A program made the position numbers and the translations under genes. From assembly GCA_002726205.1 (NCBI GenBank), contig PBSL01000004.1:2923-66922 (forward strand): a stretch of 64,000 nt of DNA. Direction: 5' to 3'. Positions 1 to 64,000 of the stretch are shown here, piece after piece; positions within the stretch are counted from its first letter, which is position 1, and each line of letters begins with the position of its first letter. The DNA is from Planctomycetaceae bacterium (GTDB lineage Bacteria > Planctomycetota > Planctomycetia > Planctomycetales > Planctomycetaceae). The notes below the pieces were generated by a model. The model had not been told where the DNA came from, searched no databases, and saw only the letters and a program-made list of their open reading frames with translations.

Positions 1-164
1 TCCTGGGTGGCGATGGCAACGACCAGATCCTGGGCCAGGGCAGCACCGTCGACACGCTGGCCGGTGGCGAGGGCAGCGACCAGTTGAACGATGGATCGGC
101 CAGCGAGATCGACGAGACCTTCGTGCTCTCCTCGACGATCATGGCCATGCTCGACGCTCTCTAG
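1..164 (+). CDS. C-terminal end of an RTX-type calcium-binding repeat protein (5' truncated)
   Basis: The frame is open from base 3 and ends at a TAG at 162-164, giving 53 residues. It contains glycine/aspartate nonapeptide-like units (GGDGNDQIL, then LAGGEGSDQL), which is the pattern of hemolysin-type Ca2+-binding repeats that form a parallel beta-roll in secreted or surface proteins. The last 20 residues leave the repeat pattern and end in a hydrophobic stretch. Most of the gene lies upstream of the window, so the catalytic or adhesive part, if there is one, cannot be judged. Confidence 0.75.
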   Translation, partial: LGGDGNDQILGQGSTVDTLAGGEGSDQLNDGSASEIDETFVLSSTIMAMLDAL

Positions 165-196
165 GCCGATCGATTCCCGCCGGGGCCTTGATGGCC

Positions 197-202
197 TAGA
201 AT
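197..202 (+). promoter_or_regulatory. Possible -10 element (TAGAAT) of the esterase gene
   Basis: TAGAAT ends 6 nt before the ATG at 209, so transcription starting at the usual distance would begin at the start codon itself and give a leaderless mRNA. The region at -35 (TTCCCG) is poor. The call rests on the -10 alone and on the recurrence of the same hexamer upstream of four other genes in the window. Confidence 0.25.
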
Positions 203-208
203 CCGTCG

Positions 209-946
209 ATGCAGGTAATCGAACGGACTCTTGGTGAACTGGACTGCCGCGTCGTCGACACCGTTGCCGATGGTGCGGCGCCGGCGGTGGTAATGGTGAT
301 CTGCCACGGTTTCGGAGCCCCCGCGACTGACCTGGTCCCGGTGGCTGCCGACCTGTTGCGGGTGGCCCCCGCACTGGCAGGCCGGGTGCGGTTTGTCTTT
401 CCCGCCGCGCCGCTGTCGCTGGCCGAAGTCGGCATGCCCGGCGGCCGTGCCTGGTGGCATCTCGACCTGCAACGTCTGACCGCCGCCATCGAGCGAGGCG
501 AATTCCGGGACCAGCGTGCCAAGATCCCCGAGGGACTGCCCGAAGCACGACAGCTGTTGTACGGCCTGGTCGAAGAAATCATGCAGGAATGGGATCTCAC
601 CGCCGACCGCCTGGTCCTGGCTGGTTTTTCGCAGGGCTCGATGCTCGCCACCGATGTGGCACTGCGGCTGGCCGAACCACCCGCGGCACTGTGTGCGTGG
701 TCGAGCACTCTGCTGTGCGAGCAGCAGTGGCGGGAACTGGCCGCCGCACGAGGCCCCTTGCGGGTACTGCAGAGCCACGGACGCAGCGACTCGATTCTGC
801 CGTTTGCGGCTGCCGAATGGCTGCGGGACCTGTTCGACGAGGCCGGCTTCGCCGTCGAGTTCCTCGAGTTCCCCGGCGATCATACGATCCCCGCCGAGGC
901 GATCCAGCGAACCGCCAGCCTGCTGCAGGACGTGGCCGGAGCCTAG
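209..946 (+). CDS. Alpha/beta hydrolase, phospholipase/carboxylesterase family
   Basis: The 245-residue product fits the carboxylesterase/phospholipase family (small cytosolic serine esterases). The nucleophile elbow is GFSQGS with Ser141. The acid is probably Asp194 in SHGRSD and the base His225 in PGDHT, which completes the triad in the usual order and spacing. There is no signal peptide, so a cytoplasmic enzyme acting on carboxyl esters is expected; the substrate cannot be read from the sequence. The ATG at 209 has no Shine-Dalgarno sequence. The stop overlaps by 4 nt the stop of the opposite-strand gene ending at 943. Confidence 0.85.
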   Translation: MQVIERTLGELDCRVVDTVADGAAPAVVMVICHGFGAPATDLVPVAADLLRVAPALAGRVRFVFPAAPLSLAEVGMPGGRAWWHLDLQRLTAAIERGEFRDQRAKIPEGLPEARQLLYGLVEEIMQEWDLTADRLVLAGFSQGSMLATDVALRLAEPPAALCAWSSTLLCEQQWRELAAARGPLRVLQSHGRSDSILPFAAAEWLRDLFDEAGFAVEFLEFPGDHTIPAEAIQRTASLLQDVAGA

Positions 947-1347
947 TCCTGGCCATCCACGGGACCGGCTGTCGCCGCCGCGGTGTCGACCGCCGCCGCG
1001 ATCGTCTGCCGCACTTCGTCGATCCGACCGGCCAGCACCGCCTGGTCGATCCCCAGGGCCGCGTCGGCAAATCCCGCCCGTTCGACCATCGACCGGGTGT
1101 TCGTGGCCAGTTGATCGAGCGTGAAGGCGACCGCGTCGCCCATCGTCAGCGTGTCGATGTGAAACATGCGGTTGCCGTCGGTAGGATCATAGTGGTAGTG
1201 CGGATCGTCCTCGAAACAGTCGAACCGCAACAGTTGAACCCGTTCGCCACGCCTGTCGCCAAACACCTTGACCGACGGGCCGCGGTCACCACCGAAATTA
1301 CGGTATTCGATTCCCAGTACCACGCCGCCAATTTCCAGTTCGGTCAT
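943..1347 (-). CDS. Conserved hypothetical protein, 134 aa
   Basis: I do not recognise this family. The ATG at 1347 (MTELEIGG) is preferred over an upstream GTG at 1395 because the intervening residues look like translated non-coding sequence. The product is soluble, opens with a beta-rich region and contains a His/Asp-rich stretch (DDPHYHYDPTDGNRMFH) that could bind metal. It ends in an amphipathic alpha-helical region rich in Ala and Asp. It is tail-to-tail with the esterase gene and divergent from the reductase gene at 1431. No function is proposed. Confidence 0.6.
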   Translation of the reverse strand: MTELEIGGVVLGIEYRNFGGDRGPSVKVFGDRRGERVQLLRFDCFEDDPHYHYDPTDGNRMFHIDTLTMGDAVAFTLDQLATNTRSMVERAGFADAALGIDQAVLAGRIDEVRQTIAAAVDTAAATAGPVDGQD

Positions 1348-1430
1348 CTTATCTGTCGCTCCCGTCTTGAACCCCGATAGCCGACACGATACCACATCAC
1401 CTGACCGGTTTCCGTTCAGCGAGATTCACC

Positions 1431-2438
1431 ATGGCCGACGACACGATGGCCTGCTTCCTGGTTCGCCGGGACGAGCACGACCAGATCCTTGCCGGCCCGG
1501 ACCGGGTCGGGCTTGCCGACCTGCCCGTCGGTGATGTCGAGATCGCCGTGGCCTGCTCGTCTCTCAACTTCAAGGACACGTTGGCCAGCACGGGCAATCC
1601 CCGCATCGTCGACGAACTGCCGCACGTGCCCGGCATCGATGCGGCCGGCACCGTCATTTCCAGCTCCGACGCAACTCTGCCCGTCGATGCCGACGTACTG
1701 GTCACCGGCTACGGCCTGGGTGCCCCGGCCTGGGGCGGCTGGGCCGAGCGGATCCGCGTGCCCGCCGGATGGGTGATTCCGCTTCCCGAGGGTCTTTGCT
1801 GTCACCGGGCCATGCAATTGGGTACCGCCGGGCTGACCGCAGCACTGGCGATCGACGCGATTCAACGTGCCGATGTCACCCCGGCATCCGGACCCGTGCT
1901 GGTCACAGGCGCCACCGGCGGCGTGGGCCTGCTGAGCGTCGCGATCCTCGGCCGGCTCGGCTTCGAGGTCGTCGCCGCCACCGGCAAGCCCGAACAGCAC
2001 GAGTTGCTGCGTCGGCATGGGGCCGCTGAAATCATCGGTCGAGAGGACGTCCTGGAGATCGGCGACGGCCCACTCGCCTCGGCGCGGTGGGCTGCCGCGA
2101 TCGATTCCGTCGGCGGTGAAACCCTGGCGGCCGTCATCCGGGCCACCCGGCCACGGGGCTGCGTTGCCGCCTGCGGACTGGTGGGCGGGGACAAGCTGCC
2201 CCTGACGGTTTACCCGTTCCTGCTCCGCGGCGTCACGCTGGCCGGGATCGATTCGGCCTCCTGTCCGCACCCGCTGCGTGTCGAACTCTGGAATCGCCTG
2301 GCTGGCCCCTGGTCACCCGGCGACCTGGAAGACGCCACCCGCGACGTCCCACTCGAGGCACTTGCCGACTGCATTGCGAGGATGCAGTCCGGCCAGCACA
2401 TCGGCCGCACCGTGGTCACGATCTCGACAACGCCCTGA
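1431..2438 (+). CDS. Zinc-less medium-chain reductase, AcuI/YhdH (acrylyl-CoA reductase) family
   Basis: The 335-residue product matches the YhdH/AcuI branch of the medium-chain dehydrogenase/reductase superfamily. These NADPH-dependent enzymes reduce acrylyl-CoA or related enoyl thioesters and lack structural and catalytic zinc. Seen here: the family-typical N-terminal SSLNFKD, the HVPGID and AAGTV segment, GTAGLTA before the cofactor domain, and the Rossmann motif VLVTGATGGVG near residue 165. Length is normal (about 325-335). The gene stands alone between a divergent hypothetical gene and the monooxygenase. The exact physiological substrate is inferred from family only. Confidence 0.87.
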   Translation: MADDTMACFLVRRDEHDQILAGPDRVGLADLPVGDVEIAVACSSLNFKDTLASTGNPRIVDELPHVPGIDAAGTVISSSDATLPVDADVLVTGYGLGAPAWGGWAERIRVPAGWVIPLPEGLCCHRAMQLGTAGLTAALAIDAIQRADVTPASGPVLVTGATGGVGLLSVAILGRLGFEVVAATGKPEQHELLRRHGAAEIIGREDVLEIGDGPLASARWAAAIDSVGGETLAAVIRATRPRGCVAACGLVGGDKLPLTVYPFLLRGVTLAGIDSASCPHPLRVELWNRLAGPWSPGDLEDATRDVPLEALADCIARMQSGQHIGRTVVTISTTP

Positions 2439-2585
2439 CCGCGTCCGCGGATCGTGAAAAGCCCGGGATGCTGGGAGTTCTTGTTCCCGGTGGTCATTGG
2501 TGCCAACCGAAGGCGACACCACGCTTGTGCTGCCGGCTCGTTGGCGGTGTACTGGCGGTCGTTACAACTGCAGCGAGCCGGCGCA

Positions 2586-3677
2586 ATGAACCAGGAAGCA
2601 GCCCCGCGGCTGGGCATGTTCGTCATGCCCGTGCACGACCCGAACAAGCCACTGGCACAATGCCTTGATGAAGACCTGGAACTGGCGGTCAAGTGCGAGG
2701 AACTGGGCTTCGACGACTTCTGGGTGGGCGAGCACCACTCGTCGACCTACGAGAACATCTCGATGCCCGAGATGTTCCTGGCCCGGGTTCTCGGCGAAAC
2801 CTCGACGATCCGCGTTGGCCCGGCCCCGGTCTGCCTGCCCTACCATCACCCGGCCCACGTCGCCGGACGCCTGGCGTTCCTGGACCACCTCTCCCACGGT
2901 CGGCTCAATGTCTGCTTTGGCCCGGGAGCGATCCCGACCGACATGGAGATGTTCGGCATCGACCCCAAGGACATGGGGCCACGGGTGGTCGAGTCGATCA
3001 ACATGATCCTCAAGTTGTGGTCGGAGGACCCCCCGATCGACCTCGACGGCGACTTCTGGTCGATTCACCTCTCGGAGAACCTCGACGGAGAAATGGGCCT
3101 CGGCAGCCTGCACCGCCCGCTGCAGAAACCCCACCCACCCATCTACACGCCCTGTATCCGGCGCGATTCGGTGGGAGTCCGCAAGGCGGCAGCTCGTGGT
3201 TTTCGCCCGTTCAGCCACCACATGATTGGCAACGAGGTGCTCAGGAGCCACTGGCAGATGTACACGGAGGGCTGTCGTGATGGAGGACACGAGCCCGATC
3301 CGTCGCACTGGAGCATCTCGCGAAACATCTTTGTCGCGGACACGACCGAGGAGGCTCTCGCCCAGGCCCGTTCCAACTCGCTGGGCCGCTGCATCGAGTA
3401 CATCATCGAACTGACGCGACGAAGCGGCGATCTTGATCTCTGGAAGCGGACCCCCGATCAAGGCGATGACGAGCTCACGATCGACTATTTTCTCGACGAG
3501 GTGATTATCGCCGGTGATCCGGCCGAGGTCACCCGGCAACTGCGAGAACTCCGCGAGGCGATTGGTGCGTTCGGGACGCTGGTGCTCGTGGCGCATGATT
3601 TTGATGACAAGGCCAGCTGGCTTCACAGCCTGGATCTCTTTGCCAACGAGGTGGTTCCGGCACTTGGGGCAAGTTAA
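2586..3677 (+). CDS. Luciferase-like (LLM class) flavin-dependent monooxygenase
   Basis: The frame is open from further upstream, but the conserved fold begins at the ATG at 2586 (MNQEAAPRLGMFVMPVH), giving 363 residues, the normal size for the bacterial luciferase-like TIM-barrel family. Features include the N-terminal GMFVMPVHDP strand, EELGFDDFWVGEHH after the first helix, and the conserved RLNVCFGPG segment. Such enzymes oxidise small organic substrates with reduced FMN; the long-loop architecture is closest to limonene- or alkanal-type monooxygenases. No flavin reductase lies next to it. A GC-rich hairpin follows its stop. Confidence 0.85.
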   Translation: MNQEAAPRLGMFVMPVHDPNKPLAQCLDEDLELAVKCEELGFDDFWVGEHHSSTYENISMPEMFLARVLGETSTIRVGPAPVCLPYHHPAHVAGRLAFLDHLSHGRLNVCFGPGAIPTDMEMFGIDPKDMGPRVVESINMILKLWSEDPPIDLDGDFWSIHLSENLDGEMGLGSLHRPLQKPHPPIYTPCIRRDSVGVRKAAARGFRPFSHHMIGNEVLRSHWQMYTEGCRDGGHEPDPSHWSISRNIFVADTTEEALAQARSNSLGRCIEYIIELTRRSGDLDLWKRTPDQGDDELTIDYFLDEVIIAGDPAEVTRQLRELREAIGAFGTLVLVAHDFDDKASWLHSLDLFANEVVPALGAS

Positions 3678-3679
3678 TC

Positions 3680-3699
3680 ATCGCCCGAGGGCGGGCGAT
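3680..3699 (+). terminator. GC-rich hairpin after the monooxygenase gene
   Basis: An 8-bp perfect stem (ATCGCCCG / CGGGCGAT) with a 4-nt loop starts 3 nt after the stop codon at 3677. The following bases (ATTGTTGG) are only weakly T-rich, so it may slow polymerase or protect the 3' end rather than terminate strictly. Confidence 0.35.
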
Positions 3700-3734
3700 A
3701 TTGTTGGCTGGAAACGACCAGGAGGGTCAATCCG

Positions 3735-4703
3735 ATGCCATTCGAGACGGTTCTGATCACCGGCGGTGCCGGCAACCTGGCTCGCCAATTGACTGGGGAC
3801 TGGTTGCAGGAAGGGCACAGGATCGTCCTGGTCGATCTGCCCCCGGCCCCACCGCAACTGCCCGCCGATGTCGAGTACCACGTCGCCGACATCACCGAAC
3901 CCGGCCGACTGCACACGATTTTCGAGCAGACCCGTCCGCAGCTGGTCATTCACTTCGCATCGTTGCTCTCGGGACGCTCCGAGCAGGACCGCCTGCTGGC
4001 CTGGCAGGTCAATGTCGATGCGGCATTCGCGTTGTTCGAGGCGGCCGTGGCCACCGGTGTGGAATCGGTTTTCTTCCCCAGTTCGGTAGCCGCCTACGGC
4101 CACCCGCTTCCTCAACCGGTTGAGTTGGACCATCCGCAATGGCCGACCGGACTTTACGGAGTCACCAAGGCCTGTGTTGAACGCCTGGGCGTCTACTACC
4201 ACCACCAGTGCGATTTGGACTTTCGCTGCCTGCGACTACCGGTGGTGGTGTCTCAATTTGCCCCACCCGGTGCTGCCAGCGCCTATGCTTCGCGGTGTTT
4301 TGTCGAAGCGGCGACGCAAGATCGGTTCACTTTTCGGGTTCGACCGGAAACGCAGCCTGCCTTGATCTATGTCAAGGATGTGCTGCGAGCGATCCGACAG
4401 GTGATACAGGCACCCGCTGCGCGCCTGTCCCGGCAGGTCTACAACCTTCAGGCCCTCTCGCCGACGGCGGGAGACCTGTGCCGCGCCATCGGGCAGCGGT
4501 TGCCCAGCGCCGACCTGGTCTTTGAACCGGATGCCGAGGTGGTGCAGTTGATCGAAAGCTGGCCGGTTCGATTCGATGACAGCCTGGCTCGAACCGACTG
4601 GGATTGGACGCCCCGGTTTGACCTGGCCGCGATGGCGGACGATTTCCTTGGGGAGCTGACCAATGACGCTGAGGATGGGACCCGGTTACGCGGCGTTGGT
4701 TGA
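3735..4703 (+). CDS. NAD-dependent sugar epimerase/dehydratase (extended SDR)
   Basis: A 322-residue extended short-chain dehydrogenase. The N-terminal NAD-binding motif is TGGAGNLA (residues 9-16), with Gly replaced by Ala at the third position. The catalytic Tyr141 and Lys145 lie in YGVTK, and Ser116/117 in FPSSVAAYG completes the triad. The family acts on nucleotide sugars or related polyols, and the close C-terminal half does not identify a substrate. Translation should be strong: AGGAGGG lies 8 nt before the ATG. The 3' end overlaps the next gene by 41 nt, suggesting coupled expression with the cupin protein. Confidence 0.82.
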   Translation: MPFETVLITGGAGNLARQLTGDWLQEGHRIVLVDLPPAPPQLPADVEYHVADITEPGRLHTIFEQTRPQLVIHFASLLSGRSEQDRLLAWQVNVDAAFALFEAAVATGVESVFFPSSVAAYGHPLPQPVELDHPQWPTGLYGVTKACVERLGVYYHHQCDLDFRCLRLPVVVSQFAPPGAASAYASRCFVEAATQDRFTFRVRPETQPALIYVKDVLRAIRQVIQAPAARLSRQVYNLQALSPTAGDLCRAIGQRLPSADLVFEPDAEVVQLIESWPVRFDDSLARTDWDWTPRFDLAAMADDFLGELTNDAEDGTRLRGVG

Positions 4704-5868
4704 CCGAGCCCGGTCGGCGCACGCTGCTGGTCGCAACCCCGCCTCGGTCGGCCCCGGCGACATCGGTCGCGCCCGCCTGTACTGCTACGGTTTTCGTGGA
4801 CAGGTGATCGGCGGTTTCCATGCGACACGCGTGGTGCTCGAACAACACGTTCCCGTTGACCGCGAAGCGGTTGCCTGGCGAAAACGCACCGTGGACGCAC
4901 TGGCCGACCTGGCCGACCTGGCGATGGACGCGGTCCCCAACGACTACCGCGCGGTTCTCTCGACTTTTCATCACTACGATTGCGGTGTCCGTCGCGTCCT
5001 GGAAAGTCTCGACCACGAGTCCGAGATTGACAGCAACCCCCACGTGACCAGATCGGCCGCACTGTTTCGCACGACGGTCGAAAGCGTCAGCGGGGCCGGG
5101 GGTCTGACCGTCACCCAGGACACCCACGCTCCCGAACAGGCCAGCTTCGTCGTCCCCAACCTCGGCATTGTCATCGTGCCGCTCGTCTACGGCGACTTCC
5201 ATTCCTGGAATCTCGCCTGGCTTGCCGGCGAGGAACGCAACGTTCCCACTCACCAGCACGAACGCGGTGTCGAAATCCATCTCGGTTATCAGCCGACCCA
5301 TGGCCAGGCGGTGCTGGGGGAGTCCCGCTGCGAATGCGACGAGGGGTACGCGATGCCGATCCCTCCCATGACCGCCCATGGCTGGGTCAACACCAGCGAG
5401 ACGCCGCACCACGTTCCTTTCATTTTCGGGTCACTTGATCACGGGGGCTGGGGTGTCTTCCTGGATGTCCAGGCCCGCACCGAACCGGTCAACACCCTCG
5501 AACTGGTCGAACGCGACTCGCCGGCGTTTGGCGACATGGTCTACCTCGAACGGGAACTCGACCGCATGGCCGGCCTGGAGGGCAGCGAACGTTCGGTGCT
5601 GATCCCGCACACGGCAACCAACCGCGACGGCAGCGGAGGCCTCGAGCTGGCCGCGTCTCACGTCGGCCGCGAAGGACTTCTCTTCCACGGCGACCTGTTC
5701 CGCATCGTCTCGGTCGCCCGGGGAAGCGGGCGGGTCAGGATCGCCAACTTCGAACAGTCGCTTGAACCACACGACCACTTCGGCATTCCCGCCGAGATGC
5801 CGGCCGAGTTGATTCCCACCGGCGATGCCCCGCTGGTCGTCCTCGACGCCACTATCCACAGCAATTAG
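4663..5868 (+). CDS. Large cupin-fold protein of unknown function, 401 aa
   Basis: The central part (about residues 170-260) looks like a cupin beta-barrel: PTHQHERGVEIHLGY supplies a likely metal-binding His-x-His...Glu set, and PPMTAHGWVN supplies the second-motif His. The N-terminal 160 residues are helical and unassigned. The C-terminal part carries another beta-rich segment, so a bicupin is possible. The start at 4663 is inside the epimerase gene and is preceded by GGGGAG; an ATG 12 nt further on is also possible. Pairing with the epimerase suggests a role in sugar metabolism, but that is inference. Confidence 0.65.
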   Translation: MTLRMGPGYAALVDRARSAHAAGRNPASVGPGDIGRARLYCYGFRGQVIGGFHATRVVLEQHVPVDREAVAWRKRTVDALADLADLAMDAVPNDYRAVLSTFHHYDCGVRRVLESLDHESEIDSNPHVTRSAALFRTTVESVSGAGGLTVTQDTHAPEQASFVVPNLGIVIVPLVYGDFHSWNLAWLAGEERNVPTHQHERGVEIHLGYQPTHGQAVLGESRCECDEGYAMPIPPMTAHGWVNTSETPHHVPFIFGSLDHGGWGVFLDVQARTEPVNTLELVERDSPAFGDMVYLERELDRMAGLEGSERSVLIPHTATNRDGSGGLELAASHVGREGLLFHGDLFRIVSVARGSGRVRIANFEQSLEPHDHFGIPAEMPAELIPTGDAPLVVLDATIHSN

Positions 5869-6770
5869 CGCAGCTGGCGGACGGCAATCCGGCAACCAGG
5901 CAGCGCCCGTTGCAACGGGACGATTCCCTCGGCAGTGACCCGGGTGGCATCGAGCCTGAGCAACTTCAGTGACTTGAGGTCTTCGAGTGGTTTCAGGCCA
6001 AGGTCACTGACACGGGTTTCAGAGAGATTCAACACGGCCAGTTTTTTCAGCGTGGCCAGGTGAACCAGCCCGCCATCTCCCACGGCCGTCCCCGACAAGC
6101 TCAACAACTTCAGCCGCACAAGCCCTCCGATCGGCACCAGGGCCTCGTCGGTTATCCCCAGTCCCGACAGCCCGAGCCCTTCCAGCTGTTTGAGGCCACC
6201 GATCTGCCTGGCCCCCGCGACGCTGATCCGTGGGCCCTCGACAACGAGCCGGCGCAATGAAGAAAATTCTGATAGGTGTGCCAGCCCCTCGTCAGTCACG
6301 TCGAGACGCCCGAGACTCAGCCCGGTCAGTTGATCCAGGCGCGTCAGCCGGGCGAGCCCCGCGTTGGTGATGGGAGCCTTGTGCAAGTGCAAGCGTTTCA
6401 GCCCATTCACCTCGGCCAACAGCGGCAAGCTCTCGTCGGTGAGGTAGATCCCCTGCAGGTACAACTCGGAAACCGTTCCGTTCTTGCCTTCGACAATCCG
6501 CACCAACGGGTCATCCGAATCCAGCTGTTCCGGTTTACCGCCGCGTCGTTTTTCCGCGTCCTCCCGGATTTGTTGCAACGCTGCCAGCACGTTGCCGCCG
6601 GCCGGACCAATCGCTTCCAGCAGGGCATCCCCGGGTACGGTTCCCAGCGAAACAGCCGCCCGTGGCGGCGGCGGTGCCCCGGCCCCGGCCTCTTCATCCT
6701 GTTGGCAACCCCCACTGACGAGCACCAGGCCAATGATCAGCCACGACGGCCTGTTCGCCCAGCAAGTCAT
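5865..6770 (-). CDS. Leucine-rich repeat lipoprotein
   Basis: The ATG at 6770 starts a 301-residue protein with a lipoprotein signal: a hydrophobic segment (LIIGLVLVSGGC) ending in a lipobox whose Cys is residue 22. After a low-complexity Pro/Ala linker come about eight leucine-rich repeats of about 24 residues (for example GLKRLHLHKAPITNAGLARL), of the cysteine-free bacterial type common in planctomycetes. It is expected to be membrane anchored and to bind other proteins. GGGAG lies 9 nt before the ATG. The leader carries an unusual promoter plus hairpin/T-tract arrangement (see 6789-6907). The 3' end overlaps the convergent cupin gene by 4 nt. Confidence 0.8.
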   Translation of the reverse strand: MTCWANRPSWLIIGLVLVSGGCQQDEEAGAGAPPPPRAAVSLGTVPGDALLEAIGPAGGNVLAALQQIREDAEKRRGGKPEQLDSDDPLVRIVEGKNGTVSELYLQGIYLTDESLPLLAEVNGLKRLHLHKAPITNAGLARLTRLDQLTGLSLGRLDVTDEGLAHLSEFSSLRRLVVEGPRISVAGARQIGGLKQLEGLGLSGLGITDEALVPIGGLVRLKLLSLSGTAVGDGGLVHLATLKKLAVLNLSETRVSDLGLKPLEDLKSLKLLRLDATRVTAEGIVPLQRALPGCRIAVRQLR

Positions 6771-6788
6771 GGCATCACACTCCCGCGC

Positions 6789-6848
6789 AAAAAAATGCCC
6801 CGGAAGCAGCCGGTCCCAGGGGGGCGAAGGACTCAAACTGCTTCCGGG
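6789..6848 (-). terminator. Intrinsic terminator or attenuator in the leader of the LRR lipoprotein gene
   Basis: Read on the minus strand, an 11-bp perfect inverted repeat (arms 6838-6848 and 6799-6809, CCCGGAAGCAG on the plus strand) encloses a 28-nt loop. Three bases later it is followed by seven T (plus-strand A run 6789-6795). This is a good rho-independent terminator signature. It lies downstream of a strong predicted promoter and 18 bp upstream of the lipoprotein start, so it could attenuate that gene, end a short RNA, or simply end transcripts arriving from the membrane-protein gene that stops at 6922. Confidence 0.6.
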
Positions 6849-6878
6849 AGCGATTGGATTCCCGTCGATTGAGGCGGG

Positions 6879-6907
6879 AGATTAGGACTTCCATCAAAAC
6901 ACGTCAA
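6879..6907 (-). promoter_or_regulatory. Sigma-70-type promoter upstream of the LRR lipoprotein gene
   Basis: Minus strand TTGACG (6907-6902), 17-nt spacer, TAATCT (6884-6879). Both hexamers are close to consensus and the spacing is ideal. The predicted start near 6872 gives a leader of about 100 nt containing the terminator-like hairpin. Confidence 0.5.
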
Positions 6908-6921
6908 GCGGAATCCTGGAA

Positions 6922-8307
6922 TTATGCCGCTGCCGTTGCCTGGACAGCGGCCACCGGCACGTCAAGCAAACCGCTGATGATCTGGGCGGCCAGAAAACAG
7001 GCCAGGCAGGCCGTCAGGATCCGTCGGCAACGTGTTTCGTTTCCCCGGCTGACGACCGACACCGTCATGGCCAATCCGAGAGCCGCGATCGCCACAAGAC
7101 CTATCCGCCCCAACAAAGCCGTGCCTCCGTCGAACAACCAGCCAACGGCGGTTTCGGAGTTGCAGCAGCACGACACGACCGTGGCTGCCACTGTTGGCCC
7201 GACACCGATTCGTCGATCACAAACCGAAACAAGGCCCCGGGCCGCCACCAGGATCAGCGGGACCATTGCAAACGACTCGGCCAGGTGACGGGCATAGCCG
7301 GGCAAAGCCCTTCCCACCAGGACCATCGCCAGCAGGGTCCAGGCAAGCACCAGGCAGGCGGTTCGTCGAGACGATCCTTCGCCGCGGATCACATCGAGGA
7401 CAAGGTCACCAAGCCCCAACAGGAGCGGTCCTGCCATCAGCCCCAACCACGAAACCAGCGCCAAGACCAGCAAACCGATCTCCATTCCTCCGCGAATGCC
7501 CCGGCAACTGGCGGCCCACAATTGTGGATCGATCAGTTCCCGGCCGCTTGTTGCCGACCAGGTCATCACCCCGGCAGCTCCCAGGACCACCACCAGCAGC
7601 AGGCTCAGCGGACCTGACCAGGCTCCGCCAACCCGGGTACGGCCAACACCCGACGGATCGCCCCACAGGCCCACGACCCCCGCCGGGTTGCAGGCGACGG
7701 CAATCATCATCATCACCAGGGTTGCGATCGCCAGTGGAGCCGCCATGAGTACGGTCGCCACCAGGCCGATGGCTGCCAACCCCAGCGGGATCGACAGCAG
7801 GCCGCGAGGACGCTGCAGGTGGAAGATGAGGCCGATGATCGTTGTCGCCGACACAACCGTCCCCAGCGCGACCGGTTCGGCCGATCGACCCAGCATCAGA
7901 ACCGGCGTGTGACTGCAGACCATCACCGCGGCCAGAAACCCGGTCCGGGCACTGAACAGTCCTCGCCCCGCGTGCCAGGTCATCCAGATCAGCACGACCG
8001 TGGCAAGGTACGACGGCACGACGGCTGTCCAGGTTCCCACAGACGCGTCGCGGACGGTCCACTCAATCCACGGTCGGTCGGCCAGCCAGTGTCCCCACGG
8101 CGACAGGATTTCCTCAGCACCACCGCGTTGCGCGTCCGTCCCGGATTGAATTTCCGGCGGTAACGCCATCAGGCTGACCAGGCCCGGCAGCATGGCCATC
8201 AGCACGATCAGTGGTGCCATCGCCGAGGCGCGATCGAGCAGCGGTAGCAACTTCCCCGGCGGGTCGGCAGCCATCTCGTTCAACCGGGCATCATCGACGC
8301 TCACCAC
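6922..8307 (-). CDS. Polytopic membrane protein, possibly a glycosyltransferase-39-type (ArnT/PMT-like) enzyme
   Basis: The 461-residue product has about ten hydrophobic segments. The GTG start at 8307 is chosen because AGGGAG lies 8 nt upstream; an ATG at 8274 is the alternative. After the first membrane segment a periplasmic loop with PWGHWLADRPWIEWTVRDAS precedes a repeated-helix region (SYLATVVLIWMTWHAGRGLF), which resembles the layout of lipid-linked sugar transferases of the ArnT/PMT class. I do not see the full catalytic Asp-Glu signature with certainty. Its position 17 bp after a sugar-nucleotide epimerase gene supports a role in glycan transfer. Confidence 0.5.
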   Translation of the reverse strand: MVSVDDARLNEMAADPPGKLLPLLDRASAMAPLIVLMAMLPGLVSLMALPPEIQSGTDAQRGGAEEILSPWGHWLADRPWIEWTVRDASVGTWTAVVPSYLATVVLIWMTWHAGRGLFSARTGFLAAVMVCSHTPVLMLGRSAEPVALGTVVSATTIIGLIFHLQRPRGLLSIPLGLAAIGLVATVLMAAPLAIATLVMMMIAVACNPAGVVGLWGDPSGVGRTRVGGAWSGPLSLLLVVVLGAAGVMTWSATSGRELIDPQLWAASCRGIRGGMEIGLLVLALVSWLGLMAGPLLLGLGDLVLDVIRGEGSSRRTACLVLAWTLLAMVLVGRALPGYARHLAESFAMVPLILVAARGLVSVCDRRIGVGPTVAATVVSCCCNSETAVGWLFDGGTALLGRIGLVAIAALGLAMTVSVVSRGNETRCRRILTACLACFLAAQIISGLLDVPVAAVQATAAA

Positions 8308-8324
8308 GGCAGCCGCTCCCTGGC

Positions 8325-9299
8325 CTACGTTCCCACTTCGGCCCGTTTCCAGGCAATGATGTCATCGAGAATTTCGTCGAGCGTCATCACCGGCTTCGTC
8401 CCCAGTGTCTCTTCGAGCTTCGCGACCTCGGGAACCCGCCGCTGGATGTCCTCGAAGTCCTCACCGTAGGCCTGGCTGTAGGCGATATGTTCGATCGCTG
8501 CCGTTAGCCCGACCCGCTGCACCACTCGTTCGGCCAGTTCTCGGACCGATACCGGTTGATCACTGCCGATATTGAACACCTGGCCGGCTGCCGCGGGTTC
8601 AGCCATCAGTCCCATCACGCAAGCGACCACCTCGCGGACATGGGCGAAGCAGCGAACCTGGCTGCCATCGTCATAAACGTAGAGTGGGCCGCCGCCAAGT
8701 GCCTGTTCGACAAACCGTGGGATCACCATGCCATAGGCGCCCACCTGCCGCGGCCCGACCACGTTGAAGAAGCGGCCGATGACCACCGGCAGACCGTGTT
8801 CACGGTGATAGGCCAGCGCCAGGAATTCGTCGATCGCCTTCGAACAACCGTAGGCCCAGCGTGGCCGTGACGTCGGCCCCAGGTGCAGGTCCTCTTCCTC
8901 GCCCCAGGTCTCCTTCGGATTCTTGCCGTAGACCTCGCTGGTCGACGCCAGGAAAAACGGTGTCTCGTTCTCACTGGCCAGTCTCAACAACAACTCGGTC
9001 GGATAGATGTTGGTGTGAATCGTCCGCACGGGATCCTCGGCGACCAGCTTGACACCCACGGCCGCCGCCAGGTGATACACCGCGTCGACCCCCTCGATCA
9101 CCCGTTCCAACAACGCGGGGTCGGTGATCGAACCATCGCGGATTTCCAACCGGTCGTTGCCGACGAGGGCATCGAGGTTTGCCGCGGAACCGGTGGAGAA
9201 GTCGTCGAGGATCCGGACACGGTCTCCCTGGGCGAGCAACTGCTCGACGAGGTGACTGCCGATAAAACCGGCACCTCCGGTGACCAGGCAATGAGCCAT
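8325..9299 (-). CDS. NAD-dependent nucleotide-sugar epimerase/dehydratase (UDP-glucose/UDP-glucuronate type)
   Basis: A 324-residue extended SDR with a canonical TGGAGFIG motif (residues 7-14), the STSEVYG signature around Ser119/Thr120, and the catalytic YGCSK (Tyr150, Lys154). The [10 protein letters not shown] segment and [10 protein letters not shown] are typical of UDP-glucose 4-epimerase and UDP-glucuronate decarboxylase relatives. It probably makes an activated sugar for an envelope glycan in the cytoplasm. It is placed in an operon, 15 bp after deoC and 17 bp before the polytopic membrane protein gene. Confidence 0.85.
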
Positions 9300-9314
9300 C
9301 CTCAGGCGAACTCC

Positions 9315-10019
9315 TTATCCCGTTCCAGACACATCAAACCTCTGGTGGGCGGCGGCCACCAATTCTACCGTCCGACTCGCCCCGATCCTGGTCGCTCCGG
9401 CCTCGACCATTGCCACCAGGGTATCAAGATCCCTGATCCCACCGGCGGCCTTGACCCCGATCGAACCGGGACACTCGGCCCGCATCAAGCGGATGTCCTC
9501 GACCGTCGCACCACCGGGTCCGAAACCGGTCGAGGTCTTGACGAAATCGACTTCCAGCTCGCTGCAGATCCTGCACAGACGGCGTTTGTGGTCATCGTCG
9601 AGATAACAGTTCTCGAAAATCACCTTCAACTGCCCACCCGCCTCACGAGCTGCAGCCAGAACCTGGCGGATTTCGTCGGTCACGGCATCCCAGGCTTCGT
9701 CCCGGACACGGCCGATGTTGACGACCATGTCAAGTTCGATCCCCCCATCAAGGATCGCCTGCCTGGCCTCGGCTACCTTGACCGCCACCGACTGGGCACC
9801 GTGAGGAAAACCGATGACGGTGCTGGGCAGAACACTCGATCCGTCCAGCAGCTCGGCGCAGCGTCGCAACCAGTCAGGTTTGCAGCACACACTGGCGACT
9901 CCAACCTCCAGAGCCACACGACATCCCTCTTCCAGGTCAGCGGAGCCCTGGTCGGGACCGAGCACGGCGTGATCGATCAGCATCGCGACAAGTTCACCGG
10001 TCAGGTTCACGGAGGTCAC
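9315..10019 (-). CDS. deoC: Deoxyribose-phosphate aldolase
   Basis: A 234-residue DeoC aldolase that cleaves 2-deoxyribose-5-phosphate to glyceraldehyde-3-phosphate and acetaldehyde in deoxynucleoside catabolism. The Schiff-base Lys161 is in FVKTSTGF. The proton-relay pair is Asp97 (ELDMVVNIG) and Lys190 (VKAAGGIR). Length is at the usual lower range (about 220-260). It starts with GTG at 10019, overlapping the TGA of cysI in GTGA, so it is likely translationally coupled to sulfite reductase, an unusual partner. Confidence 0.93.
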   Translation of the reverse strand: MTSVNLTGELVAMLIDHAVLGPDQGSADLEEGCRVALEVGVASVCCKPDWLRRCAELLDGSSVLPSTVIGFPHGAQSVAVKVAEARQAILDGGIELDMVVNIGRVRDEAWDAVTDEIRQVLAAAREAGGQLKVIFENCYLDDDHKRRLCRICSELEVDFVKTSTGFGPGGATVEDIRLMRAECPGSIGVKAAGGIRDLDTLVAMVEAGATRIGASRTVELVAAAHQRFDVSGTG

Positions 10020-11728
10020 GCTCCAGCACCGTCTGGGTCGATCCGAGCCACCAGGTCATCGCGGCCCTTGCGGGCACAGAAATCACCGAAGGACTCGCCG
10101 TCTTCGCGGTCCTGGCAGAAAAAAGCCAGCACCGGCGAGATCCTCGGCACGATTTCTTCCAGGGGCACCACGTCCTGGAAATTGAAAGCCAATCGTGTTC
10201 CCTGGGCGTTGCCACCCAGGAAGACCGTGTACTTGCCGACGGTCTTCCCCACCAGGCCGATGTCGGGGGAATAAGGCCGGGCACACCCGTTGGGGCAACC
10301 GGTCATCCGCACGGCAATCCGCTCGTCGGGAATCCCCTGTTTCAGGAGTTCGGCCTCGAGTTGGTCGATGAGTTGCGGCATCACGCGTTCGCTTTCGGTG
10401 ATCGACAGCCCGCAGGTCGGCAACGCCGGACAGGCCATCGAGTGACGTCGCACCGTTGAAAGCTGTTCGGCAGCGATCAGGCCGTGGTCGGACAGGATCG
10501 CATCGATCTCGGCTCGTCGGGACGGCTCGATGTCGCACAACAGGATGTTCTGCTGTGCGGTCATTCGGGTCGGTGTCCGGTAGGTCTCGACGATTCGCCG
10601 CAGAGCCGACTTCGATCTCACGGTGTCACTGTCCTGGATTCGACCGTTTTCGATGTGGATCCCCAGGAAATCGCGGCCGTCGCCCTGGGCATTCCAGCCG
10701 AGATGATCCTCGACATCGGTCACCTCGGCAGGGTGCGGTTCGTCAAGCGGCCTGCCGAGGTATTCCTCGACGGTCGCCTTGAATCGTTGGATGCCCCAAT
10801 CGGCCAGGAGGTATTTCAACCGGGCCGTCTTGCGATCACCACGATTGCCGTGATCGCGAAACACGCAGACCATCGCCCGGGCCATGGCAACAACATCCTC
10901 AGGCAACACGAAGGCCATCTTCTGAGCGATCGCCACGTAGGTCTTCGCCGCGCTGGGAGTCACGCCCTGCCCTCCCCCGACAAAGACGTTGTATCCGGTG
11001 ATCCGATCGTTCTCGACGATCCCCAGCAGGCCCAGGTCGTAGGTGAGGATGTCGACGCAGTTGTCTTCGGGCAGGGCCACGCCGGTCTTGAATTTCCGGG
11101 GCAGGTAGCCGGCCCCGTAGACGGGCTCCTCGACCGGGGTGAACTCCGTCACGTCCTCCCGGTTGCCCTCTCCATCCTCGAGCCAGATCTGGTGATAGGC
11201 GGTCGTCCGCGGCTTGAGTTCCTCGGCAACGGCGTCGGCCAACTGCTGCATTTCTTCGCGAACCGGATTGTTTCGCAACGGTGCAGGACAACACATCACG
11301 TTGCGTTCGATGTCGCCACAGGCTCCGAACGTGGTCAGTTGCGTGGTGTTGATCTCGCGGATCGTCTCCTGGAGATTGTCCTTGATCACTCCGTGCAGTT
11401 GCAGGCCCTGCCGACTGGTGATTCTCAGCGTCTGGTTCCCGAATCGTTCGCACAGGTCCAACTCGGTCAGCAGCGCCTCGGCGGACACGCGTCCTCCTGG
11501 AATCCGCGTTCGCACCATGAACATGAACGCCTTGCCATCCCTGTTTTTCTGTTTGCGTGCATCCCGGTTGTCCTGCTGGTACAACCCGTGATGTTTCAAC
11601 AGCCCGGCGTTGTCGCCGCTGAAGTGATCGAGTTGATCATCGGCGAGTTCCTCGGCAATCGTTCCCCGCAACTGCCGGCTCTCCTGCTTGACATATTCCG
11701 TCTTGTCCAGCTTGACCTCGTCAGACAT
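10016..11728 (-). CDS. cysI: Assimilatory sulfite reductase hemoprotein (nitrite/sulfite reductase family)
   Basis: 570 residues, the same length as E. coli CysI. The enzyme reduces sulfite to sulfide with six electrons. It carries both cysteine pairs that hold the 4Fe-4S/siroheme centre: Cys433 and Cys439 in ACPALPTC, and Cys478 and Cys482 in TGCPNGC, nearly the same numbering as E. coli. Siroheme-binding arginines are present in the N-terminal half (RITSRQGLQLHG). No cysJ flavoprotein or cysG is nearby, so the electron donor may be ferredoxin. The ATG at 11728 is chosen; the frame stays open further upstream only as an antisense shadow of pgpA. Confidence 0.92.
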   Translation of the reverse strand: MSDEVKLDKTEYVKQESRQLRGTIAEELADDQLDHFSGDNAGLLKHHGLYQQDNRDARKQKNRDGKAFMFMVRTRIPGGRVSAEALLTELDLCERFGNQTLRITSRQGLQLHGVIKDNLQETIREINTTQLTTFGACGDIERNVMCCPAPLRNNPVREEMQQLADAVAEELKPRTTAYHQIWLEDGEGNREDVTEFTPVEEPVYGAGYLPRKFKTGVALPEDNCVDILTYDLGLLGIVENDRITGYNVFVGGGQGVTPSAAKTYVAIAQKMAFVLPEDVVAMARAMVCVFRDHGNRGDRKTARLKYLLADWGIQRFKATVEEYLGRPLDEPHPAEVTDVEDHLGWNAQGDGRDFLGIHIENGRIQDSDTVRSKSALRRIVETYRTPTRMTAQQNILLCDIEPSRRAEIDAILSDHGLIAAEQLSTVRRHSMACPALPTCGLSITESERVMPQLIDQLEAELLKQGIPDERIAVRMTGCPNGCARPYSPDIGLVGKTVGKYTVFLGGNAQGTRLAFNFQDVVPLEEIVPRISPVLAFFCQDREDGESFGDFCARKGRDDLVARIDPDGAGA

Positions 11729-11786
11729 CAGTGGGAATTCTCTCGGTGGGTCCAGGGTTCGGGCTTGGCTGCCAGGTAATTCCACG

Positions 11787-11798
11787 CGAGTATACTCG
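11787..11798. promoter_or_regulatory. Perfect palindrome in the divergent cysI-pgpA promoter region
   Basis: CGAGTATACTCG is a perfect 12-bp palindrome centred between the divergent genes starting at 11728 and 11834. Its core supplies a TATACT -10-like hexamer on both strands, so it could serve overlapping divergent promoters or be an operator. The -35 positions are weak on both sides. Confidence 0.35.
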
Positions 11799-11833
11799 TC
11801 GTCGAGAGGACTGAACAGTTGAGCAGAGCTGCG

Positions 11834-12346
11834 ATGAAACCCGACCGCAACCACCGCCGGCGACTTGTCTTGCTGCTGGCGACCGGCCTGGGAACCGGCC
11901 ACTCGCCGGTCGCTCCGGGAACCGTCGGCAGCCTGCTGGGCCTGGCGTGGGTCGCCGGGGTCTCGGCCCTGCCGGAACCGCACGTCCTTGGACCACTCGC
12001 CACGCTCGTCGCCGCCCTGGTCGCCATCCCGATCTGTGATCGCGCCGGACAGCTTCTCGGAGAAAAGGATCCGGGGGCGGTGGTGCTGGATGAAATCGTG
12101 GCAATGCCCCTGGTGTTTGGTTGCGGCCTGATGCCCCTCGACACCACCACGTTGGTCGCCGGGTTCCTGCTGTTTCGCGTGTTCGACATCCTCAAGCCTC
12201 CCCCGGTCCGACAATTCGAACGCCTGCCGGGAGGGCTGGGCATTGTCAGCGACGACCTCGTCGCCGGGCTCTACGCCGGCCTGGTCCTCTGGGCCGGCCA
12301 AAGCAACTGGGCTGCACTGGTTGCCACGGGGAGACTTGTCGGCTGA
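11834..12346 (+). CDS. pgpA: Phosphatidylglycerophosphatase A
   Basis: A 170-residue integral membrane phosphatase converting phosphatidylglycerophosphate to phosphatidylglycerol. Family signatures present are GLGTGHSPVAPGTVGSL near the N terminus, DPGAVVLDEIVAMPLV in the middle (metal-binding Asp/Glu), and FDILKPPPVRQFERLPGGLGIVSDD towards the end. Four hydrophobic segments are visible. The ATG at 11834 is preferred to a TTG at 11819. Divergent from cysI across 105 bp. Confidence 0.92.
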   Translation: MKPDRNHRRRLVLLLATGLGTGHSPVAPGTVGSLLGLAWVAGVSALPEPHVLGPLATLVAALVAIPICDRAGQLLGEKDPGAVVLDEIVAMPLVFGCGLMPLDTTTLVAGFLLFRVFDILKPPPVRQFERLPGGLGIVSDDLVAGLYAGLVLWAGQSNWAALVATGRLVG

Positions 12347-12399
12347 ACGGCCGTCTGGTTAACTGGCCCGCCACTGCCAATTCCGGCCGGGAGAGACAC

Positions 12400-13275
12400 G
12401 TGACAGCCTCGATCATTGACGGCAAGGCGATTGCACTGGCGATTCGCGAGGAACTTGGTCTGGAAGTTTCGGATTTCCAGGAACGGACCGGTGTCACCCC
12501 TCACCTGGCCGCCATCCTCGTCGGCGACGATCCGGCCAGTGCCATTTACGTTCGCAACAAGCAGCGGGCGTGTGAAAAGGCTGCGATCCAAAGCACCATG
12601 CACCGGCTCGAGGCCGACACGACCCAGCAACAGCTGCTCGGCCTGGTCGAACAGCTCAATACCGATCCGCTCGTTCACGGCATTCTCTGCCAGTTGCCGC
12701 TTCCCGATCAGATTCAGGAACAGGCCATTCTCGATGCCATTGCTCCCGCAAAAGACGTCGATGCCTTTCATCCCGAGAGTGTCGGCCTGATCGTACAGGG
12801 ACGCCCGCGATTTCTCCCCTGCACACCGCACGGCATCCAGCAACTGCTCCTGCGGAGCGGAATCGAGACGTCCGGAGCGCACGTCGTCATCCTGGGGCGA
12901 AGCGAAATTGTCGGCAAGCCGATGGCGTTGCTGATGGTCCAGAAACAGGAGGGAGCCAATGCCACGGTCACGATTTGCCACAGTCGCACGCGGGACCTGG
13001 CGGCGATCACCACCTCCGCGGACATCCTGATCGCCGCGATCGGCCGGCCGGGATTTGTCACCGCCGGGATGGTCAAGCCTGGTGCGGTGGTGATCGATGT
13101 CGGCATCAACCGGGTCGATGACCGGCTTGTCGGCGACGTCGATTTCGAGCCGGTTTCCGAGATCGCCGCCGCGATCACTCCCGTCCCCGGCGGCGTGGGG
13201 CCGATGACCATCGCCATGCTGCTGAAGAACACGCTGGCGGCCGCTCGGGAACTTTCCGGTGACCTGTCGAACTAG
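12400..13275 (+). CDS. folD: Bifunctional methylene-THF dehydrogenase / methenyl-THF cyclohydrolase
   Basis: 291 residues, the usual FolD length. FolD interconverts 5,10-methylene-, methenyl- and 10-formyl-tetrahydrofolate. It shows the YVRNKQRACEKA segment with the catalytic Lys, the QLPLP motif, the PCTP turn, the NADP-binding GRSEIVGKP motif and the C-terminal PVPGGVGPMT signature. A GTG start at 12400 is supported by GGGAGAG 5 nt upstream. The stop overlaps the convergent lipoprotein gene by 4 nt. Confidence 0.94.
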   Translation: MTASIIDGKAIALAIREELGLEVSDFQERTGVTPHLAAILVGDDPASAIYVRNKQRACEKAAIQSTMHRLEADTTQQQLLGLVEQLNTDPLVHGILCQLPLPDQIQEQAILDAIAPAKDVDAFHPESVGLIVQGRPRFLPCTPHGIQQLLLRSGIETSGAHVVILGRSEIVGKPMALLMVQKQEGANATVTICHSRTRDLAAITTSADILIAAIGRPGFVTAGMVKPGAVVIDVGINRVDDRLVGDVDFEPVSEIAAAITPVPGGVGPMTIAMLLKNTLAAARELSGDLSN

Positions 13276-14162
13276 CGGAGCAGTTGCCGTGTCGCCAGGT
13301 CGAAGGTGCCCGCCCCGAGAGCGTGCGGCACCTGCCAGGTCGATTCCGTGACAACGGTCGGATTGACCTCGATATCGCTCAGGCTGATCATCAGTGACAT
13401 GCCCGCCTCAGGCCACTCCAGCTCGAAGCGCCGGGGCACGACGATTCCGGTGTCCTGATCAGTCCGGTGACCGTTGAGCCGGGCGCGGGCGATCAACTGT
13501 GAACTGTCGTCGAACAACGACTGCTCGACGACGACACCCAGGCAGGTATCAACCACCAGTTGCCGGCGAACACGCGTCCCTCGAGGCGAACGGCGTTCCG
13601 CGACCAGCGTCAGGCGGTGCTGTCCCGGCCGCGAGCTGACCACCGACCACTCGTCGGGATTCAACGGCACCACCCCCAGGGCTTCGATCAACCACTCGGG
13701 TTCGAACGGCAACGAGAGTTGATCGCGAACTCGTGGCAGATCGGCATGGCCAACCGAGATCACGTGCCGCTGTTTACTGCGGCGAACCCAGAACCAGAAC
13801 CGCTCGGGGTTTGACCCCAGGTCGACCTCGTTCGATCCCAGCAGGCTGGCACGGAGCCGAAACTGCCGGGGTCGCGCGACGGCGATATTTGCCGACAACG
13901 AGACCGGCAGGCCTCCGTCGGTTCGAGCCCTGATGCTCGCCGACGTCGAACGCCAGGCTTTCAAGCGGCTCGTGTTGGCATTGAGATGCGAGATGACTTC
14001 AGCGACGGTGGCGTCGGCGGCGAGCTGACAATCGGGAGGACAATACGGACACCAGCGGACCTGTTCACACAGGGTCCGACACCCGCTGGCACCGCCGCCG
14101 ACCACCGCCAGCAACAGCAACCACGACAGGCGACTAGTTCCACTCGCGTTGCATCTGCTCAT
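13272..14162 (-). CDS. Putative lipoprotein with LolA-like features
   Basis: A 296-residue secreted protein. The hydrophobic N-terminal segment (WLLLLAVVGGGASGC) ends in a lipobox with Cys28, followed by a cysteine-rich stretch (CEQVRWCPYCPPDC). The rest is beta-rich with alternating hydrophobic strands and phrases such as SIRARTDGG and PRQFRLRASL. These resemble LolA/LppX-type lipoprotein-carrier folds known as outer-membrane lipoprotein-sorting proteins. This assignment is by pattern only. The ATG at 14162 overlaps the upstream gene by 29 nt, so the two minus-strand genes are probably co-expressed. Confidence 0.6.
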   Translation of the reverse strand: MSRCNASGTSRLSWLLLLAVVGGGASGCRTLCEQVRWCPYCPPDCQLAADATVAEVISHLNANTSRLKAWRSTSASIRARTDGGLPVSLSANIAVARPRQFRLRASLLGSNEVDLGSNPERFWFWVRRSKQRHVISVGHADLPRVRDQLSLPFEPEWLIEALGVVPLNPDEWSVVSSRPGQHRLTLVAERRSPRGTRVRRQLVVDTCLGVVVEQSLFDDSSQLIARARLNGHRTDQDTGIVVPRRFELEWPEAGMSLMISLSDIEVNPTVVTESTWQVPHALGAGTFDLATRQLLR

Positions 14163-14622
14163 TCAGCTTGTCCTGCAAGCCTTCGATCTCATCGGCGTCC
14201 AACTGGCAGTCGGCCACCTCGAAGACTCCCTCGCCTCGTACTCCCGTGAATTCCAGGATCTCACAGTCATCCGACTGGCTGGATCCTTCCAGTTTCAGAC
14301 GTCGTTTCTGGAGCAGCAGCAGGGCGATGACATACCGGAGCTTCTCCTGACCCTCGTCGCGTTGTTCGCTGAGCTGCTCGAAATACCGCATCAGGCCATC
14401 GGGATCCAACGGGTTGAACACGACGGCTTCCGGTTCGGGCACCAGGCAACGCCATTGACCGATCACATCGGTCGGTGGCCCCGGCCATTCCGCTTCGCAA
14501 TAGTCCAATCGCACCAACTCACCATTCCGTTCGACCAGGATCGACACGCACACCGTGTTCGGCTCGAGCAGTTCGCCGCCCTGGGCACAGATCTTGCCGA
14601 CCGGTTTGAGGTGGTAGTCCAT
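14134..14622 (-). CDS. Conserved hypothetical protein, 162 aa
   Basis: I do not recognise a named family. The protein is soluble and acidic, with an N-terminal beta-rich domain carrying paired cysteines (KICAQGGEL, VCVSILVERNG, DYCEAEW) and a C-terminal helical half that includes RYVIALLLLQKRRLKLEG and ends acidic. GAGGTG lies 11 nt before the ATG. It is directly upstream of the lipoprotein gene, with overlap. The Cys pattern could bind a metal, but nothing in the sequence fixes a function. Confidence 0.6.
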   Translation of the reverse strand: MDYHLKPVGKICAQGGELLEPNTVCVSILVERNGELVRLDYCEAEWPGPPTDVIGQWRCLVPEPEAVVFNPLDPDGLMRYFEQLSEQRDEGQEKLRYVIALLLLQKRRLKLEGSSQSDDCEILEFTGVRGEGVFEVADCQLDADEIEGLQDKLNEQMQREWN

Positions 14623-14654
14623 GGCCCCCGCTCACCTCGCGTGTGCAAGGCGGA

Positions 14655-14683
14655 AATGTAGTCGAGCTGCGAATGAGCAACAA
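14655..14683 (-). promoter_or_regulatory. Possible promoter of the 162-aa hypothetical gene
   Basis: Minus strand TTGTTG (14683-14678), 17-nt spacer, TACATT (14660-14655), with the start codon about 33 nt beyond. Spacing is ideal, hexamers are only moderate. Confidence 0.28.
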
Positions 14684-14697
14684 GACCGATTCCTTCT

Positions 14698-14726
14698 CTG
14701 ACACACGAACCACCGCCTCGTATAAT
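14698..14726 (+). promoter_or_regulatory. Strong sigma-70-type promoter of the VWA/DUF4175 genes
   Basis: CTGACA (14698-14703), a 17-nt spacer, and the full consensus TATAAT (14721-14726). This is the best -10 in the window. The predicted start near 14733 leaves a leader of about 37 nt before the ATG at 14770. Confidence 0.65.
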
Positions 14727-14769
14727 ATCGGCGACCTTTGATCACTCCCGGCCGACGACCGTGTCCACG

Positions 14770-17148
14770 ATGAAACAGTTCTTCGAGTGGTATCTGGGTG
14801 TCGTACCGGCCGCACCCGGACAGGGAACACGATGGCGTTGGTCGCTTGACCCACCCTGGCCCCCGGGCTGGTCTCCCTGGGCGGCCCTCCTGGCCGGGGC
14901 GATTCTGCTGACAGCCGTTTTGTTCGTCTACCGCCGCGACGCGGCGCGCCTGCCCGGACGCACCCGTTGGGGATTGATCGGAATCCGGTTGTGCACGCTG
15001 GCCCTTGTGCTGCTGTTTCTTACCAGGGCGGCGATCCTGATCCAGCGAACCGGCCTGCCCGCCGTCGCGATTCTCGTCGACACCTCGGCCAGCATGGGAT
15101 TGGAAGACCACTACACCGACCCCAACCGCGACAAGCAGGTCCGTCGCCTGGCGGGCCGCCGGCGGCCCACCCGCCTGAATCTCGCCAAGGCCTTGTTGAC
15201 CGCTGGAGACGGCCAATTGCTGAGAACGATCGGCGAGAGATTCCAGGTCCGGTTGTACTCGTTTGACCAGGAAGTTCGCGTGGTCGGCTCGACCGACGAG
15301 ACGCCTTCCCAGTTGAGCAAACGGATCAGGGCGCTTTCGGCGTCCGGTCCCGATACCAGGCCGGGCCCCGCTCTGCGACAGGTTCTCGACGAATACCGCG
15401 GCGAACCTCCCGCCGCCGTGCTCGTTTTCACCGACGGGATCACCAGCACGTCCGCAGCCGACCGGCTCTCGACGATCATCCCGACCGCACGGCGGCAATC
15501 GGTCCCGGTCTTCACGATCGCCACCGGTAGCCGCCAACCAGCCCGCGACCTTCACCTGCTCGAACCGCAACTCGACGAAATCGCCTTCGTCGATGACCCG
15601 GTGGTCATCCAGGTCGGACTGAAGGCGTTTGGCTTTGTCGGCCGCCGCGTGACGATCCGGATGCACCGGGATGACGGCACCTCCCTGGCCGAACAAACGA
15701 TCGACGCCGGACCCGATGGTGAAACACGGCAGGTGGAATTGACCTGGGTACCTCGCCAGGAGGGAGACCATGAACTGACCGTCGAGGCCGTGCCCCTGGA
15801 AGGTGAAACCGACCGGGTCAACAACAGTCATGTGCGACTGGTTCGTGTTCGACGCGAGAAGATCCGTGTCCTGCTCGCTGACGGCCATCCTCGCTGGGAG
15901 TTCCGCTACGTCAAGCAGTTGCTCGGCCGCGACCCGGGCATCGCACTGACCAGCGTGCTCCAGGACGCCGATCCGGAATCCAGCCGCGATGACCAAACGG
16001 CCCGCGAGCACTTTCCAGTCGATCGCGACGAACTGTTTGCCTTCGACGTCATCATTCTCGGAGACATCGACCCCGGGTTCCTCAGCCGGGGCATCCAGCA
16101 GAATCTCAGGGACTTCGTTCGATCGGCCCGCGGCGGACTGGTGCTGGTGGCCGGACCGTCTCATAACCCCCTGTCCTTCCGCAACACTCCCCTGGAAGAC
16201 CTGGTCCCGGCCGACCTGGCGACGGTCCGGGTTCCCGACCCGGCCGCGTCATCCGGTCACTGGATTTCCCGGCTGACCATCGAGGGTTTCGAATCCACCG
16301 GGCTGTTCCGGCTGCGACAAAACCGGGACGAGGCCAGTGCGATTGTCGCCGGGCTGCCCGCGTTGCACTGGCTGCTGGAGATTCCTCGCCCCAGGCCCGG
16401 CGCCGTCACGCTGCTGGAGTGCACCGATGCCTCGTCGGGACCACCGCGACCGGCAATCCTGCTGCAACGCTTCGGTGCCGGGTCGGTCCTGTTTCATGCC
16501 ACAGACGACCTGTGGCTCTGGCGGTTCCGTGACGGCCAACGGCTGTATGCACGCTACTGGCTGCAGGCCGTCCGGTTGCTCGGGCGGGCGAGGCTGCTCG
16601 GACAGACACGAACAGCCGAATTGACTGCCGGCCGCAGCGAGTATGCTCCAGGAGAACCCACGGCTTTCCAGTTGCGGTTCTTTTCGACCACCGATGTTCC
16701 CGTGGATGGGAAACCACCGGTCATTCGAGTCCAACGGCGGTCGGGATCCTCACGTGACCTGACGCTGGCCGCGGTCAAGGGAAGCCTGGGCCTGTTCTCG
16801 GGAAGCATCACCAACACCAGCCCGGGCAGTTACCACGCCTGGGTTCGTTCGCCGAGTTTCAGCGACGCACCGCCGTCGGTCGATTATCTTGTCACCGCAG
16901 CCAATCGCGAGTTTCAACAACGCAAGGTGGCTTTCGATGAACTGCAGTTCACCGCCCGGGCCACGCAGGGCAGGTCTTTTCCCATCGAGCAGGCCCGGCA
17001 TCTCGATCGCGTACTCCCGCCGGGACACCCGGTTCCCCTGGCAATCGACGCCCCGATCCGGCTCTGGAACCGCTGGGAGCTGCTCCTGGCCTTCTCGGTC
17101 GCACTGGCCACCGAATGGCTCTGGCGACGTCACTCCCGGCTGGTATGA
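14770..17148 (+). CDS. Membrane protein with VWA domain and glutamine-amidotransferase-like domain
   Basis: 792 residues. Two N-terminal membrane segments (about residues 37-54 and 68-87) are followed by a von Willebrand A domain with an intact MIDAS motif DTSASM. After that comes a beta-sandwich-like region (DRVNNSHVRLVRV), then a DJ-1/GATase-like domain (RVLLADGHPRWEFRYVKQLL, VIILGDIDPGF), and a C-terminal membrane helix. Such proteins belong to BatA/CoxE-like membrane modules, usually next to MoxR ATPases. It is a paralogue in layout of the 41406-43697 product. A GTG at 14761 is an alternative start. It is followed after 21 bp by the DUF4175-like gene. Confidence 0.75.
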   Translation: MKQFFEWYLGVVPAAPGQGTRWRWSLDPPWPPGWSPWAALLAGAILLTAVLFVYRRDAARLPGRTRWGLIGIRLCTLALVLLFLTRAAILIQRTGLPAVAILVDTSASMGLEDHYTDPNRDKQVRRLAGRRRPTRLNLAKALLTAGDGQLLRTIGERFQVRLYSFDQEVRVVGSTDETPSQLSKRIRALSASGPDTRPGPALRQVLDEYRGEPPAAVLVFTDGITSTSAADRLSTIIPTARRQSVPVFTIATGSRQPARDLHLLEPQLDEIAFVDDPVVIQVGLKAFGFVGRRVTIRMHRDDGTSLAEQTIDAGPDGETRQVELTWVPRQEGDHELTVEAVPLEGETDRVNNSHVRLVRVRREKIRVLLADGHPRWEFRYVKQLLGRDPGIALTSVLQDADPESSRDDQTAREHFPVDRDELFAFDVIILGDIDPGFLSRGIQQNLRDFVRSARGGLVLVAGPSHNPLSFRNTPLEDLVPADLATVRVPDPAASSGHWISRLTIEGFESTGLFRLRQNRDEASAIVAGLPALHWLLEIPRPRPGAVTLLECTDASSGPPRPAILLQRFGAGSVLFHATDDLWLWRFRDGQRLYARYWLQAVRLLGRARLLGQTRTAELTAGRSEYAPGEPTAFQLRFFSTTDVPVDGKPPVIRVQRRSGSSRDLTLAAVKGSLGLFSGSITNTSPGSYHAWVRSPSFSDAPPSVDYLVTAANREFQQRKVAFDELQFTARATQGRSFPIEQARHLDRVLPPGHPVPLAIDAPIRLWNRWELLLAFSVALATEWLWRRHSRLV

Positions 17149-17169
17149 TCGTGGGCAGACCGCTACCGC

Positions 17170-20100
17170 ATGACCACGCCCCTTCGCTCACCTCTGAACC
17201 GACTCCGGCAACAGGTCCGTCGCATCCTGTTGATCCGTGGCCTGAGCCTGTGCAGCGTGGTGCTGCTGACAACCACCACCCTGGCCGTGATCACCGACTG
17301 GCTGGTTCACTTCGACGCCAGCAGTCAACGCCGGCTGGTTTTGACCGTGGTGGTCCTGGTCAACGCCGCCGCCGCCTGGCGATGGCTGTTGGCTCCACTG
17401 AAGACCCCCCTGGACGACCTGACACTGGCGATGCGGATCGAGAGCCGTTTCCCGCGATTTCGCGACCAGTTGACCAGCGGCCTGCAGTTCTCCCAGAGTG
17501 AAAACGACGCGACGTGGGGATCACCCGCACTTCAACAAGGCGTGATCGACCAGGCGCTGTCGACAATCAACCTCCTCGACATCGACGCGGTGGTCGAGCG
17601 ACGTGGTGCGAGACGAGCAACCCTGGCGGCCGCGGGATTCATTCTCCTGGCGACGGTCCTGGTAACCTGGAAGCAACTCGAAGCGGCCACGGGCCTGGAT
17701 CGGCTGTTCCTGTTCTCCGAAGCCAACTGGCCCCGGCAGACACAGTTGCGATTCCTCGACGATTCGCTGGCTCCGTCGAATCTCGACACCAGGACCGGGC
17801 TGAGAATTCCACTGGGGGAATCCGTCGAGTTGATCGTCGAGAACAGCCGTGGTCAACTCCCGAGTGACTCGGTGATTGAAATCCGCCGTGTTGATCCCGA
17901 CCGGACACGGCGGCAGCGGGCAGCGGTTCGCACCCAGCCACTTCGCACCACAAGCCGCCGCGACGTCGACGGAAGTCCTCGCGAGGTGGGGATCGCCTTG
18001 CTGACCCCTGCCGACGAAACAGAAGCACTCGAATTTCGCGCCCGTGGTGGCGATGACGTCACGGCCTGGTTCACGCTCAGGTCAATTCCTCCCCCGCTAC
18101 TGGAATCTCTCACGCTCACCCTGCACCCCCCGGCCTACACCGGCCGGACCACCCACACACTTGCCGAGGGGGTCGGAGACATCCAGGCGTTGATCGGGAC
18201 GCGCGTCGAGGTTCTGGCGACGATCAACCAGCGAATCCGGGAAGCGACGCTGACCCACGCAAACCAGTCGCCGCTTCCGGCCCACCTGGCTGCCGACGGT
18301 CGGACGCTTGATGCCGAGTTCACGATTTCGTCGCCGGGAGTCACGAACTGGTTCCTGACACTGATCGACCAGGACGGGCTTTCCACACCACGCCCGGCTC
18401 AATTCGAACTGCGGGCCCTTGCCGATCGTGTCCCGAATGTCGAGATCGTCTCACCGCCCGGGAACATCCGGGCAACCCCCGGCGCCGAGCTGCCACTGAA
18501 GGTCATCGCCGGCGATGACCTGGCCATCCGTGATGTGAACCTGGTCATCCGTTCGACCGACCGGCGCGAGGCCGACGCGCGAACGATTCGGCTGCACGGC
18601 CCCCACGCGGGCAACCAACCGCTGACAATCCAACACCTCTGGCCGTTGCACGCGGAGTCGATTGCCGTCGGCACCGAACTGCAGTTTCACGTCGAAGCCA
18701 CCGACGCTTACGATCTCGGCGATCCGCACACCGGCCGTTCTACCAGCCGCACGCTGACACTGGTTTCGAAGGCCGCCAAGAAGAGTGACCTGTTGTCTCA
18801 ACAGGCCGCCCTGCTCAAGGAACTCTCGGCAGTGCTGGCACGCCAGCGCACGGCCCATGCACACATCGCCGATCTCCAGGTTCAATGGGAAACGGCCGGG
18901 CGATTGCGTCCGGGGGACCTCGAGATCCTGCTGGCAACCGAGTTGAACCAGCGGCAGATCGCAGCTCAGTTGGCCGATGAAAACGAGGGCCTGGTCGTGC
19001 AGGCCCGTCGGCTCGCCGGAGAACTTGTTGCCAATCGCCTCGACGACCCGGACGCCATCCGGTACCTGGACAGGATTGTCGGCGACCTGTCAGCACTTGG
19101 TGCCCACGCACTACCTTCCCTCGACCAGTCGCTTGCCGATGCCAGGCGTCGGCTCGCTGGTCCGACACCATCCTCGTCGGGACCACCCCTGGCAGCCATC
19201 GAGCGTCTGCAGGCAAAGGTCGTCACGACACTCGAGTCGCTGCTGGACGACCTCTCGTCCTGGCAAAATCGGCGTGAACTGCACAGCCAGGCACGCCAAC
19301 TCCTCGAACGGCAACAGCAGTTGCTCAACGACACCGCGTCGCGTCCAGAAGAGACCCTCGACAAACCGATCGCACAACTCGACCGTCAGCAACGAGCCGA
19401 CCTCAAGCGGATGGCCAGGCAACAAAGCGAACTCGCTGATCGACTCGACCGACTGACGCGACAACTCGAAGAAGCCGGTCTCGACACGACCGGCAGTATT
19501 CAGCCCGATTGGCTCCGAAAGATCCAGCAGGCTCGACGGACGCTGCGGACCGAGGGCACCGCGGCGGCAATGCGGGATGTGGCAGACCAGGTGGAATTGA
19601 ACCACGTCGGCCGCGCTCACCAATCCCAGCAGAAAATTCTCGAACAACTCAAACAGCTCGAAAACGCGCTGCACGACAGGGCAACCAGCAATGCCCAGTC
19701 GCGACTCGATGACCTCGACTCGCTCCTGTCCCGCTTGAACGGTCTTCACGCGCTCCAATCGCAACTTCACCGCGATACGAAACGCGTCTCCCAACAACCC
19801 GACTCCGACACCGCGAGAAACCCCCTGCTCGCCCGCCAGGCGGCCCTGCTGGAGCGGTCTCGAGATGCCCTCGACACGATCAATCGCCTGCAACTGCTCG
19901 GGTCACAGGCTGCCGGACATCGCGTCGTCAACGCGATGCAAAGAGCCACCCGGATGCTTGCCCGGCCTGGGGTCTCCCCGGCCCTGTTGTCACAGGCGGC
20001 AGCCCTCGATGCGATCCAGGCGACCCGCCTCTCACTCGAGAACGAGCGGCAACGATCCACGCGGGCACTGGCCGACAAGAAACTCCAGCAGTGGATACGG

Positions 20101-20784
20101 AGAACCAATGAAATCCGGAAACGGCAGGCGGCACTGGTTCAGGATACCCGCTCGTTGTATCGCGACCGGCAAGACCTGGGTCGCTGGACACGGCCGTTAC
20201 TGAGAAGCCTCCGAAAACTCGCCGGCCAACAGCAGACCCTTGCCGAGAACATCTCGGCCACACCGGTGCCCGTTGAAGCCGGCAAGGCGTTCGCCACGGC
20301 CATTCGCCAGACCGCCGGTCACATGACCAGTGCCGCGGATGCGATCAGCGGTCGTCGCCCGGAAGCCACGGTCCAACGGTCCCAGCAGCAGGCCCTGACG
20401 CTACTCGATGAATGGCTCAAGAGAATCCGTGCCACCCACACCGTGACCGGTCCCCAGCCTCCCGCTGACGGCCAATCACAACCAGCCGCGAAACCCTCCA
20501 GGACCGCCCGCAAACAGTCCCCGGACGTGTCGCCGGCTGCCCCGGAAACACGATCCTCCACTCGACCCGCCCGCAGGTCCGGACAGGCCGATTCGCGGGC
20601 ATCGGATCAGGCCAGGGCGGTTCGAGACGCCGCCGTCAGGCGGTCGCCGTGGGGACACCTGCCGCCGTCGCTGCGACGCCGGTTATTGCAGGTTGGACAG
20701 GATCGAGCCCCGGCGCGATACTCCGATCGAATCCGTCAATACTACGAATCCCTGGCCAGGGGCCGGAACCAGGGAAACCAATGA
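17170..20784 (+). CDS. Giant DUF4175-like membrane-anchored coiled-coil protein
   Basis: 1204 residues. Hydrophobic segments near residues 20-38, 57-72 and 153-168 anchor the N terminus. Residues about 170-520 are beta-rich repeated domains, resembling extracytoplasmic Ig-like folds. Residues about 530-1080 are long Gln/Arg/Leu-rich helices (for example ERQQQLLND, QLDRQQRADLKRM) that should form coiled coils. A Pro/Ser/Arg-rich linker and a short tail with PPSLRRRLLQVGQDRAPARYSDRIRQYYESLA close the protein. This C-terminal tail is typical of DUF4175-like planctomycete proteins that follow BatA/VWA genes. The role, perhaps envelope assembly, is not established. Confidence 0.65.
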   Translation: MTTPLRSPLNRLRQQVRRILLIRGLSLCSVVLLTTTTLAVITDWLVHFDASSQRRLVLTVVVLVNAAAAWRWLLAPLKTPLDDLTLAMRIESRFPRFRDQLTSGLQFSQSENDATWGSPALQQGVIDQALSTINLLDIDAVVERRGARRATLAAAGFILLATVLVTWKQLEAATGLDRLFLFSEANWPRQTQLRFLDDSLAPSNLDTRTGLRIPLGESVELIVENSRGQLPSDSVIEIRRVDPDRTRRQRAAVRTQPLRTTSRRDVDGSPREVGIALLTPADETEALEFRARGGDDVTAWFTLRSIPPPLLESLTLTLHPPAYTGRTTHTLAEGVGDIQALIGTRVEVLATINQRIREATLTHANQSPLPAHLAADGRTLDAEFTISSPGVTNWFLTLIDQDGLSTPRPAQFELRALADRVPNVEIVSPPGNIRATPGAELPLKVIAGDDLAIRDVNLVIRSTDRREADARTIRLHGPHAGNQPLTIQHLWPLHAESIAVGTELQFHVEATDAYDLGDPHTGRSTSRTLTLVSKAAKKSDLLSQQAALLKELSAVLARQRTAHAHIADLQVQWETAGRLRPGDLEILLATELNQRQIAAQLADENEGLVVQARRLAGELVANRLDDPDAIRYLDRIVGDLSALGAHALPSLDQSLADARRRLAGPTPSSSGPPLAAIERLQAKVVTTLESLLDDLSSWQNRRELHSQARQLLERQQQLLNDTASRPEETLDKPIAQLDRQQRADLKRMARQQSELADRLDRLTRQLEEAGLDTTGSIQPDWLRKIQQARRTLRTEGTAAAMRDVADQVELNHVGRAHQSQQKILEQLKQLENALHDRATSNAQSRLDDLDSLLSRLNGLHALQSQLHRDTKRVSQQPDSDTARNPLLARQAALLERSRDALDTINRLQLLGSQAAGHRVVNAMQRATRMLARPGVSPALLSQAAALDAIQATRLSLENERQRSTRALADKKLQQWIRRTNEIRKRQAALVQDTRSLYRDRQDLGRWTRPLLRSLRKLAGQQQTLAENISATPVPVEAGKAFATAIRQTAGHMTSAADAISGRRPEATVQRSQQQALTLLDEWLKRIRATHTVTGPQPPADGQSQPAAKPSRTARKQSPDVSPAAPETRSSTRPARRSGQADSRASDQARAVRDAAVRRSPWGHLPPSLRRRLLQVGQDRAPARYSDRIRQYYESLARGRNQGNQ

Positions 20785-20791
20785 CAGTGGC

Positions 20792-21643
20792 ATGATGTCT
20801 GAAAAATCACAACCGGTTGAATCTGATCTGGTGAGGTTGCAGAAGGTCCTGGCCCAGGCCGGGCTCGGGTCGCGACGAGGCTGTGAACAGTTGATCCTGG
20901 CAGGCCGGGTCTTTGTCGATGGACAAAAGGCCACCACGCTGGGTGCCCGTGTGAACTCAAGATCCCAGACCATCGTCGTCGATGGGGAAACGATCCGCAT
21001 CCAGCGCCCGCGGCACTTTCTACTCAACAAGCCCCGGGGCTATCTCTGCACGAACAAGGACCCACAGAGGCGTCCACGCGTGATCGACCTGTTCCCCGTC
21101 GGTGGGCCGCGGCTGTTCACCGTCGGTCGTCTCGACGAAAACAGCCAGGGGTTGTTGATGGTCACCAACGACGGTGACCTCGCTCATCGTCTCATTCATC
21201 CACGTTACCAGGTGCCGCGAGTCTACCGGGTGCAGGTTGCCGGACATCCCACCCCGGCCGGCCTGGATGCGATCCGTCGCGGCATTCATTTTTCCGACGG
21301 TTTCTTTCGTGTCCACTCGGCAAAGAAGCTCAAGACCCGCGGCAAGAGCGCCTTTCTGGATCTCGAACTCCGCCAGGGACAAAACCGGGAAATCCGCCGC
21401 CTGCTGGCCCGGGTCGGACACAAGGTCATGTCGCTGGAACGCATTTCCTTTGGCCCCCTGCGACTGGGCCGGCTGAAGCTGGGGCAATACCGCCCACTGC
21501 GACCATCCGAGTTCGATGCATTGAGTGAATACCTCACCGACGGAGAACGACGGCCGGGTGGACGGAAGAAATCGCGACGACGATCGAGTAAAGTGAGGGC
21601 TGGGAGATCCGGCGGCAGGAAACGGTCCCGGCGCCGTCGCTAA
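20792..21643 (+). CDS. rRNA pseudouridine synthase, RsuA/RluB family
   Basis: 283 residues from the ATG at 20792, 7 nt after the preceding stop (an ATG at 20795 is equivalent). An N-terminal S4 RNA-binding domain (LQKVLAQAGLGSRRGCEQLI...GRVFVDG) is followed by the pseudouridine synthase core. The catalytic Asp is in GRLDENSQGLL, followed by TNDGDLAHRLIHP. The pattern is closest to RluB, which modifies 23S rRNA near position 2605. The last 30 residues are almost pure Arg/Lys/Ser, a basic tail probably aiding rRNA binding. Confidence 0.9.
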   Translation: MMSEKSQPVESDLVRLQKVLAQAGLGSRRGCEQLILAGRVFVDGQKATTLGARVNSRSQTIVVDGETIRIQRPRHFLLNKPRGYLCTNKDPQRRPRVIDLFPVGGPRLFTVGRLDENSQGLLMVTNDGDLAHRLIHPRYQVPRVYRVQVAGHPTPAGLDAIRRGIHFSDGFFRVHSAKKLKTRGKSAFLDLELRQGQNREIRRLLARVGHKVMSLERISFGPLRLGRLKLGQYRPLRPSEFDALSEYLTDGERRPGGRKKSRRRSSKVRAGRSGGRKRSRRRR

Positions 21644-21687
21644 TCTCTCGCAGCCCACCTGTCCCCCGCTTCGTTGAATACCCGCCC

Positions 21688-22572
21688 ATGGATGAGGCTT
21701 CTCCGACGCCTGCTGGTCTTGTTCCCACCGCGGTACAGCGAACGGCCCGGGTGATCGAGCAGGTCGAGATGGCCCGCGACACGTTCCGACTGCGACTGGA
21801 ATGTCCGGAGCTGGCAAAACGGATCCTGCCGGGCCAGTTCTTCATGGTGCGCGAGCCCGGGTTGACTGACCCGCTGCTTGGAAGACCATTTGCCCTGTTT
21901 GACGTCGCCTGCGATTCTCAGGGGGAACCCGTCGGAATCGATTTCGGTTACGTCGTGGTCGGCAAGTTGACACGACGAATGGTCCGGTGGAAACCGGGGG
22001 ACCCGGTCTCGGTTTGCGGACCGCTGGGGAACGGGTTTCCCGAACCGTGCGACGGTCACCTGGTGATGGTGGCTGGAGGAATCGGACAGACCCCTTTCCT
22101 GGCGGTCACTCGCGAGGCATTGGGACAACGACGATACGGTGACCCGCCGCGAACCGCCGCAGCACGGCCTGAGCTGACCTTGTGCTATGGCGCCCGGTCG
22201 GCAAACCAACTCGCCGGGATCGATAGTTTCCCTGCCGAGGGTCTGGACCTGCGTGTCGCCACCGATGACGGCAGCCACGGTCATCACGGATTCGTCACCG
22301 ACTTGTTACAGGATCTGATCACCAATGAGTCGGCACCGACGATGATTTATACCTGTGGCCCCGAGCCAATGATGGAGGCCGTGGCGATGTTGGCGGCCGA
22401 ACACGACATCGCCTGCCGGGTATCACTGGAAACACCGATGGCCTGCGGGTTTGGAGCCTGCTTCAGTTGTGTTACCCGGATCCGCCTCGACAATGGTCAA
22501 TGGGACTACCGCCGCACCTGTGTCGAGGGTCCAGTCTTTCCCGCCGAAAAACTGCACTGGTCTGACAGATGA
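21688..22572 (+). CDS. pyrK: Dihydroorotate dehydrogenase electron-transfer subunit-like flavoprotein
   Basis: 294 residues with the ferredoxin-reductase-like layout of PyrK: an FAD-binding barrel (GRPFALFD), an NAD-binding domain (VAGGIGQTPFLAV, CGPEPMM), and a C-terminal 2Fe-2S site formed by Cys253, Cys258, Cys261 and Cys278 (C-x4-C-x2-C-x16-C), the PyrK spacing. PyrK passes electrons from dihydroorotate dehydrogenase B to NAD+. No pyrD lies beside it, so the partner is elsewhere, or the protein serves another oxidoreductase. The stop overlaps the start of the next gene by 4 nt. Confidence 0.85.
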   Translation: MDEASPTPAGLVPTAVQRTARVIEQVEMARDTFRLRLECPELAKRILPGQFFMVREPGLTDPLLGRPFALFDVACDSQGEPVGIDFGYVVVGKLTRRMVRWKPGDPVSVCGPLGNGFPEPCDGHLVMVAGGIGQTPFLAVTREALGQRRYGDPPRTAAARPELTLCYGARSANQLAGIDSFPAEGLDLRVATDDGSHGHHGFVTDLLQDLITNESAPTMIYTCGPEPMMEAVAMLAAEHDIACRVSLETPMACGFGACFSCVTRIRLDNGQWDYRRTCVEGPVFPAEKLHWSDR

Positions 22573-25500
22573 TGATCCGACGTTCTCATTCCCTCCCACC
22601 GGCCTGGTCGCTGGCCCTGCTGGTCGTCGGCATGCTGGTCAATCGATCCGCCGCCGAACCACCAAAGTCGCTGGAGGACGCATTGCCGCGGATCGCCGCC
22701 GTGGCGCCCAAGGACGCCCTGGCCACCTTCACCGTCCAGAAGGGGTTTCGACTGGAACTGGTCGCGAGTGAACCCCAGGTGGCTGATCCGGTCGATGCCT
22801 GTTTCGACGCGGATGGTCGGCTTTACGTTGCCCAGATGCACGGTTACCCGTTCTCGCAGGAACCGACCCGGCTAAATCCCAAGGGCGGCGGCAAGCCCGA
22901 CGCCGGTGTCATCCGCCTGCTGGAGGATACCACCGGCGATGGCCGCTTCGACAGCAGCATCCGCTTCGCCGACAAGATCCGTTGGCCGACATCGGTCTGC
23001 TGCTACGACGGGGGCGTGTTCGTGCTGGCACCACCTCAACTGCACTACTTCAAGGACACCAACGGTGACGGCGTCGCCGACATCCGGCAGGTCGTCTTTT
23101 CGGGATTTCGTCGAGACAACGTGCAGAGCCTGGCCAACAACCTGAAGTGGGGACTCGACAACCGGATCACCCTGGCCGCGGGCCGCAACGGCGGCACACT
23201 CCTTCGCGACGGCAAGAAAGTGCTCACGCTCGGTCGCATCGATCTCAGTTTTGACCCCCGCACCCTGGAAACCCAACCGTTGACCGGGGGCGTGCAGTTT
23301 GGCAACAGCTTCGATGCCTGGGGAAACCGTTTCGTCTGTAGCAACAGCAACCACATTCAGCACGTCCTGCTGCCACACCGTTACCTGTCCCGTCATCCCG
23401 GCCTCTCCCCCCCGGCAGCGGTGCGATCGATCGCCGCCGGCGGTGCCGCCGCACCGGTCTTTCGCAGGAGCTCGGCCGAGCCCTGGAGAATCGTGAGAAC
23501 CCGGCGACGGGTCTCGGACCCAAAAACCAAGGCGCGACTGCCGCGGACCGAGCAGTTCGCGATTGGCTTCTTCACCTCCGCCACCGGCGTGACCATCTAC
23601 ACCGGCAGTGCCTATCCCGACTCGTTCCGCGGCAATGCGTTCATCGGCGACGTCGGCGGCAACCTCGTGCACCGCAAGTCAATGCACCCCTCCGGGCCGT
23701 CATTTGTCGCGAAACGAGCCGATCAAAAGACCGAGTTCATCGCCTCGACGGACAACTGGTTTCGCCCCACGAACTTCGTCAATGCTCCCGACGGGACGCT
23801 CTACGTACTGGACATGTACCGGGAAACCATCGAGCACCCGTATTCGATCCCCGAGGACATCAAGAAGTTCCTCGACCTCGAAAGCGGCGACGCGCGCGGA
23901 CGAATCTACCGCCTGGTTCCTCCCGGCTGGAAACCGCCCCCCCGCCAACGGCTCTCGAAACTGTCGAGCAGTCAACTGGTCGAGTTGTTGGAATCAGACA
24001 ACGGTTGGCACCGTCAGACCGCGCAGCGACTGCTCTGGGAACGTCGCGACGGGCAGTCGATCCGCCCCCTGGCCGGGGCCGCCAAATCCTCGGAATCGCC
24101 CCTGGGCAGAGCCCACGCACTCTCGGTCCTCGATGGTCTCGACGCCCTGGACGACCGACTGCTGTCTGCCGCGTTACGCGACAAGTCTCCGCGGGTCCGT
24201 GAACATGCCCTGCGCCTGGCCGAAGACCGCCTGGACCACCCCGCCATCGCTCCGCTCCTGGCGGACCTGGTCGTCGATACCGATTCCCGGGTTCGTCACC
24301 AGTTGGCCTTCAGTCTCGGTGCGCTCGCCGCTGATCGCCGCGGTGCTCCGCTGGCGGAATTGGCCACCCGGTCCCCGGCCGATGCCCACCTCCGATTCGC
24401 CGTGATGACCTCCAGTCGCGGTGTCGAAACCGACGTGCTGGCCACACTCTTGAAACACCGGGATTTTCTCGGCCAGCCGGCAGCGACGACCTGGCTGACC
24501 GACCTGTCGCGGCTGGCCGGTTCCAGTCAACGTTCGGCCGACGCCTTGGCCGTCCTCGCGATGGTCCTGGCCGGAGATCAGCCTGCCCAGCGACAGTCGC
24601 TGGTCCTGGCCGCACTGGGCCGGGGCCTGGCGCGACGTGGCCGGTCGGTGTCGGCCGTTCTGGACGACAAGGCCACGCCACCTGAGGTCCGGACAGCGGC
24701 CGGGAACGTGTTTCGACGCGCGGTCACGCGGTTGGCCGATCCGAAGACCGACGTCATCCGGCGAGCCGGGTCGGCCGCTCTGCTGGGGTTTGCCCCGTCG
24801 CGTCAGGCGATCCCGGCACTGGCGTCACGCCTGGCCCCCCAGGAACCCCAGGCTCTGCAGCGCGCGGCGGTCGCCTCACTCGCCCGTCACCCTTCGAAAG
24901 CCACCTCGCTGGTCCTGTTGAAGAACTGGCGTGGATACAGTCCACGAATCCGCGGTGACGTCGTGGATGTTCTCATCCAACGACCGGTCGGGACTCACGT
25001 GTTGCTCGATGCGGTCCGCGACAAGCGTGTGCTGACCGGCGAGATCACGCTCGAGAAGCGCCAGGTGCTGGCCAACCATCCCGATTCCAAGCTCCGCGAT
25101 CGTGCCCGGGCGTTGCTTTCGGCGATCGCGTCACCGGATCGGGCCAAGGTCATCGCCAGGTACCGTCCGGAACTCGACAAACCCGGGAACGTGGCCGCCG
25201 GAGAGGCCGTCTTCAAGAAACTCTGCGTCAACTGCCACCGGGTCGGAGTCGTCGGAAACAAGCTCGGTCCTGACCTGACCAGCGTACGTAACAAGTCGCC
25301 CCGTGATCTGCTGGTCACCATCCTTGACCCCAACCGCGAAGCGCAACCCAATTACATGACCTACACGCTGGTGACCGTCCAGGGACGCCTGCTGACCGGG
25401 ATCATCTCGGCCGAGACGGCCACGACGGTGACGCTGATGCGAGCCGAGGGCAAGCAGGATGTCGTACTGCGATCGCAGATCGAAATGCTCGTCTCCAACG

Positions 25501-25601
25501 GCAAGTCGCTGATGCCCGAGGGACTCGAGAAAGAACTCACGGCCAAACAGATCAACGATGTCATTGCCTGGATCAAGAAACTGCAGCCGGCCGGAAAATG
25601 A
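22569..25601 (+). CDS. PVC-type secreted beta-propeller/HEAT/cytochrome c protein
   Basis: 1010 residues. A signal peptide (cleavage near AAA-EPPKS, about residue 29) leads to a PVC-type dehydrogenase-like beta-propeller (about 50-430; VADPVDACFDADGRLYVAQM, RPTNFVNAPDGTLYVLDMYRE). HEAT-like helical repeats follow (about 450-850), then a cytochrome c domain with Cys886-x2-Cys889-His890 and a distal Met. These proteins abound in planctomycetes and are thought to oxidise sugars or polysaccharide breakdown products in the periplasm with heme as electron acceptor. It starts inside the pyrK stop (ATGA), hinting at coupled translation. Confidence 0.88.
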   Translation: MMIRRSHSLPPAWSLALLVVGMLVNRSAAEPPKSLEDALPRIAAVAPKDALATFTVQKGFRLELVASEPQVADPVDACFDADGRLYVAQMHGYPFSQEPTRLNPKGGGKPDAGVIRLLEDTTGDGRFDSSIRFADKIRWPTSVCCYDGGVFVLAPPQLHYFKDTNGDGVADIRQVVFSGFRRDNVQSLANNLKWGLDNRITLAAGRNGGTLLRDGKKVLTLGRIDLSFDPRTLETQPLTGGVQFGNSFDAWGNRFVCSNSNHIQHVLLPHRYLSRHPGLSPPAAVRSIAAGGAAAPVFRRSSAEPWRIVRTRRRVSDPKTKARLPRTEQFAIGFFTSATGVTIYTGSAYPDSFRGNAFIGDVGGNLVHRKSMHPSGPSFVAKRADQKTEFIASTDNWFRPTNFVNAPDGTLYVLDMYRETIEHPYSIPEDIKKFLDLESGDARGRIYRLVPPGWKPPPRQRLSKLSSSQLVELLESDNGWHRQTAQRLLWERRDGQSIRPLAGAAKSSESPLGRAHALSVLDGLDALDDRLLSAALRDKSPRVREHALRLAEDRLDHPAIAPLLADLVVDTDSRVRHQLAFSLGALAADRRGAPLAELATRSPADAHLRFAVMTSSRGVETDVLATLLKHRDFLGQPAATTWLTDLSRLAGSSQRSADALAVLAMVLAGDQPAQRQSLVLAALGRGLARRGRSVSAVLDDKATPPEVRTAAGNVFRRAVTRLADPKTDVIRRAGSAALLGFAPSRQAIPALASRLAPQEPQALQRAAVASLARHPSKATSLVLLKNWRGYSPRIRGDVVDVLIQRPVGTHVLLDAVRDKRVLTGEITLEKRQVLANHPDSKLRDRARALLSAIASPDRAKVIARYRPELDKPGNVAAGEAVFKKLCVNCHRVGVVGNKLGPDLTSVRNKSPRDLLVTILDPNREAQPNYMTYTLVTVQGRLLTGIISAETATTVTLMRAEGKQDVVLRSQIEMLVSNGKSLMPEGLEKELTAKQINDVIAWIKKLQPAGK

Positions 25602-25706
25602 CCGGCCCGGCACCCGGTTGCCCACCTGGTGCCGCGCCGATACAGTGACGGTTCGCCAGTCGGCTGGCCCCTGACACCCCCAAGACTCACTCACCGGAGA
25701 CGTCTC

Positions 25707-26333
25707 ATGTTGCCGCGCACTTCATCGTCCTGGATTGCCGCAATCGCCACGCTGGCCGTCCTGCTGTTGCCCCTGGACGCCACCACGGCCGACAAGGACG
25801 GCTGGGTCTCGTTGTTCAACGGCAAGAATCTCGATGGCTGGAAAATCGGAGACGCCAAGCAGGCCAAGTGGAAGGTGGAAAACGGTTCGATCGTTGCCAA
25901 CGGGCCTCGATCCCACCTGTACACCGTCAGGGAATTCAAGAACTTCGAATTCAAGGCCGAGGTGATGACCACGCCCGGCAGCAACTCGGGCATCTATTTC
26001 CATACCAAGTACCAGGAAGTCGGTTTCCCGATGACTGGTTACGAGAGCCAGGTCAACGTGTCGCATGGAGACCCGATCAAGACCGGCAGCCTCTGGGGCG
26101 TCGTCAAGCTCTCCGAAACTCCGGCCAAGGACAACAAGTGGTGGGAACAGCACATCATCGTTCGCGGCCAAAACATCGTGGTAAAAATCAACGGCAAGAC
26201 GGTGCTCGACTACACCGAGCCAAAGGGAGTCCAGGGCGGCCGCAAGATCAGTTCGGGAAGTTTCGCACTGCAAGCCCACGATCCCAAGAGCGTCATCTAC
26301 TTCCGCAACCTTCGCGTCAAGCCGCTGAAGTGA
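25707..26333 (+). CDS. Secreted DUF1080 (3-keto-disaccharide hydrolase-type) protein
   Basis: 208 residues with an N-terminal signal peptide ending near ATTA-DKDG, then a single DUF1080 domain. Seen: GWVSLFNGKNLDGWKIG, WKVENGSIVANG, FEFKAEVMTTPGSNSGIYF and the C-terminal FALQAHDPKSVIYFRNLRVKPL. It is a concanavalin-like lectin fold, and characterised relatives hydrolyse 3-keto-disaccharides. Directly after the secreted cytochrome protein, it may act on products of the same periplasmic sugar oxidation. GGAGA lies 7 nt before the ATG at 25707. Confidence 0.9.
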   Translation: MLPRTSSSWIAAIATLAVLLLPLDATTADKDGWVSLFNGKNLDGWKIGDAKQAKWKVENGSIVANGPRSHLYTVREFKNFEFKAEVMTTPGSNSGIYFHTKYQEVGFPMTGYESQVNVSHGDPIKTGSLWGVVKLSETPAKDNKWWEQHIIVRGQNIVVKINGKTVLDYTEPKGVQGGRKISSGSFALQAHDPKSVIYFRNLRVKPLK

Positions 26334-26335
26334 CT

Positions 26336-27739
26336 TCAGCGGCGGCCTGCCGCCGACCCGAATTGCAGTTCCAACAGCAGATTCTTGACGTCAGTCATCG
26401 CCACCTGGTCGCGGGCGATTGACGGCGAGGAACTGATCAGCACCGGTCCCTCGTCGTGTTCGCGTCCCGGTGACGGCAACCTGCCGTGACTGCCACGGAC
26501 GAGCGAAGCGTCCAGGCCGATCACGTCCATGTAATAGCGAAAACCGAGTTTCTTTCTGAGCAACCGACTCGCGACGCGCAGGCGAGGCCACGTCAACTCG
26601 GGATCCAGGAAGAGCTCAACCGGGTCGTAACCGGGCTTGCGGTGAATGTCCACGGTCCGGGCGTAATCAGGCGCCAGCGCGTCGTCGAGCCAGAAGTAGT
26701 AGGTGAACCAGGCCCCCGCCGCGGCGAGGGCAACCAGTTCACCGCTTCGATGGTGGTCGATCCCGAATTCGGCCTGGTCGGAACCGTCCAGGACTCTTTC
26801 GATTCCCCCGGTCTTTTCAAGAACTTCCCGAACGCGACCGGTGTCGGCGGGGTCGTCGACATAGATGTGAGCGATCTGGTGATCGGCCACGGCGAACGCC
26901 CGCGACGCACCCGGGTCCAGTGTCTCCCATCCGGTTGGTTCCCTGCGGACCGCCAGCAATCCCGCCTCGCGGAGCACGCGATTGATCGGCACCGGTCGAT
27001 CAACCGCGGTGATCGCGTACTCGGACACCACGACCACGTCGGCACCCTGTTCCCGGGCCGCTTCGATCACCCGGCCGGCCTCGCGATCGACCGCCTTCAG
27101 ATCATCGGCGATCGCCGGGTCGTCGGGTCCGAGCCGCTGGAGGTTGTAGTCAAGGTGGGGCAGGTAGACCAACGACAGTGATGGTCGATGCCATTTCAGG
27201 ACCCGGATCGCCGCATCGGCGATCCAACGGCTGCTCTGGATATCGGCCCCGGGCCCCCAGAATCTCATCAGGGGAAACACGCCCAGTTCCGCCTGGAGCC
27301 GGTCCCGGAGATCCTCGGGGTGGCTGTAGCAATCCATGATCTTGCGGCCATCGGCCGGGTAGCATGGTCGGGGTGTGACCGACCAATCAACGGCCGCGTA
27401 CATGTTGTACCACCAGAAGAGCTTGGCGGTCGTGTACGAGACATCTCGCTGCCGCGCGGCCTGGTAGATCCGTTCACCAGCGACAAGCCGATTCGATTGT
27501 CGCCAGAAGAAGACCTCGGCCAGGTCTCGCTCGTACCAGCCATTGGCAACAACACCGTGGTCGCGTGGCAAGAGCCCGGTCAGCAGTGTCGACTGTGCCG
27601 TGCAGGTGACCGCTGGAAACACCGTCCCCAGCGGGCAGGCAAAGCCGTCGCTGGCCAGGCGGGACAGATGGGGCGTGTGCTCACCAAGCATCGCGGGCGT
27701 GAGCCCGACCACGTCCAGAACGATCAGCGGCTGAGACAT
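26336..27739 (-). CDS. Alkaline-phosphatase-superfamily phosphodiesterase, EboF-like
   Basis: 467 residues of the nucleotide pyrophosphatase/phosphodiesterase branch. The N-terminal metal Asp is in VLDVVG, the nucleophile Thr in AVTCTAQSTLLTG, and a C-terminal HHRSGELV and HRKPGYDPVELF supply further ligands. Where many relatives have Ser-Asp-His-Gly, this protein has SEYAIT. No signal peptide. Gene order (small protein, TatD-like hydrolase, this gene) resembles part of the ebo cluster, which is linked to export of membrane-associated metabolites. The EboF equivalence is inference. It is 2 nt from the convergent DUF1080 stop. Confidence 0.7.
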   Translation of the reverse strand: MSQPLIVLDVVGLTPAMLGEHTPHLSRLASDGFACPLGTVFPAVTCTAQSTLLTGLLPRDHGVVANGWYERDLAEVFFWRQSNRLVAGERIYQAARQRDVSYTTAKLFWWYNMYAAVDWSVTPRPCYPADGRKIMDCYSHPEDLRDRLQAELGVFPLMRFWGPGADIQSSRWIADAAIRVLKWHRPSLSLVYLPHLDYNLQRLGPDDPAIADDLKAVDREAGRVIEAAREQGADVVVVSEYAITAVDRPVPINRVLREAGLLAVRREPTGWETLDPGASRAFAVADHQIAHIYVDDPADTGRVREVLEKTGGIERVLDGSDQAEFGIDHHRSGELVALAAAGAWFTYYFWLDDALAPDYARTVDIHRKPGYDPVELFLDPELTWPRLRVASRLLRKKLGFRYYMDVIGLDASLVRGSHGRLPSPGREHDEGPVLISSSPSIARDQVAMTDVKNLLLELQFGSAAGRR

Positions 27740-27756
27740 CGTTCAGGCACACCCGG

Positions 27757-28608
27757 CTAGTCCGTGTCGGCAGCGGCCCGACTGGTTTCCCAGAGAGTGT
27801 CGGGGGGAGTGAACTCGAATCGATCCGACCCACTGAAGAATTCGACCGGATTGTCGTAGACGATCTTCTTGATCTTCTTCTCGCTGTGCCCCCGACGCCG
27901 CATCTCCATGATGAAGTCGGGCACGGCGGTCGGGTTCGACGGTCCCCAGTCACCGGCCGAATTGACCATGATCCGATCATCCCCGTACATCTCGATGATG
28001 TCGGCAGCTCGCGACGGTGTGCACTTGGTGACCGGATACAGGGTCATCGCACACCAGAAACCTTCTTCCCGCGCCGCGCCCACGGTGTGCTCCTCGACGT
28101 GGTCGATCAGGACACGGTTGGGATCGACACGATCGTCCTCCAGGAGCATGTCGATGATCATCCGTGTGCCCTTCAGTTTGTCATCCAGGTGCGGCGTATG
28201 GATCAGGATCTGCTCGTTGGTCTTCATCGCCAGGTCGACGTGCTCGCGGAAAATCGTGCATTCGTTTTTCGTGTTCTTGTTCAGCCCGATCTCGCCAATC
28301 CCCAGCACGCCCGGATTGCCAAGAAACTCGGGGATCATCGCGATCACCTCGCGAGACAACTCAACGTTTTCCGCCTCCTTGGCATTGATGCACAGCCAGG
28401 TGAAATGCTGCACGCCCGACCATCCCGCGCGAGTCGGCTCGAACTCGGTCAACTGACGAAAGTAATCCCGAAATCCATCAACGCTGCCACGGTCAAAACC
28501 GGCCCAGAAGGCCGGTTCGCTGACGCCCACACATCCCATGCGAGCCATCCGCTCGTAATCGTCGGTGACACGGGAAATCATGTGGACATGCGGGTCGAAG
28601 AAGTACAT
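27757..28608 (-). CDS. TatD-family metal-dependent hydrolase, EboB-like
   Basis: 283-residue TIM-barrel hydrolase. Metal ligands expected in the family are visible: His-x-His in DPHVHM at the N terminus, Glu in GEIGLNKNTKN, His in LIHTPH, His in LIDHVEEH and Asp in NSAGDWG. Classical TatD proteins are deoxyribonucleases, but this branch has unusual sequence (FWAGFDRGSVDGFRDYF) and is closer to EboB-type hydrolases. GGAGTAGAAAG lies directly before the ATG and it follows the 87-aa gene after 4 nt. Confidence 0.75.
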   Translation of the reverse strand: MYFFDPHVHMISRVTDDYERMARMGCVGVSEPAFWAGFDRGSVDGFRDYFRQLTEFEPTRAGWSGVQHFTWLCINAKEAENVELSREVIAMIPEFLGNPGVLGIGEIGLNKNTKNECTIFREHVDLAMKTNEQILIHTPHLDDKLKGTRMIIDMLLEDDRVDPNRVLIDHVEEHTVGAAREEGFWCAMTLYPVTKCTPSRAADIIEMYGDDRIMVNSAGDWGPSNPTAVPDFIMEMRRRGHSEKKIKKIVYDNPVEFFSGSDRFEFTPPDTLWETSRAAADTD

Positions 28609-28612
28609 CTTT

Positions 28613-28876
28613 CTACTCCGTCGCTTCCGGTGCGTTCCAACCCGACTGGTATGGATCGCTGAAAATCACCTGGATCTGTTCGGCACGATTCAAACCGGGC
28701 CGGCAGAGGAGCTCGAGTCCCTGCTGGATCAGGCTTCGTCGCCGATCCTCCTGGACCGTTTCCGCATCCTCTGATCGATCGATGCGATCCAGCGATGCGG
28801 CCACCTGCAGAACCCGTGCGCGAATATCAAGATACACCTGGTCAAAGACCTCAGGCGCTGATTGCTGGGAATCCAT
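28613..28876 (-). CDS. Small conserved helical protein, 87 aa, first gene of the ebo-like set
   Basis: An acidic, helical, cytosolic protein with no recognised domain (DQVYLDIRARVLQVAASLDRID..., ending SDPYQSGWNAPEATE). A perfect AGGAGG lies 6 nt before the ATG at 28876, and a GTG 3 nt earlier is less well spaced. Its tight spacing with the TatD-like hydrolase suggests a shared operon. In the ebo cluster the first gene is EboA, which is much larger, so homology is not claimed. Confidence 0.65.
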   Translation of the reverse strand: MDSQQSAPEVFDQVYLDIRARVLQVAASLDRIDRSEDAETVQEDRRRSLIQQGLELLCRPGLNRAEQIQVIFSDPYQSGWNAPEATE

Positions 28877-29044
28877 CACAAGCCTCCTGAATACGTTCTC
28901 GGACAGCCCGAGGCCCTACCCCTAGTTTTGTCCGCGCCCCGGCCGAAATCAAGAGGATCGAGAATGACTCGGACCGGTGACCGCTCCCGACGGTGACGAT
29001 GGCAGCGGTCGCACGAACTGCATGGTTGTTGAGGCCGCCTGGGA

Positions 29045-29434
29045 TCAACGGGTCGCCTCGAGGACGTCCTCGGGAATCCGCTGAACCTGGCCCTCGCGAT
29101 TGACACAGGCAAGAACCGAGCGTGCCGTGGCGAGCAATTTGTCACCGCGATAGACCGAGTATTCGTGTTCGAGTTTCACGGCCCCGACCTTGACCAGCTC
29201 GGTTTGCAGTCTCAGCAGATCGTCGTACCGGGCGGGTCGATGGAAGCGGCAGTCGAAGGAAACGACCACGAAGAACAGGCCGCCCTCTTCCATGGCGCGG
29301 TAGTCGCCGCCCCGGGAACGAAACAACTCGGTGCGGCCGACCTCGTAGTAGCTGAGGTAGTTGGAGTGATGCAGAAATCCCATCGCGTCGGTTTCGCTGT
29401 AGCGAACGCGGATCTCGGTTTCATGTTGCTGCAT
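29045..29434 (-). CDS. Acyl-CoA thioesterase, YbgC/4HBT hot-dog family
   Basis: 129 residues with the 4-hydroxybenzoyl-CoA thioesterase hot-dog fold: RVRYSETDAMGFLHHSNYLSYYEVGR carries the family catalytic Asp/Glu-x-MG-x-x-HH region, and the central helix is followed by five strands. Enzymes of this group hydrolyse short or aromatic acyl-CoAs, and YbgC interacts with phospholipid metabolism in proteobacteria. A purine-rich GAGAGAG precedes the ATG at 29434. The 168 bp to the next upstream minus-strand gene (28877-29044) hold no gene that I can support. Confidence 0.88.
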   Translation of the reverse strand: MQQHETEIRVRYSETDAMGFLHHSNYLSYYEVGRTELFRSRGGDYRAMEEGGLFFVVVSFDCRFHRPARYDDLLRLQTELVKVGAVKLEHEYSVYRGDKLLATARSVLACVNREGQVQRIPEDVLEATR

Positions 29435-29503
29435 CGCGTCTCTCTCAATCTCCGGTCACATTATCGAGCATTCACCAGGAATGCGGAAGCCGGCACGCCC
29501 ACC

Positions 29504-29531
29504 TTGTCGAATCCGTCGCACCGCCTATCCT
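29504..29531 (+). promoter_or_regulatory. Possible serA promoter
   Basis: TTGTCG (29504-29509), 16-nt spacer, TATCCT (29526-29531), leaving about 25 nt to the serA ATG at 29563. Each hexamer matches consensus at four of six positions. Confidence 0.3.
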
Positions 29532-29562
29532 TGTCGATACTCGCCCCCGGACTGGTTCTCAC

Positions 29563-31203
29563 ATGCCTCGCATCCTTGTTTCCGACCCGCTCTCACCAGT
29601 CGGCCTGGACGTGCTCGACCGAGAAACCAACCTCGAAGTCGTGGTGCAGACCGGTCTCGAAGCCGACGCGTTGAGAACGGCACTTGAGAGCGTCGACGGG
29701 GTGATCATCCGTAGCGGCACGCAACTGACCGCCGAGATCCTCGACGGTCAGCCGCGACTGAAGGGAATCGTGCGGGCCGGCGTCGGCATCGACAACATCG
29801 ACCTGGCAGCGGCCACACGTTGCGGCATCGTCGTGATGAACACCCCGGCCGGGAACACGACCAGTACCGCCGAGCACTCGATTGCCATGCTGATGGCGCT
29901 CTCACGCAACATCAGCCCCGCGGCAGCCAGCCTGAAGTCCGGTGCCTGGGAACGCAAGAAGTTTGTCGGCACGCAACTGGCTGGAAAGACGCTGGCCATA
30001 CTCGGCCTGGGACGCGTGGGGCTGGCCGTCTGCGAACGGGCACAGGGCCTGCAGATGCGGGTCATCGGTTTCGATCCGTTCCTTTCAGCCGAGCGGGCTG
30101 TCGAACACGGCATCGACCTGTTCGATGACCTGGATCGTCTACTGGCTGAGGCAGATTTCCTGACCGTCCACACGCCACTGACCGATCAAACCCGAAACTT
30201 GATCAATGCCGAGCGGATCGGAAAGATGAAACCGGGCGTGAGAATCGTCAACTGCGCCCGGGGGGGGATTGTCGACGAGGAGGCACTGGCCGCAGCACTG
30301 GAGGCCGACCATGTCGGTGGTGCGGCGATCGACGTGTTCGAGACCGAGCCACCCGGGGATCACCCGCTGCTGGCTGACCCTCGCGTGCTCGCCACTCCTC
30401 ACCTGGGAGCCTCAACCGAGGAAGCCCAGGAGTCGGTTGCCCACGAGGCGGCCGAGATCCTCTCACGATTTCTGCTCCGGGGTGAGGTTCGCCACGCGGT
30501 GAACATGGTTCCCATTTCCGCGACCGAACTCGAGGCCGCCCGCTTGTACCTGGACCTGGGATTCCGCCTGGGCCTGCTGCTGGCCCAGCAAAACCAGGCG
30601 CAACGTCTCGAGGGCATCCGGATTGACTACCGGGGCGAAGTCGTCACGCGGAGCACCCGCCTGATCACCGCCAGCCTGACCAGCGGGCTGCTTGGCTGCG
30701 CCTTCGATGCGGACGTGAACCTCGTCAATGCCGAGTTGGTCGCACGCGAACGGGGGATCGAGATCACCGAGTCCTCCTCGCCGGAATCCGGAGACTTCTC
30801 CACCCTGGTCCGCGGCACACTGATCACCGACACAGACACCGACGACGTGACGGCTTCGGCGACGATCTTCGGTAACCAGTTCCTGCGACTGGTCCGCCTG
30901 GGCCCCTATCAACTGGATGCTTACCTGGACGGAGCCCTGTTGATCTTCCGACATCTCGACGTGCCCGGCCTGATCGGATTCATCGGAACGATCCTGGGCC
31001 GCCACCGTGTCAACATCGCCCACATGTCGCTGGGCCGCCAGCAGGACGAGCCCGGTGGCGAAGCCGTCGCCGTCTTCAACCTCGACAACCTGCCCCCACC
31101 CGAGGCCATCGAGGAGATTGTCGAACATCCCGAGGTGGTTGGCGTCGACATGGTGCTGTTGCCTCCGGCCCAGTCACCACTTCCCTGGCTGGGCAACTGC
31201 TGA
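29563..31203 (+). CDS. serA: D-3-phosphoglycerate dehydrogenase
   Basis: 546 residues, the long form of SerA, which commits 3-phosphoglycerate to serine synthesis. NAD-binding GLGRVGLAV lies near residue 150. The catalytic Arg is in NCARGGIVDEEAL, Glu in FETEPPGDHPLL and His in TPHLGAST. Residues about 320-470 form the intervening (ASB) domain, and residues about 475-546 a C-terminal ACT domain (LDVPGLIGFIGTILGRHRVNIAHMSLGR), expected to give serine feedback inhibition. The gene is monocistronic, divergent from the thioesterase. Confidence 0.95.
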   Translation: MPRILVSDPLSPVGLDVLDRETNLEVVVQTGLEADALRTALESVDGVIIRSGTQLTAEILDGQPRLKGIVRAGVGIDNIDLAAATRCGIVVMNTPAGNTTSTAEHSIAMLMALSRNISPAAASLKSGAWERKKFVGTQLAGKTLAILGLGRVGLAVCERAQGLQMRVIGFDPFLSAERAVEHGIDLFDDLDRLLAEADFLTVHTPLTDQTRNLINAERIGKMKPGVRIVNCARGGIVDEEALAAALEADHVGGAAIDVFETEPPGDHPLLADPRVLATPHLGASTEEAQESVAHEAAEILSRFLLRGEVRHAVNMVPISATELEAARLYLDLGFRLGLLLAQQNQAQRLEGIRIDYRGEVVTRSTRLITASLTSGLLGCAFDADVNLVNAELVARERGIEITESSSPESGDFSTLVRGTLITDTDTDDVTASATIFGNQFLRLVRLGPYQLDAYLDGALLIFRHLDVPGLIGFIGTILGRHRVNIAHMSLGRQQDEPGGEAVAVFNLDNLPPPEAIEEIVEHPEVVGVDMVLLPPAQSPLPWLGNC

Positions 31204-31217
31204 TCAAACACGGTCGG

Positions 31218-31247
31218 TTGCAGGGCAGCTCCAGAGATTCCTAAAAT
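31218..31247 (+). promoter_or_regulatory. Promoter of the HNH endonuclease gene
   Basis: TTGCAG (31218-31223), 18-nt spacer, TAAAAT (31242-31247), then about 36 nt to the ATG at 31284 with AAGGAG at 31270-31275. It lies in the 80-bp gap after serA. Confidence 0.45.
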
Positions 31248-31283
31248 GCACGCCTCGCGGTGTCATGACAAGGAGCGGGCTTG

Positions 31284-31925
31284 ATGACGAATCCGGGTTC
31301 TGTCGCTCTGCAAACCCATGTGCTCACGCTCAACCGCGGCTATGTGGCCTTCCAGGTCATGACCGTCCGCAGAGCCTTGTGCCTGCTCTTCAAGGGAATC
31401 GCCGAGGTCGTCAACGTCGAGGATGGACGCTACCATTCCTACGACTTCCAGAGCTGGAAGGAAATCAGCGAGCTGAAACTCGCGATTGATGAACGCGGCG
31501 AGGACGAGGACTGGATCAACGCCGTCCATTTCCCCCTCCAGGTGCCCCGCATCATCCGTCTGCTCCGTTACGACCGGGTGCCACGACACGTGGTCAAGTT
31601 CAACCGTCGTAACATCTTCCTCCGCGACCGAAACAGCTGCCAGTACTGCAACCGCAAGTTCTCACAGTCGGAGTTGAGCCTTGACCACGTCGTTCCCCGC
31701 AGTCGCGGCGGACTGACAACCTGGAAGAACATCGTGTGTGCCTGTCTGAAGTGCAATGTTCGCAAGGGGGGCCGCACGCCACGCGAGGCAGGTATGCAAC
31801 TGGCGACAAGGCCGCGAAAACCGGCTCGCAGCCCACTGCTGGCCCAGACGCTGATCTCGCTGAAGTATGCCAGTTGGAAGAATTTCCTCGACGAAGCCTA
31901 CTGGACGACCGAACTGCAGCGGTGA
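31284..31925 (+). CDS. HNH endonuclease-family protein
   Basis: 213 residues. The C-terminal half holds a zinc-bound HNH domain: CQYC (Cys119, Cys122), then LSLDHVVPRSRGG with Asp134-His135, WKNIVCACLKCN with Asn149 and the second zinc pair Cys154/Cys157. This McrA/HNH-type layout is found in many free-living bacteria outside restriction systems and can be housekeeping in function. The N-terminal half (about 1-105) is a separate domain of unknown fold. AAGGAG 8 nt upstream favours the ATG at 31284 over the TTG at 31281. No methylase neighbours, so a restriction role is not indicated. Confidence 0.85.
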   Translation: MTNPGSVALQTHVLTLNRGYVAFQVMTVRRALCLLFKGIAEVVNVEDGRYHSYDFQSWKEISELKLAIDERGEDEDWINAVHFPLQVPRIIRLLRYDRVPRHVVKFNRRNIFLRDRNSCQYCNRKFSQSELSLDHVVPRSRGGLTTWKNIVCACLKCNVRKGGRTPREAGMQLATRPRKPARSPLLAQTLISLKYASWKNFLDEAYWTTELQR

Positions 31926-31982
31926 CCCGAACCGCTGGTTCGGCAGCATCAGCAGCCATCCGGAAGGCGCACGGTGAAGGTA

Positions 31983-32011
31983 TTGCATGCCCTCAACACG
32001 AGTGCTAGGCT
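31983..32011 (+). promoter_or_regulatory. Extended -10 promoter of the DUF1559 prepilin gene
   Basis: TTGCAT (31983-31988), 17-nt spacer, TAGGCT (32006-32011) preceded by TGC, the extended -10 signature. A transcription start near 32018 gives a leader of about 70 nt. A similar TAGGCT occurs upstream of purE. Confidence 0.4.
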
Positions 32012-32086
32012 CTGTTTAGGGGTCGACCGACACCGTCACACGCGTGGTTTGTCTTGGTCTTGATACCGTCCCGAAGAGATCCGGCC

Positions 32087-33067
32087 ATGAACGTCTGTCC
32101 AGATGGTAGGAGCAACTCGATCGACGCCCCGTCGCGGCGATCCGGGTTCACGCTGGTGGAACTGCTGGTCGTGATTGCCATCATCGCCATCCTGGCCGCA
32201 CTGCTGCTGCCGGCTGTTCAACAGGTTCGCGAGGCGGCACGACGGACGCAGTGCATCAACAACATGAAGCAGATGGTACTGGCGATACACAATTACGCGG
32301 ACGCGCACCGCAGTTTTCCCTCCGGTTACATCGCGCAGGGCAATTCACAGTACATCGCGGCCAACTTCCCCGAGGAAACCCTGGTCCCGCTCGGCAAGCC
32401 CGTCAACGGCCAGAATCTGGCGGTCGTCTTTGGCCCGGCCCCGGCTCCCTACCAGGAATGGCGGCTGTCATTCGACTGGAGCTGGATGGCGTTGATCATC
32501 CCCCAGATGGATGCCGGTGGCACAACGGACATCAACTTCAAGGAACTCAAGAACGGCGCAAACAACATCCAGAAGATCCGTCGCAAGATGCCGTCCTATG
32601 TCTGCGGCAGTGCCCGGTTGGGATCCAACCCACCCGGCCAATTTGGCTACTCCACCTACCGCGGCAACATGGGCACCCGCGGCAGCAAGGGCAGCGGCAA
32701 CGGCACGATGTATAAGAACAGCAAAATCACCTTCCGCGACGTTGAGGACGACAAGACCCACACGTTCCTGATCGGTGAGACCCTGATGGGACTCTGGGGC
32801 GATGGCAACAGTTGCTGTGCCTACGTGGCCGACCAAAACAATGACAATAACCCGGACCGGTCAGTCGGCGGCCAGCCCCAGGCGTTTGACACCTGGTGGA
32901 CCACTGCCGGCAACCACTACTTCGGGTTCGGCAGTTGGCACCCCGACCTGTGCGTCTTCGGCTTTGTCGATGGGCGGGCAGCGACCATCAGCAAGAACAT
33001 CGACTTCAAGACTCTCAAGGCCATGGCCACGCGAAACGGCAAGGAACAGATCTCGGATCCTCCGTAG
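32087..33067 (+). CDS. DUF1559 type IV pilin-like protein with H-X9-DG motif
   Basis: 326 residues. A class III signal ([11 protein letters not shown], cleavage between Gly20 and Phe21, Glu5 of the mature protein conserved) leads to a hydrophobic helix ([17 protein letters not shown]) and then a globular DUF1559 domain. The C terminus has the planctomycete H-X9-DG sorting-type motif, [14 protein letters not shown]. Such pseudopilins are numerous in planctomycete genomes and are exported by type II secretion-like machinery; partners are unknown. The ATG at 32087 is preceded by GAAGAGA. The gene is single and the neighbouring epmA is convergent. Confidence 0.92.
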
Positions 33068-33089
33068 CCAGACGGCTGTCGAATTCGCA

Positions 33090-34088
33090 TCACGCCCGGG
33101 GAAACGGGAACGCCAGCACGTCCTGGATGCATGGCAGGCCCAGGACGCTCATCACCAGGCGATCCAACCCCAGTGCGACCCCGGCAGATTCGGGGAACCC
33201 GGCCCGTTGTGCCGACTCGAGCCGGCTGCCCACCGGCAACCGACGGCCTCCGGCCGCGAGACGCCGCTGCAACTGTTTGCGCATCCGGTCGGCCAGTTCG
33301 TCAGCATCGGTCAGCTCCTGGTAGCCGTTGCAGATCTCCAGGCCGTCGATGTACAACTCCATTCGTTCGGCCACGTCGATCGTCCCACACCGCACGCGAG
33401 CCAGTGCGGCCTGGCTGGCCGGATAGTCGAACAGAAATTCCGGACCCGACCGGCCCAGCGTCGGCTCGACCCGCCCGGCCAACAGCAGGTCCAACCAACC
33501 GTCACGGTCCTGTTCGGTCAGCCCGTCGGGAATCGAATCAAGTTCCCGACGCGCCAGGGCGACCAACTCGGAGGTCGGACGTGCCAGCACCTCGACCCCC
33601 AGTGCCCGCTGAAACGCTTCATCGTAGGACAGCCGTCGGAAGGGTGTCTCGTCGGACCATGCCGGAACCGGATCGACCGCCAGGGCAACCGCCCGTATCA
33701 GGGTTTCGGTGAAATCCATCTGGTCGTGGTACGAGCTGTCACGACGATACCACTCGACCATCGTGAACTCGGGGTTGTGACGCTGCCCGAGTTCGTCTCG
33801 GCGAAAGGCGCGTGTCACCTGGTAGATCGAATCCGCCCCGGCAGCCAGCAGGCGTTTCATCGCAAATTCCGGTGACGTCTGCAGAAACCGTTCGACGCCA
33901 CCAGGTTCACCGACAACAAATGGTTCAAGATGCTCATCGATGCAGACATCCATCGACAGCAACGGCGTTTCCACCTCGATGTAGCCGTTCTCATCAAACA
34001 CCCGCCGCAATACGGCCAGCATCCGGGCACGGCACTCCAGCGTGGCCCAGCTGGCCGTGGGCTTCCAGTCGTCCCGGGACCCGTTCAC
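33090..34088 (-). CDS. epmA: EF-P lysine lysyltransferase (class II LysRS-like)
   Basis: 332 residues, the size of EpmA (PoxA/GenX), a truncated lysyl-tRNA synthetase paralogue that attaches beta-lysine to elongation factor P. Class II motifs are seen: motif 1 YIEVETPLLS, motif 2 FRRDELGQRHNPEFTMVEWYR, and motif 3 GVALGLDRLVMS. The anticodon-binding domain is absent, as expected. GTG start at 34088 overlaps the TGA of the aminotransferase gene (GTGA), so expression is tied to the sufU-sufS operon. Neither efp nor epmB is in the window. Confidence 0.92.
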   Translation of the reverse strand: MNGSRDDWKPTASWATLECRARMLAVLRRVFDENGYIEVETPLLSMDVCIDEHLEPFVVGEPGGVERFLQTSPEFAMKRLLAAGADSIYQVTRAFRRDELGQRHNPEFTMVEWYRRDSSYHDQMDFTETLIRAVALAVDPVPAWSDETPFRRLSYDEAFQRALGVEVLARPTSELVALARRELDSIPDGLTEQDRDGWLDLLLAGRVEPTLGRSGPEFLFDYPASQAALARVRCGTIDVAERMELYIDGLEICNGYQELTDADELADRMRKQLQRRLAAGGRRLPVGSRLESAQRAGFPESAGVALGLDRLVMSVLGLPCIQDVLAFPFPRA

Positions 34089-35413
34089 AGTTCCGCCCGG
34101 ATGGCCCGGGCGAGCCGTTCCACGCCCAGCTCGAGTCGGTCCGGTGTCTCGACACCGAAACTCAGCCGTAGCCCGTTCCTGGGGCGGACATCATCGCTGC
34201 CGGCGTGGCAGAGGTCACCCGGGACATACATGACCTGCTCCTGGTCAACGGCCCGCTCGAACAGCGTCCCACCCCATCCGGCGTCAACCCCTTCGGGCAA
34301 CGTCATCCAGATATACAGGCCCCCGGCCGGAACCAGCCACTCCACTCCCTCGACGTCCCCGAGGTATTTGGTCACGGCGGCCGCCAGCCGATCACGCTTG
34401 GCGGCGTAGGTGGCCCTCAGGCGTTGCACGTGTGGGTGGAACAGGCCTTCCTCGATCGCGGTCGCCAGCAGGTACTGGTTGAAACTCGCCGACCCGAAAT
34501 CCTCGTTGCCCTTCAGGTCGGTGACCGGGCCGACGAGTTCCCGCGGCAGGACCCCGAAACCCACTCGCAGTCCCGGCGAGAAACACTTGGAGAAGGTCTG
34601 GGCCAGGACAACCGATTGACGCCTGTCATCGAAGCTCCACACGCTCGGCCGCGGCGATGCGTCGTAGTACAACTCGCGATAGGCCGCGTCTTCGAGAATG
34701 AAGATCTGCTGTTTGGTTGAATACCGGCTGACGACTTCCACGAGTTGCTCGCGACGGGGGGTCTCGAGACTGACGCTGCGAGGATTGTCATGATCGCTGA
34801 CGACATAGACCAGCTTGACCCGTGGCAGGTCGCCGCAATCCCGCAGGGCCTGCAGGGTCTCTTCGAGCGACTCGATCTTCATGCCGCCTTCGTCACTTTC
34901 AATGGGAACCGCCCGCGCTCCGAGTCCGGCCACGACGCCCAGGAACACGTAGTAGGTGGGGTCCGCCACCAGGCAGATGTCATCCGGATCGAGCAGCGTT
35001 TCACAGAGAATCGAGAGGAGCTGCTGCGAACCGGTGGTCAACACGAGTTGATCGGGGGTGATGCCCAGCTGGTCGGTGCTGACTCCCTCGAGACCGGCAA
35101 GATACTCCAGCAACAGGTCTCGTAGCCGCTGTGCTCCTTCGGTCGTGCCATATTGCAGCGCGGCCCGCGCCCGCGATTCGTCGGCGAGCATTCGCTGGGT
35201 GGCCTCGCGAGTGGCTTCCAGCGGCAGGGTCTGAGGATCCACCAGCCCGGCTGCCAACGAGATGCACTCGGGATGATCGACCGCCTGCTTCATCATGAAG
35301 CCCACGACACCATCAGCGGCCCACTGGCGCCGACGGCTCCAACGCCCATCGGAGCCCGGCGGTACAGTCGTGTCGAGTCCGCGATCAGTCACGCCGGAGA
35401 ACCTTGCGAGCAT
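34085..35413 (-). CDS. PLP-dependent aminotransferase (2-aminoadipate/MocR-type class I)
   Basis: 442 residues of fold-type I. The PLP Lys is in TFSKCFSPGLRVG, preceded by the family pattern YGTTEGAQRLRDLL and LTTGSQQLLSIL. The closest described functions are 2-aminoadipate and valine-pyruvate type transaminases; no winged-helix regulator domain is present, so it is an enzyme rather than a MocR regulator. The first 28 residues overlap sufS and the true start may be one of the later ATGs (MMKQAVDHP). Ordered between sufS and epmA. Confidence 0.85.
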   Translation of the reverse strand: MLARFSGVTDRGLDTTVPPGSDGRWSRRRQWAADGVVGFMMKQAVDHPECISLAAGLVDPQTLPLEATREATQRMLADESRARAALQYGTTEGAQRLRDLLLEYLAGLEGVSTDQLGITPDQLVLTTGSQQLLSILCETLLDPDDICLVADPTYYVFLGVVAGLGARAVPIESDEGGMKIESLEETLQALRDCGDLPRVKLVYVVSDHDNPRSVSLETPRREQLVEVVSRYSTKQQIFILEDAAYRELYYDASPRPSVWSFDDRRQSVVLAQTFSKCFSPGLRVGFGVLPRELVGPVTDLKGNEDFGSASFNQYLLATAIEEGLFHPHVQRLRATYAAKRDRLAAAVTKYLGDVEGVEWLVPAGGLYIWMTLPEGVDAGWGGTLFERAVDQEQVMYVPGDLCHAGSDDVRPRNGLRLSFGVETPDRLELGVERLARAIRAEL

Positions 35414-36605
35414 AGTGAATCGCCTCGATCAACACGTCGATATCAGCCGACGTGTTGTAGACCGCCAGACTGACACGCGTTGTCGCCACGACACCCAGCC
35501 GCGCGTGCAACGGCATTGCACAGTGGTGACCGGCTCGCAATGCGACTCCCTTGCGCTTGAGCAATTCGGCCATGTCGTGAGGGTGCACGCGCGGGTCAGT
35601 GAAGCTGATGATCGCGCCCTTGTGATCAACGTCGGGCCCGTGAATGACCAGATCGGGAATCTCCTGCAACCGCGTCTGCGCCTCGACCAGCAACGCTCGT
35701 TCGATCCGACCGATCTGCTCGAACCCAATATCGGTCACGTAATCAACCGCAGTCCCCAACGCGATGGCCTCGGCGACCGGCAACGTTCCGGCTTCGAACT
35801 TGGCCGGCAAATCGGCCCAGGTCGATTCGGTCAGCCCGACCTCGGAGATCATATTGCCCCCGCACAGGAACGGATCCATCATCTCGAGCAGTTCCCGGCG
35901 TCCGTACAGCACGCCAATCCCGGAAGGCCCGTAGAGCTTGTGGCCCGAAAACGCCAGGAAGTCGATCGCCGGATCCTGGACGTTGATCGCCGCGTGGGGA
36001 ACACTCTGGGCACCGTCAACCAGGACCCGGGCTCCCACCGTCGCCGCCGCCTCGACCAGTCGACCAATCGGATTGATTGTCCCAAGGACATTCGACATGC
36101 CGGTAACGGCGATGAGTTTCGTGCGGGGCCCCAGGCAGTTCTGCAGCTGGTCGAGGTCAAGATGACCGTCGTCGGTCAATGGGATGTGCTTCAGTACGGC
36201 CCCGGTCTGACGAACCACCTGCTGCCAGGGGACCAGGTTGGCGTGATGCTCCATCTCGTTGACAAGCACCTCGTCGCCTTCCTCGAGGACCATGCGGGCC
36301 CAGGCCTGGGCCACGAGATTGATCGACATCGTTGTGCCCGAGGTGAAGACAACCTCCTCGACCTCGGCGGCCCCCAGCATCGCCGCAATCCGTTCCCGGG
36401 CCCCTTCCAATGCCTCATCGATCTGCACGCCAAACTGGTACACACCGCGGTGAGCATTGGCGTAGTACGTCTGGTAGCACTCGACCAGGGCGTCGATCAC
36501 GACCTGGGGCTTCTGGGCACTGGAACCACTGTCGAGGTAGACCAGCGGGGTCCCGTCGGCCAGGGGCCTGCCCAGTATCGGAAAATCACTCCGGATGTTC
36601 TCCAC
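35385..36605 (-). CDS. sufS: Cysteine desulfurase SufS
   Basis: 406 residues from a GTG at 36605 (VENIRSDFPIL), matching the usual SufS length of about 406; the frame is open further upstream into sufU. The enzyme takes sulfur from cysteine for Fe-S assembly. The PLP Lys is in FSGHKLYGPSG, and the catalytic Cys362 in RAGHHCAMP is in the SufS-type mobile loop. The neighbouring SufU, 31 bp upstream, is its sulfur-acceptor partner, giving a SufS-SufU pair. SufBCD is not in the window. GAAAGG lies 10 nt upstream. Confidence 0.93.
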   Translation of the reverse strand: MENIRSDFPILGRPLADGTPLVYLDSGSSAQKPQVVIDALVECYQTYYANAHRGVYQFGVQIDEALEGARERIAAMLGAAEVEEVVFTSGTTMSINLVAQAWARMVLEEGDEVLVNEMEHHANLVPWQQVVRQTGAVLKHIPLTDDGHLDLDQLQNCLGPRTKLIAVTGMSNVLGTINPIGRLVEAAATVGARVLVDGAQSVPHAAINVQDPAIDFLAFSGHKLYGPSGIGVLYGRRELLEMMDPFLCGGNMISEVGLTESTWADLPAKFEAGTLPVAEAIALGTAVDYVTDIGFEQIGRIERALLVEAQTRLQEIPDLVIHGPDVDHKGAIISFTDPRVHPHDMAELLKRKGVALRAGHHCAMPLHARLGVVATTRVSLAVYNTSADIDVLIEAIHYARKVLRRD

Positions 36606-36636
36606 GACCGTCCGACCTTTCGTCGCGGTGAGCGTC

Positions 36637-37032
36637 CTAGGCTGAAGTCCCGGCTGTCCCGTCGTAGGCGTAAGCCAGCGTCTTGAGCACCTTGAAACCG
36701 AGCAAGCCACATCGTTGCCGCGTGGCCGTCAACCGCACCTGGAGCAGATCGAGCATCTGCCGGGCGTCGAATGCCTCGACCTCCCCGAGCGTCCTTCCCT
36801 CGATGTGTTCACAGAGGATCGACGCCGCCGCCTGGCTGATCGCACAACCCTCCCCTTCGAAATAAGCCTGCTGGATCCGTCGTTCCTCGTCAATCTGCAA
36901 CTGCAACTGGACACGGTCCCCGCACAGTGGGTTCAACTCGGTGTGCTCACAGCTGGCTGACTCGAGTCGGCCGCGATGATAGGGCGACTCGTAGTGATCC
37001 AGGATCAGGTCGTCGTACAGCTCGTCGCTCAC
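36637..37032 (-). CDS. sufU: SufU, zinc-binding sulfur acceptor for SufS
   Basis: 131 residues of the IscU-like SufU family. The conserved ligands are Asp/Cys in NPLCGD, Cys in GEGCAISQA, and the late Cys in RQRCGLLG, in the order typical of SufU. The family-specific 18-21 residue insert (relative to IscU) seems present between the second and third Cys. SufU binds zinc and accepts persulfide from SufS. Gene order sufU-sufS matches Gram-positive and some planctomycete clusters. A promoter is predicted at 37107-37135. Confidence 0.9.
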   Translation of the reverse strand: MSDELYDDLILDHYESPYHRGRLESASCEHTELNPLCGDRVQLQLQIDEERRIQQAYFEGEGCAISQAAASILCEHIEGRTLGEVEAFDARQMLDLLQVRLTATRQRCGLLGFKVLKTLAYAYDGTAGTSA

Positions 37033-37106
37033 CGACGTCTCCCGTCTCCAGACTACTTACACGCCAGCCACGCGAAATCATCGGCACCGGCTCCCCGACG
37101 CTCTCC

Positions 37107-37135
37107 ATTCTAGAACTCCCGCCGACTGACGCCAA
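37107..37135 (-). promoter_or_regulatory. Promoter of the sufU operon
   Basis: Minus strand TTGGCG (37135-37130), 17-nt spacer, TAGAAT (37112-37107), about 75 nt before the sufU ATG. It sits in the 126-bp gap after the Mrp gene. Confidence 0.45.
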
Positions 37136-37158
37136 GGGAGGTCGGAATCCAGGACCGA

Positions 37159-38220
37159 CTAGAGGATCTCAAGCTCCGGCAACTGGGAGCCACTGGTGAC
37201 CTGGCGGGCGATTTCGATCGCCACCGCCCGGCTGATCGCAATCAACTCGTCCCGGACCGGGCAGTCGTCATCGATCAGCGAACCGATTCGACCGGCATCG
37301 CCTCGGATCCTTATCTCCGGATCGGCGGGAACCTCGCCGAGAAACGGGACACCCAGCTCCGCGGCCTTTTGCCGTGCTCCTCCCCGCCCGAAAATCTCAC
37401 CGGTCATGTTCTCGACAATTCCCAGCACGGGAATCTTGACCTCGTTGAACATCGAGATGGCCTTGATGGCATCCAGCAGTGCCACCTGCTGAGGAGTGCA
37501 GACGATGACCGCTCCCGAAAGGCTCAGCAATTGCGAAAGCGTCAGGGCCACGTCGCCGGTGCCCGGTGGCATGTCGATCACCAGATAGTCCAGCTCGCCC
37601 CACTCGGTCGCCTGCAGAAACTGCGTCAATGTCCGGTGCAACAACGGACCACGCCAGATCACGGCCTGGTCTTTTTCGATGTGAAACCCCATCGACATCA
37701 GTCGGATCCCGTCAACCTCGACCGGTTGAATCCGCTGCACCGGCCCTTCCGGTCCCTGGGATTCGACGACCGTCGGTTCCCCGGTGGCCCCGAGCAGGTG
37801 AGGAACACTCGGTCCATAGACATCCGCGTCCAACAGCCCGACGCGGGCACCGGAGGCCTTCAGGGCGAAGGCGAGTCCGGCGGCAATGCTGCTCTTGCCC
37901 ACGCCCCCCTTCCCACTGCCCACGCAGATGACGTTGGCGATCCTCAGGCCGATCTTCCCCCCGGAGCTGTTTCCCCGGACCACCGGGGTCAACGCCACGT
38001 CAACCGATCCCACCTCGGGCCATCGTTGCGTCACCAGTTCACGGACACGGTCGCTGATCCGCTCGGGCGCCGGGTAGGCCGTCGTCGGCAATTCAATCTC
38101 GATCCGCGCCACTCCGTCGCTGAACATCGACGTCCGGACCATCTGCAATTCCCCCAGCGAACGTCCCAACTCGGGGTCACTGATGGATTCCACAAGCGTT
38201 TTCAGTTCGGCATCGATCAT
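37159..38220 (-). CDS. Mrp/NBP35-family ATPase (Fe-S carrier type) lacking the CxxC loop
   Basis: 353 residues. An N-terminal DUF59/MIP18 domain (about 1-80) leads to a ParA/MinD-like P-loop ATPase with the deviant Walker A GSGKGGVGKSS (101-111), and DADVYGPSVPHLLG as the Mrp signature. In most Mrp proteins an ENM-S motif is followed by a CPxC pair that bridges a 4Fe-4S cluster across the dimer. Here ENMTGEIFGRGG follows directly, with the cysteine-bearing stretch missing. Located upstream of sufU on the same strand, consistent with Fe-S trafficking. The start overlaps the stop of the pseudo-receiver gene (ATGA). Confidence 0.88.
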   Translation of the reverse strand: MIDAELKTLVESISDPELGRSLGELQMVRTSMFSDGVARIEIELPTTAYPAPERISDRVRELVTQRWPEVGSVDVALTPVVRGNSSGGKIGLRIANVICVGSGKGGVGKSSIAAGLAFALKASGARVGLLDADVYGPSVPHLLGATGEPTVVESQGPEGPVQRIQPVEVDGIRLMSMGFHIEKDQAVIWRGPLLHRTLTQFLQATEWGELDYLVIDMPPGTGDVALTLSQLLSLSGAVIVCTPQQVALLDAIKAISMFNEVKIPVLGIVENMTGEIFGRGGARQKAAELGVPFLGEVPADPEIRIRGDAGRIGSLIDDDCPVRDELIAISRAVAIEIARQVTSGSQLPELEIL

Positions 38221-38660
38221 CGAATGATTTCACTTTCTGTTTCCGCAACGCCCTCCAGGGCGCGGCGGCACAGGGCTGCCAGGTACGAGGGGTTCACCGG
38301 TTCAAAGACCACCGCCAGGGCACCAAGTTCTCGCAAGGACCACTCCAGCGCCGATGCCTCGGACGGAGCGACGACCAGGACCGGCCATCGGCGATCCGTT
38401 CGCTCGAGCAACCGCAGAACCTCGAGGTGTCCCACGTCGAGATTTGCGACGACCAGTCCTTTCTCGCCGGCTCCAATCTGTTCCAGAACATCGGCCGTGT
38501 TCCGCGCTGCCCGCACCTGGACCTCTCCGGACAACTCTCTCTTTTCTTCCCACTGTCCTCGATCGTTCGCGTCGACTGATGGGTTCACCGACCGGGCCCA
38601 TTCGTTTTCCAGTTCGCCGCGGAATCGAGATGGATGCTCGAGAACAATGATCGTCGCCAC
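38217..38660 (-). CDS. Pseudo-receiver domain protein, 147 aa
   Basis: The alternating beta/alpha layout (ATIIVLEHP, GLVVANLDVGHLEVLRLLE, PVLVVAPSEASALEWSLRELGALAVVFEPV) resembles a response-regulator receiver domain. The position of the conserved Lys after the fifth strand is FEP rather than KP, and an Asp is present at LDVG. It may be a degenerate receiver that does not accept phosphate. Its stop overlaps the Mrp start by 4 nt, suggesting translational coupling, but what it senses is unknown. Confidence 0.55.
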   Translation of the reverse strand: MATIIVLEHPSRFRGELENEWARSVNPSVDANDRGQWEEKRELSGEVQVRAARNTADVLEQIGAGEKGLVVANLDVGHLEVLRLLERTDRRWPVLVVAPSEASALEWSLRELGALAVVFEPVNPSYLAALCRRALEGVAETESEIIR

Positions 38661-38715
38661 GTCGCTCGCCCCAGTCTGGTTTCAATCAACCGGCGGTGAC
38701 AATTTTCCTTGGGCG

Positions 38716-38744
38716 ATTCTAGGGCGTCGAACAATGGTCGACAA
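38716..38744 (-). promoter_or_regulatory. Promoter of the pseudo-receiver/Mrp operon
   Basis: Minus strand TTGTCG (38744-38739), 17-nt spacer, TAGAAT (38721-38716), about 49 nt from the ATG at 38660. It lies just beside the divergent purE promoter. Confidence 0.45.
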
Positions 38745-38757
38745 CGTGTCGAGGTTC

Positions 38758-38786
38758 TTGCCGTCAGGTCTCCCTGCCGCTAGGCT
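38758..38786 (+). promoter_or_regulatory. Possible purE promoter
   Basis: TTGCCG (38758-38763), 17-nt spacer, TAGGCT (38781-38786), with about 42 nt between the predicted start and the purE ATG. Confidence 0.33.
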
Positions 38787-38834
38787 GCATCCGACCACGC
38801 GATTGTCGTGGTATTGGCACAACGAGGAATCAGC

Positions 38835-39329
38835 ATGAGCGAAGAACGCCCGGCACTGGTCAACATCCTGATGGGCAGCAAGTCCGACTGGGACACGATG
38901 CAGCATGCCCCCGCCATGCTGGACGATTTCGGTGTCGCCCACGAGTGTCGGGTACTCTCGGCCCATCGTACACCTGCCGAGACAGCCGATTACGTCAGTG
39001 GCGCCGAGGATCGCGGAGTCGAGGTGATCATCGCAGCTGCCGGCGGTGCCGCTCACCTGGCCGGCGTCTGTGCCGCTCACACGGTGCTGCCGGTCCTGGG
39101 TGTTCCCATGACCGGCTGGGCCACCGACGGCCTGGATGCGTTGCTGGCGACGGTCCAGATGCCGCGTGGCATCCCGGTCGGCACACTGGCGATCGGCAAG
39201 GCCGGTGCCGTCAACGCGGCCCTGCTGGCCATCGCCATCCTGGCAGGATCACGACCGCAACTGCGGCAGCAAATCAAGGACTACCGCCAGGCACAGTCCG
39301 AGGCAATTCTCGCCGAGACTCTCGATTGA
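38835..39329 (+). CDS. purE: N5-carboxyaminoimidazole ribonucleotide mutase
   Basis: 164 residues, a standard class I PurE, which converts N5-CAIR to CAIR in purine synthesis. The active-site pieces are LMGSKSDWDTM at the N terminus, the SAHRTP motif, and IAAAGGAAHLAGVCAAHT. GAGGA upstream of the ATG at 38835 fixes the start over an in-frame ATG at 38808. The partner purK is not in the window. The stop overlaps the TTG start proposed for the next gene (TTGA). Confidence 0.94.
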   Translation: MSEERPALVNILMGSKSDWDTMQHAPAMLDDFGVAHECRVLSAHRTPAETADYVSGAEDRGVEVIIAAAGGAAHLAGVCAAHTVLPVLGVPMTGWATDGLDALLATVQMPRGIPVGTLAIGKAGAVNAALLAIAILAGSRPQLRQQIKDYRQAQSEAILAETLD

Positions 39330-40339
39330 TCCCCGAGCGACGGCAGACATCCGTCCGTACCGGTACCGTCGTCGTCGTGGTCGCTTCGGGCGTGTTTCTG
39401 CTTGGGCTGGTGACCCGGTTGACGGTCAGGGACACCTATTCCGGTTTCGCGACCCTGTACTACGCGACTCCCTGGCCTGTCCTTGCCGGGCTCATCATCC
39501 TGGTCGCGGGAGGGCTGCGGATCCGCAACAACTCCGGCTTCGCCCGGCCCCTGGCAGCCGTCGGGATCATCCTGCTGATCGGCGGATTCTGGCCGGGCCG
39601 TGGAAATCCTGCCACCGCTGACACGACCGGCACGACACTGTCCTGTTTGACCTGGAACGCAGCACACGGCCGCGATGGCTGGAAGCCGGTGGCGGCGACC
39701 GTTCGGTCTGCAGCGGCCGACCTGGTCTGCCTGGTCGAGGCCGGACCAACCGGCCCGGTGCAAGAACGGTTCTGGGAAAACGCCTTCCCCGGCCACGGTA
39801 TCAGCCGGCTGGGCAGCGGTATGCTGGTCGTGGTTCGCAACGGCTCGGTCCGGCAGACCCGATCCGGATCACTCGGAGGCGCCGGTCGCTTCCGTCAATT
39901 CGAGATCACCTGCCGGGGCCGCGGGCTGACGGTAATTGTTGTCGACCTCAAGATCACCCCCTGGGTTTCTCGCCGAGTGCCGCTGGAACAGTTGCGGACA
40001 CTCGCCGAAGAACTCGGCGACCGTCCCCTGCTCGTCACCGGCGACTTCAACACCCCTTCGGATTCGGCCTGGTTCGACTCCTGGCGAGACAACCTGTCGA
40101 ACGCCTGGACGACAACCGGACAGGGACTTCGCGCGACATGGCCGGTCCCACTTCCCGTCCTGGATCTCGACCAGGTCTGGGGCAACCACCGCCTGCGTTT
40201 CCTGGACTGCCACGGAACGTGGAGCACTCACTCGGATCACCGTCCACTGGTCACCCGCTTCAGCATCACGGCGCGCCAGGCTCGCGATCAGGTCAGCTCG
40301 AGATCCCAATTGCACACGATGCACCCCTTGATCGACTGA
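39326..40339 (+). CDS. Membrane-anchored endonuclease/exonuclease/phosphatase (EEP) family protein
   Basis: About 337 residues. Three N-terminal hydrophobic segments (residues about 15-30, 45-62, 72-90) are followed by an EEP domain. It contains SCLTWNAAHG, with Asn as the first metal-site residue, LVCLVEAG with the Glu, LLVTGDFNTP with the Asp-Asn pair, and STHSDHRPLV with the catalytic Asp-His. Such domains cleave DNA, RNA, phospholipids or inositol phosphates; the active site would face outward. The start is uncertain: TTG at 39326 overlaps purE, and a GTG near 39374 is possible. Its tail overlaps the OsmC gene by 52 nt on the opposite strand. Confidence 0.7.
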   Translation: MIPERRQTSVRTGTVVVVVASGVFLLGLVTRLTVRDTYSGFATLYYATPWPVLAGLIILVAGGLRIRNNSGFARPLAAVGIILLIGGFWPGRGNPATADTTGTTLSCLTWNAAHGRDGWKPVAATVRSAAADLVCLVEAGPTGPVQERFWENAFPGHGISRLGSGMLVVVRNGSVRQTRSGSLGGAGRFRQFEITCRGRGLTVIVVDLKITPWVSRRVPLEQLRTLAEELGDRPLLVTGDFNTPSDSAWFDSWRDNLSNAWTTTGQGLRATWPVPLPVLDLDQVWGNHRLRFLDCHGTWSTHSDHRPLVTRFSITARQARDQVSSRSQLHTMHPLID

Positions 40340-40767
40340 TACGCCGGACACTTGTCGGCATACCTGTCCAGGGCCCGGTCGATCGCGTCGCGGTCAACTG
40401 GTTCTTCGCCGTCGGGAACCGACAATCGATAGTGCAGCCGGATCGTGGTGATCCGCAACACCCCGTCAACTTCCTCGATGTCACCTTCGACGTCGGCCGC
40501 CAACCGCCCCACCGTGGCAATGGACCGCACCTCCAGTGCGGCAGCAAGGGTGCCGGTCAGTCACCCGGCCACGCCGGCGATCATGTGGTCGAGAGTGGCC
40601 GGAAACTCGGGGCCACTGAATTCCCGTCCGTACTTTTCAGCATAAAATTTCTGGATACCTCCGTGGATCCCGAAATTCAGGACTCCATCAAACCCATCGA
40701 TCCGGGCCGTGCGGTGAGGTCCCTGGAGTTTCTCGATCACGATCCGACTGGTGTGCACAACGCTCAT
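40288..40767 (-). CDS. OsmC-family peroxidase with in-frame TGA at the catalytic position (probable selenoprotein)
   Basis: From the ATG at 40767 to the TGA at 40288-40290 the frame encodes 159 residues interrupted only by one TGA at 40561-40563, residue 69. The two halves are in one frame, so this is not a frameshift. The N-terminal half ends PATLDHMIAGVAG and the next residues are LTGTLAAALEV. In cysteine-containing OsmC homologues this is AG-Cys-LTGTL, where the Cys is the peroxidatic residue. The second catalytic Cys140 is in DKCPAYQ, as expected. Sec at residue 69 by TGA recoding explains this. An extra CIVC pair (149/152) lies near the end. The family reduces organic hydroperoxides. A hairpin fitting a bacterial SECIS lies 25 nt after the TGA. 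The selenocysteine machinery is not in the window; a mutation or a pseudogene remains the alternative. Confidence 0.75.
40524..40542 (-). promoter_or_regulatory. Candidate bacterial SECIS hairpin
   Basis: On the minus strand, a 6-bp GC stem (CCGCAC / GTGCGG; plus-strand arms 40536-40541 and 40525-40530) plus a closing G-U pair surrounds the 5-nt loop TGGAG. The loop begins 26 nt after the in-frame TGA, in the range seen for bacterial SECIS elements, and has a G in its first two positions. GC-rich hairpins occur by chance in such a genome, so it supports rather than proves recoding. Confidence 0.5.
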
Positions 40768-40816
40768 CGCTGGTCCCGTGTCTGGGGTCTGTTGCGGGGG
40801 CCCGTCACGGGCCGAG

Positions 40817-40847
40817 AGTATTGTCGCCCCAAACGCGCGGCTGTCAA
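40817..40847 (-). promoter_or_regulatory. Possible promoter of the OsmC gene
   Basis: Minus strand TTGACA (40847-40842, perfect -35), 19-nt spacer, AATACT (40822-40817). The spacer is long, but the distance to the ATG at 40767 (about 43 nt leader) is normal. Confidence 0.33.
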
Positions 40848-40914
40848 TCCGCCTGGTGGCATTCGCCATGAGATCGTCACCAACAACAGACGCCGAGGAC
40901 GGAGATCTCCATTG

Positions 40915-40944
40915 TTGACGTGATCGTCGACGGCGGATCAGAAT
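40915..40944 (+). promoter_or_regulatory. Possible promoter of the cupin gene at 40996
   Basis: TTGACG (40915-40920), 18-nt spacer, CAGAAT (40939-40944), about 45 nt upstream of the start. It is divergent from the OsmC gene promoter. Confidence 0.33.
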
Positions 40945-40995
40945 GCATTGGTGCGAGATTTCACGACACGCCCACTCGATTTCCGGGGAGCGACA

Positions 40996-41361
40996 ATGAG
41001 TGATTCCCAGACCGCGGCAAAGTACCGGATAGTGGACTTTGCCGAGATTCCCGGTGTCGAGTGTCCCTGCGGAACGGCTCGACGAGCGTTTGCCGACGTC
41101 GAGTCGTATCCCGGGACGATCCACGTCACCCAGATTTCCGCCGACGCCGAATTGCACTACCACAAGCGACTAACCGAGACGTACTACTTCCTGGAGTGCG
41201 ACGACGACGCGCGGATGCAACTCGACGACGAGTTGATCCCGGTTCGTCCCGGCCAGTGCATCATGATTCCACCCGGCATCCGTCACCGCGCCGTGGGCAC
41301 AATGAAGGTGCTGATCGTCGTGTTCCCGAAATTCGATCCGGCCGACGAGTGGCTCGACTGA
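40996..41361 (+). CDS. Small single-domain cupin protein
   Basis: 121 residues forming one cupin barrel. The first motif is ELHYHKRLTETYYFLE, with His-x-His and the family Glu, and the second is PPGIRHRAVG. There is a central YFLECDDDARMQLDDE strand pair. GGGGAG is 5 nt before the ATG at 40996, so the start is firm. An N-terminal ECPCG pair of cysteines is unusual. It may be a metal-dependent sugar or phosphate-binding enzyme; the substrate is not evident. It is divergent from the OsmC gene. Confidence 0.8.
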   Translation: MSDSQTAAKYRIVDFAEIPGVECPCGTARRAFADVESYPGTIHVTQISADAELHYHKRLTETYYFLECDDDARMQLDDELIPVRPGQCIMIPPGIRHRAVGTMKVLIVVFPKFDPADEWLD

Positions 41362-41405
41362 TCACCAGCAAAGTTTGCCCAAGCTCACGGGATCTCGAGT
41401 CGAAC

Positions 41406-43697
41406 CTAGACCAGTCCCCGTCGTTTTCTCAGAAACCACTCGGCCGACAGCAGCGCGACAAACGCGCCCAGGACGTACCAGTTGTCCCAGAGGTCGATCA
41501 CGTTGGCCCGGGCGTGCCCGATGCTCGCCGGCGTTTCATTCAACTGCGCCATGGCCGCTTCGAAGTTCTCGGGTTTGAATTCGGCACCACCACTGAGTTG
41601 GGCAATCTGGGCGAGCAATCCCGGATCGGCGGCGGGATCATCCAGTTCCAGGTCACGGGCGTTGACCAGGAATCGTGTCAGTGCCATGGCTCCCAGTGAC
41701 TCTCCCTGGCGACGTGCAGTGACCTGGATCCAGTAGTCACCCGCCTCGGCCGTGTCGCCGAACAGTGACGAGAATTCCTCGATTTCTTTCCTCGGTTTCA
41801 GCGACACGCGTCGATTTCCCGGTGCCAGCACGCTGACCTCGAATTCGGCATCACCGATCGGCCGCCCCTGCTTGTCACGGGCACCGAACCGGACCGGAAC
41901 CTCCGCGGCGGCGTTGAACGTCCGCGGCTCTACCTGAACCCACACCGGCTGATCGGTGTCCTGTTCCTTGTGGGCCAGCCAGAAGATCATCTGTTGCCAG
42001 AATCTCTGGTGTGCCTCGCGGTGACCGTACTGGAACCAGAGGTAAGTCGAATCGCCGGCGAAGGCGATCAACCGACCGGTACCGGTGTCGTGGGCCATCA
42101 GCAGCGGATTGCCGTCGGGGTCACGGGCCAGGACCTCGACGAACTCGTTGCGGGGTCGCAACCGATTTGCCTTTTCCAACGCGGGCAGCGATTTCCACCG
42201 CGTGCGGTTGAGTTCCCCGGTATCGGCAATCCGCATGATGTAGTGGGCCAGGCCCGCATTGGTGGGAAGCAACCGGATGTCCTTCATCAGGTGCAGATCG
42301 GTCTCGATCGCGCCGCTCCCCTGGATTTCAGCGGGGCTCATCGCCACCGGCGCCAGCTCGGCCAGGGGTGTACTGGCAAACCCCCCGGCCCCGAAAGACT
42401 GAAAGCCGCCCATCATTAACAGCCCGGCGCCTTCACGCACACGGGCCGCAAGACTGGCCAGATGATCCGGGCCAAACACCCGGGCCGGCACGTCGCCGAG
42501 AATGAAGACATCGTGGCGACCACGGGTGAACAACTCCGGGTCCAACCGGGTCCGATTGGCGAACTTGCCCGATCGGACCAGGTGCGCTTCGAGCTGGATT
42601 TTTTCCGAGCCGCGCAACAGCAACACGCTGCGGATCTCAAAACGGGCGCGGTCGATATAAGCCACCCGGATCCCTCCCCGCCGCACGGTGATCAGCGACC
42701 GCCTGCTATTGTTTGCCCGTCGCAATTCCCCCTCCAACGGCTCGACCTCAACCGCCAGCTTGAACTCCCCTGGCTGTGTCGGCACAAACGACAACTCCAC
42801 CTGCCGCACGTCCTCGTTCTTTGTCGTGGTCACACGGCGTGTCGGAGTCGTTCGACCGGTCGCCGGGGGCTGGACCATCACTCCCGACTCTCCGACTTTT
42901 TTCCCGGAACGGTCTTCAACAAGCAGCCCGACGCGGACATCGCGACCGGCTGCCCCCTTCAACCGTACGCGGGCCCGGACAATCACGGCCTTCTTTTCGA
43001 ACACCACGCGATCAACCAGCAAGTCCTCGATCGCCACGTCCAGGGAACTGTCCCCGGTCTCCGAGGCACCGAAGGTGATCGTGTGGACAGGCAGGCCCTG
43101 GTCTCCCAGCATCCTCGCCACGCGGCGAGGATCCAGGTCGAAGGGAGCAACCGCCCGCTGCGCCCCGTCGCCCAGTAAGATCGCTCCGGCGATCGGTTGA
43201 TTCCGCGATTCCACGAGCAGCCGCTCCAGGACAACGCCCATCGCTGTCTGTTCACCCGGGGATTCGAGTCCGGGCAACTGCCCGGACTCGAGATCGAGCG
43301 CGAGGAGATCGCGATCGAAATCGTAGAACCGCACTTCCGCCTTCTTGTCGATCCCCTCGAGTGACTCGCGGTATTTCCCGATCGTCGCGACCAGGGCCGC
43401 TCGACGCGACTTACCACCGGCGGCATCCCTGGTGTCCATACTGCGGGTCCGGTCCATCAGGATGGCAAACACGCGAGGTCGACTGTCGGGCTCGACGATC
43501 TGCAATGAAGGCCGAAGCATCGTGAAGACCAGCACGCCGACAACCGCCAGCCTCAGAACCAGCAACAAGATCCCCGTACCTCGCGAGACATTTCGCAGGC
43601 GGTGGGAATAGGTCCGTACGATCAGTACCACGACGGCAATCACGACCAACAGCGTCACTGGCCAGTACCAGACCGGCGTCACATCCAGGCTGGTCAT
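41406..43697 (-). CDS. VWA-domain membrane protein with glutamine-amidotransferase-like domain
   Basis: 763 residues. Two N-terminal membrane segments (about 11-28 and 41-63) lead to a VWA domain whose MIDAS is DRTRSMD, with Thr in place of the first Ser. A beta-rich region follows (VEPLEGELRRANNSRR), then a DJ-1/GATase-like domain (RVAYIDRARFEIRSVLLL, HDVFILGDVPARVFG), extra beta-rich domains and a C-terminal helix (VLGAFVALLSAEWFLRKRRGLV). Its architecture is the same as the 14770-17148 protein, so these are paralogues. It is coupled by ATGA overlap to the BatA-like gene upstream. Confidence 0.78.
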   Translation of the reverse strand: MTSLDVTPVWYWPVTLLVVIAVVVLIVRTYSHRLRNVSRGTGILLLVLRLAVVGVLVFTMLRPSLQIVEPDSRPRVFAILMDRTRSMDTRDAAGGKSRRAALVATIGKYRESLEGIDKKAEVRFYDFDRDLLALDLESGQLPGLESPGEQTAMGVVLERLLVESRNQPIAGAILLGDGAQRAVAPFDLDPRRVARMLGDQGLPVHTITFGASETGDSSLDVAIEDLLVDRVVFEKKAVIVRARVRLKGAAGRDVRVGLLVEDRSGKKVGESGVMVQPPATGRTTPTRRVTTTKNEDVRQVELSFVPTQPGEFKLAVEVEPLEGELRRANNSRRSLITVRRGGIRVAYIDRARFEIRSVLLLRGSEKIQLEAHLVRSGKFANRTRLDPELFTRGRHDVFILGDVPARVFGPDHLASLAARVREGAGLLMMGGFQSFGAGGFASTPLAELAPVAMSPAEIQGSGAIETDLHLMKDIRLLPTNAGLAHYIMRIADTGELNRTRWKSLPALEKANRLRPRNEFVEVLARDPDGNPLLMAHDTGTGRLIAFAGDSTYLWFQYGHREAHQRFWQQMIFWLAHKEQDTDQPVWVQVEPRTFNAAAEVPVRFGARDKQGRPIGDAEFEVSVLAPGNRRVSLKPRKEIEEFSSLFGDTAEAGDYWIQVTARRQGESLGAMALTRFLVNARDLELDDPAADPGLLAQIAQLSGGAEFKPENFEAAMAQLNETPASIGHARANVIDLWDNWYVLGAFVALLSAEWFLRKRRGLV

Positions 43698-46213
43698 GCC
43701 GGGCCTCCCTGGACGACCGCCGGCTGATCGGATTCGTAGAAACGGTTGGCGACCAGATGTTCCAGGCAGAAGACGACCAGCAACAGGAGCAGGATCATCG
43801 GAAAGACCTCGCGGCCGATCCGCATGTCTCCGACGCGTCGTTCGAGTTCATCCAGGTCCCGGGCCAGTTGATAGCTATCGGTGCCCAGCAGTTGATCGAG
43901 ATCATCTTCATGCAACCGCTGGAGATTGCGTTCGGCCGCGTCGAGGTTCAGGCTGAATCCGCCGCGATACGAATCCGCATCGCCCCGGCCGCGGACACCG
44001 TAATGACCAAGCGCTCCGGTGACGGCAACCGAGAGCACCTGCCCGTTTCGAGAGCGGCCCGGTCGCTGGCTACCGTCGGGTGCCACGACCGAAAACTCGG
44101 TGACCGGCCGCGAAGGAAACAGCTGGACAGCCAGTGACGCCGATGCCTCGTAGGTGAACGACTCGCCCGTCCGCTGGACCAGGTAACCGGCCAGTTGATC
44201 CACCAGAACCACAAACCAGCCAGAACGTGGCAGGTCGTTCCATTGCCAGCGCAGATCAAGCGCCGTGGCCAGTAACAAGGAACGCCCCTGACCGATCCCG
44301 CGTTCGATCAGCGCGGGATCATGATTCTCGCCGGTGAAACGAGCGACCACCTGGCTGTCATTCCCGGCCTTGAGTTTCCAGTAGCGGCGCACGTCGCGCA
44401 AGGCGAGATCGCCGGCACCGCCCAGGTCGGCAAAGAGCTTCAAAGCCGGGTGGGTCGCATTGCGGAGGTCGAGATACTCCGGGGGCGTGTATTTCCAGGA
44501 CACATCCAGCGTCGCCGGCAACACCGCCTGGGCCTCGTCGCTGTTGTAGGAGGTCGGCCGGATCCCGGTCGGCTGCCAATGCGTCGATGAGCCCAGCACG
44601 ACGCCAAGCCCTCCCCCCTGCCTGACAAACTCCTCAAGTCGAGTCCAGTTCGCGGCAGTCAACTCGGCAACGTTGACCAGGATCACCGCCCGGTAGTCGC
44701 CCAGCGTGGCCTCGGCCAACTGGTGAGGCGGCAGATGCGTGCAACGGAATCGGGCCCTTCCCCGTTGAACTTCCTGGGCAGGCGCCAGCGCCTCGCGAAT
44801 ATAGACCGCTTCGGAGAGTGTCGGAGCCACCAGCAGGACCCGGGGAGCCGATGCCACGGCCACGGTGAAATGGCCCACATCATCGGCGACCAGCGGATCA
44901 CTTGACCGCAACCGCAATTCTCCCTGGACGATTGGCCCCTTCAGCCCGTCGGCCACGAGGGTTACTGTTGCCGCCGAGCCCTCCTGCAACTTGACCTCAG
45001 CCGAGCCCCGCGGCACCGCCTTTCCCGCGGCGTTGTTGACAAACAGATCGACGGTTCGGCTGAGATTCGCTTCGAGACCGACGCCGTCGATTGCCGCGGT
45101 GATCGTAACCGCGCCACCATCGGCCACGGTTTGCCGCGAGAGATCCAGCGACGCGATCCCGACATTCATCGGCTCGGCCACGCCGGTGTCGACGATATAC
45201 AGGCCACCCAGCCACGAGCATTTCTCGATTGCCCCGCGCAACCGGTCGCGGTCGGAGGTGCCGTTGGACCAGGCCGCCTTCGTCACGTCGGTGAAGACGT
45301 AGACCTCCCGGACAAACGGATCCTCACCCGAGGATCGCAGCGTGGTCCGTTCACGATCCGATTCGAGCAGCGACAGGCCGCTCTCAACACTCCCGTTGAG
45401 TGTGCGGCTGACCGGGTCCAGTTCCAGTTGATCGATCCGACGCAGAATCGCCACCGGGCTGGCCTGGAAAAGTACGAATCGGTCGGCCGCCGGATCCGCG
45501 GTTCCTTGCCCGGATTCCCGATCCGGCTGCCGCCTGGCCTCGGCTCGAATCGCCTCAACTGCCGTGTCGATCACTGCGACCTGGCTTCCGGTCGGTAAGC
45601 GCTTGAGGTGCTCACGCGCGATCTGCTGGGCAACCTCCAGCCGGGTCTTGCTCTGGTGCCGGTACTCCATGCTCTGGCTCGTGTCGAAGATGAACACGGC
45701 CGAAACCGGTGCATTCTGTACGGTTCCCCGTGAGGGATTGGTCATTTCCGCGGCAACCCGCGGCCCGTACCAGGCTCCTCCCCAACCGGCCAGCAACGCC
45801 ACCAGCAACAGCCCCAGGCTGCCGCGGAGCAGGGTCCGTCGCGTGGCCAGAACGTGGCCGGGCCCACCCTGCTTTTTCCAGTGACCGATCACCGCCATGT
45901 AGACCAGCAGAGGAATCGCAAACGCGGCCAGCAGCCCCAGGATCTCGCCGGGCCATCGCGGCCAATAATCGGCAGCCGGCAACTTGGGACGGGCGACAGC
46001 CATCACGACCAGTGCGATCAGGGCCATTCTCAACAACAACAACCACAGGTGCCTCAGTCGCAATCGACGGGTGTTGTGACGCCGCCTCACCGCCAGCAAT
46101 CGCAGCGCGGGAAACACGTACGGTTTCGGCCGCGCCTTCAACAACAGGTGCAGCACGACCGGCACGGCGGCCAGCCCCAGCCCAAACAGAATCGCGGGAT
46201 TGATCAGTTGCAT
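43694..46213 (-). CDS. BatA-type membrane protein with N-terminal BatA domain and VWA domain
   Basis: 839 residues from the ATG at 46213. The first 80 residues match the BatA N-terminal domain: INPAILFGLGLAAVPVVLHLLL, then LRLLAVRRRHNTRRLRLRHLWLLLLRM. More membrane helices follow near 92-108 and 135-155, a VWA domain with intact FDTSQSM, a GATase-like segment (GDYRAVILVNVAEL, GLGVVLGSSTHW), and a C-terminal membrane helix near 815. Together with the next gene it forms a BatA-VWA pair, components that normally pair with a MoxR ATPase and a DUF58 protein, neither of which is in the window. Confidence 0.8.
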   Translation of the reverse strand: MQLINPAILFGLGLAAVPVVLHLLLKARPKPYVFPALRLLAVRRRHNTRRLRLRHLWLLLLRMALIALVVMAVARPKLPAADYWPRWPGEILGLLAAFAIPLLVYMAVIGHWKKQGGPGHVLATRRTLLRGSLGLLLVALLAGWGGAWYGPRVAAEMTNPSRGTVQNAPVSAVFIFDTSQSMEYRHQSKTRLEVAQQIAREHLKRLPTGSQVAVIDTAVEAIRAEARRQPDRESGQGTADPAADRFVLFQASPVAILRRIDQLELDPVSRTLNGSVESGLSLLESDRERTTLRSSGEDPFVREVYVFTDVTKAAWSNGTSDRDRLRGAIEKCSWLGGLYIVDTGVAEPMNVGIASLDLSRQTVADGGAVTITAAIDGVGLEANLSRTVDLFVNNAAGKAVPRGSAEVKLQEGSAATVTLVADGLKGPIVQGELRLRSSDPLVADDVGHFTVAVASAPRVLLVAPTLSEAVYIREALAPAQEVQRGRARFRCTHLPPHQLAEATLGDYRAVILVNVAELTAANWTRLEEFVRQGGGLGVVLGSSTHWQPTGIRPTSYNSDEAQAVLPATLDVSWKYTPPEYLDLRNATHPALKLFADLGGAGDLALRDVRRYWKLKAGNDSQVVARFTGENHDPALIERGIGQGRSLLLATALDLRWQWNDLPRSGWFVVLVDQLAGYLVQRTGESFTYEASASLAVQLFPSRPVTEFSVVAPDGSQRPGRSRNGQVLSVAVTGALGHYGVRGRGDADSYRGGFSLNLDAAERNLQRLHEDDLDQLLGTDSYQLARDLDELERRVGDMRIGREVFPMILLLLLVVFCLEHLVANRFYESDQPAVVQGGPA

Positions 46214-46249
46214 CGGACGCCGACAGCACGACAAACCATTTCCGCTGAC

Positions 46250-46277
46250 ATTCTATCGCGTCGTCGGAAATTGCGAA
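46250..46277 (-). promoter_or_regulatory. Possible promoter of the BatA/VWA pair
   Basis: Minus strand TTCGCA (46277-46272), 16-nt spacer, TAGAAT (46255-46250), about 30 nt leader before the ATG at 46213. It lies in the 169-bp gap after the HisN-like gene, which otherwise holds nothing recognisable. Confidence 0.3.
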
Positions 46278-46382
46278 TCACCGATTCCAGATTGTTTGGG
46301 TTCGTGACAGTTCTGGCCGCCACCGATTTCCCCGCGACTCGTGTTTTCCGGTCCGAAAGTCGTCGATTCGACACGGGCGATC

Positions 46383-47189
46383 CTAGCCGGGTTTCCCGGA
46401 AATCACTGACAGGACCTCGTCGCGCAGCCCCGCGTTGACACTCAGGCCATGCCCTCCGTCGATCACCGAACGGCCCTCGAGGTCAACGAAATGGCCTCCG
46501 GCCTCCAGCATGATCGGCAACAGCGCCGCGGCATCCCAGGCATTCATCTCCGGATCCACCATCACGTCGGCCCTGCCGGTGGCCACCAGCAGGTGACCGT
46601 AACAGTCACTCCAACCACGAACCAGTCCGGCAGCCTGGCAGAGACGATCGAACACATCCTGGCGGCCGGTGGTCCGCCACCCGGTAATCGTCGTCGTGCA
46701 GAAGAGTGCCTCAGACAATCGGCTAACCTTCGACACCCGGGCCGACCGGGGATCTTCGCTGCCTTGCTGCCACCAGGCCCCCAGGCCGATGGCTGCATAG
46801 ACGACCTCGTCCAGGGCTGGCATGCGACACAATCCGGCCACCATCCGCCCGTCATGTTCCAGGCCAACCAGGGTCCCGAACAGTGGGACGTGATGAATGA
46901 ACGACTTGGTCCCGTCGACCGGGTCCAGGATCCAGCGATAGCCACTCGTGCCCGGCGTCTCAGCGAACTCCTCGCCCAACACGCCGTCGCCGGGCCAGGT
47001 CTCAGCCAGCCGTCTTCGGATCAACTGCTCGGCCTCACGATCAGCCGCGGTCACCGGCGAATCATCGCGCTTGTGTTCGACGGTCAATTCCGCATCGTGG
47101 TAGTGCCTCATGATCAACTCACCCGCTTCGGCCGCCACGGCGACGGCGAAGTCGAGACGATCACTCAACAAACCGGCGTCTCCTGTCAT
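46383..47189 (-). CDS. Inositol monophosphatase-superfamily phosphatase, histidinol-phosphatase (HisN) type
   Basis: 268 residues. The metal-binding motifs of the family are intact: GEEFAETPG (Glu of motif 1), WILDPVDGTKSF (motif 2), and MNAWDAAAL (motif 3, Asp). The WILDPVDGTKSFIHHVPLFG stretch is characteristic of HisN-type histidinol-phosphatases, but inositol or 3'-phosphoadenosine substrates are possible. The ATG at 47189 overlaps the larA-like stop by 4 nt, giving a coupled exchanger-LarA-phosphatase operon. Confidence 0.85.
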   Translation of the reverse strand: MTGDAGLLSDRLDFAVAVAAEAGELIMRHYHDAELTVEHKRDDSPVTAADREAEQLIRRRLAETWPGDGVLGEEFAETPGTSGYRWILDPVDGTKSFIHHVPLFGTLVGLEHDGRMVAGLCRMPALDEVVYAAIGLGAWWQQGSEDPRSARVSKVSRLSEALFCTTTITGWRTTGRQDVFDRLCQAAGLVRGWSDCYGHLLVATGRADVMVDPEMNAWDAAALLPIMLEAGGHFVDLEGRSVIDGGHGLSVNAGLRDEVLSVISGKPG

Positions 47190-48427
47190 GCCAACTCCTC
47201 AGCCAATCGATACAGGTGTTCACCGGCCCGGCGGACCAGCAACACTCCTTCATCCTCGCGGCCGGCAAACGACTCGACATCGATCGACGCCGGATCGCGC
47301 CAGCCAAGGTTGATCCGCCGGCATGTCTGCTCGGAGATCCCGCTGGCCAGTGTCACGTTGACCCGTGGTCGCTCGACTCCGCCCACGAAACTCCCCGCTC
47401 CACGAACATGTGTCGAATGGGCCAGCACGCCTCGCGGCAGGTGTGAGAAGCGGTCCCATTGCGACGTAAAATAGTCCCGCACATGGTAGCCGACCTGTTC
47501 GATCAGCGGGCCGTGGGTGACCGAAATTTCCTGCAGGTGTGGTGCGTAGATGATCAGTTCTCCACCGCTGGCCACGACGGGTTCGAGCTTGTACATGCAT
47601 TTGCCGGCCACCCAGAGCTCATCGTACATCGCCGGAGCACACGACAGCACCGTGTGGTAGGACCGGGGGGTCCGGACGATGTGCGTCCTGGCCGAGAGTT
47701 CCGCGGCTGCGGTCCAGGCTTGCTCGGGCGTTCCGAAGAACAGGTCCAGCACACCCCCGTCCTCGCCGACAACAAAGCCGATACAACGACGCGTCACCGG
47801 GATCATCGCCGCCGACCGATCAACGACCCGACGAACCGGCGTGTCAGCGACACCGATGATCTCGACGTTGCTGATCAACGCACCCAGCCAGTGAAAAAAA
47901 TTTAGGATGTCGGAACCGGCGATCCCGGGAAAGAAATACTTGTTACCGCCGGAAAATCCAACCACCTCGTGCGGAAACACCGGCCCCAGCACCAGCAGCA
48001 GATCGTAATCGTCGATTCGCGAGTTGATTTCTACCGCGACCTCTTCCTCGAGCAGGCCACCGGACAATGCGGCTGTGTCGCCACGCGAGAGTGTCCCGAT
48101 CCGTCGCAACCGGTCGGGACGATCCCATTCATGGTTGAACAGCCCGATGGCATTGCCTGCGTCCAGGCCACCGATGCCCAGCATCTCAGCAATGGCCGAT
48201 TCCTCCATGGGCGGATGCGTTCCCAGTGCCACCAGCACGTCGATCGCCGATGCAGCCGGGCCGATCTGCCGATACAGGGCCCCGAACAGAAGCGGCAGCG
48301 GTGCCGTGCGGGTCGCGTCGGGGACAATCACCAGGATCCGCCGGCCAGCGAACTCATCGACGGGCAGTCGGGACTCGAACCATTCTTCCACCCCGGCCGG
48401 ATCCAGCGATGGCGTCTGACGGTTCAT
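47186..48427 (-). CDS. LarA-like nickel-pincer-cofactor racemase family protein
   Basis: 413 residues of the lactate racemase (LarA) family. The active-site strand [21 protein letters not shown] has the His and, ten residues on, the Lys that binds the pincer cofactor in Lactobacillus LarA. GTHPPM near residue 75 and PDATRT near 38 are also typical. Substrates in the wide LarA superfamily include many 2-hydroxy acids, so lactate is not assured. The cofactor makers larB, larC and larE are not in the window. The ATG at 48427 overlaps the exchanger stop (ATGA). Confidence 0.85.
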
Positions 48428-49611
48428 GACACGATCGGCGGCGACTGACCACCAACACCGATCACAAATTGCACGACCACGTAAGCGACATACAACAGGA
48501 CCAGGGGACCGCCCATCCAACGCTCGAACGCGTCCCTGCGGACTGCTCGGAAGATGAACAACCGGAACAGGATCAGGATTGTCAGCATCGTCGGCAGATG
48601 CACGATCAGGAAGATCTCCGGAATTCTGGCCCCCGAATCAACAATCGGCAGGGGCGAGGCGATGGCCGAGGCCCCGATCACAAAGAGAACGTTGAGCACA
48701 TCGGCACCAATCACGTTGCCCACGAGCAACTCGGGATGGCCGCGGCGGATCGCCGTCATTCCCACGACCAGTTCCGGCAACGAAGTCCCGAAGGCAACCA
48801 GCGTGGCGGAAATTACCACCTGGGGAATCGACAGGCGAACGGCCAGCACGGTGACCGATTCGATCAGGACGTGACTGCTGCCGACGACAATCGCAGCCCC
48901 CAACAGCAACAGGATCAACAACCTGGACGGGCCGTCTGAATCCGGATCCGGCTGTGCTTCGCTCCCGGTTGTGACCTGCTCAGCGACATCCTGGGATCGA
49001 GCGTCTTCCTGCTGCAGGCGGGGGAGCTTGGGTTTCGACCCGGACTCGGCCGCGACGTCAACGGCGACCGGCAATGCCCCGGCATCCATCGCCCCGGCCT
49101 GGCGACTCCAGCCCACCGACACGACCATGTAAACCGCCAGCAAGGCCAGGAACAATCCGCCAACCCAGAAGGGCAGCACCGCGCTACTGCCCCGGACAAA
49201 CCAGCTTCCGTAGCAGAGCCCGGCCAGCAGAACAGCCGATCCGAACTGGACCCATCCCTGCCGAGACAGCAGGAACCTGTTGACCGGCAGTACGGTCAAC
49301 AAGCAACCCAGTCCGAAAATCAAACCGGTGTCGGCAATGATCGACCCCACGGCATTGCCCAGCGCCAGGCCACTCTTGCCGTCCCAGGCGGCCATCACAC
49401 TGACGGCACACTCCGGGGCAGTCGTCCCCAGGCTGACGATCGTCGCCCCGACAATGATCTCGGGAACGCCGAACCGGCGAGCCAGGCCGCTGGCACCCTC
49501 CACCAGCCAGTCGGCACCGTTCATCAGGGTGTACAACGACACCGCAACCAGTCCCAGCAGGCCCCATTGCGGCAGATCTTTGAACCAGTCGGTGGGAATC
49601 AAGTATTCCAC
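48424..49611 (-). CDS. Sodium/calcium exchanger family (CaCA) cation antiporter
   Basis: 395 residues with two alpha repeats. The first is [21 protein letters not shown]...[16 protein letters not shown] and the second [21 protein letters not shown]...[16 protein letters not shown], each with the ion-binding acidic residue. About ten membrane helices flank a hydrophilic loop near residues 180-225, rich in Ala, Asp and Glu. It exports Ca2+ (or another divalent ion) in exchange for Na+ or K+. It heads a coupled operon with larA-like and hisN-like genes. Confidence 0.9.
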
Positions 49612-49663
49612 AGGACCAAGACCATCGTCAGCATCAAGGGTAATGAAGCGGCCATCCTAACGC

Positions 49664-50356
49664 TCACGCCGAACCCTCGAAAGGCTCATCGGCTGACCAG
49701 GGATTGACCATCTCTCCATCGACGCTGGTGTGGTCGTTGATTCCCAGGGCCAGCCGGACCCGGCGAGTCATCATCACCACCAACAACACGGACGGATACA
49801 CCACGAAAACGACGACACTGCAACAGATCATCAGACCACCGACCTGCTTGAGTCCCGTACCAAGATCCGGCCCGGCTCCGGCCGGCGCAGCCTGCTGCAG
49901 TTTGGCCACCTTCTCCTGCAGTGGCACCAGGAACAGCAGGTAATTGATCAGCAGATTGGTGACCGAGGTGATGATGAGCATGGCACTTGCCAGCATCGCC
50001 AGAGTCCGTCCCCAGGACCGAACCCGCAACAGACCCACGCCGGACACGAGAAACATCAATGCCAACACGAGAAACACCGCCGCGCTGGCCAGGTCGCAAC
50101 TGTAGACGACCGGTTGCTTCTTGAGCCGTTCACCCTCGGTCTGCAGCTCCATCACCATCTTCTGCTGCTCAGGCGAAAGACCCTCAAGTTCCTGCTGTTG
50201 TTGAGGATTGGCAGGCTGCGGTGCAACGGTCGACGTCAGTCCCAGGCCGCCACAACACAACAACATCAACGAGAGCACGATATTCAAAACCCCGAAAACC
50301 GGCAGGGACACCGGTCGCCTGGGACGATCGATCGTGTGAGACAGGACATCGTTCAT
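49664..50356 (-). CDS. Hypothetical inner-membrane protein, four helices
   Basis: 230 residues. Hydrophobic segments near residues 20-42, 88-110, 120-142 and 180-205 suggest four membrane helices. Between the first two is a soluble, Gln-rich loop (QPANPQQQQELEGLSPEQQKMVMELQTEGERLKK) that may be helical and extracytoplasmic. No family recognised. AGGAAAG lies 5 nt before the ATG at 50356. The upstream gap holds nested inverted repeats (50404-50495), so regulation is likely. Confidence 0.6.
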   Translation of the reverse strand: MNDVLSHTIDRPRRPVSLPVFGVLNIVLSLMLLCCGGLGLTSTVAPQPANPQQQQELEGLSPEQQKMVMELQTEGERLKKQPVVYSCDLASAAVFLVLALMFLVSGVGLLRVRSWGRTLAMLASAMLIITSVTNLLINYLLFLVPLQEKVAKLQQAAPAGAGPDLGTGLKQVGGLMICCSVVVFVVYPSVLLVVMMTRRVRLALGINDHTSVDGEMVNPWSADEPFEGSA

Positions 50357-50403
50357 GGGGTCTTTCCTGGGACAACGGGCCGGTCGGGGGACCTGCATGG
50401 TGC

Positions 50404-50495
50404 GGTTGTATCGATCCTATCGACTGGGGAATCAGGCGGCACGGCCGGGAATAGGAAAAACGCGGATTCTGACGCGTTTGCAGGCCGATACAACC
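50404..50495. repeat. Nested inverted repeats in a divergent intergenic region
   Basis: Outer 10-bp perfect repeat GGTTGTATCG (50404-50413) / CGATACAACC (50486-50495), 72 bp apart. Inner 7-bp repeat AAACGCG (50458-50464) / CGCGTTT (50473-50479) around an 8-nt loop. Both lie between divergent genes starting at 50356 and 50535. They could be an operator pair or a structured RNA. Confidence 0.4.
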
Positions 50496-50534
50496 CTCTG
50501 AGGGAAATTCGCTACCGGGGGAAGGGCTCGACTC

Positions 50535-50858
50535 GTGCAACGTGAAATGAACGTGCTGGCGCTGGTAAAAAACACCGAACGCTACGTCTTCCTCTACGAT
50601 GACGACAGCCTGGATTCGGTGCTACAGAAACTCGGGGAATACGCCGCTGACAAGGACCTGAGCTTCAGTTGGTACGACGCCGCGGTTCTCAGCCAGAAGG
50701 TCCGCCGGTTGAAGGAAGAGACGATCGCCAAGCCATCCAAGGTCGCCTCCGATCTCTCGTCGACGGCCCCTTCGCTGGCCCCGGCCGAGGAACCCGTCAC
50801 TGAGCAGCTTCCTCCGTTGCCGGACCTGCGGTTCCGTCAATCCGGAAACAAGCCCTGA
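50535..50858 (+). CDS. Small hypothetical protein, 107 aa, upstream of xerC
   Basis: Begins with GTG at 50535, chosen because GGGGAAGGG lies 8 nt upstream; an ATG at 50547 is possible. The N-terminal half is a compact alpha/beta stretch (NVLALVKNTERYVFLYDDDSLDSVLQKLGEYAADKDLSFSWYDAAVLSQKVRRL), while the C-terminal half is Pro/Ser/Ala-rich and disordered. It is found 15 bp before xerC and probably cotranscribed. Function unknown; it is a small conserved-looking protein rather than a random frame, given its codon usage and the tight spacing. Confidence 0.6.
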   Translation: MQREMNVLALVKNTERYVFLYDDDSLDSVLQKLGEYAADKDLSFSWYDAAVLSQKVRRLKEETIAKPSKVASDLSSTAPSLAPAEEPVTEQLPPLPDLRFRQSGNKP

Positions 50859-50873
50859 TGAATCGAGGCGGTC

Positions 50874-51782
50874 ATGCAGGCAGCCATCGAAGGCTTCCAG
50901 CGGTACCTGCGGATCGAGCGGAACGCCTCTCCGCTGACCCTGAAGTCCTATGCCGAAGATCTGGCCGCTCTGGTCGAGTTCTTTCGTGCCACCGGGGCCA
51001 TCCCGTTGGCGCCGGCTGATGTCACGATCGGGCAGCTGCGGGGCTACGTGGCCGACTTGCACCAGCGGGGCTACGCTCGCAGCACGATCGCACGGCGGCT
51101 GGCCTGCCTGCGAAGCTTCTTCGAGTATTGTTGTCGTGAACATCTTGCGGAAACCAATCCGGCGCGATCATTGCGGACCCCGCGCCAGGGACAGCGACTG
51201 CCGCATTTTCTGACGACCGACCAGGTGGCGTCGTTGCTCGAGGCTCCGGCGGAAGATCAACCGGCAGGACTTCGCGACCGTGCCATCCTGGAAACACTCT
51301 ATTCGGCGGGACTGCGTGTCAGCGAACTGGTCGCGCTGGACACGACCGACTGGGACCGCGACAGCAACGTGCTCCGCGTTCTCGGCAAGGGACGCAAGGA
51401 GCGGATTGCTCCGGTCGGTCGCTTCGCAGCCAGGGCACTGCTGGCCTGGCTGGACGTTCGCACACCGGCTGACGAGCTGGTCGAAGACCAACGACACGCG
51501 ATGTTCCTGAACCGCTTTGGACGGCGGCTGACGTCCCGCAGCGTGGGCCGCCTGCTGGAAAAGTACATCGCCGTTACCGGGTTGGACCAGTTGACCTCAC
51601 CCCACACGCTGCGACACAGTTTTGCCAGCCACATGCTCGATGGAGGAGCCGATCTCCGCAGCGTCCAGGAGTTACTCGGCCACAAGAGCCTGACAACAAC
51701 ACAGATCTACACGCACGTCAGTACGCGGCGACTACGGGAAACCTACGAGCGGTCACATCCTCACGCTTCGGGACGTGGATAG
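50874..51782 (+). CDS. xerC: Tyrosine recombinase XerC
   Basis: 302 residues, standard for XerC/XerD. An N-terminal SAM-like domain ([23 protein letters not shown]) leads to the catalytic domain. The catalytic residues are Arg in [12 protein letters not shown], His-x-x-Arg in [12 protein letters not shown], His in LLGHKSLTT and the Tyr nucleophile in QIYTHVS. It resolves chromosome dimers at dif. GAGGCGG precedes the ATG. Type XerC rather than XerD is inferred from general pattern only. No integration elements are nearby, so it looks like a housekeeping recombinase. Confidence 0.9.
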
Positions 51783-51784
51783 TC

Positions 51785-52762
51785 TCAACCGGCTTCGGCC
51801 GGTTCGCGTTTCCAGCCCCGCTCGACAAACATTGCCACGTGCTCGGGCGACACGAACAACCGGTCCTCGGCGTGAGGAATCCGGTAATAGTGTTCCGGTC
51901 GCAGCAGCAGACCATCATCGGCGTTCAGGTCAATCACCCACCGAGTGGGCCGCGACCGCCTCGCGAGAAAGCGGAGTTCAAAGGGTTCGACCTGCAAGGG
52001 ATCCATCGCGTCAAAGATTCCTCGATGAGCTGCTCGGGCGGCGGCCACATCGCGGCGGATTCGTCCCAGCGATTCGTCGAGCAAGGCCTGTCGCTTCATT
52101 CCCCGGGGACTGGGAACGGCCTCGAGGATCGAGGCCCGCTTGCGCCAGGGATTCACGTTGGGCCAGATGAAATAGGCACACGCCTGGCCCAGTTTCAACA
52201 GTCGCTCGTTGTAACTGAGTGGACGCGGAGTCGGCAGAAGCCGGTTCGGCTGATTGCGATTGATGAAGCACAGAAACCGGCCGTACCCATCCATGATCTC
52301 ATAGCCAAAGACCATGAACATCTCGAAAGTCTCTTCGGTCTTCTTCATCACCTTGATGTCGCCGGAGATCTCCCGCTCGAGGGCCAATTCCGCCGCCCGC
52401 GCGTGTCGGTAGTGGTTGGCGGACGCATCAGGACGCAATCGCCCTCGCAACCATCGACGCAGTCCTTCGGGCAGTGGTTTGGAGAACTTCGGGAGTGACT
52501 CGCCGAACGGATCGCTCAGGAACTTGCTCCAGATCGGGTCATTGAGTTTGAGGAACCGTGTCTCCCCGGGGGCACGAAAACTGATCTCCGGCGTATCGAT
52601 GCCCAGCAACCGCACGCCGACATCGCCGACGGCCCGAACGATCACCGTGTCACCATCATGAGCCTGTTCGGCAACCGTCCCCTGCCGCATCATCCTCGAG
52701 CCCAGCGACGCCACGCCACTGGTCAGATTGGTCCGGTCATTAAATCGGATCGCTCTCGCCAT
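51785..52762 (-). CDS. Thermonuclease (SNase)-like domain protein
   Basis: 325 residues from ATG at 52762. The N-terminal part shows the staphylococcal nuclease-like beta-barrel start: GTVAEQAHDGDTVIVRAVGDVGVRLLGIDTPE, the strand-loop-strand with Asp and the Arg of the family. An insertion then follows (FLKLNDPIWSKFLSDPFG...), then YGRFLCFINR and ERLLKLGQACAYF, consistent with the second half. The C-terminal 90 residues are an extra domain. A deoxyribonuclease/ribonuclease role is the family expectation. It is convergent with xerC, 2 nt apart, and divergent from pheT. Confidence 0.65.
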   Translation of the reverse strand: MARAIRFNDRTNLTSGVASLGSRMMRQGTVAEQAHDGDTVIVRAVGDVGVRLLGIDTPEISFRAPGETRFLKLNDPIWSKFLSDPFGESLPKFSKPLPEGLRRWLRGRLRPDASANHYRHARAAELALEREISGDIKVMKKTEETFEMFMVFGYEIMDGYGRFLCFINRNQPNRLLPTPRPLSYNERLLKLGQACAYFIWPNVNPWRKRASILEAVPSPRGMKRQALLDESLGRIRRDVAAARAAHRGIFDAMDPLQVEPFELRFLARRSRPTRWVIDLNADDGLLLRPEHYYRIPHAEDRLFVSPEHVAMFVERGWKREPAEAG

Positions 52763-52838
52763 CGTGCTCACCTCTGCCCTGTGTCCTGGCCTGCTGCGAC
52801 GCGACAGGATAGCACGCGGTCGGGCATGGCAGGTACCC

Positions 52839-52867
52839 TTTTCATCACCGGAAACGGACCCTAGATT
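52839..52867 (+). promoter_or_regulatory. Possible pheT promoter
   Basis: TTTTCA (52839-52844), 17-nt spacer, TAGATT (52862-52867), about 43 nt from the predicted start to the pheT ATG. Confidence 0.33.
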
Positions 52868-52916
52868 AAGCGTTGCCGGGATCTCCCGGGCGGACACAAG
52901 CTGGAGTAATTCGTCG

Positions 52917-54935
52917 ATGATTGTCAGTTGGGATTGGCTGGGCGAGTTCGTTCGACTCGACATGCCCCTGGACGAGTTGACCTTGCGGCTGACGATGTCG
53001 GGGCTGAACCTCGAGGGAACCGAGTCGGTCGGCCGTGATACGGCGATCGACCTGGAGGTCACCAGCAACCGGCCCGATTGCCTGGGGCATCTCGGTGTGG
53101 CCCGCGAAATCTCGGTGCTCTACGAGCGCGAGTTGCAGACCCCTTTCGTTGCGCCGGAAACGGCCGACGACCCGGTCGAATCGATGACGTCGGTCGAAGT
53201 CCTCTGCCCCGAGCTGTGCCCCCGCTACACGGCCCGCGTCATCCGGGGTGTCAGCGTGGGCCCGAGTCCCGACTGGCTGGTCGAGCGACTCAAGACTGTC
53301 GGCATCACGAGCGTCAACAACATCGTCGACATCACCAATTATGTGCTGATGGAAACCGGTCAACCGCTGCACGCTTTTGACCTCGACCGGCTTTCCGGCC
53401 AGAGAATCGTGGTCAGGGAAGCCACCAAGGGTGAATCGCTCGAGGCGATCAACCACACGAGCTACTCGCTGGCTCCGGGCATGTGTGTGATCGCCGATGA
53501 CCAACATCCGGTGGCACTGGCGGGAGTCATGGGTGGGGCGGCGACAGAAATCTCCGACTCCACTTCGACGATCCTGATCGAGACAGCCGAATTCGATCCG
53601 CTCTCGGTCCGCAACACCGCGCGGACACTCTCGCTGTTCAGTGACTCCTCGTTTCGATTCGAACGGGGCATCGATGCACACGGCCTGGACAGGGCAAGCC
53701 TTCGCTGCTGCGAGTTGATCCTCCAGTTGGCGGGCGGCGAATTGCTTGACGGTGTCATCTGGGTTGGAGACCCGGCGGCTTCGGAACCGGAGACCGTCTC
53801 GATCCGCTTCGCTCAGGTGCCGCGAATTCTCGGTGTCGAGATCGCTCCCAACGAAATCGTCTCGATTCTCGAGTCGCTCGGCCTCGCACTCGTCGGCGAA
53901 CCAACACAAGACGCCGCCACGTTCCAGGTTCCCGGCTGGCGGCGAGATCTTGGACGAGAAATCGATCTGATCGAAGAGGTGGCTCGTATCTGGGGATACG
54001 ACCGGATCCCCGAGGACGCACGGGTGCCGATGACTCTCTCCGGCCCGACGCGACGCGACCGCGTGTTGGGACCGCTCCGCGACCTGTTCTGTGCCGCCGG
54101 GTTTTTCGAGGCGGTCACCATCTCGTTTGTCACCCCCGAGTTGTTTGCCCTGTTCCAACCCGAACCGGCCCGGCCGCAACTTTCGGTCGACCATTCATCG
54201 CGTCGCCAGGAAAACCTGCTGCGACAAAGCCTCGTCCCCAGCCTGCTGCAGTCGCGTCGTGAAAACGAGCGGCATGGCTGTTTCGGAGTCGATCTCTTCG
54301 AAATCGCCAACGTGTATCTCGAAGCCCAGCCCGGCAGTGCCGGTTCAGAGCCCACGCGGGTCACCGCCGTCAGCGGACGGTCATTTGCCCAGCTCAAGGG
54401 TGTCTGCGAAACGGTGACCGAACAACTGGCACCACAGGCCCGGTTGTCATGCTCGCCGTCTGACCTGGCAAGCTTCGTTCCCGGACGTGGCGCGACGATA
54501 TCGATCAACGACACCCCCTGTGGATGGCTGGGAGAACTGGCCCGGGACGTTACCGATGCACTCGACCTGCGAGATGCCGTGACCATCGTCGAACTCGACC
54601 TCGAGCAGATCGAGCAGGTCGTCGAGTTGGCTCGCAACTTCAGCAGCCTGCCCCGTTTTCCCGCGATCGAACGCGACCTGAATTTCCTGCTCGACGACAG
54701 CGTGACCTGGGACCAGCTCTCCGCGACGGTCCGCGACACCGCCGGGCCACTGCTTGACAGCGTGACCTTCGGGGGACAGTACCACGGCAAGCAGATTCCC
54801 ACCGGAAAGAAATCCTATGTCGTCACGATCGGTTATCGTTCCGCTGACCGCACGCTGACCAACGACGAGGTCGAGGAGGCCCAGGCCAATGTCGTCTCCG
54901 CCTGCGACACACGCCTGGGTGCAACGCTGCGATGA
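52917..54935 (+). CDS. pheT: Phenylalanine--tRNA ligase beta subunit (short form)
   Basis: 672 residues, against about 795 for E. coli PheT. It starts with MIVSWDWLGEFVRLDMP, goes straight from TMSGLNLEGTESV to the B1/B5-region motif LEVTSNRPDCLGHLGVAREI, and so lacks the EMAP-like tRNA-binding insert that follows residue 40 in E. coli. The B3/B4 domain (VNNIVDITNYVLMETGQPLHAFD), B5, catalytic-like core and C-terminal FDX-ACB domain (LPRFPAIERDLNFLL) are intact. PheS is not adjacent. TGGAG is 9 nt upstream. The stop overlaps dusB (ATGA). Confidence 0.92.
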   Translation: MIVSWDWLGEFVRLDMPLDELTLRLTMSGLNLEGTESVGRDTAIDLEVTSNRPDCLGHLGVAREISVLYERELQTPFVAPETADDPVESMTSVEVLCPELCPRYTARVIRGVSVGPSPDWLVERLKTVGITSVNNIVDITNYVLMETGQPLHAFDLDRLSGQRIVVREATKGESLEAINHTSYSLAPGMCVIADDQHPVALAGVMGGAATEISDSTSTILIETAEFDPLSVRNTARTLSLFSDSSFRFERGIDAHGLDRASLRCCELILQLAGGELLDGVIWVGDPAASEPETVSIRFAQVPRILGVEIAPNEIVSILESLGLALVGEPTQDAATFQVPGWRRDLGREIDLIEEVARIWGYDRIPEDARVPMTLSGPTRRDRVLGPLRDLFCAAGFFEAVTISFVTPELFALFQPEPARPQLSVDHSSRRQENLLRQSLVPSLLQSRRENERHGCFGVDLFEIANVYLEAQPGSAGSEPTRVTAVSGRSFAQLKGVCETVTEQLAPQARLSCSPSDLASFVPGRGATISINDTPCGWLGELARDVTDALDLRDAVTIVELDLEQIEQVVELARNFSSLPRFPAIERDLNFLLDDSVTWDQLSATVRDTAGPLLDSVTFGGQYHGKQIPTGKKSYVVTIGYRSADRTLTNDEVEEAQANVVSACDTRLGATLR

Positions 54936-56032
54936 CCGGTCCGGTCGAGACACCCGTTGCTGCCCCACGACCACCACCGTCTGCGCTGAGAATTGGTCGA
55001 CTGCGGTTGGCATCGCGGTACCTGCTCTCGCCCCTGGCGGGTTTCACGAACCTGTCCTTCCGCCGCGCGATCCATGAACTGGGAGGCGCCGGCCTGTGCA
55101 CGACCGACCTGGTCAACGCCCGCAGCCTGTTGGCAAGACGTCCCAAGGCGCTGGAGCTGATCCAGACCTGCCCGGCGGACCGACCACTGGCAATCCAGAT
55201 CTTCGGACACGAGCCAGGGATTGTCGCCGACGCCGCCCGCCTCCTCGAAACCGAATTCGATCTCGACTCGGTCGACATCAACATGGGCTGTCCGGTGGCC
55301 CGGATCGCCCACAACGGGGCCGGTGCCGCAATGATGAAGCAGACCGATGCGACGATCTCCCTGGTTCGCGAGGTCGTCGAGGCGGTCGAATTGCCCGTCA
55401 CGGTCAAGATGCGACTGGGATGGGACAGTCAGTCCCTGACCGCACCATGGTTTGCCGCCGCCTTCGAGAAGATCGGCGTCGCAGCAATCACCATCCATGG
55501 GCGCACGCGAGAACAGGGATTCAGCGGCCAAGTCAGTCTCGATGGCATCCGCCGGGTTGTCGAGGCTGTCGAGACAATCCCGGTGATCGGAAATGGCGAC
55601 ATCCGCTGCGTGGCCGATGCGGCGAGAATGATCGAGGTCACCGGTTGCGATGGGGTCTCGATCGGACGAGGTGCTTTGGCCAATCCGTGGATCTTCCGTC
55701 AACTGGTGCAGTGGGAGCACTCCGGAAGCTGGGATCCAGCCGGTGACTTCGACGATCGGCTCACGCTGCTGTTGAGACAATTCGACTTCCTTGTCGAACA
55801 AAAGGGAATCGATCGAGCCGTTGTCAGCTTTCGACGCATGATCCACTGGTACCTGAAGTCGATGCGGGTTCGCCGCGGATTGCGACACCGATTTCAACAG
55901 GTGCAAACACGACAGGAATTTGACGCGGCCATTGAACGGGTCCGTGTCGAGGGGCCTCGAAAATTCTCTCGCTCACCGGAGCCAGCCGTCAGCGAGATCC
56001 CCGTCCCCGCCGGTCCCAATGCGCACTGGTAG
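54932..56032 (+). CDS. tRNA-dihydrouridine synthase (DusB-type)
   Basis: 366-residue FMN-dependent enzyme that reduces uridines in the tRNA D-loop. The TIM-barrel motifs are SPLAGFTNLSFRRAIHELG, the active-site Cys in DINMGCPVARI, VKMRLGWD, TIHGRTREQGFSG, and the FMN phosphate site IGNGDIR and GRGALANPWIF. The sequence is DusB-like (bacterial housekeeping dihydrouridine synthase), but assignment to DusA/B/C needs comparison. It starts inside the pheT stop, so the two tRNA genes are co-translated. Confidence 0.92.
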   Translation: MTGPVETPVAAPRPPPSALRIGRLRLASRYLLSPLAGFTNLSFRRAIHELGGAGLCTTDLVNARSLLARRPKALELIQTCPADRPLAIQIFGHEPGIVADAARLLETEFDLDSVDINMGCPVARIAHNGAGAAMMKQTDATISLVREVVEAVELPVTVKMRLGWDSQSLTAPWFAAAFEKIGVAAITIHGRTREQGFSGQVSLDGIRRVVEAVETIPVIGNGDIRCVADAARMIEVTGCDGVSIGRGALANPWIFRQLVQWEHSGSWDPAGDFDDRLTLLLRQFDFLVEQKGIDRAVVSFRRMIHWYLKSMRVRRGLRHRFQQVQTRQEFDAAIERVRVEGPRKFSRSPEPAVSEIPVPAGPNAHW

Positions 56033-56058
56033 ACCACGCTGGCAGCACGGCCCGGGGT

Positions 56059-57360
56059 TCAGAGGGCCGGATCGACTTCGGCCGATTCGACAATTTCACC
56101 CTGAACTCTCAACCGCAGCACGCGGCGCTTGTCGGCGGCGTCTACGAAGAACCGCCACTGGTTCCAGGCAAACTCCTCGTCCTTCAGGGGAATCCGGCCA
56201 AAGCGGGTGATCACGAAACCCGCGAGAGTGTCGTAGTTCTCGTCCTCGGGAATCCCGAAACCGAATCGTTCGTTGAGGTCATCAATATGTGCCCGGGCAT
56301 CGATCTCGCTCAATCCCGGGCCGAGTGAACGGATCAGTTCCCCGCTGACCTCGTCGTATTCATCCTCGATCTCACCGACAATCTCCTCGAGGACGTCTTC
56401 GAGTGTCACCAAACCGGCCACGCCCCCGTATTCGTCGAGCACGATTGCCAGATGGACCTTCTCGCGCTTCAACGTCTCCAGCAACGTGTCGATCCCGGTG
56501 GTTTCGGGGACATAAAACGGTTCGCGGACAACCTCCCGCAATTCTGAGGGTCCGACCGAATCGCCGGATTGCAGATGCCCGAGCAGGTCTTTGGCGTAGA
56601 GGATGCCGACGATGTCGTCTGTCGATTCACCGACGACGGGGACCCGCGTGTGCCCGGCTGCCAGCAACTGCTGACGTGCCTCTTCAAGACTCTCATCGGC
56701 ATCGATGCAGACCATGTCGGTTCGTGGGGTCATCACCGCGGCCACGTCCTCATCGTGAAGATCCATGACCTGATGGATCATCGTTCTCGCCGCATTCTCG
56801 AGTACTCCACCGCGTTGCCCCTCATCGACAACGCTGCGGATTTCCTCGCTCAGAGCCGCCACGTCACCGGTCGCCGGTTCGACCCGTCCGGCCACTCGAT
56901 GAAGCAGGCGATCAGTCCCCCTCGCCACGGCCAGCAGCGGTTCCAGTACCAGTGTCACCCCCACCAACAGCCGCCAACTCCGCACCAGAAAGGCCTCGCC
57001 CCAGACACGTCCCAGCCCCCAGGGAAAGACCACGTCGGCAAACAGGAACACGATCGCAGCCGCCCCGATTGTCGCGGTAATCGACCAGGCGTTCCATTCG
57101 TCCAGGACCGGCCGCAACCAGTTCACCCACCAGGTCACCGTCACCACCAGGGTGACCACGTGCAGAATGGCAACGCCGAGTTGAACACGTTCCCGTCGCG
57201 CGAGGATTTCACCAAACAGCTCCGCCCGACCCCGTTCCCGGCAAACCACTTCAAGGTGGCTGCGAGAGAATTCCCGCAAGCTGATCCTGGCGACCGCAGT
57301 GAGCATCACCAGCAGCAACAAGCCGACGACGGTCGAAAAGAACACGAGACTGTCGATCAA
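56059..57360 (-). CDS. CBS-domain transporter-associated protein, HlyC/CorC (CNNM-type)
   Basis: 433 residues. The N-terminal DUF21/CNNM membrane domain has four hydrophobic segments (about 3-25, 61-82, 95-115, 127-147). It is followed by two CBS domains (DEDVAAVMTPRTDMVCIDADE...DIVGILYAKDLLG and REPFYVPETTGIDTLLETLKREKVHLAIVLDEYGGVAGLVTLEDVLEEIVG) and a C-terminal CorC_HlyC domain. Proteins of this group take part in Mg2+ or Co2+ efflux or tolerance. The ATG overlaps the ybeY stop, in a phoH-pgpH-ybeY-corC cluster conserved in bacteria. Confidence 0.9.
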   Translation of the reverse strand: MIDSLVFFSTVVGLLLLVMLTAVARISLREFSRSHLEVVCRERGRAELFGEILARRERVQLGVAILHVVTLVVTVTWWVNWLRPVLDEWNAWSITATIGAAAIVFLFADVVFPWGLGRVWGEAFLVRSWRLLVGVTLVLEPLLAVARGTDRLLHRVAGRVEPATGDVAALSEEIRSVVDEGQRGGVLENAARTMIHQVMDLHDEDVAAVMTPRTDMVCIDADESLEEARQQLLAAGHTRVPVVGESTDDIVGILYAKDLLGHLQSGDSVGPSELREVVREPFYVPETTGIDTLLETLKREKVHLAIVLDEYGGVAGLVTLEDVLEEIVGEIEDEYDEVSGELIRSLGPGLSEIDARAHIDDLNERFGFGIPEDENYDTLAGFVITRFGRIPLKDEEFAWNQWRFFVDAADKRRVLRLRVQGEIVESAEVDPAL

Positions 57361-57947
57361 CGCTTCACCCTCACGGCCACCCCCAGGGCTCCCAACAGCT
57401 CACTTTCCCGTCGCCGCATCTGCTCGCGATCCGCATCGTCCAGGTCGTCGTATCCGCACAGGTGCAACAGGCCATGCACCAGGTACAACGTCAATTCATC
57501 AGCGGCAGTGCAACCAACCTCGCGGGCGACGCGGTCGGCCATGTCGGCACTGATCACGACTTCACCGCCTACCGACCGCCCTTCGCCTCGCCGTTCGTCG
57601 ATCGGTCCGTCCCAGGCGTGGAGGCTGTCACCATCCAGTGGAAAACTGAGAACATCGGTTGGCCCCTCGACCTGCAGAAACTCAAGATGCAGTCGAGCCA
57701 TTTCCTCGTCATCAACGACGGCGACGCTGATCTCGGCCCGACTGACCCTCTCGTCCCGCAAGGCCTCAAGGACCACCTCGCGCAACCGTTGCGGGGCAAG
57801 AAGTTCTTTGCCCGTACGGTCCAGCACGTCGACCCGCCAAGGCGACTCGGCCCCGCCGTTGGACGCTCCCGAAACAGACCCGGGATCGGGGTTCATACCC
57901 AACCCCGACGATCCATCGGCCGACGCCAGCTCGTGTTCATTGGTCAC
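57357..57947 (-). CDS. ybeY: Endoribonuclease/rRNA maturation factor YbeY
   Basis: 196 residues with a 40-residue low-complexity N-terminal extension. The core contains GPTDVLSFPLDG and GGEVVISADMA, and the metal motif region HGLLHLCGYDDLD. In most YbeY proteins the third zinc ligand is a His (H-x3-H-x5-H); here the third position reads Asp. YbeY acts in 16S rRNA 3'-end processing and ribosome quality control. Position between pgpH and corC supports the assignment. Confidence 0.9.
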   Translation of the reverse strand: MTNEHELASADGSSGLGMNPDPGSVSGASNGGAESPWRVDVLDRTGKELLAPQRLREVVLEALRDERVSRAEISVAVVDDEEMARLHLEFLQVEGPTDVLSFPLDGDSLHAWDGPIDERRGEGRSVGGEVVISADMADRVAREVGCTAADELTLYLVHGLLHLCGYDDLDDADREQMRRRESELLGALGVAVRVKR

Positions 57948-57949
57948 GA

Positions 57950-59602
57950 TCAGGCAGTCCGCTCTTTGGGATAGGTGACTCGGCCATGGTAGATGCCGAT
58001 CAATGACTTGGTCAGGGATTCCTCGACCAGGTGCAGTTCCGTCAAGGTCAAACCACTTTCCTCGAATTGGCCATCGAGCAATCTTTCCAGCGCGAGCTGG
58101 TGAACCAGGCCTTTCAATCGCTTGGGCGTCGGCTCCGACAGCGCCCGGCTGGCGCTTTCGACCGCGTCGGCGAGCATCATCACCCCGGCTTCCCGGGTCT
58201 GGGGCCGTGGACCGGGATAGCGAAACGACGATTCCAGGGCATCGGTTCGGTGGTCCGGCTGGTCACTCGCCTGTTCCTCGGCCCGGTGAAAGAAATATTC
58301 CACCAGGGTCGTTCCGTGGTGCTGCTCGATGCAATCGAGCAATGGCTGAGGGAGGCTGTGTTGCCTCGCCAATTCCACGCCATCCTTGACGTGCCCGATA
58401 ATAATCAACGTGCTCATCGCCGGTGCCAACTCCTCGTGCCGACTCTTCATCCCCTCGGTCATGTTCTCGACAAAGTACTCCGGCTTGAGCATCTTGCCGA
58501 TGTCGTGAAAATAGGCTCCCACACGGACCAGCAGTCCGTTGGCGCCAATCCGGTCCGCCGCCGCTTCACCAATCGTGCCGACGACAATCGAGTGGTTGTA
58601 GGTGCCAGGGGCACGCTGAACCAGTTCCTGCAGCAAGGGGTGCGAAGCGTCACCCATTTCCAGCAAGCTGATGTCGGTCACCACTCCGAACACCGACTCG
58701 ATAAACGGCAGGCTGCCGGCGACCAGGTACCCCGCGACCAGGCACCAGAGAAATCCTCGCAACGCCCATAACACCTGCGTGCCGTTGGAAAACACCTCGA
58801 CAACATCCGGAGCCATCACCGCCACGGTGCCCAGGTCGACCACCAGGAAAACCAGGCCCGACCACAGGCCCACCTTGATTACCGTCGAGCGTGACGAAAC
58901 CTGGGACAGGGGCAGGACCGCGGTAGCCGAGACGCTCAGCATCACGATGAAGTGACCAATGTCAACCACCGTCGACAGGGTCAGGATCAACGACAGCGTC
59001 AATGCCGTCAGAATCGCCAGCACCTGGTTCCAGGCAATCGCAAAAACCATCACCGTGACAAGCACGGGAATCACCTCGGCACGCCAGGGATCGGCTGACA
59101 GCAATCGCCCGACCGCAACAGCCAACACCAGCATGGCAAGAAACACGCCCAACCGCCCGGCATGCCCGACGATCGCCGGCTGGGTTCGAACCAGCCAGGT
59201 GCCGTTGATCATCAACAAGACCGTCAACAAGGCCGCCACGGTCCCACTGCGAAGCAAACGCCGTTGCAGCGAGCGGGGTTGATTGGCATGGATCTGCTGG
59301 ATTCGATTGAGTACCCCGCGATCGATCTTCCCACCCGGTTCGAGCAGTCGACGATTCGTTTGTTCCGGATCGTCCAGGCCATGAACCGGTCGGTCACCAA
59401 GTCGCCAGGTCTGCGGAGACTTCCAACCCTCGACGACGACCAGCATCGCCGCGAGGGTTCCCAGGCACATCAGCAACCGCAACTGGACACCACGATCGCG
59501 CAGGGTTCGCCGCAACCAGCCACCCAGCGAGGCGGTGCCACCGATCTCGGCCGCACGCGAACCACGCGTGCCTCGATCCGTTTTTTGGCCAAACAACGAC
59601 AT
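57950..59602 (-). CDS. 7TM-HD phosphodiesterase, PgpH (c-di-AMP phosphodiesterase) family
   Basis: 550 residues. A first membrane helix (about 42-58), a short outside segment (about 60-115), then six to seven helices (about 118-305), and the cytosolic HD domain: LLQELVQRAPGTYNHSIVVG, VGAYFHDIGKMLKPEYFVEN, IIIGHVKDGVELARQHSLPQ, ADAVESASRAL. The motif H-D plus HDIGK matches the PgpH c-di-AMP phosphodiesterase type. Listeria PgpH carries a sensing region of over 200 residues between the first two helices; here it is only about 60. GAGGAA is upstream of the ATG. It is 2 nt from ybeY. Confidence 0.88.
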   Translation of the reverse strand: MSLFGQKTDRGTRGSRAAEIGGTASLGGWLRRTLRDRGVQLRLLMCLGTLAAMLVVVEGWKSPQTWRLGDRPVHGLDDPEQTNRRLLEPGGKIDRGVLNRIQQIHANQPRSLQRRLLRSGTVAALLTVLLMINGTWLVRTQPAIVGHAGRLGVFLAMLVLAVAVGRLLSADPWRAEVIPVLVTVMVFAIAWNQVLAILTALTLSLILTLSTVVDIGHFIVMLSVSATAVLPLSQVSSRSTVIKVGLWSGLVFLVVDLGTVAVMAPDVVEVFSNGTQVLWALRGFLWCLVAGYLVAGSLPFIESVFGVVTDISLLEMGDASHPLLQELVQRAPGTYNHSIVVGTIGEAAADRIGANGLLVRVGAYFHDIGKMLKPEYFVENMTEGMKSRHEELAPAMSTLIIIGHVKDGVELARQHSLPQPLLDCIEQHHGTTLVEYFFHRAEEQASDQPDHRTDALESSFRYPGPRPQTREAGVMMLADAVESASRALSEPTPKRLKGLVHQLALERLLDGQFEESGLTLTELHLVEESLTKSLIGIYHGRVTYPKERTA

Positions 59603-59705
59603 CCGGGTTCCTCAGTTACCGATCAAATCGCGATCGCAATCGGCCACCATCACGGTGCGACGACAACCCGCCATCCCTGTTCTTGACGATGCCATTCTTC
59701 TCGGG

Positions 59706-60653
59706 TCAGGAAGACCCATCCGTTGCATAGGCTCGAACGATCTCACCAACCAAGCGATGACGCACGATGTCCCGTTCGGCCAGTTCCACCACGGAAACTC
59801 CTTCAATCTGCAACAGCCGTTCAATCGCGTCGGGCAAACCCCCGGCCACGTTCTCCGGCAAGTCGACCTGGGTGAGGTCGCCGGTGACCACGATCTTAGA
59901 CCCTCGACCCATCCGTGTCAGGAACATTTTCATCTGGGTCCGGGTCGTGTTTTGCGCCTCGTCGAGGATGATGAAGGTCTCGTTGAGCGTTCGCCCACGC
60001 ATGAAGGCCAAGGGCACGATCTCGATCACATCGTGTTCCATGTAACGCTTGAGCTGGTCGTAACTGAGAATCTCGGCCAGTGCATCCAGCAACGGCCGCA
60101 GGTACGGATTGACTTTCGCCAACAGGTCACCGGGCAAGAAACCAAGTTTTTCGCCAGCCTCGACGGCCGGTCGTACCAACACGATCTTGCGTACCTGTTC
60201 CGACCTCAACGCCGACAGTGCCATGGCCACCGCGAGGAAGGTCTTTCCGCAACCGGCCGGCCCCGTACAAAATACCAGGTCATTCCGCTGGATCGCTTCG
60301 ACATAGACCCCCTGACCGGGTGTCTTGGGCTGGACGTTCTTGGCCGGCTCGAAGAGCTCTATCCGGGCCGAGTTCTCCTGTTCGATACGCTGCGGCTCAT
60401 CCAACTCGCCCAGGGCCCGCAGCACGTCACCGGCGCACAGCTGGCCGTCCCGATCGATCACTGCGCGCAGCCGCTTGATCACTTCGACACCCTGGTCCAC
60501 CCGGGCAGCATTGCCCTGCAGCTTCAGAGTGTCGTCGCGAAAGACGACATCTATCCCGACCGAATCACGAACGCGCCGCAGGTGCTCGTCGCGGGCACCC
60601 AACAGTGTCCGGATCTCCTCGGGATCAGAAAGGGGGATGGTCGCTTCGGACAT
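59706..60653 (-). CDS. phoH: PhoH-family ATPase
   Basis: 315 residues from the ATG at 60653; a longer frame with a non-ATG start adds 22 unlikely residues. The P-loop ATPase core has Walker A TGPAGCGKT, a conserved RPAVEAGEKLGFLPGD, Walker B FIILDEAQN and the sensor VTGDLTQVDLP. PhoH-type proteins act with YbeY in RNA metabolism and are conserved next to it. The N-terminal 90 residues form the typical R3H-free helical lead (LLGARDEHLRRVRDSVGIDVVFRDD). A promoter lies at 60726-60755. Confidence 0.92.
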   Translation of the reverse strand: MSEATIPLSDPEEIRTLLGARDEHLRRVRDSVGIDVVFRDDTLKLQGNAARVDQGVEVIKRLRAVIDRDGQLCAGDVLRALGELDEPQRIEQENSARIELFEPAKNVQPKTPGQGVYVEAIQRNDLVFCTGPAGCGKTFLAVAMALSALRSEQVRKIVLVRPAVEAGEKLGFLPGDLLAKVNPYLRPLLDALAEILSYDQLKRYMEHDVIEIVPLAFMRGRTLNETFIILDEAQNTTRTQMKMFLTRMGRGSKIVVTGDLTQVDLPENVAGGLPDAIERLLQIEGVSVVELAERDIVRHRLVGEIVRAYATDGSS

Positions 60654-60725
60654 GCTGACGGCCCGGAAGGGCCGCAACCAGGTCGGGATCGACAGGCCCG
60701 GGCGGAACCGCCAAGGCACTCCCGC

Positions 60726-60755
60726 ATTCTACCCGGGGTGGCAAATCAACGTAAA
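60726..60755 (-). promoter_or_regulatory. Promoter of the phoH-pgpH-ybeY-corC operon
   Basis: Minus strand TTTACG (60755-60750), 18-nt spacer, TAGAAT (60731-60726), giving a leader of about 66 nt to the phoH ATG at 60653. Confidence 0.35.
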
Positions 60756-60944
60756 GTCTCGCCACGATTTCCAGTCGGCCAGGCCCGTCCGTGGCGGTCC
60801 GTTCGTGCGGATTCTAGCGGTCTTACTCAAGAAAACACTTTGCGGCAGTCGAAAACACGAACTGAGACACCCTGTTTCCCGTACTTGGCGCCTCTGCGGC
60901 TACCGAGCCCACCCGCACCCGCACCGAAATCCCGTGACAGCATC

Positions 60945-62099
60945 ATGTATCAATCGTTTTTCGGCTTGCACCACCATCCATTTCCCGCCTCCCCGGATCC
61001 GTCATCACTTGTGGCGTACGGAAATCTCAGCAGTCAACTCGGCCAGTTGGCCAACTGCCTGACCTCCGGCCAGGGCATCGCGGTACTGACCGGTCCCTCC
61101 GGATCCGGCAAGACGCTCTGCGTCCTCACCCTCGTCCGGGATCTGACCGACTCACTTGTCGGAGTCTGTCTCCGCACCGGGCAGTTCGAACAGCCCGGGG
61201 ATTTGCTCAAGGCCCTGCTGCACGGTCTGGGACGTCCCTACACACCTCGTGACGGCCAGGATCTTCGTCTGGCCGTCTCCGACGCGATCCACGGGTTGCC
61301 CGCTCAAGCCGAGGGAATCCTGCTCAGTGTTGATGAGGCCCACTTGCTGGAATGGCCGGTTCTGGAAGAATTGCGTGGGCTCACCAATCACGACATCCAG
61401 GGCCGCCCGCTGGTCCGACTCCTGCTGGCCGGTCAATGCTCATTGGACGAGAGGCTCGCCGATCCACGAATGGAAGGACTTTATCAACGCGTCCGCGCAC
61501 AGGTGCGACTGGAATCGTTGACCCGTGGAGAATCTCAAGATTATCTGCGATCACGACTCCGTTTTGCCGGCGCCGATCCGGCAACGATCATGACCGAGGA
61601 GGCCTTCGAATTGTTGGCCACCGTCTGTGACGGATCCCCTCGGAGCCTGAATCATCTCGCCAACGCCAGCCTGCAGCGAGCTGCCTGGACCGTCACGCGA
61701 CCGGTCACTCGTCGCGAGGTGCTTGAAGCATTGACCGAATCCCGGCGACTCCCATTGCAGTTCTCCGAGCCAGCCACCCCGTTGAACACTCCCGACCAGC
61801 CTCGGGAACAAGTTCTCTCACCGTCGCCGGTCACGATGAAGCAGACCGACGATGGCCTCTGCTCGGTTGAAGTCGGTGCGCCGATGGAAACCAGCCAGGA
61901 TTCACCCGGCGAAGACGTTCCACCGTCTCCCGCCGAAACCGATTCGGTGCCAGCCTCGGTCGAGATCACCGAATTCGACATCGTGCTTCCTGAGTCGGCC
62001 CCGGCCCACGAAGAACACGAGCGTCCTCGCCCCCACACCGGGCTGTTCGCACGTCTCAGGAATGGCAAGAGCAAGGCATCCCGCTCCGGCGACGAATAA
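60945..62099 (+). CDS. ExeA-like AAA ATPase with long acidic C-terminal tail
   Basis: 384 residues. The N-terminal MYQSFFGLHHHPFPASPDPS is the ExeA/GspA opening, followed by an AAA domain with Walker A TGPSGSGKT, Walker B ILLSVDEAHLLEW, and a sensor/arginine region GSPRSLNHLANASL. The ATPase domain ends near residue 265; residues 270-384 are Pro/Glu-rich and disordered. ExeA-type ATPases assist peptidoglycan remodelling for type II secretion. No other gsp gene is adjacent. The 291-bp gap before it (60654-60944) contains the phoH promoter and no other gene that I see. Confidence 0.82.
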   Translation: MYQSFFGLHHHPFPASPDPSSLVAYGNLSSQLGQLANCLTSGQGIAVLTGPSGSGKTLCVLTLVRDLTDSLVGVCLRTGQFEQPGDLLKALLHGLGRPYTPRDGQDLRLAVSDAIHGLPAQAEGILLSVDEAHLLEWPVLEELRGLTNHDIQGRPLVRLLLAGQCSLDERLADPRMEGLYQRVRAQVRLESLTRGESQDYLRSRLRFAGADPATIMTEEAFELLATVCDGSPRSLNHLANASLQRAAWTVTRPVTRREVLEALTESRRLPLQFSEPATPLNTPDQPREQVLSPSPVTMKQTDDGLCSVEVGAPMETSQDSPGEDVPPSPAETDSVPASVEITEFDIVLPESAPAHEEHERPRPHTGLFARLRNGKSKASRSGDE

Positions 62100-62169
62100 G
62101 TCGACCAGACGCCGCCGTGACAGCTGTCCCGAAACTTTCCCGCTTCGGGAAAAAACTTCCCCGCGGAAC

Positions 62170-62197
62170 TTGCCAAGACAGTCCTCGTCGATACACT
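62170..62197 (+). promoter_or_regulatory. Promoter of the DUF47/phosphate-transporter pair
   Basis: TTGCCA (62170-62175), 16-nt spacer, TACACT (62192-62197), with a leader of about 55 nt to the ATG at 62259. Confidence 0.4.
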
Positions 62198-62258
62198 GGG
62201 CGGCGCATCGAGAATTCGGTTCGACTCCGCTTTTTCTGACACGACGTCGAAGACGGTC

Positions 62259-62933
62259 ATGAGCCTCATTCAACAGGTCTTTGGAAGCTCTCCCTTCCAA
62301 CCGCTCGTGGAACACTCCGGGAAGGTGCACGAGTGCGTTGCGCTGGTCAAGCCGCTGATGCAGGCCTTGATCGCCAGAGACCACGACGAGGTTCACCGTC
62401 TGCACGACAACGTTTCGAAGCTCGAATATGAAGCGGACCAGATCAAGCATCGAATCCGTGAGCAGTTGCCAAGGCGGTTTTTTCTTCCCGTTTCACGCGA
62501 GGATCTCGATCGCTTCCTGCATTGCCAGGACAACATCGCCGACGGTGTCGAAGACTTTGCCGTCATTCTCGTCATCCGCCGAACACAGATTCACGAACGG
62601 CTGACCTCGGCTTTTATCGAGATTGTCGATCAGGTGGTGCAGGTGGCCAACACCATGCACGCCGCGTCATCGGCACTAATTGACCTGGCTGAAACCTCAT
62701 TCGAAGGAGCCGGTGCCCAGAATATCCTGACCCTGATCGGGAACCTGGGCGAGGAAGAATGGAAAGCCGACCGTCTCCAGCGGAAGCTCAGCCAGCAAAT
62801 GTACGAGATGGAAAGCGACCTCGATCCGGTCACCCTCTCGTTTTATGAGAAGATCCAGCTGGCCCTGGGTGCAATCGCTGACTCCGCGGAAAACACTGGT
62901 GACATGCTGCGGGCAATGATCGTCAAAGGGTAG
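62259..62933 (+). CDS. DUF47 (PhoU-like, TIGR00153) protein, PiT accessory
   Basis: 224 residues, all helical, with the PhoU-like repeat motif HDNVSKLEYEADQIKHRIREQLPRRFFLPVSREDLDR and the second-half EWKADRLQRKLSQQMYEMESDLDPVTLSFYEKI. Such DUF47 proteins lie beside PiT-type low-affinity phosphate transporters and are thought to modulate them. The acidic metal-binding E/D-x3-D signatures are present. It is 35 bp upstream of the PiT gene, so it is likely the same operon. Confidence 0.9.
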   Translation: MSLIQQVFGSSPFQPLVEHSGKVHECVALVKPLMQALIARDHDEVHRLHDNVSKLEYEADQIKHRIREQLPRRFFLPVSREDLDRFLHCQDNIADGVEDFAVILVIRRTQIHERLTSAFIEIVDQVVQVANTMHAASSALIDLAETSFEGAGAQNILTLIGNLGEEEWKADRLQRKLSQQMYEMESDLDPVTLSFYEKIQLALGAIADSAENTGDMLRAMIVKG

Positions 62934-62968
62934 CGAAACCCTCCCAGGCTACAGGACGTACAACGGCA

Positions 62969-64000
62969 GTGGACGGAACTTGGCTGCTCCTGATTGTGCC
63001 GGCAGGTCTCGGCTTCTATATGGCCTGGAACATCGGGGCCAACGATGTCGCCAACTCGATGGGTTGCGCGGTGGGTTCGAAGTCGATCACCATTCGCAAC
63101 GCGGTGATCGCCGCGGCGCTGTGCGAGTTTCTCGGGGCCGTGCTCGTCGGGGCGCACGTCACCGACACCATTCGCAAGGGCATCGTCCGACCCGAGGCGG
63201 TCGGCATCGTCGCCAATGACAAGCCGGCGGACCAGCAGCAGGCTGAAGAGACGTCCGAATCGCCGGCCCCGGCTTCACCCCGGACGACCACCGGCCAACA
63301 ACTCTCCCCCGGCGCCTTCAAGCTGGCGATCGGCATGGCTTGCTCGCTACTGGCAGCCGCCGTCTGGCTGCACACGGCCAGCTATTTCGGGATGCCGGTT
63401 TCGACCACCCACTCGATTGTCGGAGCTGTCACGGGTTTCGGCCTGCTGGCGTTCGGATTCGACTCGATCCACTGGACGAAGATGGGAGAAATCGTCGCCA
63501 GCTGGTTCATTTCTCCGATCCTCGGTGGCCTGATCGCCTTCGTGCTCTTCAAACTGATCCTGGCCACGATCCTCGGTCGCCAGACCCCGACACGTGCCGC
63601 CATCCGCTTTGCCCCCTTCCTGATCTTTGTCGTCGGCTTCGTGATGGCACTCTCGATCCTCTGGAAAGGTCTCAAACACCTGATCCAGGAACAGCAAGGT
63701 GTGCTCCCCGAATGGATAACCGGGGGCAATTCCGACACCGCCGCCCTCACGATCTCGGCCGGCTGCGGACTTCTCTCCTTCATCGCCGCCCAGGCCTACC
63801 TCCGTCACAAACTCAAGAATCGCTCCTCCGAGCCTCTCCCCGATCAACTCGAGCTGGTCGAACGCATGTTCGCCCCCCTGGTCGTGATCACCTCCTGCTG
63901 TGTCGCCTTCTCGCATGGCGCCAACGACGTGGCCAACTCGGTCGGGCCGCTGGCCGCCGTCGTCGACATCGTCAACACCGGCGACGTGCAGTCGAGGGTG
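62969..64000 (+). CDS. PiT-family inorganic phosphate transporter (3' end outside window)
   Basis: 344 codons are present and no stop is reached. The GTG at 62969 is preceded by AGGA at 12 nt, and the next ATG is 51 nt later. Each half carries the PiT signature GANDVANS (GANDVANSMG near residue 24 and SHGANDVANSVGP near residue 318). Other membrane helices surround a variable cytoplasmic loop near residues 85-110 (Gln/Glu/Pro-rich) and the phosphate-site PVSTTHSIVGAV. It imports phosphate, driven by H+ or Na+. The DUF47 gene just upstream is the expected partner. Confidence 0.9.
   Translation, partial: MDGTWLLLIVPAGLGFYMAWNIGANDVANSMGCAVGSKSITIRNAVIAAALCEFLGAVLVGAHVTDTIRKGIVRPEAVGIVANDKPADQQQAEETSESPAPASPRTTTGQQLSPGAFKLAIGMACSLLAAAVWLHTASYFGMPVSTTHSIVGAVTGFGLLAFGFDSIHWTKMGEIVASWFISPILGGLIAFVLFKLILATILGRQTPTRAAIRFAPFLIFVVGFVMALSILWKGLKHLIQEQQGVLPEWITGGNSDTAALTISAGCGLLSFIAAQAYLRHKLKNRSSEPLPDQLELVERMFAPLVVITSCCVAFSHGANDVANSVGPLAAVVDIVNTGDVQSRV

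Follow-up and report, generated by a model that had tools for sequence, protein, structure and literature searches.

The window, that is, the whole stretch of 64,000 nucleotides analysed here, carries on its minus strand a real, functional-looking, split eboG-type ebo locus, a kind of locus that has been known since 2016. In the reading that we favour, at a probability of roughly 0.55, its three genes are a split-off eboG-eboB-eboF piece of an ebo pathway of the eboG form, where EboG would be the dedicated partner of the G-type EboB and the product would be a prenylated cyclitol lipid. Many phyla carry the ebo cluster, which Nostoc requires in order to export scytonemin. Its role in metabolite transport was derived from Nostoc mutants and, according to the part of Klicki et al. 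(2018, mBio; PMC6282210) available to us, export of the scytonemin monomer has been shown only in Nostoc. The features of the locus are as follows.

28613..28876, minus strand: eboG, 87 aa, with its ATG at 28876; ORF read from the sequence
27757..28608, minus strand: eboB of the G type, 283 aa; TatD-like metallohydrolase
26336..27739, minus strand: eboF, 467 aa; Phosphodiest PF01663 protein
28883..28888, minus strand: AGGAGG, likely ribosome-binding site of eboG, read from the sequence 6 nt before the ATG

The open reading frames confirm the trio as it was first described, at 26336-28876 on the minus strand, with gaps of 4 bp between eboG and eboB and 17 bp between eboB and eboF. The trio is preceded by a 4HBT thioesterase gene, also on the minus strand, and followed by a gene for a 3-keto-disaccharide hydrolase that converges on it. 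Scans of the locus for promoters (one site, 0.4 expected) and terminators (three, 1.7 expected) did not stand out from expectation. The order and strand of eboG-eboB-eboF are repeated in 4 of the 80 genome_contigs loci (best 80 of 135), namely L146, L147, L148 and L201, as well as in Gemmatirosa kalamazoonensis (L037), and in ten more of the 80 loci eboF lies downstream of eboB but on the opposite strand. None of the 29 nearest loci from planctomycetes has eboF within the 1.5-kb flanks of EboB. In every comparison with L146-148 that allowed an estimate of dS, the three genes have dN/dS below 0.2; the ratios are rough, since dS exceeds 1 throughout and is saturated in the eboG pair with L147. 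All three genes look to be under purifying selection.

The likeness of the two larger proteins to EboB and EboF, which the preliminary description had pointed out, was borne out, since their closest plasmid relatives stand in ebo operons or loci. The match of the 283-aa protein to TatD_DNase (PF01026) is 30.8 bits (cut-off 27); in a tblastn search against plasmids it was 56-58% identical to its counterparts in two Deinococcus plasmids and Gemmatirosa, and the identity to EboB of the two Deinococcus operons is 56-57% over 93-94% of the query. On the basis of identity, tree and operon context, the protein is EboB. Residues H7, H9, E106, H137, H140, H170 and D220 are kept in at least 97% of 72 EboB, and we take these histidines and acidic residues to be metal ligands as in TatD enzymes. 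The 467-aa protein, which scores 206.9 bits with PF01663, is by its sequence EboF, being 53-60% identical to EboF of the Deinococcus operons and Gemmatirosa (53-56% for the two Deinococcus plasmid operons). T45, H195, D197, D286, H287, H291 and H418 are kept in at least 95% of 18 EboF and, judging from the superfamily, are presumably catalytic.

The eboG variant was described and named by Yurchenko et al. (2016, Open Biol; PMC5133447), so that EboG is already known. In the part of that paper available to us, eboA and eboG appear mutually exclusive, HHalign gives no homology between EboA and EboG, the EboB tree divides, with maximal support, according to A or G, and eboC is replaced in two eboG taxa. 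The 87-aa protein of the window fits this EboG, the match being by description and by the Deinococcus operons rather than by accession, and the idea that the small protein is a specific factor thus holds, since EboG is a published substitute for EboA. In both Deinococcus plasmids the genes form a compact operon that runs EboD, small protein, EboB, EboE, EboC, EboF (D-G-B-E-C-F); EboE is annotated there, and the small hypothetical protein between EboD and EboB belongs to the same family as the 87-aa protein. In Gemmatirosa the order is G-B-F-C-MIPS with EboE on the other strand; this locus is unannotated and its ebo genes were found by profile. In the Deinococcus and Gemmatirosa loci, then, EboG fills the slot of EboA before EboB. 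Among planctomycetes, D-G-B-E-C-F was found in L055 and L057 and, spread out, in L063.

The window EboG is small, acidic (pI 4.4) and helical, with R19, D30, R31, R64 and S73 invariant in 60 aligned sequences. Its AF2 model (pLDDT 91.6) places helices at 7-34, 38-42, 45-58 and 64-72. The protein itself has no match in Pfam or NCBIfam, including NF035938 (EboA), and its best match in PHROGs is at E 0.07; among 31 members of the family, the best hits in Pfam (E 0.018) and NCBIfam (E 0.006) each come from a single member and lead to an unrelated family. The EboG profile reached E 0.23 at best in the PDB, and a fold search with the model reached E 1.7 (VIA Z at most 2.0 over 14 chains), which does not amount to proof of a new fold. 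EboA is modelled as a larger helical-repeat protein (pLDDT 95.8) that resembles generic helical-repeat proteins (best Z 9.2, rmsd 6.0, 219 aligned), a likeness that carries no functional evidence; its Foldseek search gave no hit below E 0.001. That EboG might be a shortened EboA found no support in the profile comparison (hhalign probability 0.3) or in the genome searches. The literature searched holds no biochemistry of EboG, and PMC5133447 is, judged by title, the sole paper in it on eboG.

The other genes of the pathway lie elsewhere in the genome of the window (G000). EboE is encoded at G000:C43:13344-14465 (410.1 bits, curated cut-off 250), and an EboC-like protein, a UbiA protein by Pfam, is encoded at G000:C66:19170-20102 with 183.8 bits against the cut-off of 250 of NF035940. 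The latter is 41-51% identical to its matches in 16 relatives of the same family, and in six relatives these matches adjoin a gene for inositol-phosphate synthase (MIPS). No EboA was found in G000, either with NF035938, a family that was matched in no control genome, or with an EboA profile that finds 76 of 294 genomes. The best EboD score was 144 bits, a level that presumed AroB also reaches in other genomes, and no MIPS was found; as the assembly is 96% complete, these results do not prove that a cyclase is absent. The search for eboC, eboD and eboE elsewhere in the genome that had been proposed at the outset hence recovered EboE and, under the cut-off, an EboC-like protein, but not EboD. 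Of the two options given in the preliminary description, a split cluster and a reduced system, the former stands, with EboE on C43 and the EboC-like gene on C66; a reduced system is not demonstrated, although no cyclase was found.

The distribution of the families was surveyed in 294 Planctomycetota genomes, with thresholds of E<=1e-10 for EboB, E<=0.001 for EboG and E<=1e-20 for EboE. EboB was found in 224 genomes, EboE in 187, EboA in 76 and EboG in 40, with one copy of EboG in each. Ranked by EboB score, the top 40 genomes (at least 312 bits, 51-100% identity to the window EboB) coincide exactly with the 40 that have EboG; the 41st score is 277 bits, at 47% identity. EboA and EboG overlap in no genome (chance 2e-6, relatedness ignored). 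By these profiles the 224 EboB genomes comprise 40 with EboG, 72 with EboA and 112 with neither, so a partner of the EboA or EboG type is not universal. EboE is present in 36/40, 67/72 and 73/112 of these groups, respectively, and four of the 40 EboG genomes gave no EboE match at E<=1e-20. EboB and EboE occur together in 176/294 genomes (Fisher 2e-21, relatedness ignored). The EboG profile was built from neighbours of EboB, and the 28 of the 40 EboG genomes that gave rows match it by construction; the 12 that gave no row are G024, G048, G069, G087, G105, G117, G126, G137, G181, G194, G290 and G291. In seven of the 40 (G024, G087, G105, G126, G137, G194 and G291) EboG lies away from EboB, and the remaining genomes may hold more divergent EboG. 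The truncated row L105 was left out of the EboA profile; of the 76 EboA matches, those in G223 and G008 are weak and fragmentary, and four of the genomes with EboA gave no EboB match.

A similar association was seen when genome_contigs was scanned with EboB of the window. EboG lies upstream in 72 of the 80 loci (best 80 of 135), which is 72 of the 76 loci with at least 450 bp of upstream sequence, two of them having it at 1.6 and 2.7 kb; EboA was found beside EboB in none of the same 80. A third partner of EboB was also sought, and the 32 loci with neither EboA nor EboG showed no common small neighbour: their most widely shared ORFs overlap EboB in other frames, and the others are flanking genes common to 8 loci.

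The division of EboB is visible in the protein itself. G-type EboB carries a signature of four residues: W71, L141 (an insertion directly behind H140), E172, and H174, which closely follows H170. This signature was found in 118/118 G-type loci (38/38 and 80/80) and in 0/54 others (0/34 and 0/20), the counts referring to loci rather than independent species. These residues stand beside the conserved H140 and H170. The archaeal protein AF_1765 (3guw), the only PDB relative of EboB at E<=0.001, has the non-G state at the signature positions, and therefore the G state is probably derived. In an EboB tree of 72 rows, made like the EboE tree by a quick method without bootstrap, a single branch (SH-aLRT 99) separates the 38 G-type rows from all others. 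Both the exclusivity of A and G and the split of EboB had already been published in 2016 (PMC5133447).

In contrast to the EboB tree, the EboE tree (57 rows) requires at least eight changes of the A/G label, of which five to six are forced by the starred branches. In the family to which the window belongs, two genomes (G216 and G283) encode EboA, and their EboB is 41-42% identical to that of the window, whereas their EboE (58% and 54%) and EboF (69% and 65%) are as close to the window proteins as those of EboG relatives. The A/B and G/B pairs thus alternate against the same EboE and EboF within one family and look like interchangeable modules. In genus g3 (G227, G238), EboB groups with another G-type clade, and EboE of G181, G227 and G238 stays in the family; EboG is equally close in identity to both groups, which leaves a joint transfer of EboG without demonstration. 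Within the G type, Mantel correlations of EboG distances with those of EboE (r 0.65) and EboB (r 0.59) were not discriminating: EboG follows EboE at least as well as EboB, and no coevolution beyond species history is seen.

The cyclase step was searched in 44 genomes (the 40 EboG genomes, G216, G283, G121 and G205), using the Deinococcus EboD and the Streptomyces MIPS as queries. EboD scores 278-406 bits in 25 of the 44 and at most 165 bits in the rest, the threshold having been set after this gap was seen. MIPS is present in 16/44, and the two occur together in none (chance 2e-9, relatedness ignored); neither was found in G000, G117 and G281. No MIPS was found either in the genomes of L146-148, the three nearest relatives, whereas it is present in 5 of another 7 relatives that were tested. 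By family, EboD and MIPS would both be cyclitol-forming. Matches of MIPS and EboC lie within 48 bp on the same strand in G048, G069, G181, G216, G227 and G238, and the two share one locus in Gemmatirosa; one EboC-adjacent MIPS carries both Pfam MIPS domains. MIPS is also part of the ebo-like clusters of Streptomyces and Halobaculum, and it occurs with both pair types, A/B and G/B. Two of the three planctomycetes treated in the available part of PMC5133447 are without eboD, for which MIPS may be the reason. Inositol is unmentioned in the main texts of PMC5133447, PMC6282210 and PMC9235831 as available to us, and the literature searched yielded no paper that joins MIPS, a prenyltransferase and ebo or planctomycetes, SCO3242 being unnamed among the matches listed.

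How might these parts work together? EboG is most likely a dedicated partner subunit of G-type EboB, which it would bind at or near the metal site, setting the activity or the assembly of EboB, and the larger, unrelated EboA would do likewise for A-type EboB. The finding of two unrelated helical proteins, each tied to one EboB type and exchanged together with it while EboE and EboF stay constant, is best fitted by dedicated partners of EboB. EboA and EboG had been proposed to be either a regulatory subunit of an Ebo protein left unnamed in the available part of PMC5133447, or to act in a terminal step, and EboA may help to form an EboC-A-B complex (PMC6282210, in the part available); the present data point to EboB as the Ebo protein served. 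The EboG/EboB pair would act with EboE, EboC and EboF in a pathway whose most likely product is a prenylated cyclitol lipid; this lipid probably serves to carry metabolites, or to help move them, through the inner membrane. An isoprenoid-cyclitol product is a hypothesis of PMC5133447 (in the part available), and it is supported by the alternation of EboD and MIPS. Caution about the prenyl acceptor is called for because, as stated in the available part of PMC9235831, marine bacterial enzymes of the EboC type, expressed in E. coli, transfer farnesyl groups to quinoline derivatives. Going further, the pathway might consist of exchangeable modules, an EboA-or-EboG/EboB pair and an EboD-or-MIPS ring step, that lead to one prenylated-cyclitol product, with a third, unrecognised source of cyclitol in the lineage of the window. 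We put this forward as a tentative extension, well behind the reading of the trio itself.

A somewhat less probable account than this extension is that the EboA/EboB and EboG/EboB pairs give different end products, the chemistry of the EboB step and not merely its partner having changed. The available part of Yurchenko et al. (PMC5133447) leaves this option open, and the four signature residues of the G type adjoin conserved histidines of the presumed metal site; against it, EboE and EboF of the same lineage were kept when the pair was exchanged (G216, G283), and pairs of both types are found with MIPS. It is improbable that the pathway in the lineage of the window is incomplete or decaying, with the cyclitol scavenged or made by an unrecognised enzyme and the trio left as a remnant. 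Such decay would agree with the failure to find EboD or MIPS in a genome 96% complete, or MIPS in L146-148, but the three genes look to be under purifying selection, their presumed catalytic residues are intact, and EboE and an EboC-like gene are present.

We consider it very unlikely that the trio is a neighbourhood unrelated to ebo, in which a TatD nuclease adjoins a phosphodiesterase. The Pfam score for TatD is admittedly weak and generic, a co-directional eboF adjoins eboB in no more than 4 of 80 relatives (best 80 of 135), and eboF appears in the 1.5-kb flanks of 0/29 nearest genomes. These points are outweighed by the identities of EboB (56-57%) and EboF (53-56%) to Deinococcus ebo operons that hold the same small family between D and B, and by the co-occurrence of EboB and EboE across the survey; the operon context contradicts such a neighbourhood directly. 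A split piece of the eboG pathway thus remains the reading that we prefer.

If EboD and MIPS do substitute for one another next to one and the same prenyltransferase, a prenylated cyclitol becomes the probable product and gives the chemist a search target. Planctomycetes with EboA or EboG in one family, meanwhile, constitute a natural test of the role of both small proteins. The relatives suggest that two parts of the ebo pathway are each replaceable by unrelated ones. The planctomycete distribution, the exchange of pairs within a family, the EboB signature and the alternation of EboD and MIPS were not found in the literature searched.

Among the known systems, the eboA-type cluster of Nostoc punctiforme (PMC6282210, in the part available) shares EboB, EboE and EboF counterparts with the genome of the window and has EboC where that genome has its EboC-like gene; unlike in that cluster, neither EboA nor EboD was found in the window genome. 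The clusters of Streptomyces and Halobaculum (L038, L105, L042) likewise have counterparts of EboB and EboF, and they carry MIPS in the place of EboD, as do 16 of the 44 planctomycete genomes. The Streptomyces cluster has EboA and a prenyltransferase of the SCO3242 family, whereas neither EboD nor MIPS was found in the window genome. A further system is the eboG type of PMC5133447, for which the available part of the paper reports an Acidobacteriaceae species, Thermithiobacillus, Herpetosiphon and Deinococcales; three Planctomycetes are said there to show no clustering. Its small, unrelated replacement of EboA, the lack of EboA in the genome, the negative HHalign result and the split of EboB are reproduced here. 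In contrast to that report, we find eboG in 40 of the 294 planctomycete genomes, as a rule paired with eboB and sometimes as part of a full operon; and, unlike the operons of that report, the trio of the window is G-B-F, with EboE and the EboC-like gene elsewhere in the genome.

Two classes of EboF can be distinguished among 17 genomes of the same family, and they follow cyclase type: the 65-70% identity class occurs together with the inositol-phosphate synthase MIPS (8 genomes), whereas the 42-44% identity class occurs together with EboD (7 genomes). The genome G105, with EboF of 53% and 37% and EboD present, falls outside both. The window EboF belongs to the class otherwise paired with MIPS (65-70%), yet a MIPS search of the window's own genome, G000, gave no match.

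Elsewhere in G000, a phosphoglucomutase/phosphomannomutase-family gene precedes the EboC-like gene by 38 bp on the same strand (contig C66, 17733-20105, locus L004; one genome), and this neighbor could be relevant to the missing cyclitol source of G000. On contig C43 (13284-17900; loci L001, L003), the genes downstream of EboE, all in its orientation, are XdhC-like, amidohydrolase-like and Gfo/Idh/MocA; the first two are named by eye from the sequence rather than by profile.

A second type of partial ebo clustering is formed by EboB with a downstream EboF in opposite orientation, found in 10 of the 80 genome-contig loci (the best 80 of 135), with EboC coming next after EboF in seven of the ten:

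L174, L176, L177, L179, L186, L187, L188, L196, L200, L205: opposite-orientation EboF downstream of EboB

Compact planctomycete ebo clusters at L084, L085, L086 and L102 have the gene order B-C-F-D-E (F missing in L102). Both EboA and EboG are absent near these four clusters, which perhaps represent a third operon form.
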